In this document: positions 1 through 23,725 of the stretch, piece by piece | Numbering within the stretch: the first letter of the stretch is position 1 | Layout: each line of letters starts with the position of its first letter | Virus record (IMG/VR): IMGVR_UViG_3300030406_001564 | Span: 1 to 23,725 of that record | DNA: 23,725 nt | Reading direction: 5' to 3' (one strand) | DNA from: a virus | The notes under the pieces: generated by a model | Database searches by the model: none | The model's input: the letters and a program-made list of their open reading frames with translations, nothing else | What the model was told of the DNA's origin: nothing | Translations under genes and position numbers: made by a program

Positions 1-299
1 AGCCAGTTAAACGCCGCTTCTTTATTTGCTTGTGTAATAGTGGCGCTGTAATTTGTTTTAACTTCTACAGAAGATCCATCCTGTAGTTTTAGAAAAGATA
101 AACCCATTTCAGAAAGCATTGTTGGTATTATTTCACCCGATAGATGCTCTATATCTTTTTTCTTTTGTTTGATTGCGTCCTCTTGGACTTCTAGTTGTTT
201 TTGATGTGCCTGCAGTTCTTTTATTTTATCTGCAAGTTTATTAATATTGGTTGTTTTATCCAATACCTCTGTCTGATCTTTCTCAAAATCAATCGTCAT
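1..299 (-). CDS. Small coiled-coil phage protein, 5' part only
   Basis: This reading frame starts at an ATG at 297-299 and stays open to the left edge, so the C-terminus is missing. It begins MTIDFEKDQTEV. An AGGAG Shine-Dalgarno sits six bases before the ATG and supports the start. Residues ~20-55 are rich in Lys, Glu and Gln with a heptad-like pattern (KLADKIKELQ, then KQLEVQEDAIKQKKKD), which suggests a coiled coil. A more globular part follows, containing LSFLKLQDGSSVEV. It overlaps the upstream gene by 11 nt, so the two are probably co-transcribed. Similar small proteins occur next to replication and recombination genes in marine phages; I recall the pattern but cannot name a function. 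Confidence 0.8.
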   Translation of the reverse strand, partial: MTIDFEKDQTEVLDKTTNINKLADKIKELQAHQKQLEVQEDAIKQKKKDIEHLSGEIIPTMLSEMGLSFLKLQDGSSVEVKTNYSATITQANKEAAFNW

Positions 300-651
300 T
301 CTTTGCTCCTGTTCCGTACAAATCAATCTCAATAGGATAATATTTTTTTTCTTGTCTATCCCACTTCAAGAGATTGAATCTACCATTTGTTATTTCTGAT
401 ATCAAACAGCAGACAACACCTATTATAGCAGGATCCCCTGTTAATAACAAGTAGTCCGTTTGTTTAAAATCTTTTATTAAGTTTTTTAATTTAAAGATGA
501 GTGGACCCGGTGAAAAAATCATTTGTGATCTTTCATCCAATAGAAATTTTAGTTTACCATATTCGGCTGCACCCATAATGTTAAATTTAGGCCGACCTTC
601 TCTGGTACCTGTTATTTCTTGAACCACATAAACTGTGCTTTCATCTTTCAT
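289..651 (-). CDS. Conserved marine-phage protein of unknown function
   Basis: A 120-aa protein if started at the ATG at 649-651 (MKDESTVYVV). A TTG six codons further upstream (667-669) is also in frame, and neither start has a well-spaced Shine-Dalgarno. I prefer the ATG because a TTG start would lie inside the predicted -10/-35 spacer of its own promoter. The sequence has conserved-looking blocks GTREGRPKFNIMGAAEYGKL, MIFSPGPLIFKL and LLLTGDPAIIGVV, then a lysine-rich tail ending KYYPIEIDLYG. I recognise this as recurring in marine phage genomes near replication genes, but no function is established. It is divergent from the helicase at 695 and overlaps the next minus gene by 11 nt. Confidence 0.75.
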   Translation of the reverse strand: MKDESTVYVVQEITGTREGRPKFNIMGAAEYGKLKFLLDERSQMIFSPGPLIFKLKNLIKDFKQTDYLLLTGDPAIIGVVCCLISEITNGRFNLLKWDRQEKKYYPIEIDLYGTGAKNDD

Positions 652-652
652 G

Positions 653-680
653 TTGACATATATAATCAATCCTATATATT
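653..680 (+). promoter_or_regulatory. Sigma70-like promoter for the helicase/oxygenase pair
   Basis: TTGACA at 653-658, a 16-bp spacer, then TATATT at 675-680 (one mismatch from TATAAT). Transcription would start near 687, about eight bases before the helicase ATG at 695, giving a very short leader. The region is AT-rich, so chance matches are possible, but the -35 box is a perfect consensus. It overlaps an oppositely facing promoter candidate. Confidence 0.5.
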
Positions 681-687
681 AAGTCAA
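659..687 (-). promoter_or_regulatory. Sigma70-like promoter for the leftward genes
   Basis: On the minus strand TTGACT lies at 687-682, then a 17-bp spacer, then TATATA at 664-659. Transcription would begin near 652, essentially at the ATG at 651, giving a leaderless message. This fits the absence of a Shine-Dalgarno for that gene. The elements interleave with those of the rightward promoter, so both could not be occupied at once. Confidence 0.45.
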
Positions 688-694
688 TAGAAAG

Positions 695-2125
695 ATGAAA
701 TATAAATTTAAAAAGAAGCCGTATGCACACCAAATTACCGCTTTGGAAAAATCTTGGAATAGAGATACGTTTGCATATTTTATGGAAATGGGGACTGGTA
801 AAACAAAAGTCCTAATTGATAATTTAGCAATGCTTTATGATAAAGGTAAAGTAGATGGTGCATTAATTGTGGCACCAAAAGGTGTGGTCGGCACATGGTA
901 CAACCAAGAGTTGCCTGCACATTTACCTGACCACATAGAAAATGTGACCGTTTTGTGGCAATCAAATATAAATCAAAAACAACAAGACAAGTTAGACTTA
1001 TTATTTAAATCTGGTCATGAGCTTCATATTATTATAATGAATGTTGAAGCTTTTAGCACAGATAAAGGTAGATTGTTTGCAGCTAAATTTTTAAGATCAC
1101 ACAAATCATTAATGGCTATTGATGAGTCTACGACAATAAAAAATCCAAAAGCAAAGAGAACAAAAAATATATTATCGCTGTCATCCATCTGTAAATACAG
1201 ACGGATAATGACAGGTTCTCCTGTCACTAGAAACCCATTAGATCTTTATTCACAATGTGAGTTTTTAGATCCAATGCATTTAAACCATTCTTCTTATTAT
1301 TCTTTTAGAAATAGATATGCTATTATGAAAAGCGCAAACATATCAGGAAGATCTATTAATCTTGTCACAGGTTATCAAAACCTAGGTGAGTTGTCGGATA
1401 AGTTGAAACCTTTTTCTTACAGAGTATTGAAAGAGGATTGTTTAGATCTACCGGATAAGGTTTATATGAAAAGAGAAATACAGCTTACACCTGAACAGAA
1501 AAAGTTATACGATCAAATGAAAAGAGAGGCATTAGCAACGTTAAATGGTAAAACTGTTACAACTATGACAGCACTCACACAGCTTATGCGGTTACATCAA
1601 ATAACTTGTGGACATTTTTCTGCAGATGATGGCACAATACAAGAGATTAAAAACAATAGATTATCAGAACTATTGGACGTATTAGAAGAGGTAGAGGGTA
1701 AGGCTATCATATGGGCCCACTATCAACACGATGTTAAAAACATATTTAAGTTATTAGAGGACAAATATGGTCAGGGTTCCGTGGTCCATTATTATGGCAA
1801 AACGTTACCTGAAGAACGAGACTATGCTATTAAGAGTTTTAAAGAGAATGATAGAGTCAGATTCTTTGTAGGCACACCACAGACGGGTGGATACGGTATC
1901 ACACTAACACAAGCAAACACTGTAATTTATTATTCTAATGGATATGATCTAGAAAAAAGAATGCAATCAGAAGACAGAGCACACAGAATAGGGCAAAAGA
2001 AAACAGTGACATATGTGGATATTATAGCAGAAAAAACCGTAGATACAAAGATAGTGAAATCTTTACGAAAAAAGATTAATATAGCATCTGAAGTTATGGG
2101 AGAGGAGTTAAAAGAATGGATATAA
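695..2125 (+). CDS. SNF2-type superfamily 2 DNA helicase/translocase
   Basis: A 476-aa protein that probably uses ATP to move along duplex DNA in phage replication or recombination. Visible motifs: a Q-motif-like PYAHQ (residues 9-13); Walker A EMGTGKT (31-37); DEST (143-146) in place of the usual DEAH/DEGH box; motif III MTGSP (172-176); the second RecA fold with IIWAHYQHD (338-346); motif V TGGYGITLTQA (397-407); and motif VI QSEDRAHRIGQ (424-434) with the arginine fingers. The HRIGQ signature is typical of SNF2-family proteins. It is compact: only the two RecA lobes, with no accessory domain. It follows a candidate promoter and overlaps the next gene by 10 nt, indicating an operon with the oxygenase. 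The exact substrate is unknown. Confidence 0.93.
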   Translation: MKYKFKKKPYAHQITALEKSWNRDTFAYFMEMGTGKTKVLIDNLAMLYDKGKVDGALIVAPKGVVGTWYNQELPAHLPDHIENVTVLWQSNINQKQQDKLDLLFKSGHELHIIIMNVEAFSTDKGRLFAAKFLRSHKSLMAIDESTTIKNPKAKRTKNILSLSSICKYRRIMTGSPVTRNPLDLYSQCEFLDPMHLNHSSYYSFRNRYAIMKSANISGRSINLVTGYQNLGELSDKLKPFSYRVLKEDCLDLPDKVYMKREIQLTPEQKKLYDQMKREALATLNGKTVTTMTALTQLMRLHQITCGHFSADDGTIQEIKNNRLSELLDVLEEVEGKAIIWAHYQHDVKNIFKLLEDKYGQGSVVHYYGKTLPEERDYAIKSFKENDRVRFFVGTPQTGGYGITLTQANTVIYYSNGYDLEKRMQSEDRAHRIGQKKTVTYVDIIAEKTVDTKIVKSLRKKINIASEVMGEELKEWI

Positions 2126-2631
2126 AAGCACCGTTTAAAATAAATTTTTTGACAATAAAAACAGAAGGGTTCTTTCTAAAAAGAAAAGAAATAAACAAAA
2201 AACTTAAAAAGTTCCCTGAAAAAAGATATGCAAATTTCTATAGTAATAGACAAAAGTGCACTATGGAAAAAGATTTTGTAAAAATATTTGAAGATGAGTT
2301 TCTTAAAATATCAAAACACTTTCAATCTCAAATGAATCTTGAAAGCTGTTGGTCAGCAACATACTCAAAAGGTGACTACCATGTCCCACACAACCATGGT
2401 TCTACTGGTTATTGTGGCATTCTATATTTAGACATGCATAAAAAATCACCATCTACTGTGTACATGCAACCATGGAATGATGATTTTGACAACACTATCC
2501 TATACGAGCCCACTGTAGAAGAAGGAGATATAGTAATTGTGCCTAAATTTGTGGTTCATTTTACTAGACCAAATCCAGTTTCTTTTAAAAAAAGAATTAT
2601 ATCTTTTGATTTTAATTTTTTTAAAAAATAA
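2116..2631 (+). CDS. 2OG-Fe(II) oxygenase-like protein, HxH type (no. 1)
   Basis: A 171-aa protein of the putative 2OG-Fe(II) oxygenase group that has His-x-His instead of His-x-Asp. The core shows W79, then PHNHGS with H92 and H94, a hydrophobic strand GILYLD (101-106), EEGDIVIVP (135-143), distal H148 and R160 in KKRIISFDFNF. H92, H94 and H148 are candidate metal ligands, and R160 is the candidate 2-oxoglutarate anchor. Substrate unknown. The start is supported by an AGGAG at 2103-2107 inside the helicase 3' end. The Lys/Phe-rich N-terminus (1-60) has no recognised motif. It is the only oxygenase on the plus strand, so it would be expressed with the helicase, which hints at a nucleic-acid or early role rather than a virion role (inference). 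It abuts the convergent endolysin with no gap. Confidence 0.8.
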   Translation: MDIKAPFKINFLTIKTEGFFLKRKEINKKLKKFPEKRYANFYSNRQKCTMEKDFVKIFEDEFLKISKHFQSQMNLESCWSATYSKGDYHVPHNHGSTGYCGILYLDMHKKSPSTVYMQPWNDDFDNTILYEPTVEEGDIVIVPKFVVHFTRPNPVSFKKRIISFDFNFFKK

Positions 2632-2640
2632 TTATTCTAA
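2611..2640. terminator. Possible convergent-gene terminator region (weak)
   Basis: The plus-strand oxygenase stop (2629-2631) touches the minus-strand endolysin stop (2632-2634). The only structure here is a T7/A6 self-complementary tract at 2616-2628 followed by more A/T. A bidirectional terminator would be expected, but no GC-containing stem is present, so read-through in both directions is possible. Confidence 0.25.
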
Positions 2641-3102
2641 CCAAGGCGTATAAACTACTTTGCCATCAACTCTTTGTGCACGTAGTGATTGATTTCTATT
2701 ACTGTTTGTAGAATATGAACAATGTATCCAGCCCGATGTCGGTTCGTTATCACGGTAAAATTCTAGAATAAGCTGGTCGTATTCTAGTTCATTCTTGATG
2801 TATAAAGCTAGCTCCCTGTTGTCTACACCAGGTATCTCAAAGTCTGCTGCAGCTGCACTGTCATCTGCTACGTGCTGGCTGTTTACACTGCTACCTATTG
2901 CAATACAAAGTTCAGCGCAACGAAATCCGCTAGATATAATTAATGGTTTGTTATAATGCGAACGTATTGGTTGCAAAACATTTATTGCTAACTCTTTAAG
3001 ATTTTCAATCTGTTGTGGGTTAGGATTATTATTAATACCTTTTCTCTCCGCCACCTGTGATTTAGTTAACTCATCTAGAGTTATATTTGCAGTAAGTTTC
3101 AT
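2632..3102 (-). CDS. Endolysin-like peptidase, M15 family
   Basis: A 156-aa protein of the M15 (D-Ala-D-Ala carboxypeptidase / L-Ala-D-Glu peptidase) zinc family, which cuts peptidoglycan cross-bridges at lysis. The N-terminus (ITLDELTKSQVAERKGINN) is the usual helical lead-in. The zinc site is SQH with H77, the acidic ligand D87 in ADFEIPG, and H127 in GWIHCSY. ISSGFRC (56-62) is the typical preceding strand and loop. The His-Asp spacing carries an alanine-rich stretch (VADDSAAAA) that looks about three residues longer than the usual H-x(6)-D, and the usual Gly is absent. There is no signal peptide, so export would need a holin; the neighbouring TM protein fits. The start overlaps the upstream stop as TAATG. 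Confidence 0.85.
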   Translation of the reverse strand: MKLTANITLDELTKSQVAERKGINNNPNPQQIENLKELAINVLQPIRSHYNKPLIISSGFRCAELCIAIGSSVNSQHVADDSAAAADFEIPGVDNRELALYIKNELEYDQLILEFYRDNEPTSGWIHCSYSTNSNRNQSLRAQRVDGKVVYTPWLE

Positions 3103-3320
3103 TAAGTCAGTAGTTTATCTAAAAAGAATAATGCTACCGTCCCCACAGTAGCTAAAAGAACCCAATAGATTTTGTCTATCTTGCCACCCAATTTGTCTAT
3201 ATCTTGATGCATGTGCTTCAGGTGATTATTTTTAATTGAAGACACGTCTTTACGCAAACCGGTTATGTAGCCATATAAAGCTACGATGTGTTCTCTTGTA
3301 TTTTTTGGTTCAATAGCCAT
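3102..3320 (-). CDS. Holin-like one-TM protein
   Basis: A 72-aa protein. The first ~50 residues are hydrophilic and probably helical (TREHIVALYGYITGLRKDV, then lysine-rich), followed by one membrane span at about 51-67 (IYWVLLATVGTVALFF) and a short cytoplasmic-type tail (LDKLL). This resembles small phage holin/XhlA-like membrane proteins. Its position between a virion operon and the endolysin, with TAATG junctions on both sides, makes a lysis role likely. It could instead be a membrane anchor of another kind; the family cannot be assigned from sequence alone. Confidence 0.65.
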   Translation of the reverse strand: MAIEPKNTREHIVALYGYITGLRKDVSSIKNNHLKHMHQDIDKLGGKIDKIYWVLLATVGTVALFFLDKLLT

Positions 3321-6300
3321 TAAGTTCTTTTAATCCTTTGTCTTATAATCTGTTCTTCAGGAGACAATAAAGCAGTTTCTGTTTGTGTCAACCCAGAAAC
3401 GGGGTCAACTTGTGCAGTTCTAACTGGGTTAATTGTGGGTGTAGTGGATGTTACTGAAGCCGGTAATTGTGGTGTAGCCACTTCTTCTAACAAGAAATTA
3501 TCCAAAGACACGTCAAAACTAGACGTTAAAGGTGTGTTTTTAAAAGCACTTCTCATCTGTCGTAAAGTAGGTTGAACCAATCTAAACATATTTGGTTGTC
3601 CAAGGTTGTCTGCTATTTCCTGAAACCTAGCTTGTATGTCTTCTGACGGATAATATGGATCAAATTTAGCTCTAGATAAATTACCAAACGTAACAGAGCC
3701 TATTTGTCTATCACTAAATTCTCTTCTTAATCTAGCTCTATCAGCACCTAAAATTTGAGCAGCGTTAATATTTTTATACATTTCTTGTTGCACATCAAAT
3801 CTAGCTTTGTTTGAAGTATAGTATCTGGATATAACATCATTTGGTTTAATTGGTCCACCTCTTAACAATCCAAAAAAACCACCAGTAAATTCTCTTCTAG
3901 CATTTCTAATACCTGTTTGATATTCAGATATTTTAAAACCCATAGATTGAATAGGATCTACTTTTATTGCTCGTAGTCCCATGAATCCTGCAAGTTCAGG
4001 ACCAATTTCTAATTCATCTCCTCTCTTTGTGGGTCTGCCAAAAGCAGCTTGTCCTAATCTTTGAAATTGTTTGTAACCCGGTGCTAGTGCCTCTCCTAAA
4101 TGTAAGAATCTTATTTTAGCTTTGTCTCCAGGAGACGTTTGGTCCGTGTACAGTTGTCTACCATCTCTTGTTCTACCACCTCTAGTAATAATGTCCGCTG
4201 TAGCTTGAGTCCAAATAGATTCTGATATAAATGGATTCATAAACTCTGCACTAGCTTCACCCACACCATTAACAAAACCAGCTAACAACGTTCTATCTGT
4301 TTGCTCTCCTTCAATAATGTTATTGACCAATGTTCTAAACGGTCTGGCCATGACATCATACGCATTACTGTGACTAAAATCTATATATCTTAATTCACCA
4401 TCATCTAATTTTATTGGCACCAAAGTAGAATTTTTAGACCAGTCAGGAACAAATTGTCTTAATGCTTGTAGTTCTTCGTCAGTTACATCGTATAACATCT
4501 GTGCACCTTCAACTACAGCTCCAGGAACAACTGCTAGTGTTGTTGCCATACCAGTTAATCTAGTTATACCTGTTCTATATAGTGGGTTATCGTTTTTAAC
4601 TAACTGTCCTGTAGCAGCGTCCACAACATAGGGAGTTACGTTACTACCTCTAACTGGTTTAGAATGTCTTAATTCTTTTAAACCTTGTTCTGCTATATTT
4701 GTTGTAGTTCTAATAATTTCAGACGGAAATGACATAAAGTTACCTATAGGTAATATTCTAGATGTTTTAACTGCTGAACCTACAAAAGCATAATTAGGCA
4801 CAGTATTTTTAACAATATCTGCTGCCTCTTCTTTTAAACCTCTTAATACATCATCAGGTATATCATCTATATTTCTTATTCTACCTGTTTTTAATGCAGC
4901 TCTTTTTAATCTATCTAATTCTACAACATAGTTTGTAATTTTCCATGTATCGTCCTCTGCAACATATTTACCTTGTAAAAACGACCCTAATTTTTTTAAC
5001 TTTCTTACAAAAGGTTTTAATATTGCATCAGTTGCAGCAACATTTGATCCAGCTCCTGCGTCTCTTAATAGATTAATAAGATCTCCTATTTGAACTTGTG
5101 TGTTTACAACACCCAACTCTAACAGTTCTCTATAAGCTGCTTGTGCCTTTGCATTATTAGGACCTAATTTTAATAATGCAGAGGTATCTATACCTTTGGC
5201 AAAAGCCTCTGCTAAAAGTTTTGGTCTGAACAGACCCTCGAATAAAATACCGTTTGCACCAGCAAATGCACCAGCACTAAAAAAATTACGTAGGTGCGTA
5301 GGTATTGATAAAACTGTTTTTGCTAATTGTGATATCGCTTTTGGAAAAATTAATAAGTTTCTATAAAACCATGTCACAGATTTTTCTGCAGCATTAGCTC
5401 CTTCTCGACCTCTAACAATAGCAGTTAAACCTGTCCCAACATCATTTGCATTTTGTATACCTTTTGCAATATCTTCTGTTGTAAACTTTCCAGACAAACT
5501 ACTGTAACTATCTTTTGCCCCTGGAATTTTTGATAATATTTCGTCTTGAACTTTTACAATTTTAATACCTGTAACAGGTGCATTAACTGCAGCTTTAGCT
5601 GCCTCTTCAGAGTCCCAGAAAAAACCTCTTTTACCTTGTTTTTGAACTTTTTTATTTTGTTTTGCAATATCATCAAGGTAAGCTGTAGTTCTAGCAACAG
5701 CTGATAAATTAGTAACTGCGTTAAACAGTGAATATCTAGGGTCCTCTATTTCACCAAATAATTGTCTAAATACTTTGCTACCTTTACCTTTTGCTTTTGC
5801 AAAACTTTTTGTTTTAGCTCCCATCATAGTAGAATTACCATAAGTTATATCTGGCAGTGGTCCAGGTTTCTTTTTTATTTGAGCCTGATTAATAATATCA
5901 TCAACTATAAATTTAGCTTCATTAAAAAATTTATCACCAGTAGGAACAAACTGACCGGCTTCTGTTTTTTCTAATTTTACAGGATCTTTACTTGTTTTGT
6001 TTAAATATCTTCTAAATAAATTTATAGCGTTAACGTATGCCTCATCAGTAAAAGGTTGTGTTTGCATTAATTTAGCAAGACCAGATTTAGTTTGAAATAT
6101 TTTGTAAGTGTTACCAATCCAACCTTGAATTTTATTTTTCATAATTTCTTTAATTTCTTTTGAGCCACTTGAAACTATTTTTTTATTGGCAACAGACTGT
6201 TCTAGTATGTCAATTAATTTAACAACTTCTGCTCTACCGTCATCTAAACTAGATATAATTTTGCCAATAGATTCATCAGAAACTTTTTTACCTTTTAATA

Positions 6301-7288
6301 ATTTTATTAATTTATCACTTGCATCGGCATTAACTGGTTTTCTCAAGTCACCCTCAAACAAAACATCATTTAATTGTTTATAAAATTGTTGCTGCTCTAC
6401 GTTAGTGGTTGTGTCAAAAAATTTAGATGTGTTGGGAAATATCTTATCAGCTTCTCTTGTTATATTATCAGTTATCTCTTTAATTCGCAGTGTATCACTG
6501 GCCTTCAAAGCTTCTTTTGACATCTGTGCTTTAAAAACTGCTTCAGGTTGATCTCCTGCTGGAGATAGAGGACCAACGATATATTTATCTATCCATCTTG
6601 TTACAGCACTATTAGAGTATGCATCATCCTCTCCTCTTTTAGCTAATGCTTTTACAGTTTTACCTGCACCATAAACAAAAGGTGTAATAAACAAAGACTC
6701 TGATCCAAACTTAACTCTGTTCATTAGTTTTCGAAGAGCGTCTTCTCTACCTGTTTCTACATCTCTATCTAGAGCTGTAGGCGCATTAAAGAAGTCTCCA
6801 AAAGTTCCTATATCTTCTATATCGGCAACAAATGTTTCTCCTGTAGCCCCACCTGCTACACCCGCTGCAAATCTTTTTATGCCAGCTCTATCGTTTAATT
6901 TTTTTGCTTGAAGAGCTGCTTTGTAAGCATTTGCTCCTTTAAAGTTAGCATATGCACCAGCCTTCTTTGCTTTGAGCGCTTTGTCAGCTAATTTAGTTCC
7001 TATTCTAAAACCAGCACCACCAGGTATACCTATAGTCACTAAAGTTTCTGTAAGTTTACCAGCTAGTCTACTTTCAGCTGCCTCATCAAATGGATTGATC
7101 TTATCAAAAAATTTTTCTATATCTGCTGCCGTATTAGAATCTGCTCCAAGGTCCACGAGCTCTGCACCTAGAGATACCACACCTTCAACTGTTTTGATTA
7201 ATCCTGAAGCTATACCAGCACCTATGGCTGCAAATAAACTAGTTTCGTTGTTCTTTTCTGCTTCTGAAAGAGGGACAAATTTTGCCAT
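3320..7288 (-). CDS. Very large virion protein, putative internal/DNA-ejection protein
   Basis: At 1322 aa this is the largest gene in the window. The N-terminus (to ~120) holds hydrophobic, glycine-rich segments (AAIGAGIASGLIKTVEGVV; LVTIGIPGGAGF) that could insert in membrane. The middle is Lys/Ile-rich and helical. A later block contains LPIGNFMSFPSEIIRTTTNI, a motif I associate with large phage internal proteins, followed by a strongly hydrophobic stretch (TRLTGMATTLAVVPGAVVEG). The C-terminus is Pro/Thr-rich and disordered. No lysozyme or protease catalytic motif was seen. Size, position at the end of the structural operon and composition resemble podovirus internal core/ejection proteins; this is inference. 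The start is strong: TAGGAGGATAAATG fuses the previous stop to the Shine-Dalgarno. Confidence 0.55.
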   Translation of the reverse strand: MAKFVPLSEAEKNNETSLFAAIGAGIASGLIKTVEGVVSLGAELVDLGADSNTAADIEKFFDKINPFDEAAESRLAGKLTETLVTIGIPGGAGFRIGTKLADKALKAKKAGAYANFKGANAYKAALQAKKLNDRAGIKRFAAGVAGGATGETFVADIEDIGTFGDFFNAPTALDRDVETGREDALRKLMNRVKFGSESLFITPFVYGAGKTVKALAKRGEDDAYSNSAVTRWIDKYIVGPLSPAGDQPEAVFKAQMSKEALKASDTLRIKEITDNITREADKIFPNTSKFFDTTTNVEQQQFYKQLNDVLFEGDLRKPVNADASDKLIKLLKGKKVSDESIGKIISSLDDGRAEVVKLIDILEQSVANKKIVSSGSKEIKEIMKNKIQGWIGNTYKIFQTKSGLAKLMQTQPFTDEAYVNAINLFRRYLNKTSKDPVKLEKTEAGQFVPTGDKFFNEAKFIVDDIINQAQIKKKPGPLPDITYGNSTMMGAKTKSFAKAKGKGSKVFRQLFGEIEDPRYSLFNAVTNLSAVARTTAYLDDIAKQNKKVQKQGKRGFFWDSEEAAKAAVNAPVTGIKIVKVQDEILSKIPGAKDSYSSLSGKFTTEDIAKGIQNANDVGTGLTAIVRGREGANAAEKSVTWFYRNLLIFPKAISQLAKTVLSIPTHLRNFFSAGAFAGANGILFEGLFRPKLLAEAFAKGIDTSALLKLGPNNAKAQAAYRELLELGVVNTQVQIGDLINLLRDAGAGSNVAATDAILKPFVRKLKKLGSFLQGKYVAEDDTWKITNYVVELDRLKRAALKTGRIRNIDDIPDDVLRGLKEEAADIVKNTVPNYAFVGSAVKTSRILPIGNFMSFPSEIIRTTTNIAEQGLKELRHSKPVRGSNVTPYVVDAATGQLVKNDNPLYRTGITRLTGMATTLAVVPGAVVEGAQMLYDVTDEELQALRQFVPDWSKNSTLVPIKLDDGELRYIDFSHSNAYDVMARPFRTLVNNIIEGEQTDRTLLAGFVNGVGEASAEFMNPFISESIWTQATADIITRGGRTRDGRQLYTDQTSPGDKAKIRFLHLGEALAPGYKQFQRLGQAAFGRPTKRGDELEIGPELAGFMGLRAIKVDPIQSMGFKISEYQTGIRNARREFTGGFFGLLRGGPIKPNDVISRYYTSNKARFDVQQEMYKNINAAQILGADRARLRREFSDRQIGSVTFGNLSRAKFDPYYPSEDIQARFQEIADNLGQPNMFRLVQPTLRQMRSAFKNTPLTSSFDVSLDNFLLEEVATPQLPASVTSTTPTINPVRTAQVDPVSGLTQTETALLSPEEQIIRQRIKRT

Positions 7289-7296
7289 TTATCCTC

Positions 7297-8127
7297 CTAT
7301 ATATCTACGTCGTCTTCAACGGCAAATCTTTTTTCTAGTTCTTTTCTTTTTTCTTCTCTAATTTTAGCAAGGTCTTCACCAACTCTTTCTGCATAAGTTT
7401 TTTGTGTAGTTTTTTCTTCTTCTGGCAAAGTATCACCCTCTGTGTCTAATGTAGATACTGGAACTAAATCTCTACCCTCTTCTGTATCAACTAATTTATA
7501 AGTTTGTTTGTCTAATAAATTATAGAAAAATTTACCTACGTTGGCTTTGTTTGCTTTAACAAATTGTTTTCTTGCTTCAATACTATTAACATCAAAGTCT
7601 AACGGAGTTCCTAAACGTTCTGCTCCATAACTAGTAGCTAAAACTTTTTCTGTTTCTAGTTCATATTCAGCTCTCGCTTCAGCTAAAGTAAAATCATTAT
7701 CATAAGTTGGTAAGTATGCTTTAATTAAAGCTTCTTTTTGTCTATCTTCTTTTTTACCCATAGCTATATCTCTTTCAGCAGCTAATTGTTTATCCAATAA
7801 TCTTTCTTTAAAAGCTCTGTCACCAGCTAGCTCTCTTTGTCTTGCTTGTGTATCTTGAAATCTTTGGAAAGGATTTTGAAAAGCTTGAGCAACAGTTGAT
7901 ATAGTTCCACCTCGTGGTGGTCTTGAAAGAAGATCTAGGCCTCCAGATATTAAAAGATCAGGCACACCTGGTGTCGCCAAAGCTCTTTGAAAAAAACTAT
8001 CTTTCTCTGAACCTACAGGAGCGTTCACTGGTTCTCGATACCTGTTACGCATGCCATCCATAATACCCATGTTTTCGACGTCTCCGCCCATTCTAAACAT
8101 AGGTCTTTTTAAAATTCTACTTCTCAT
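7297..8127 (-). CDS. Marine-phage virion-type protein with RPMFRMGG N-terminus
   Basis: A 276-aa protein. It opens with basic residues and RPMFRMGGDV (8-17), a short motif that recurs at the N-termini of marine-phage structural proteins. The middle (~85-135) is a Gln/Arg/Lys/Glu-rich helical region (QRFQDTQARQRELAG and on), probably coiled coil. The C-terminus is highly charged (EEKRKELEKRFAVEDDVDI). No enzyme motif was seen. It lies between the 306-aa and 1322-aa virion-type genes with a one-base gap upstream, and its stop supplies the Shine-Dalgarno of the large gene. An ejection or scaffold role is possible but unproven. Confidence 0.6.
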   Translation of the reverse strand: MRSRILKRPMFRMGGDVENMGIMDGMRNRYREPVNAPVGSEKDSFFQRALATPGVPDLLISGGLDLLSRPPRGGTISTVAQAFQNPFQRFQDTQARQRELAGDRAFKERLLDKQLAAERDIAMGKKEDRQKEALIKAYLPTYDNDFTLAEARAEYELETEKVLATSYGAERLGTPLDFDVNSIEARKQFVKANKANVGKFFYNLLDKQTYKLVDTEEGRDLVPVSTLDTEGDTLPEEEKTTQKTYAERVGEDLAKIREEKRKELEKRFAVEDDVDI

Positions 8128-8128
8128 A

Positions 8129-9049
8129 TTATAAGTTTAAGTTAATTTTTCCAGGATTTGTTACTGCTCCGTAGATACCCGCTAATGTTGAACCTACACC
8201 AAGAGCTGTTTGTAATGGTGTTGGGTTAGGGACTGATTGAACAGTAGTTTGACCAGGGTAGCCACTAATTAATGATGCAACACCAGATCCAAATCTATTT
8301 AATCTATCAATAGGTTCAAATGCTTCTAATCTTCTACCCTCTCTTGCCGCGTCTGCTTCTGCTTGCGCTTGGGTTTGTTGGATGGCGCCCAAACGACCCA
8401 ACTGTGAAACATCTGCTCTTTGTAAACCAGGAAGTTGTGAAGCTAATCCTGATTGAAACTCTCCTAAACCTAATCTAGATCTTGATAGAGCTTGTCTATT
8501 TGCTAAATCTTGTTGTCTTCTACCCACAGCATCATCAAAACCTCTTTGTAATAATTGCGCTTGTAATAATGCTCTTTCTCTAGCAGCTCCAGTTCCAAAC
8601 TCTGAAAGTTGTACTCCTGCTCTGCCAGCGCCAAGCACACCTAATTGTGCTTGTTGATCTCTAATTGCTTGTTCTTGTATTTGTCTTTGTCTATCAAAAT
8701 CTGTGAGTGTAGCGTCAATAACTTGTGATTGATATGGAGACATAAAATCTTGAATTGAACCTGTGCCTGTTCCTGCACCAGATCCTAACATAGCCTCTGC
8801 ACCAGCTATACCAGTAGCTGCTTGACCTGCTTGTTGTTGTGCCGCTGTTACAAATGGTTGAAATGAACCTATACCTTGTTGTGCTAGAGTTATAGCTTGT
8901 GTCTGTAATGGGTCTTGCGCTGCAACTGTAGGTGCAAATCTAGATGTATCTAATGGTACAGCTGTCTGCGCCGTTAGCTGTTTACCAAAGTCGGTTGCTA
9001 GATCTTCTATAAATTGTGGTGGTAATACTCGTGATTCTGTTATTGCCAT
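8129..9049 (-). CDS. Ala/Gln-rich helical virion protein
   Basis: A 306-aa protein dominated by Ala, Gln, Gly and Leu. It begins MAITESRVLPPQFIEDLATD, then a low-complexity Q/A region (AAQQQAGQAATG). A long amphipathic stretch at ~115-215 contains many Arg and Gln (FDRQRQIQEQAIRDQQAQL), and the C-terminus (~270-300) is weakly hydrophobic (LGVGSTLAGIYGAV). Such composition is typical of phage internal or ejection proteins and of marine-phage structural proteins, but I see no decisive motif. It shares a TAATG junction with the upstream 497-aa gene. Confidence 0.55.
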   Translation of the reverse strand: MAITESRVLPPQFIEDLATDFGKQLTAQTAVPLDTSRFAPTVAAQDPLQTQAITLAQQGIGSFQPFVTAAQQQAGQAATGIAGAEAMLGSGAGTGTGSIQDFMSPYQSQVIDATLTDFDRQRQIQEQAIRDQQAQLGVLGAGRAGVQLSEFGTGAARERALLQAQLLQRGFDDAVGRRQQDLANRQALSRSRLGLGEFQSGLASQLPGLQRADVSQLGRLGAIQQTQAQAEADAAREGRRLEAFEPIDRLNRFGSGVASLISGYPGQTTVQSVPNPTPLQTALGVGSTLAGIYGAVTNPGKINLNL

Positions 9050-10542
9050 TATGCTACCTTATTTTCCAGTTGTTTCATTGTTTTATACATCAGATCTGCT
9101 CCCTTATCAACACTTCCTCCACCTGCCGCTCTTACTGCATCAGCTGTAAAAACAAACTCATTCTTGGATAATCTAGCGGGAACATCGTCTGCTTTCTCTT
9201 CTTTGCCTATAGGCACAAAACCACCACCTCTTAAATCCATCTCATTACCACCTAAATCCATCATACCACCTTCGGCCATGGACGCGATTCCGCCTTTTGC
9301 CATGTTATTTACTTTTAAAATATCTCTTAATACTTTGATGCCACCAAAAGGTTTAAGAACTGTGCCTCCTTTAGTATCGTAACCTAATCCTTTTAAGCTA
9401 GATATTTCATATTTGGTAAGTCCACCATCTTTCATTTTCATAATACCGCCTTCTGCTGCTATAGTTCTTATTTCTCCTAAAAACGGATATTTAGTTTTTA
9501 AACCACTAATGTCCCCAGCCGCGTAAGCGTCTTGAACTTCTTTTCTAATTGCTGCAACATCAATACCTGTTTTATCAGCGATTAATTTAGATAATTGTTC
9601 TTCCTCTTGTTTTGGTGTCATTAATGCTGAAGCCCCTGATAAAGCTGCAATTGTTAATCCTGCACCGCCACCTGGAAATTTACTAATACCTTTACTCCCT
9701 ATTTTACCTAATTCAGTAAAAAAGGTACGTGTGGGTGTTGAATAATCCATAACACTTGGAAATAAACCTTGAGCAAAACCTGCACCTTTTATACCTGCAA
9801 GTTTACCACCAAACATTGTGCTACCTTTAGCAAAAGGTCCAAGCCCTCCTGCATAGGCGCCTAAACCTATCGCTATCGCAGCTTTTCCTATTGGACTCTT
9901 AACAACTTTCTTAACTGCTTTTTTGGCTTTCTTAAAAAGTTTTTTAACAAAGAATGATGGTATACCTGTTTCGTTTACAGCTTCACCCGCACCACCTAAT
10001 GATTTTAATAGTGCTGCTTCATCATCATTAATGTATGCTAATGATTCACCTGGAGGTGCCATCATCTCTGCATCTTTTACGGAAACATCACCACCTTCTG
10101 CAAAACTACCTTCATATGAAGCAGCTGTACCCGGGTCTGAATACTCACTAAAACCTGTGTCTGCTCCACTGTCATCCGTTATAGAAACTAAATCAGATGG
10201 AGGAACATACTCTCCTTGAGAAGTTACAGCTCCAAAATTTGTTGGTGGCCCTGAATCTGATTCTCCTCGTATAACTCTTTGAACAACAGGTCTAGTTACA
10301 CTACCAAGTAGTCTTGATCCTATAACTCTTCTTGCAGCGTCAGCCTTACTTAAACCACCAGTTGCTACTAAAGTAGCAATATCTTTTACAATACCAGGTC
10401 CTTGTCTTTTTACTGCCTCTCCTAAAGGTCCTAATACCTTTCCAACTAATGGATTGGAAAGATCTCTTTCTTCTTCTAATCGTGAAGAAAGACCCCCTTC
10501 TTCTAATAATTGTCTCGCTATTTGTGATCTAGTTATTGCCAT
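9049..10542 (-). CDS. Virion-type protein with repeated GG motifs and conserved C-terminal domain
   Basis: A 497-aa protein. The N-terminal helix (MAITRSQIARQLLEEGGLSS) is followed by a Gly/Ser-rich linker. A strongly basic segment FVKKLFKKAKKAVKKVVK (198-215) runs into a small hydrophobic stretch AAIAIGLGAYAGGLG, which could touch membrane or DNA. A conserved-looking C-terminal domain (446-497) contains DDVPARLSKNEFVFTADAV. That last block is a recurring feature of marine-phage structural proteins; its function is not known. Short (E/D/K)GG(I/L/M/D) motifs appear at 149-152, 364-367, 372-375, 416-419 and 424-427. Candidate ejection or tail-associated protein. Confidence 0.6.
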   Translation of the reverse strand: MAITRSQIARQLLEEGGLSSRLEEERDLSNPLVGKVLGPLGEAVKRQGPGIVKDIATLVATGGLSKADAARRVIGSRLLGSVTRPVVQRVIRGESDSGPPTNFGAVTSQGEYVPPSDLVSITDDSGADTGFSEYSDPGTAASYEGSFAEGGDVSVKDAEMMAPPGESLAYINDDEAALLKSLGGAGEAVNETGIPSFFVKKLFKKAKKAVKKVVKSPIGKAAIAIGLGAYAGGLGPFAKGSTMFGGKLAGIKGAGFAQGLFPSVMDYSTPTRTFFTELGKIGSKGISKFPGGGAGLTIAALSGASALMTPKQEEEQLSKLIADKTGIDVAAIRKEVQDAYAAGDISGLKTKYPFLGEIRTIAAEGGIMKMKDGGLTKYEISSLKGLGYDTKGGTVLKPFGGIKVLRDILKVNNMAKGGIASMAEGGMMDLGGNEMDLRGGGFVPIGKEEKADDVPARLSKNEFVFTADAVRAAGGGSVDKGADLMYKTMKQLENKVA

Positions 10543-10551
10543 TTTTTCACA

Positions 10552-10722
10552 CTACTTGGTTTTAGGGAACAAATCAAGCGCAGGCATGATTACTTTTACA
10601 TCCCTTCTAATGTCCTCTTCTAGCACACCTTTTGACTTCCATTCGTCCTCTGTTTTATATATCTCTCCTGTTTTCTTGTGAGATATTGTTGTTATTATTT
10701 CTTTTGGCTTTACCTCTAACAT
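10552..10722 (-). CDS. Small conserved marine-phage protein (56 aa)
   Basis: A short gene: ATG at 10722-10720, TAG at 10554-10552. It begins MLEVKPKEIITTISHK and ends DVKVIMPALDLFPKTK. The start overlaps the upstream stop as TAATG, the same coupling used by its neighbours, and the frame fills what would otherwise be a 179-bp gap in a gapless operon. A small protein ending in a D-V-K-V-I-M-P-x-L-D-L-F pattern recurs in marine phages. Charged, no TM, no known function. Confidence 0.7.
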   Translation of the reverse strand: MLEVKPKEIITTISHKKTGEIYKTEDEWKSKGVLEEDIRRDVKVIMPALDLFPKTK

Positions 10723-11063
10723 TATGATGTTACCTCTCTTGGCTGTATTTGTAGTATTGAAGCTATAACGTGCAGCTCATTCGCGTCAGAGGCTTGTACT
10801 TTTAATATCTCACTTTCTTGCATAACAAGAGGTTGAGTTAAAAGTTCCACTGTTGTGTTAGTATCTACCGCCTTTGTTTTAAACAAACTAAATATGTTAG
10901 AGCTAGCATCAACTAGAGTCACCGTTATATTACAGCTAGATCCAGCATCGTTAGAGACTAATATTGATTTTACCACAGATACGTTAGCCGAGGGCACTGT
11001 GTATAGAGTGGTTAGATCAGTGGTTGTTAAATCCGTTTTTGCATTTATAAAACTATTTGCCAT
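10722..11063 (-). CDS. Small beta-rich virion-type protein
   Basis: A 113-aa protein rich in Thr, Ser, Val and Leu, with alternating strand-like pattern throughout (TTLYTVPSANVSVVKSILVS; CNITVTLVDA; LLTQPLVMQESEILKVQA; LHVIASILQI). This suggests a compact beta-sandwich, as in phage decoration, head-tail joining or fibre-associated proteins. Proteins of this look are frequent in marine phages, next to tail genes. No catalytic motif. TAATG junctions on both sides show tight coupling to two tiny or small genes. Confidence 0.6.
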   Translation of the reverse strand: MANSFINAKTDLTTTDLTTLYTVPSANVSVVKSILVSNDAGSSCNITVTLVDASSNIFSLFKTKAVDTNTTVELLTQPLVMQESEILKVQASDANELHVIASILQIQPREVTS

Positions 11064-11227
11064 TAATTTAAAAAGAAGTTTTCAGCTTCTACCTCATCTT
11101 TTAAGTCTTGTTGATACGTAGTATTTAATTTATTAATGATACCATCAATATCTCTAGCTTGTGACTCTGATATTGTATAATCATATTCTATACTAGGTCT
11201 TGTAAATGTTTGCACTATCTTCGCCAT
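11063..11227 (-). CDS. Small protein of unknown function (54 aa)
   Basis: A short gene with ATG at 11227-11225 and TAA at 11065-11063. It reads MAKIVQTFTRPSIEYDYTIS and continues with a charged helical part ending AENFFLN. Both ends are TAATG overlaps, which strongly supports a real gene. No TM and no motif recognised. Confidence 0.65.
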   Translation of the reverse strand: MAKIVQTFTRPSIEYDYTISESQARDIDGIINKLNTTYQQDLKDEVEAENFFLN

Positions 11228-11688
11228 TATCTATATCCATTTGTTTTCTGGTACCAAGAAATCATTGTGTACCTTGTTCCTTTTACTTGTTCAACTCCGT
11301 GTAAAATTTTTTTACTGTTAAAAAAAATAAAATCTCCAATATTATTTTTAATAAATTTGTCTTCTACAATAGTTCTTCCGCCTTTATAATTTGAGTTTAA
11401 ATAACAAATACAAGTATAATCATTCTCTTCTACAGCCTCTCCATCGTAATGGTTTTTCATAAAAGAACCATCAGGCCATTTTACTACCTGTAAATAATTA
11501 AATTTAACATTATGTTGTTTAGTAACAAAATCTATTAGTTTATCTCTAAAAGGAATTTTTTCATCTTGTAATAAAAAAGTATTATTCCATTGTTTTATTT
11601 TATCTTTGTTAGATTTAAAATAATCTATAATCTTTTTACATTCTTTTTTTGAAAAAAATCCCATAGCTTTGTTAACCATCTTTGCCAT
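11227..11688 (-). CDS. 2OG-Fe(II) oxygenase, prolyl 4-hydroxylase-like (no. 2)
   Basis: A 153-aa protein with the canonical His-x-Asp...His facial triad: H80-Y-D82 in KNHYDGEA and H130 in ILHGVEQV. R139 in GTRYTMISWY is the expected 2-oxoglutarate salt-bridge partner. The double-stranded beta-helix strands YTCICYLNSNYKGGRTIVE and IGDFIFFNS lie between them. It would hydroxylate a substrate using Fe(II), O2 and 2-oxoglutarate; the family includes prolyl hydroxylases, but the substrate cannot be read from sequence. It has TAATG junctions at both ends and lies just after the large tail protein, so it is fully integrated in the virion operon, unlike the AT-rich oxygenase block. Confidence 0.88.
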   Translation of the reverse strand: MAKMVNKAMGFFSKKECKKIIDYFKSNKDKIKQWNNTFLLQDEKIPFRDKLIDFVTKQHNVKFNYLQVVKWPDGSFMKNHYDGEAVEENDYTCICYLNSNYKGGRTIVEDKFIKNNIGDFIFFNSKKILHGVEQVKGTRYTMISWYQKTNGYR

Positions 11689-13895
11689 TATCTTCTACCA
11701 TCCGGTTGTATGTCTAATCTAAACGTTCCAATTTTCCAATCTTGACCAGTGCCTGTATTTTCTACTTTTAAAGCTACTGCTCTTCCTCTAGCTCTGGTGT
11801 CAACCTTTGTTGTTGATGATGTAATAGTAAAAGGCCCTAACGAAGAACTAGCCGCTGTATCGTTAGAGTAGTTTTTTAAATTTAATGTAACTTGTGTATT
11901 ACCTGTTTGAGATACAAAGTCAGGTATAAATCTTCTAACCTTCATTAAAAACTCTCCATCTCCTCTAAAAGTTGCTGTTCCTGACACCTGTCCTCTTTGA
12001 AGTTGTTGAGTAATATCAAAATCTCCTGATAATATATTAGCTGTGATTGCAGTTATTGTTCCGTTTTTATTTTGATCAGTTCCTGTTTCATGTTCATAGT
12101 AGGCTGTTCTCCCTTCTGTATTACCCACAACATCAAACGATGTATCAGTGTCGGCATCATAATCAAGAGCATGAGGTAAACCAAACACAGCTGAATCTTT
12201 CCACATAGTTCTATCTAATGTGCCAATAGTCCACACAGGTCTTTGTGGTGATGAATCAAAATAATTATAACAAACCATTTTATTTACAACAGAGGATGTT
12301 GCTGACGGATAGAACCACATAATCTCACCAAACAAATTATTAAGTCCTGCAGATATCATCTGATTACCAGATGCTATATTAATATCATCAAATACAAAGT
12401 CCTCTACTAAACATGGGAGTGATTCTAATTTACCGGCGTATCTAAAGAATCCGTTTTCAGATAACCAGTATGCTGCACCATCTACCTCTACAACAGCATT
12501 TTGTCCTGCAAGTCCACAGTTTGTACCAGCCTGTGTAAATGCAAAAGTAAATGGTTGACCAACAAAACGCATTAAGAATAACGCAGTATCGGTATAAACA
12601 TAAATTGCATCTCTACCTCTAATGGCTCCTCTGATCTGTGATCCGTCGGCCAGTCTCTGTGTGCCGGCTGTGTTGGTGGCTGTTGGCGCATACGTGTTAA
12701 TATCCTCTTGGTCCGAAAATCTAATAAACATATCGTCTTGTGTAGTTTTATTACCGATAGTTGTTTCTGTTCCAAAAAACACCAAGTGTCTATCCGGTGT
12801 TGATACTACCATGTGTCTTGAAGCTGTAGGGGCTCCAGATATAATCGTGCATCGTGTGTCGGTAGCATTGGACAAAGAAGAATCCCATTCAAACACTTCA
12901 CCATCATGAATTAAACAAATAGCTTTATCACCAAAATTATCCAGTGACCACATGCCAGGCTCTAATACTAAATCTCCGGATGCTGCTTCTCCCCAAGCTA
13001 CGAAGTCAGTTGTATTCGTTACAGTCGCTCCGTCGCTGTGAGCGGCTCTTGTTGTGCCTCTTACAGCTCTGGTAATCCCTGTTAAAGTTGTGCCACTTGT
13101 GACACCAGTGTAAGATATTTCTTCTGTTCCTACTTTTATAAAATTTGTTCCTGAACTTGGAAACTGTGATGCATCGGCTAAAACAATACTAGTGCCTGAC
13201 CCTCCAGTTCCAAAAGCATTGTCGCCTAGAGCACCATTAAGTGTAGTGGTTACAGCATTAGAAGCTTCACCACCCCAGGATCCTAAACCCCAACCAAAAC
13301 CTTTTTCTTGAACTGCAGATCCAACAGGAAAGTAGTGTTGTACTCTAATACCTCCAGATGTCGTGGCTCCTGAACCAGACTCGTTTGATGGCATTGTAAT
13401 AGTAATTGTTTCTGTTGTAGGCACAGAGGTAACCATAAATTTTTTATCATCAAAATCAGATGCACTGAAATTAGATCCGGTGATAGTCGTAAAATTATCT
13501 AAAAGAATAATATCCTGTGGGCTAATACCATGGGCCGAAGCAAAAGTTATCGTTACGGTCGGTGATCCGTTGGTCGTGCTGAATGCATTGGTAAGCGTTG
13601 TAGTAGATTTAATTGGGTGTATGTCATAAAACACACCACCTGAAAAAGCATATAATATTCTGTTTGTGCCTATAATCGCGTATCTTCGACCTAAACTATT
13701 AACGAAGTGGTGTAAACCTCTACCGGCTCCTGTTAATTCATTCTCATTAACGTTTCCTAGCTGGTTCCATCCACCAATTTTTTCTGGAACACCATATCTA
13801 AAACGAACATTGTCACAGTCTATCCACTGTCCTTCGGCCGCTGTGGCTGTGATCTGTTTGTTGATACCTGGTTGAAAGCCTATCTTCTGTAGCAT
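11688..13895 (-). CDS. Large phage tail protein (stopper/nozzle candidate)
   Basis: A 735-aa beta-rich protein. The start MLQKIGFQPGINKQ and the following WIDCDNVRFRYGVPEKIGGW are typical of large tail proteins of marine short-tailed phages, where the related position is occupied by P22 gp10-like stoppers or T7 gp12-like nozzles. I cannot decide between these. Two inserted modules are visible: residues ~96-190, Thr-rich beta (TLTNAFSTTNGSPTVTITF), and ~235-295, with the module EEISYTGVTSGTTLTGITR and RGTTRAAHSDGATV, found in many phage structural proteins. No Shine-Dalgarno precedes the ATG; a 7-bp hairpin ends ten bases upstream. The stop overlaps the P4H-like oxygenase start as TAATG. Confidence 0.65.
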   Translation of the reverse strand: MLQKIGFQPGINKQITATAAEGQWIDCDNVRFRYGVPEKIGGWNQLGNVNENELTGAGRGLHHFVNSLGRRYAIIGTNRILYAFSGGVFYDIHPIKSTTTLTNAFSTTNGSPTVTITFASAHGISPQDIILLDNFTTITGSNFSASDFDDKKFMVTSVPTTETITITMPSNESGSGATTSGGIRVQHYFPVGSAVQEKGFGWGLGSWGGEASNAVTTTLNGALGDNAFGTGGSGTSIVLADASQFPSSGTNFIKVGTEEISYTGVTSGTTLTGITRAVRGTTRAAHSDGATVTNTTDFVAWGEAASGDLVLEPGMWSLDNFGDKAICLIHDGEVFEWDSSLSNATDTRCTIISGAPTASRHMVVSTPDRHLVFFGTETTIGNKTTQDDMFIRFSDQEDINTYAPTATNTAGTQRLADGSQIRGAIRGRDAIYVYTDTALFLMRFVGQPFTFAFTQAGTNCGLAGQNAVVEVDGAAYWLSENGFFRYAGKLESLPCLVEDFVFDDINIASGNQMISAGLNNLFGEIMWFYPSATSSVVNKMVCYNYFDSSPQRPVWTIGTLDRTMWKDSAVFGLPHALDYDADTDTSFDVVGNTEGRTAYYEHETGTDQNKNGTITAITANILSGDFDITQQLQRGQVSGTATFRGDGEFLMKVRRFIPDFVSQTGNTQVTLNLKNYSNDTAASSSLGPFTITSSTTKVDTRARGRAVALKVENTGTGQDWKIGTFRLDIQPDGRR

Positions 13896-13905
13896 AGATT
13901 ACAAA

Positions 13906-13924
13906 ATATAGCACAAAGCTATAT
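13906..13924 (-). terminator. Small hairpin plus T-tract before the tail gene
   Basis: ATATAGC (13906-13912) and GCTATAT (13918-13924) form a 7-bp stem with a 5-nt loop. On the minus strand it is followed by TTTT. It lies between the oxygenase stop (13928) and the ATG at 13895. It could be a weak intrinsic terminator or a translation-control hairpin, and only two pairs are G-C. Confidence 0.35.
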
Positions 13925-13927
13925 ATT

Positions 13928-14500
13928 TCAATGTTTAAATATACAATTAACCACTACCCTAAATCTAAAATTTAAGGGAGGACTAGCGGCATGTAAGGTA
14001 TTTGAATCAAATATAACAGCTCGTCCTCTTTTGGGTCTAACTCTTTTTATCACTTTTCTGTGGTTATTAAAGAATAAAGTGTCTCCATCTGAATCATTTA
14101 CGTAATATAGGACGCTTGTATAAATATTGCCAGGATAGTCAGAATGCAATGACCCATGGGTTTTTTCATTTGCACCTATTATCTGAACATTTAAATTAGC
14201 TTTTACTCTGTAAAAACTTTTAATTTTAATAAACTTATTAGACTTATACATTTTTTCAAGTCGTGGCCAGTGCATAGAATTTCCTTTTTCCTCCATGTAA
14301 AAAGTATGGCAAAATTGATGATAATCTTTTTCAAAAGGTAAACCTGAATTTACTTTAATTCCTGAAGTATAGTTGTCTGGAACGTAGTTTGAAGTGTGAG
14401 CGAGAAACCAAGGAAACTGATTGTCAAGATCTACATAAAGAGTTTCTTCAAGAAAGTCTTGATCTTCTTTTTTAAAAAAATTGTCTACTACTTTAATCAT
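13928..14500 (-). CDS. 2OG-Fe(II) oxygenase (no. 3)
   Basis: A 190-aa protein with H119-S-D121 (GSLHSDYPG), distal H170 (SNTLHAASPP) and R179/R181 in NFRFRVVVNCIF, which matches the 2OG-Fe(II) oxygenase facial triad and co-substrate site. The strand before the distal His is RGRAVIFDS, preceded by DGDTLFFNN. The first ~100 residues form a helical lid with many aromatics (QFPWFLAHTSNYVPD; SMHWPRLEKMYKSN), giving this member its own subfamily. There is no clear Shine-Dalgarno. Hairpins lie on both sides of the gene, suggesting it is a separately controlled unit. Substrate unknown. Confidence 0.85.
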   Translation of the reverse strand: MIKVVDNFFKKEDQDFLEETLYVDLDNQFPWFLAHTSNYVPDNYTSGIKVNSGLPFEKDYHQFCHTFYMEEKGNSMHWPRLEKMYKSNKFIKIKSFYRVKANLNVQIIGANEKTHGSLHSDYPGNIYTSVLYYVNDSDGDTLFFNNHRKVIKRVRPKRGRAVIFDSNTLHAASPPLNFRFRVVVNCIFKH

Positions 14501-14509
14501 CTTTATAAA

Positions 14510-14535
14510 GGGGATAGTCGTGGTGAAACTACCCC
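14510..14535 (-). terminator. GC-rich hairpin between two oxygenase genes
   Basis: On the minus strand GGGGTAGT (14535-14528), a 9-nt loop and ACTATCCCC (14518-14510) pair as eight base pairs with one bulged T, followed by TTTATAAAG and then the ATG at 14500. It is the most G+C-rich stem in a very AT-rich block and fills most of a 48-bp gap, the longest spacing between genes here. Terminator or leader hairpin; the T-tract is short. Confidence 0.4.
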
Positions 14536-14548
14536 CATTCTTCCTATA

Positions 14549-15163
14549 TCATTTTCTAAACCATCCAGGAAGTCCTAAATGTAGTCGTCCATCGAACATA
14601 TTCTTTTCAGCTTTCTTGGAAACTTTATTGTAGTGTAAAAAAACTTGAGCACAGTCTTTACCTTTAAATGCTTCTCTCCAATGCTCTAACTCACATCCAG
14701 AATAAATAAGCATGTCTCCTGGTTTTAAATCTATCTTAACTCCTTTTAATCCTTTTTTACCTGATGGCTCTAAATATATTGGCCAAGAATCTCCACCTAA
14801 ATTAAGTGTAGTAGATATCTCACAACTAAATCTATCTTTGTGTCTTTCAAGAACATCACCCTTTTTATAGATTCTTGCGTAGGAATAAGTGGGTGTTAAT
14901 TTTAAACCTGTGTGTTTTTCCATAGCAGGCTGAACTTTTAATAACAAAGTCTCCATGGCTACATCGGCGTAGTGTGAATATGTATTTGGAACTTGATTGT
15001 CATTCCACCTGCCCCAATCTTCTTCGTGCTTTGATATGTAGTTGTGTTTAAATAAAGTATCAGCAACTTGTCTTTTCATCAAAAAATAATTGTAGACAAA
15101 TCCAGCTAGATCAGAAGACACAGCTTTTTTTAAAACAGTGTATTTATTTTTTTTAAAGGTCAT
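14549..15163 (-). CDS. 2OG-Fe(II) oxygenase-like protein (no. 4)
   Basis: A 204-aa protein with H108-K-D110 (VLERHKDRFSCEIS) and distal H161 (GCELEHWREAF). Strands ISTTLNLGGDSWPIYLE and LKPGDMLIYSG complete the beta-helix core. The position where an Arg normally binds 2-oxoglutarate reads CAQVFLHYN, with Q173 and no Arg; a Lys (K167 or K169) or another residue might substitute. I recall a similar ELEHWRE...QVFLHYN form in marine phages. The start overlaps the upstream oxygenase stop by 4 nt (ATGA). A C-terminal extension (182-204) is Lys/Gly-rich. Substrate unknown. Confidence 0.82.
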   Translation of the reverse strand: MTFKKNKYTVLKKAVSSDLAGFVYNYFLMKRQVADTLFKHNYISKHEEDWGRWNDNQVPNTYSHYADVAMETLLLKVQPAMEKHTGLKLTPTYSYARIYKKGDVLERHKDRFSCEISTTLNLGGDSWPIYLEPSGKKGLKGVKIDLKPGDMLIYSGCELEHWREAFKGKDCAQVFLHYNKVSKKAEKNMFDGRLHLGLPGWFRK

Positions 15164-15654
15164 CTTATATTTCTTAAATTAAAATTGAACGCTATAATCT
15201 TTTTCTGGTCATTATAATTATTTTTTGATGTGTGTAAATAGTAACTTGGGAAGATCAACAAGTCTCCCTCTTTTACATTAATTGATTTTTTGTTAAATAT
15301 TTTAATACCTTGTTGTTTAGGATTAGGTAAATATAAATAATAAACAGCAGAAAGATTTGTATGACTATGTGTGTGCCATCCATGTCTACCTTTTTTTAAA
15401 TAATTTTGATACCAGTAGTTATCAATAATAATTTCTATATTATTAGAGTGTTGTTTATAATATTCTTTTACAAAAAGTTTTAAGTATTTTAAAAAAATAG
15501 GATGCATTAGAGGCCAATAAGGTTTTGAAGTATTCTTTGGCATAAACCAATCACTTATTAAATTACCATCATTTTTACCTGCTGTTACATTAAGCAAACT
15601 AACAGCTTTATCTTTAATAGATTTATGTTCTTTTATCTTTTTTATCCAAAGCAC
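15160..15654 (-). CDS. 2OG-Fe(II) oxygenase-like protein, HxH type (no. 5)
   Basis: A 164-aa protein of the same HxH class as no. 1: H94-T-H96 in GWHTHSHTN, strand LSAVYYLYLP, EGDLLIFPSYYL and distal H141. The 2-oxoglutarate anchor position holds Lys (K151/K152 in DQKKIIAFNFN) rather than Arg; Lys is used this way in prolyl 4-hydroxylases. Replacement of the acidic ligand by His would give a three-His site. The gene is extremely AT-rich (only 9 of 60 bases are G or C at 15421-15480) and Lys/Asn/Tyr-rich. Four-base overlap downstream, two-base gap upstream. Substrate unknown. Confidence 0.78.
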   Translation of the reverse strand: MLWIKKIKEHKSIKDKAVSLLNVTAGKNDGNLISDWFMPKNTSKPYWPLMHPIFLKYLKLFVKEYYKQHSNNIEIIIDNYWYQNYLKKGRHGWHTHSHTNLSAVYYLYLPNPKQQGIKIFNKKSINVKEGDLLIFPSYYLHTSKNNYNDQKKIIAFNFNLRNIR

Positions 15655-15656
15655 AA

Positions 15657-16301
15657 TTATCTATATGGTTTTCCTAAATTCCAAATTACTAAACTATATC
15701 TAACACCTTTAGTTATTGGTTTAACTCTATGCCAAACAAAAGATGGAAAAACAACTATACTACCTTTAGGTAGTATCTCCGTGCATAATTTAGTATTTCT
15801 AGCACGTTCAGGATCTTGATTTCTTAAATCAAATTCTAATTCTCCTCCTTGATATTTTTTTGGATCAGTTAAACTCACTGTCACAGATAGCTTTCTTATC
15901 AAACCATTTTCTGGTCCTTCTTTCTTGTAAGGCGTGTCCCAACTGTCTTGATGCCAGTCATAGTATTGACCTTCTTTGTATATGGTAAACTGACAAGATT
16001 CAGATCTATCCCAATCAAAATTCCAACCAGCTTGTTGATTGGCCTCTCTAATAAAAGGGTGTATTTCTTTGTATATCCATCTATCATCTAACCAAACAAT
16101 ATTAGAATCTCTTTTCTTTTTTAAATTAAAAAGTTCTCTTTCATTTAAAGGGTTCTTTTTTATATCTCTATATTTATTTTTTTCCTCTGCTCCTGTGATA
16201 GCAATACCTTCTTTCTGTTCCTTGCCGTGTCTTATTATTAAATCACATATTTTAGATGGAAGAGCAGATTTAAAATAATAATAATAATTATTTAAATTCA
16301 T
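15657..16301 (-). CDS. 2OG-Fe(II) oxygenase, P4H/PiuC-like (no. 6)
   Basis: A 214-aa protein and the most canonical oxygenase of the set: H117-Q-D119 (YYDWHQDSW), a GGELEFD turn (152-158), PKGSIVVFPSFVWH with H191, and R201 in KGVRYSLVIWNLGKPY. Strand order and spacing match prolyl-4-hydroxylase-domain proteins, a form widespread in marine cyanophages. The N-terminus begins MNLNNYYYYF, encoded by an ATA/TAT trinucleotide run. It overlaps the upstream degenerate paralogue by 14 nt. The substrate cannot be inferred; protein prolines, free amino acids or nucleobases are all possible. Confidence 0.9.
   Translation of the reverse strand: MNLNNYYYYFKSALPSKICDLIIRHGKEQKEGIAITGAEEKNKYRDIKKNPLNERELFNLKKKRDSNIVWLDDRWIYKEIHPFIREANQQAGWNFDWDRSESCQFTIYKEGQYYDWHQDSWDTPYKKEGPENGLIRKLSVTVSLTDPKKYQGGELEFDLRNQDPERARNTKLCTEILPKGSIVVFPSFVWHRVKPITKGVRYSLVIWNLGKPYR
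16274..16290. repeat. ATA trinucleotide run
   Basis: About five tandem AAT/ATA units encode the tyrosine run at residues 6-9 of oxygenase no. 6 and reach the stop codon of the upstream gene. A one-unit slip would add or remove a Tyr without shifting frame. Confidence 0.5.
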
Positions 16302-16839
16302 ATGTTGTAGTTAAAAATATGTTACGCTTTCTAGACATGTTAGGTGTTATAAAATATTTTAACGAGCTTGGAAACATAACAAAGAAATTGCTTTTCATTT
16401 GAACAAACCACTTCCTGCCCTCTCTACGATTATTATTAAATTCAATAACCATTTGACAAGATTCTGGTTGAACATCTATTCCATACACAAAAGTATAATC
16501 AGGAGAGCGTCTTAAATCTAAAGGGTCCACAGTATTTCTTAAAAAGGATTGTTCTTTAGGTGCGTAAACGTTTCCCCAATTTTTCATAGGAACTAAATGT
16601 TTTTCATAATCTATTTTATAGTGATCTTTAAAATGATCCTGTAACCAAGATAGTTCTTTTGAATATTCCACTACATAATCAAGATAAGAGTAATCTCTAT
16701 CATCATCACTCATTCTTTTATTATCTATAAAAGACTCTAATATATTGCCTTTTATTTCTGCTCTCTTAATTTCAAAATGTTTTGGAGTTTTGATTTCGCC
16801 GTAATAATAATCTATTTCTGATAGCACCACTTTTTTCAT
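16288..16839 (-). CDS. Degenerate 2OG-oxygenase-fold protein (no. 7), metal ligands lost
   Basis: A 183-aa protein that keeps the outline of the HxH oxygenases but not their ligands. Shared landmarks are NWGNVYAP (87-94, compare NYWYQNY in no. 5), strand DYTFVYGIDV (114-123, compare LSAVYYLYLP), NFFVMFPSSL (151-160, compare DLLIFPSYYL) and a final RNIFLTTTYEF (compare KIIAFNFN). The region where HxH should lie reads RNTVDPLDLR, and the distal His is replaced by Tyr162. No His occurs after residue 81, so a facial triad is impossible. It is probably a structural or regulatory paralogue, or a partner of the active members. It starts the block of five oxygenase-fold genes. The relationship is my alignment by eye. 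Confidence 0.6.
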   Translation of the reverse strand: MKKVVLSEIDYYYGEIKTPKHFEIKRAEIKGNILESFIDNKRMSDDDRDYSYLDYVVEYSKELSWLQDHFKDHYKIDYEKHLVPMKNWGNVYAPKEQSFLRNTVDPLDLRRSPDYTFVYGIDVQPESCQMVIEFNNNRREGRKWFVQMKSNFFVMFPSSLKYFITPNMSRKRNIFLTTTYEFK

Positions 16840-16842
16840 AAT

Positions 16843-17301
16843 TTATACTGAATTTATATCAACTAAATCCCATGTTTGTCCAGCTTCATTCCACTGATAT
16901 TTCCAAAATTTACCTGTTCCTGCATCTACACTTGCAATATTTTCTGCTTCTTGTTCAGCCGTTAGGCTAGGTTCTGCAACTGGGGGATCCCAAGCCGCTG
17001 TTGATAAATTTAAAGTCCAACTATCATAAGGTTTTGGCGGTATAAAAATGTCGTTTGTTTCGTCATAATTCCAACCAACACCAGGATAGTTTCCCCTAAA
17101 AGGTGTTCCACCTAATTTATGTGTATTTCTAAAAGTATTATAAGAGCATTTTTTCCAAAGAGGATAAAAGTGTATTTTTTCTAGGTATCTTCTACCTCTT
17201 TCCTCTTCTTCAACACCCTCATCACTAGAAGTTTTAACATCATCTACAACATGCACTCCTAGTACTCTGTTATCTTCATCTAATTTTGCAAAATGTGCCA
17301 T
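16843..17301 (-). CDS. Conserved marine-phage tail-region protein
   Basis: A 152-aa protein. It begins MAHFAKLDEDNRVLGVHVVD, then an acidic stretch (SSDEGVEEEERG), a middle GGTPFRGNYPGVGWNYDE and FIPPKPYDSWTL (~86-97), and a Glu/Ala-rich C-terminus ending with Trp-rich KFWKYQWNEAGQTWDLVD. I recognise this form from cyanophage and other marine-phage tail-fibre regions, where it has no assigned function; a virion or fibre-assembly role is inferred from position. A short AGGAT Shine-Dalgarno precedes the ATG. It separates the fibre genes from the oxygenase block. Confidence 0.7.
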   Translation of the reverse strand: MAHFAKLDEDNRVLGVHVVDDVKTSSDEGVEEEERGRRYLEKIHFYPLWKKCSYNTFRNTHKLGGTPFRGNYPGVGWNYDETNDIFIPPKPYDSWTLNLSTAAWDPPVAEPSLTAEQEAENIASVDAGTGKFWKYQWNEAGQTWDLVDINSV

Positions 17302-17314
17302 ATCCTATAAATCC

Positions 17315-18214
17315 TTATTGAAATTTATATCTTATTACTACAATTCCTGATCCACCAGTGAAGCCTGATCCTCCGCCACCACCAGTATTTGCTTGTCCTG
17401 CAGCTCCGGGAGGTCCAGTGCCACCACTGCCTGGTCCGCCGCCGCCGGATCCTCCTGATCCGCCGCCACCAGGGTTAGCAATTGGATATCCTCCACCGCC
17501 ACCACCGCCAGCTCGTGTTACAGATGAGCCTGTAATTGATGTTGAAACTCCTGCACCACCAGGTCCACCAGCATTACCTTGTCTAGCGCTTCCAGCACCT
17601 CCGGCTCCTCCGCCACCACCTGCTGATCCTGCGTTTGAACCAGGGGGCTCTCTTCCTTGCCCACCAGGCTGTCCTTGAGGTGGACTTGTTGGAGGTTCAT
17701 TTCCATTGCTTCCAGGATTAAATTGATTTTCACCACCGCCACCACCAGAACCACCTTGTCCGTTTGGACCCATTCCACCGCCGGCAGATGTTATTGTGCT
17801 AAAAATTGAAGGCTCACCTTGTGAGCCTGGTTGATTTGTTCCACCACCACCTACTTGTATTGGATAACTACCAGCTGCTAAAGTTATAGCGCCTGCTCCT
17901 TCTAAAGGAGATTGAGTATATGAATCATTGGCTGCTTCGTCTTCTCTAAAGCCACCGCCTCCACCGCCGCCGTTTTGTGCAGCTGAATTGGTTCCGCCAC
18001 CACCACCAACTACCATGTAACTAGCTAAATTGTTTGGTTGAGGAGCTGGTCCACCGCTACCTTCTAGTGTAACGCTGAATGTGCCATCTCCAGTAAATGT
18101 GTGAATTTTATAATCTCCGTCAGTGCTTTCTGTTCCACCTGTAGCTACTACGAACTCTGATGTTGCAGTTCCGCCTCCAAAGCCTAAAACTTTATATCCA
18201 AATCCAGTTGCCAT
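17315..18214 (-). CDS. Glycine-rich receptor-binding adhesin candidate
   Basis: A 299-aa protein. The N-terminal ~65 residues are beta-rich (VLGFGGGTATSEFVVATGGT; YKIHTFTGDGTFSVTLEGSG), then ~220 residues are dominated by Gly with runs of five to seven (NGGGGGGGFRE, AGGGGGGGYP), ending GGSGIVVIRYKF. Polyglycine-helix bundles form the tip adhesins of some phages (for example the S16 gp38 class), and the IVVIRYKF-type end is common to marine-phage fibre tips. Proline-rich parts (GNEPPTSPPQGQ, GREPPGSN) and a collagen-like GPPGAAG (267-273) are present. The Gly codons make this the most G+C-rich part of the window. A strong AAGGAG Shine-Dalgarno follows the fibre gene stop. Likely determines host range. 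Confidence 0.75.
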   Translation of the reverse strand: MATGFGYKVLGFGGGTATSEFVVATGGTESTDGDYKIHTFTGDGTFSVTLEGSGGPAPQPNNLASYMVVGGGGGTNSAAQNGGGGGGGFREDEAANDSYTQSPLEGAGAITLAAGSYPIQVGGGGTNQPGSQGEPSIFSTITSAGGGMGPNGQGGSGGGGGENQFNPGSNGNEPPTSPPQGQPGGQGREPPGSNAGSAGGGGGAGGAGSARQGNAGGPGGAGVSTSITGSSVTRAGGGGGGGYPIANPGGGGSGGSGGGGPGSGGTGPPGAAGQANTGGGGGSGFTGGSGIVVIRYKFQ

Positions 18215-18222
18215 TATTCTCC

Positions 18223-19602
18223 TTATACGTCGTTAGCAGCGTCTGTAGTGAAGAATAATTTGATTCCTAATAGTTTTGCATCAGCTGTTAACGAATCTTC
18301 AGACACGTCTCTAGAGATTTGGAAGAATACTTCTTCATCTGTGCTAGGTGAGCCTGCAATAGTTACTGCTCCACTTTCTGCTGTCACGTCTAAATCGTTT
18401 GCCGTACCGCTATGAGCTTTTGCTGTTGGTGCAACTGCTGTTCCAAACGCTACGTTTATCGTATCGTTGTCAGCACATGCAACACCTTGTAAGTCCCAAG
18501 ATACAGTACCTGTATTCGTCGAGTCTGCTGTAAAGTAAGCTTGAAAAGTTACTGTGCCTTCATTCCATGATTTTGGAAATGCAACAGCAAACTGTGCAAA
18601 CTCGTCTGAATCTTTATCAAAGTCTAAAGTTTTAATTTCTGGACCATTAGATAACTCTACTTGTGCTATGTTAGCACAACCGTTTGTAGTGTTTGGGTAC
18701 ATTGAAGAAGCAGGAACCCAAATAGATTCTTTGCCTGCAATTTTAATTGCTGCAGTGTTATCTCCTCCATCTACGGCTTGAGCAACACCAGTACCGTTAG
18801 GTGCAATAACAATGTTTCCATTAGCACCGTCAGTTATCGTGATTGTTCCAGAGTTTGTACCTGAATTAGTATCTAAAACTAGATTGTGTGCACCGCTAGA
18901 AGTTATTGTAGCGTCTGCAGATCCTGTTCCAACTACGATCTCACCAGTTCCTTTTGGTGCTATCGCTAAATCTATGTTTGAATCGCCACCGTTAGCAGCG
19001 ATTAATGGATCGTTTCCAGTTGCAGCATTTGTAACTTTAATTTCATTAACTGCAGATGACGTTGTTCCAAAAACAACAGACTCGTTGCCATTTGCGTCAG
19101 CTATAAAACCACCGTCTGCAAATTTTGGAGCTGTTAAAGTTTTGTTTGTTAAAGTGTCTGTTGAAGAAGCAGTTATAAATCCAGCATCGTCAATGTCTGG
19201 ATTAGTGCCATCGTTGGCTGTAGCGTAAACTAATTTTACTGCACCTGGTGCAACAGTTACACTATCTCCAGATCCTGTTACGTATTTAAATACTACGTTT
19301 TGAGATCCAGATGTTGAATTTTTTAATATATAAAATTGTTGAACATCTATTGGGATAGTAACGTTTCTTGAACCTGAAAGAGTTCCAGTAAATTCTATAA
19401 TTCTGTGTGCAAGAGTTGCACCTGTTCCACCGTCTGTTACTGATAAAGTTGTATCTCCAGAGTCAGAGACGGCTTGTGTGGTAAAACCACCTGAAATTTG
19501 TTCTACAATACTTAAGTTAGTATTAGTTTTTGTTCCCCATGTACCGGCATTTTCACCAGTTGCCTGTAGTTCTATACCGAGTGGTGAGTATGTTGAAGCC
19601 AT
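18223..19602 (-). CDS. Tail fibre protein
   Basis: A 459-aa protein. The N-terminus MASTYSPLGIELQATGENAG followed by TWGTKTNTNLS is a widespread phage tail-fibre start that binds the fibre to the virion. The middle has beta-solenoid-like content: DTLTNKTLTAPKFADGG, then repeated I-A/P-G turns (IAPKGTGEIVVGTGSAD; IVIAPNGTGVAQAV), as found in intertwined trimeric fibres. The C-terminus (~290-459) is a beta-rich, Asp/Ala-rich domain without a known fold by eye. AGGAG lies eight bases before the ATG. It sits between the copper-domain repeat protein and the glycine-rich adhesin, forming the adsorption module. Confidence 0.85.
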   Translation of the reverse strand: MASTYSPLGIELQATGENAGTWGTKTNTNLSIVEQISGGFTTQAVSDSGDTTLSVTDGGTGATLAHRIIEFTGTLSGSRNVTIPIDVQQFYILKNSTSGSQNVVFKYVTGSGDSVTVAPGAVKLVYATANDGTNPDIDDAGFITASSTDTLTNKTLTAPKFADGGFIADANGNESVVFGTTSSAVNEIKVTNAATGNDPLIAANGGDSNIDLAIAPKGTGEIVVGTGSADATITSSGAHNLVLDTNSGTNSGTITITDGANGNIVIAPNGTGVAQAVDGGDNTAAIKIAGKESIWVPASSMYPNTTNGCANIAQVELSNGPEIKTLDFDKDSDEFAQFAVAFPKSWNEGTVTFQAYFTADSTNTGTVSWDLQGVACADNDTINVAFGTAVAPTAKAHSGTANDLDVTAESGAVTIAGSPSTDEEVFFQISRDVSEDSLTADAKLLGIKLFFTTDAANDV

Positions 19603-19621
19603 ATTTTTTCTCCTATTTAGC

Positions 19622-20818
19622 TTAAGCTACGTTTGTATAACTTGTATTAGAACCAGTGTCAATAGCTTGATACGCTTGAATTCCAAATCCTGTTGCAGTT
19701 CCAAAAGCAGCTACAGAGGCTGTTGATGAAACCCCAGTTAATCCCATAACATCCGCTGGAGCTAAAGTTCCAACTGCAGAGGTAGCTGCAACTCCTGTTA
19801 ATCCTATAACATCAGCAGGAGATAAAGATCCAACAGAAACAGTAGCTTGTTGTCCTGTTACAGCTACAATTGGACTTGATCCAATTGTTATAGATCCTAA
19901 TTCAGATGTTAATGAAGCCCCAGTTAATCCCATAACATCCGCTGGAGCTAAAGTTCCAACTGCTGAAGTTGACGCTTGACCACCTAGTCCTACTATTTCT
20001 TGTGTAGGATCTATTGATCCAACAGATGTAGTTGCAGAAACTCCAGTTAATGAAAACTCTGCACTAATAACTAAACTTGTTGATCCAAGGTTAGAAGTTA
20101 AAGATTGACCAGTTAAACCTACAACGTCTGCAGGGTTGAGTGTAAACATTCCCCAACCATTTTCACCATAAGACGCGTTACTCCAACCGTTAGGACCAGA
20201 GTTTGATGTCATTGCATCAGGTGCAGTTAACTCTACTTTAAAACTTGACTCTCCCCAAGACTCTGCGTTCCAAGTATCTCTACCCCAACCTTGTTCAGGG
20301 AAAGCTACTAAATTTCCAACTGATACAGTTGCTGATACTCCAGTTAAGAAAACGGTAGGGTCTTTTATTTCACCCCATTCACCATCATTCCAAGCTTGTG
20401 CACCCCAACCAGTTGTAAAAGCTTCGCTTATTCCCCAAAGATTTGCACTCCAGTTTCCTGCTCCCCAAAAATCAGCGTTAGGTGTATTCGCTTGGCCACC
20501 CATTCCAGGGTGATTAGAACAATAATAATATAAAGTTGGTGCGTCGGTTGCTACAGTAATTTGAGTGTAGGCTCCTGAAGAACCTGGAGTTCCGTTGGTT
20601 GTAACTCCGGTAGTATATTCACTTCCACTGTTGTGAGTTCCATCGGATGTTGTAGAAAATCTTAACGGGTGGGTGCCGTTTGAAGAATCAGATTGATCAA
20701 ATCTAAAAGTTCCACCTTCAACTAATTCTAAAGTGGCTTGCTGTACACCATCAATAAAATATTTATTACCGGAGCCGGTAGAGACTACCGTTACTGTAAA
20801 AGTTCGAGTAACGGACAT
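19622..20818 (-). CDS. Repeat-rich tail protein with N-terminal cupredoxin domain
   Basis: A 398-aa protein. Residues ~5-113 form a cupredoxin-like domain: strands TFTVTVVSTGSGNKYFIDG and TLELVEGGTFRFDQSD, H50 in THPLRF, and the loop YYYCSNHPGMGG with C100, H103 and M106. This is a complete His-Cys-His-Met type 1 copper ligand set. Residues ~117-225 hold Trp/Gly-rich repeats (FWGAGNWSANLWG; GWGAQAWNDGEWGE; GWGRDTWNAESWGE). Residues 158-371 hold eight copies of a 12-residue motif like LTGVSATTSVGS, several joined by LAPADVMG. The repeat types are common in marine-phage tail proteins, so it is probably fibre-associated. Whether copper is bound is unknown. It is preceded by GGGGGAG as Shine-Dalgarno. 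Confidence 0.75.
   Translation of the reverse strand: MSVTRTFTVTVVSTGSGNKYFIDGVQQATLELVEGGTFRFDQSDSSNGTHPLRFSTTSDGTHNSGSEYTTGVTTNGTPGSSGAYTQITVATDAPTLYYYCSNHPGMGGQANTPNADFWGAGNWSANLWGISEAFTTGWGAQAWNDGEWGEIKDPTVFLTGVSATVSVGNLVAFPEQGWGRDTWNAESWGESSFKVELTAPDAMTSNSGPNGWSNASYGENGWGMFTLNPADVVGLTGQSLTSNLGSTSLVISAEFSLTGVSATTSVGSIDPTQEIVGLGGQASTSAVGTLAPADVMGLTGASLTSELGSITIGSSPIVAVTGQQATVSVGSLSPADVIGLTGVAATSAVGTLAPADVMGLTGVSSTASVAAFGTATGFGIQAYQAIDTGSNTSYTNVA
19732..19777 (-). repeat. 46-bp perfect direct repeat, copy A
   Basis: Identical to 19918-19963 and offset by 186 bp, exactly 62 codons. It encodes the AVGTLAPADVMGLTG part of the tandem motifs. Recombination between copies would delete or duplicate 62 residues in frame. 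Confidence 0.85.
19918..19963 (-). repeat. 46-bp perfect direct repeat, copy B
   Basis: The second copy of the repeat at 19732-19777. Perfect identity over 46 bases, while neighbouring motif copies differ at many third positions, points to a recent duplication or gene conversion. Confidence 0.85.
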
Positions 20819-20831
20819 CCGTTTCTCCCCC

Positions 20832-21272
20832 TTACGCTATTCTAATGATCGCGTTTGTAGCGTCTGCTGTAGGAAATTGAATTGTGAAAGTTCCAGATGT
20901 TACTGTTTTATCTCCACCAAATGCAACTACTACACAAGCAGGATCGCCTGATTCTGAATCATTGTAAATTAATGCACCGTTAGCTGTGAATGATGCGTCA
21001 GTGTAAGAAACATCAGCAAAGTCACAAACCGCAGTTGTGCTCGATGCCACTGGAGTTACGCTTGTTAACGTAGCACCACCAGAGGTGTAAGCAGTTCCAG
21101 AAGTGTTAGTGATTTCGTTTGAAGATGAAAAAGCTGTTGTGCTTGCTCCTAAAGTTGCTGAACTAGTGTATAAAGCAATCTTAAAAGTGTCGCCTGTTGT
21201 TGCTGTGAAATCGTGAACTCCTTTTAAAAGTTCTACTTTGAAACTTGTACAAACTGCTGATGTTATTGCCAT
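20832..21272 (-). CDS. Marine-phage beta-rich structural protein
   Basis: A 146-aa protein starting MAITSAVCTSFKVELLKGVH, continuing FKIALYTSSATLGASTTAF and ending TFTIQFPTADATNAIIRIA. This is a very recurrent marine-phage protein type with beta-sandwich composition (Thr, Ser, Ala, Val), usually near tail or decoration genes. No enzymatic motif. The start is decided by a TAGGAG in which the upstream stop is part of the Shine-Dalgarno. A minor virion or fibre-associated role is the most likely. Confidence 0.7.
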   Translation of the reverse strand: MAITSAVCTSFKVELLKGVHDFTATTGDTFKIALYTSSATLGASTTAFSSSNEITNTSGTAYTSGGATLTSVTPVASSTTAVCDFADVSYTDASFTANGALIYNDSESGDPACVVVAFGGDKTVTSGTFTIQFPTADATNAIIRIA

Positions 21273-21282
21273 TTTTTATCTC

Positions 21283-21987
21283 CTATGGGTTTGCTGAATT
21301 TATTGGTATTCTGACTGCTCCATCTGTGTAGTCATCTCTTCTTCGTCTACCAACTTGTTCGTTTGCAAACTTCTGTACTTCTTCTTTATACTTTTGCTCG
21401 TATAATGTCAACATATCTGTTGGGCCTTTTAAGAAGCTGTAAGTTTCTGCCAAACAGCAATATAACAGGCCATTAGGGAAGTTTAAGCTAATATAGTTGG
21501 TATTATCGCTCTCTAAAAGAGCTGGCGCTGCATTGTAATGCACTCTAAATTTATAGGTAGTATCTGGTACAGGGGCAAACATCATTCTACCAGATGTGGT
21601 ATCTGACTCTCCTGTAGCACCGCCAAACATGGCATAATATTTAGGTTTTCCTCTAGAAGATGACTCTGTAGATGAAACATATTCTTGAAGATATGTAATA
21701 TCTTTTTTCTCTAACCAAGTGTTGGCACCTGTTATATCACTAGTAGAATCATACACCTGTATACCTCTAATGAAAACTGCTCCTGCTGGAGCGTTAATAG
21801 TTTCTTGACCTGTAACTAAATTACCTGATTGTTGTTTTCTATCTGCATCAATGGGTACATCTCTAAAAATTCTATATTGTGCATTTAAAATAATATTTTC
21901 TAAAACAGAATCAGACAACACATTGGAATCAACTTCTGTGTAACTTCTTATTTGTGTTTTTAATCCTGATGCACTTAATCCTGCCAT
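21283..21987 (-). CDS. Head-tail adaptor-like protein
   Basis: A 234-aa protein. Helical N-terminal region (LKTQIRSYTEVDSNVLSDSV, then LENIILNAQYRIFRDVPID), a beta middle (GAVFIRGIQVYDS; TYKFRVHYNAAPALL) and a C-terminal helix with LYCCLAETYSFLKGPTDML followed by a basic tail (GRRRRDD). This helix-beta-helix layout and size match T7 gp11/SU10-type adaptor proteins that join portal to tail nozzle. The assignment rests on layout and family memory. It has a TAATG junction with the 196-aa gene, and its stop supplies the next gene's Shine-Dalgarno. Confidence 0.55.
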   Translation of the reverse strand: MAGLSASGLKTQIRSYTEVDSNVLSDSVLENIILNAQYRIFRDVPIDADRKQQSGNLVTGQETINAPAGAVFIRGIQVYDSTSDITGANTWLEKKDITYLQEYVSSTESSSRGKPKYYAMFGGATGESDTTSGRMMFAPVPDTTYKFRVHYNAAPALLESDNTNYISLNFPNGLLYCCLAETYSFLKGPTDMLTLYEQKYKEEVQKFANEQVGRRRRDDYTDGAVRIPINSANP

Positions 21988-22577
21988 TATGCTGATAACG
22001 TGACTGGTCCAACAGAACAGCCATCGCCTCCTCCTTTTACTCCCCCTTTTGTAGCAGTATCTGTATCAACTGTAAAATGAAAAAAATTAGCGGTTGAGTA
22101 ATCGCTAGTATTTCTAGCGTCATTTACATATAGCCCAGTTGTAATTGTGTATCCTGCAGCTTTGGCTATGTTAGCTCCAGTTATGCCATCAAAACTTGTT
22201 GGGTCTGCAAACTGAAAAGAACCACCCGACGCCGTGATTGCTAAAGGTGCTCCTCTAAATCTTTGAGTGCTGCCATTTGTAATTCCATGTCCTGGAGCAG
22301 TTACGTTTATAATTCTAGAACCTGCTGCATATGTTTCAAACGCATCAGTGGGCAATAAATACGGAACAGCATTTTCTGTTCTTGCAGGTCTTACATTACG
22401 CAAAGATATTGCATCACCATTCATAGGTTTTGGTTCTAACTGTGGTTGCTTCGGTTCAAACTCTGATATATGAACAAAAGATCCATTCCATTCTCTAACC
22501 ATTTCATTGTATGGAAACTCTACACCAGATCTATCTGATATTGCTTTTGCGTATTTACCTGTTGCAAATTTTGCCAT
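21987..22577 (-). CDS. Marine-phage virion protein of unknown role
   Basis: A 196-aa protein beginning MAKFATGKYAKAISDRSGVE, with YNEMVREWNGSFVHISEFEP (23-42) and then KPQ/P-rich linker residues. The C-terminal half is beta-rich (SRIINVTAPGHGI; RFRGAPLAITASGGSFQF). The N-terminal block is a recurring marine-phage signature; I know no tested function. Between two connector-like genes and coupled to both by TAATG, it is probably a neck or capsid-associated protein. Confidence 0.65.
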   Translation of the reverse strand: MAKFATGKYAKAISDRSGVEFPYNEMVREWNGSFVHISEFEPKQPQLEPKPMNGDAISLRNVRPARTENAVPYLLPTDAFETYAAGSRIINVTAPGHGITNGSTQRFRGAPLAITASGGSFQFADPTSFDGITGANIAKAAGYTITTGLYVNDARNTSDYSTANFFHFTVDTDTATKGGVKGGGDGCSVGPVTLSA

Positions 22578-23329
22578 TATTGACTTGGGTAGTAAGCTTT
22601 AGGTGTAATGTATGTGCTTGAAGCTGACCCATCCTCCGCTAGTGCTCTTGCAAATTCATCTTCGTACGCTAATTTCATAGCTTGAATTAATTCTGGTTTA
22701 TATTTTTGCGCTAAATAATATGCCAGTCCTGACACCATGCAAGGGACAAATCTAAAAGGAACATCTGTTGCGTTTGTGTAATCACCAATATCTTGTATTC
22801 TTTTTATAAAATAAAAATGCATGTCTTTTGATGCGTTTGTAGAATCAGGTGTTGGATAGATATGTATTCTAACTTTGTCTATAAATCTTTCTACCCAATA
22901 TTGATTAGGTGTTCCTTGAGATAATTTATTTGAAAATGCTGCGTAAGTAGATCTATCTACCTTTGTCATTGGAGAATCTGATTGAGTTGTTTGTGTTCTG
23001 TTAGATCTTAATTGTGCCTCTAACACATCAGATAGTCCGTAAATACCATTTGTTGGGGTCGTTGTTGCGCTGGTTCCATCACCGCTAGCTCTAAAAAAAT
23101 CATAGTCAGATTGACCTTGAATTAAGTCAAGATTGGTTTCGTCTATTTCCCAATAGTGAATACCTCTGTTTCCCCACTCTTGAAATAAAATATTAAGAGA
23201 TCTTCTTGCTGATTTTAATTGATAACCAGCTACGTTTTGTAATCCAATACGCTCAAAAGACTCTTCTACTATTTCATCAATAGAAAAAGTTTTGTCGAAC
23301 GTTGTTGTTCCAGAGGTAGTATTTGCCAT
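22577..23329 (-). CDS. Connector/head-completion protein, P22 gp4-like candidate
   Basis: A 250-aa protein. FSIDEIVEESFERIGLQ and LKSARRSLNILFQEWGNRGI (39-58) form helices typical of phage connector proteins, followed by a beta domain (VRIHIYPTPD; MHFYFIKRIQD) and a C-terminal helix pair with VPFRFVPCMVSGLAYYLAQK and MKLAYEDEFARALAE. The R-R-S-L-N-x-L-x-x-E-W helix and the late A-Y-Y-L-A helix resemble P22 gp4-type tail accessory factors; medium confidence. The start is firm, since TAGGAGGTTGAATG puts a perfect Shine-Dalgarno over the previous stop codon. Confidence 0.6.
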   Translation of the reverse strand: MANTTSGTTTFDKTFSIDEIVEESFERIGLQNVAGYQLKSARRSLNILFQEWGNRGIHYWEIDETNLDLIQGQSDYDFFRASGDGTSATTTPTNGIYGLSDVLEAQLRSNRTQTTQSDSPMTKVDRSTYAAFSNKLSQGTPNQYWVERFIDKVRIHIYPTPDSTNASKDMHFYFIKRIQDIGDYTNATDVPFRFVPCMVSGLAYYLAQKYKPELIQAMKLAYEDEFARALAEDGSASSTYITPKAYYPSQ

Positions 23330-23337
23330 TCAACCTC

Positions 23338-23724
23338 CTATGCGTCTAGGTATACCGTCAACCCTGTGATATCACCTTGGTCCATTGGAAGATAAGCACC
23401 TGCACTAAATAGAACTCCATCATCAGGAATGTAAGGATCTAAATCTCCTGCGTCCGCAGGTATAGTCATTACAGTGTCTCCTGTGCTTGAAGTAGTTTTA
23501 AATAAAAAATTATCTGCAGATGAAATAACACCATGCATACCTTTTATTCTAGTTCTTCCAGTCCATAATACAGCGTGCATCCCATCTGAAGTCACCCCTG
23601 CAGTTATATCTACAGATGCTGCCCCATTTCCAGTTATGCTTGTCACTGTGTTATAAAATTTAGTAGAAGTTACAGTTGCTCCTCCAGCTCCACCTACTAG
23701 ATCTTCAGTTTGAGAAGCTCCCAT
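23338..23724 (-). CDS. Small capsid-region protein, decoration candidate
   Basis: A 128-aa protein starting MGASQTEDLVGGAGGATVTS, rich in Gly, Thr, Asp and Val, with strand-like segments (ASVDITAGVTSDGMHAVLW; FLFKTTSSTGDTVMTIPA) and ending DITGLTVYLDA. No catalytic motif. Its place just upstream of the connector genes fits a decoration, head or neck protein. The start lies two bases from the right edge, and the bases TT before the edge are what a further TAATG junction would give, so an upstream coupled gene is likely. A longer N-terminus cannot be excluded. Confidence 0.6.
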   Translation of the reverse strand: MGASQTEDLVGGAGGATVTSTKFYNTVTSITGNGAASVDITAGVTSDGMHAVLWTGRTRIKGMHGVISSADNFLFKTTSSTGDTVMTIPADAGDLDPYIPDDGVLFSAGAYLPMDQGDITGLTVYLDA

Positions 23725-23725
23725 T

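Follow-up and report, generated by a model that had tools for sequence, protein, structure and literature searches.

The row of oxygenase genes in this phage fragment would, in our reading, form a tailoring island whose products post-translationally modify the phage's own glycine-rich receptor-binding protein (the adhesin), encoded two genes upstream. Judging from sequence comparisons and predicted folds, we put the probability of this at roughly 0.58. The modification would probably be prolyl hydroxylation of the adhesin; the island's substrate, its chemistry and the role of the ligand-less family F6 are what we infer from the evidence. The reading is favoured by the folds and iron ligands of the proteins, the tight packing of their genes, the conserved adjacency to the adhesin, an array content that tracks the adhesin, and a short adhesin motif that predicts the array.

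The window, i.e., the whole stretch of 23,725 nucleotides analysed here, is a 23.7-kb IMG/VR virus fragment (IMGVR_UViG_3300030406_001564). Relatives of the 735-aa structural gene occur in the pelagiphages HTVC023P and HTVC027P, in 023Pt_psg01 and DSL-LC04, and in roseophages, and HTVC023P-type phages have the same gene order as the window. By these comparisons, the fragment comes from a relative of the HTVC023P-type pelagiphages. It contains seven divergent ORFs with a 2OG-Fe(II)-oxygenase fold (Table 1), all where the original prediction had placed them: five were identified by Pfam matches above cut-off, and F1 (14549) and F6 (16288) by PHROG profiles together with AF2 models and Foldseek searches. 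The predicted ligand classes were also borne out, with four HxD...H proteins, two HxH...H proteins and one lacking ligands, and the six ligand-bearing genes apparently encode working oxygenases. The basic residue that binds the 2OG C5 carboxylate, about ten positions past the distal His, was seen in the proteins at 15657 and 11227. Pairwise identity among the seven proteins is 18–27%, which rules out recent tandem duplication, as the prediction had argued from their diversity. The phrog_274 name of the gene at 13928, 'DNA endonuclease V', was rejected, as Pfam gives 2OG matches only (PF13640 and, weakly, PF13759) and no endonuclease. The Tet_JBP profile stayed below its cut-off (14.7 bits against 34.9; E 0.018) in the one protein it matched, that at 11227. 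The genes had been described as a battery within the tail operon, five in a row and two elsewhere. The array proper is 16288-15657-15160-14549-13928, with 11227 just after the 735-aa gene; the gene at 2116 belongs to a separate plus-strand helicase operon, and has a counterpart at the same position in loci L020 and L041.

Table 1. Positions of the oxygenase-fold genes, the adhesin module and the anchor gene in the window; F labels denote oxygenase families.
Feature	Position	Strand	Basis or remark
Oxygenase, HxH..H (H92, H94, H148), PF13759; helicase operon, outside adhesin array	2116..2631	+	Pfam and ligands
Oxygenase, HxD..H (H80, D82, H130), PF13640; directly after 735-aa gene	11227..11688	-	Rare position, 2 members in set
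735-aa virion structural / 'stabilization' protein; closes array, census anchor	11688..13895	-	phrog_3287, E 4e-99
F2 oxygenase, HxD..H (H119, D121, H170), PF13640; phrog_274 match	13928..14500	-	Pfam and PHROG
F1 oxygenase, HxD..H (H108, D110, H161); 'ferrochelatase' (phrog_2954) label in relatives	14549..15163	-	phrog_2954, E 2e-51, and AF2 fold
F5 oxygenase, HxH..H (H94/H96 or H96/H98, H141), PF13759; GTG start	15160..15654	-	Pfam/PHROG profile matches and ligands
F0 oxygenase, HxD..H (H117, D119, H191), PF13640	15657..16301	-	In nearly every array
F6, pseudoenzyme with a 2OG-oxygenase fold, iron ligands absent; opens the array	16288..16839	-	phrog_81 and AF2 model
'm' protein, 152 aa, MAHFA... 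family (phrog_7759); small adhesin partner	16843..17301	-	E 1.5e-34
Gly-rich adhesin, 299 aa, hypervariable receptor-binding-type; proposed substrate	17315..18214	-	phrog_2295, E 9e-37
GNEPPTSPPQGQ, adhesin residues 171-182, variant of GN[TS]PP[VT]SPPQGN; proposed modification site	17669..17704	-	Motif comparison

F1 deserves particular attention, since the misnaming of phrog_2954 underlies published ecological claims (PMC9599517; PMC11561400) and a correction is due; a 2024 time-series paper explicitly takes phrog2954 as "ferrochelatase" (PMC11561400). A Pfam search with the protein gave no match. Its AF2 model, built on an alignment of 35 relatives, reached a pLDDT of 95.6, and a Foldseek search of the PDB (best E 3e-9) returned a Pseudomonas prolyl-4-hydroxylase, PHDs and other 2OG enzymes at the top. 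The best 50 PDB matches were all 2OG-type oxygenases or uncharacterized proteins, with no ferrochelatase among them, and none of the 35 family members matched the ferrochelatase profile PF00762 at E ≤ 1. The oxygenase-fold model and the lack of PF00762 matches speak against a ferrochelatase identity, and we regard the 'ferrochelatase' labels of phrog_2954 in the literature as a misannotation of a family with a predicted oxygenase fold. The phrog_2954 profile matched none of 14 control cellular genomes. HxD and the distal His are invariant in 37 F1 sequences; the position about ten after the distal His is not basic, unlike the usual arrangement, and other invariant Arg/Gln residues may serve for the predicted 2OG binding. 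Sequence-profile searches gave at most weak Tet-like matches. That the closest solved folds include prolyl hydroxylases acting on proteins is a further point in favour of tailoring.

The gene at 16288 (F6) had been called a dead paralogue. The loss of ligands was upheld, while the idea of a dead or decaying copy was not: the iron ligands are missing at the aligned positions in all 22 F6 members, and dN/dS is 0.10–0.28 in five pairs. F6 is thus a conserved pseudoenzyme, usually at the array front, and not a decaying pseudogene. Its assignment to the oxygenase fold comes from a match to phrog_81 ('2OG-Fe(II) oxygenase', E 1e-6) and from an AF2 model (pLDDT 86.5) whose structural matches are 2OG oxygenases (best E 3.5e-7); a sequence-profile search of the PDB with F6 found no match. 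In an hhalign alignment to F5, of modest support, the HxH of F5 is replaced and the distal His has become Tyr or Phe.

A census was anchored on the 735-aa gene rather than on the oxygenases and covered 80 IMG/VR loci and five phage records. It yielded 416 oxygenase-like ORFs, and nearly all loci had an array immediately upstream of the anchor; roseophage CRP-902 had no oxygenase in this slot. In the 65 loci whose upstream sequence extended to 5 kb or more, arrays typically held 4–5 oxygenases and at most 11. Neighbouring array genes overlap in 78% of cases, with a median gap of −4 bp. The families numbered 36 at E < 1e-15, and array content turns over strongly, with an order that is partly fixed: F6 near the front, then F0, a variable middle, and F1 usually by the anchor. 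The Pfam matches of 55 representatives of the families other than F1 and F6 were mainly to PF13759 (37) and PF13640 (20). The original prediction saw an unusual expansion in the window, unless such arrays proved standard in the phage group; by the census and by published work (PMC9599517) they are standard in the HTVC023P-type group, and this claim falls. In all five complete podovirus genomes, every 2OG Pfam match sits at the adhesin locus, which likewise favours tailoring. T4-like myophages carry many oxygenases elsewhere in the genome, away from that locus.

Beside the array stand the adhesin and the 'm' protein. Taking as Gly-rich any protein with at least 30% Gly in some 80-residue window, a Gly-rich ORF was found 1–3 genes ahead of the array in 54 of 63 HTVC023P-type loci, and the slot in the remaining nine mostly holds slightly less Gly-rich or tail-collar proteins. 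Outside this group, loci were gathered by querying with F1 from HTVC008M, a T4-like pelagiphage: of the 29 loci that could be scored, 28 had a Gly-rich protein no more than three genes from the array, and 'm' was usually present too. The adhesin was on the opposite strand in nine of these, so operon sharing does not fully account for the adjacency. The F1 of S-PM2 as query recovered 6 loci. A search anchored on 'm' and blind to oxygenases found an oxygenase within three genes in 59 of 79 loci in one set and 32 of 71 in another. The 'm' protein also occurs in phages without oxygenases, and the adhesin–'m' pair was found without them in 9 of 11 'm'-bearing phage-collection records and in 31 of 71 loci of set B. 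A strict need of this pair for oxygenases is therefore rejected, and the array, with its proposed modification, would be an optional addition to the adhesin module. A profile scan of the 'm' alignment revealed no conserved stretch.

Array content tracks the adhesin more than it does the other neighbouring genes. Across 52 dereplicated loci, array content correlated with adhesin identity when Gly-Gly matches were ignored (r 0.36, p 0.002), and within two adhesin classes the correlation was 0.53 and 0.55; a version based on BLAST scores agreed with this Gly-free alignment identity. The corresponding values were 0.18/0.27/−0.11 for the adjoining 735-aa protein (52 dereplicated loci), and 0.15 for the fibre gene. 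The gene for 'm' separates the adhesin from the array; its correlation was 0.06 over all loci and 0.28 in the single class analysed. Raw 3-mer similarity showed no array–adhesin covariation (r 0.08), because GGG trimers dominate this measure.

Within the otherwise variable adhesins, the motif GN[TS]PP[VT]SPPQGN is nearly invariant across podo- and myophage contigs. It was defined post hoc from the discovery set of adhesins and accompanies only some arrays. Of 222 adhesins associated with arrays, 60 contained a general form, [STP]PP[QE]G, where shuffled sequences would give 1.0; among 35 adhesins without oxygenases, 1 contained it. The proline fraction of adhesins beside at least two oxygenases was 0.092, compared with 0.048 for those beside none (177 and 32 proteins; p 5e-10 with phylogeny ignored), and this doubling also favours the tailoring reading. 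IMG/VR was then scanned without regard to oxygenases, using back-translated motif patterns, a neutral Gly-rich pattern as control, and a requirement for at least 2.5 kb of downstream sequence. Among the matches listed, 173 of the 189 adhesins with the motif had an oxygenase within 5 kb downstream, compared with 20 of the 70 Gly-rich adhesins without it, and two or more oxygenases followed 154 of the 189 within that distance. The p of 3e-23 is nominal, as it covers the matches listed, the contigs are related, and a few of them, though most are fresh, also belong to the discovery set.

The motif also discriminates between oxygenase families. It was present in 14 of 15 F6 loci in the HTVC023P-type set (p 1e-8), where F4 was associated with it as well (p 3e-6). 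The tree of the 735-aa protein shows about 12 changes in F6, and in 12 edge-disjoint pairs differing in F6 the motif differed in the same way in nine and in the opposite way in none (p 0.004). Outside the HTVC023P-type group, both families again differed by motif (F6, 138/178 against 48/94; F4, 137/178 against 52/94), while the universal F0 and F1 showed no motif association there. Tailoring is favoured by this joint change of F6 and motif, and by the motif being tracked by F6 and F4 and not by F0 and F1. The window itself has F6 and no F4. Covariation and motif linkage alike could partly reflect co-inheritance of neighbours, F6 being close to the adhesin.

Further modifying enzymes lie within or at the edge of the array in about 20 of 85 loci, a few of them identified by weak matches. 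They include a Trp halogenase (L012, E 4e-90), a carbamoyltransferase (L027, 9e-50), sulfotransferases (L011, L014 and L007, the last fused to an Asp/Asn beta-hydroxylase domain), O-methyltransferases (L050, L014, L030) and JmjC/cupin proteins. A carbamoyltransferase, oxygenases, F1, 'm' and a tail-fibre gene are likewise grouped together in cyanophage S-CAM8. The presence of other tailoring enzymes inside arrays and in S-CAM8 adds to the case for a tailoring island.

Under this proposal, the active oxygenases would be expressed late and hydroxylate adhesin residues, the prolines of the GN[TS]PP[VT]SPPQGN loop being the best candidate site. Different oxygenases may serve different adhesin sites; this would account for the turnover of the set along with the adhesin. 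F6 could be a binding partner or one half of a heterodimer, offering the motif to an active oxygenase, possibly F4 in many relatives; in the window, which has no F4, another would have to take this part. The hydroxylated product may be elaborated further where relatives also carry sulfotransferases, carbamoyltransferases, methyltransferases or Trp halogenases, and the probable benefit would be a stiffer adhesin loop or a new surface chemistry for receptor recognition. More tentatively, and at somewhat worse than even odds, marine phages may possess a dedicated system for decorating adhesins, in which swappable arrays of up to 11 oxygenases act on motifs such as GNTPPVSPPQGN together with a conserved pseudoenzyme and, as an option, enzymes that transfer sulfo, carbamoyl, methyl or halogen groups, adding chemical to sequence diversity in host recognition.

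The main rival is hitch-hiking at a recombination hot spot, whereby the adhesin locus exchanges often and oxygenases of unrelated purpose are swapped along with it. High turnover of array content, the position of F6 near the adhesin and the frequency of adhesin–'m' pairs without oxygenases all fit such traffic. However, the intervening 'm' covaries less than the adhesin does, the motif is tracked by F6 and F4 and not by the universal families, a short peptide predicts the array, adjacency outlasts strand inversion, and the cargo is enzymatically of one theme; we therefore consider hitch-hiking unlikely. The enzymes might instead modify the host surface (outer-membrane proteins, lipopolysaccharide or glycan precursors), promoting progeny release or blocking superinfection. 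Carbamoyltransferases, TylF-like methyltransferases and sulfotransferases, all found in arrays, are families that also act on sugars, and receptor matching might be what couples the array to the adhesin, yet this leaves the proline motif of the adhesin and its tight prediction of the array unexplained, and we give it only a slim chance.

Much the same slight weight falls to the view current in the literature, in which the oxygenases are auxiliary metabolic genes and act on the host's metabolism of 2-oxoglutarate, iron or heme. This has been proposed for cyanophages (Sullivan, 2010, PMC3037559; S-SCSM1, PMC9602691) and for pelagiphages (PMC9599517; PMC11561400), co-located oxygenases being classed in this way by Wittmers et al. 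(2022, PMC9599517), and iron-transport genes of the host go up in the course of infection by HTVC027P (PMC12753301). Against it, the supposed 'ferrochelatase' partner has an oxygenase fold, the genes lie inside a run of tail genes and not among metabolic genes, and turnover of 2-oxoglutarate alone needs no set of many divergent, adhesin-tied enzymes. Hydroxylation or hypermodification of phage DNA bases is very improbable. Some 2OG enzymes (TET/JBP) do act on DNA, and genes for thymidine hypermodification are found in some HTVC023P-type phages (PMC9599517), but these lie close to the DNA polymerase and not at the array (PMC9599517), and the only Tet_JBP match falls under the cut-off. The original prediction had taken adjacency to adhesin and tail genes as a hint of tail-protein modification, and this guess gains backing from the recurrence of that adjacency in different types of phage, from the way the array covaries with the adhesin, and from the PP motif. 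It had held modification of host protein, DNA or metabolites equally open; these are still candidates, no longer equally likely ones.

The oxygenases and their abundance were already known, the prevailing explanations being 2OG/nitrogen metabolism, DNA repair or generic auxiliary metabolic genes (PMC3037559; PMC9602691). The oxygenase fold of the "ferrochelatase", the linkage to the adhesin, the motif and the pseudoenzyme association appear to be new. No proposal of adhesin modification by phage oxygenases was found in the literature searched, subscription journals lying outside its scope. If adhesin modification is indeed what the array does, a widely cited class of marine "auxiliary metabolic genes" would in truth serve host recognition, and the host range of phages would hinge on chemistry invisible to sequence alone. 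The motif offers a single peptide to seek in virion proteomics, making the idea directly testable on cultured phages.

The adhesins of T4-like phages, gp38, are hypervariable receptor-binding proteins with glycine-rich motifs. The array-side adhesins resemble them in both respects; we know of no array of modifying enzymes beside gp38. Among the top fold matches of F6 is TlxI of the heterodimeric dioxygenase TlxI/TlxJ (7vbq, 7vbr), a possible two-subunit model for F6, although TlxI/TlxJ belongs to a natural-product pathway and the pairing of F6 with an active partner is hypothetical. For F1, the fold matches vCPH of chlorella virus PBCV-1 (5c5t) and the Pseudomonas P4H solved with EF-Tu (4iw3) are virus- and bacterium-encoded protein hydroxylases; unlike F1, both are single enzymes, at 12–14% sequence identity to it, with no array and no adhesin partner. 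T4-like cyanophages such as S-SCSM1, with 24 oxygenases (PMC9602691), have members of the same superfamily, share F1, and place some clusters next to tail-fibre genes, whereas many of their copies are scattered over the genome and were explained through 2OG/nitrogen metabolism (PMC9602691). Closest of all is the system of Wittmers et al. (2022, PMC9599517), who reported eight non-orthologous oxygenases in HTVC023P-type phages, often close together and near "ferrochelatases". The phage group and the genes are the same, and were read there as metabolic partners; here, in contrast, the 'ferrochelatase' has a predicted oxygenase fold, and the array, of up to 11 genes together with other tailoring enzymes, is tied to a Gly-rich adhesin.

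The HxH oxygenase adjoining the helicase on the other strand in the window recurs in at least two relatives (L020 and L041 among the compared loci) and is a site distinct from the adhesin-side array.

The array's own oxygenase-fold proteins between 13928 and 15163 match phrog_2954, phrog_3531, phrog_274 and phrog_2297. Families matching these proteins bear the PHROG names 'ferrochelatase' and 'DNA endonuclease (V)', which many phage records now carry. The NCBIfam FlmC-type 2OG oxygenase model gives a weak match at 13928-14500 (E 4e-6), far under its cut-off.

Other enzymes also occur within the arrays of relatives: a single phage protein fusing sulfotransferase and Asp/Asn beta-hydroxylase domains in L007, and an FAD-dependent Trp halogenase (E 4e-90) in L012 and L013. 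Four loci (L010, L033, L076 and L084) form a sub-group in which a tail-collar protein replaces the Gly-rich adhesin and the oxygenase array lies on the opposite strand.

In the c12/c15 adhesin type, the array is immediately preceded by a gene of cluster c21, comprising the DUF6065-like protein of L072 (a weak Pfam match) and its relatives. In HTVC023P and HTVC027P, glycosyltransferase genes follow shortly after the gene for the 735-aa virion structural protein.

Coordinates of oxygenases and associated genes in the window and compared loci
Locus	Positions	Feature
Window	2116-2631	Helicase-side HxH oxygenase
L020	19150-19662	Helicase-side HxH oxygenase
L041	17121-17633	Helicase-side HxH oxygenase
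L007	3493-4764	Sulfotransferase/beta-hydroxylase fusion
L012, L013	5607-6992	Trp halogenase
L072	4084-4872	DUF6065-like protein
HTVC023P (L083)	17122-18051	Glycosyltransferase
HTVC027P (L084)	18468-19415	Glycosyltransferase
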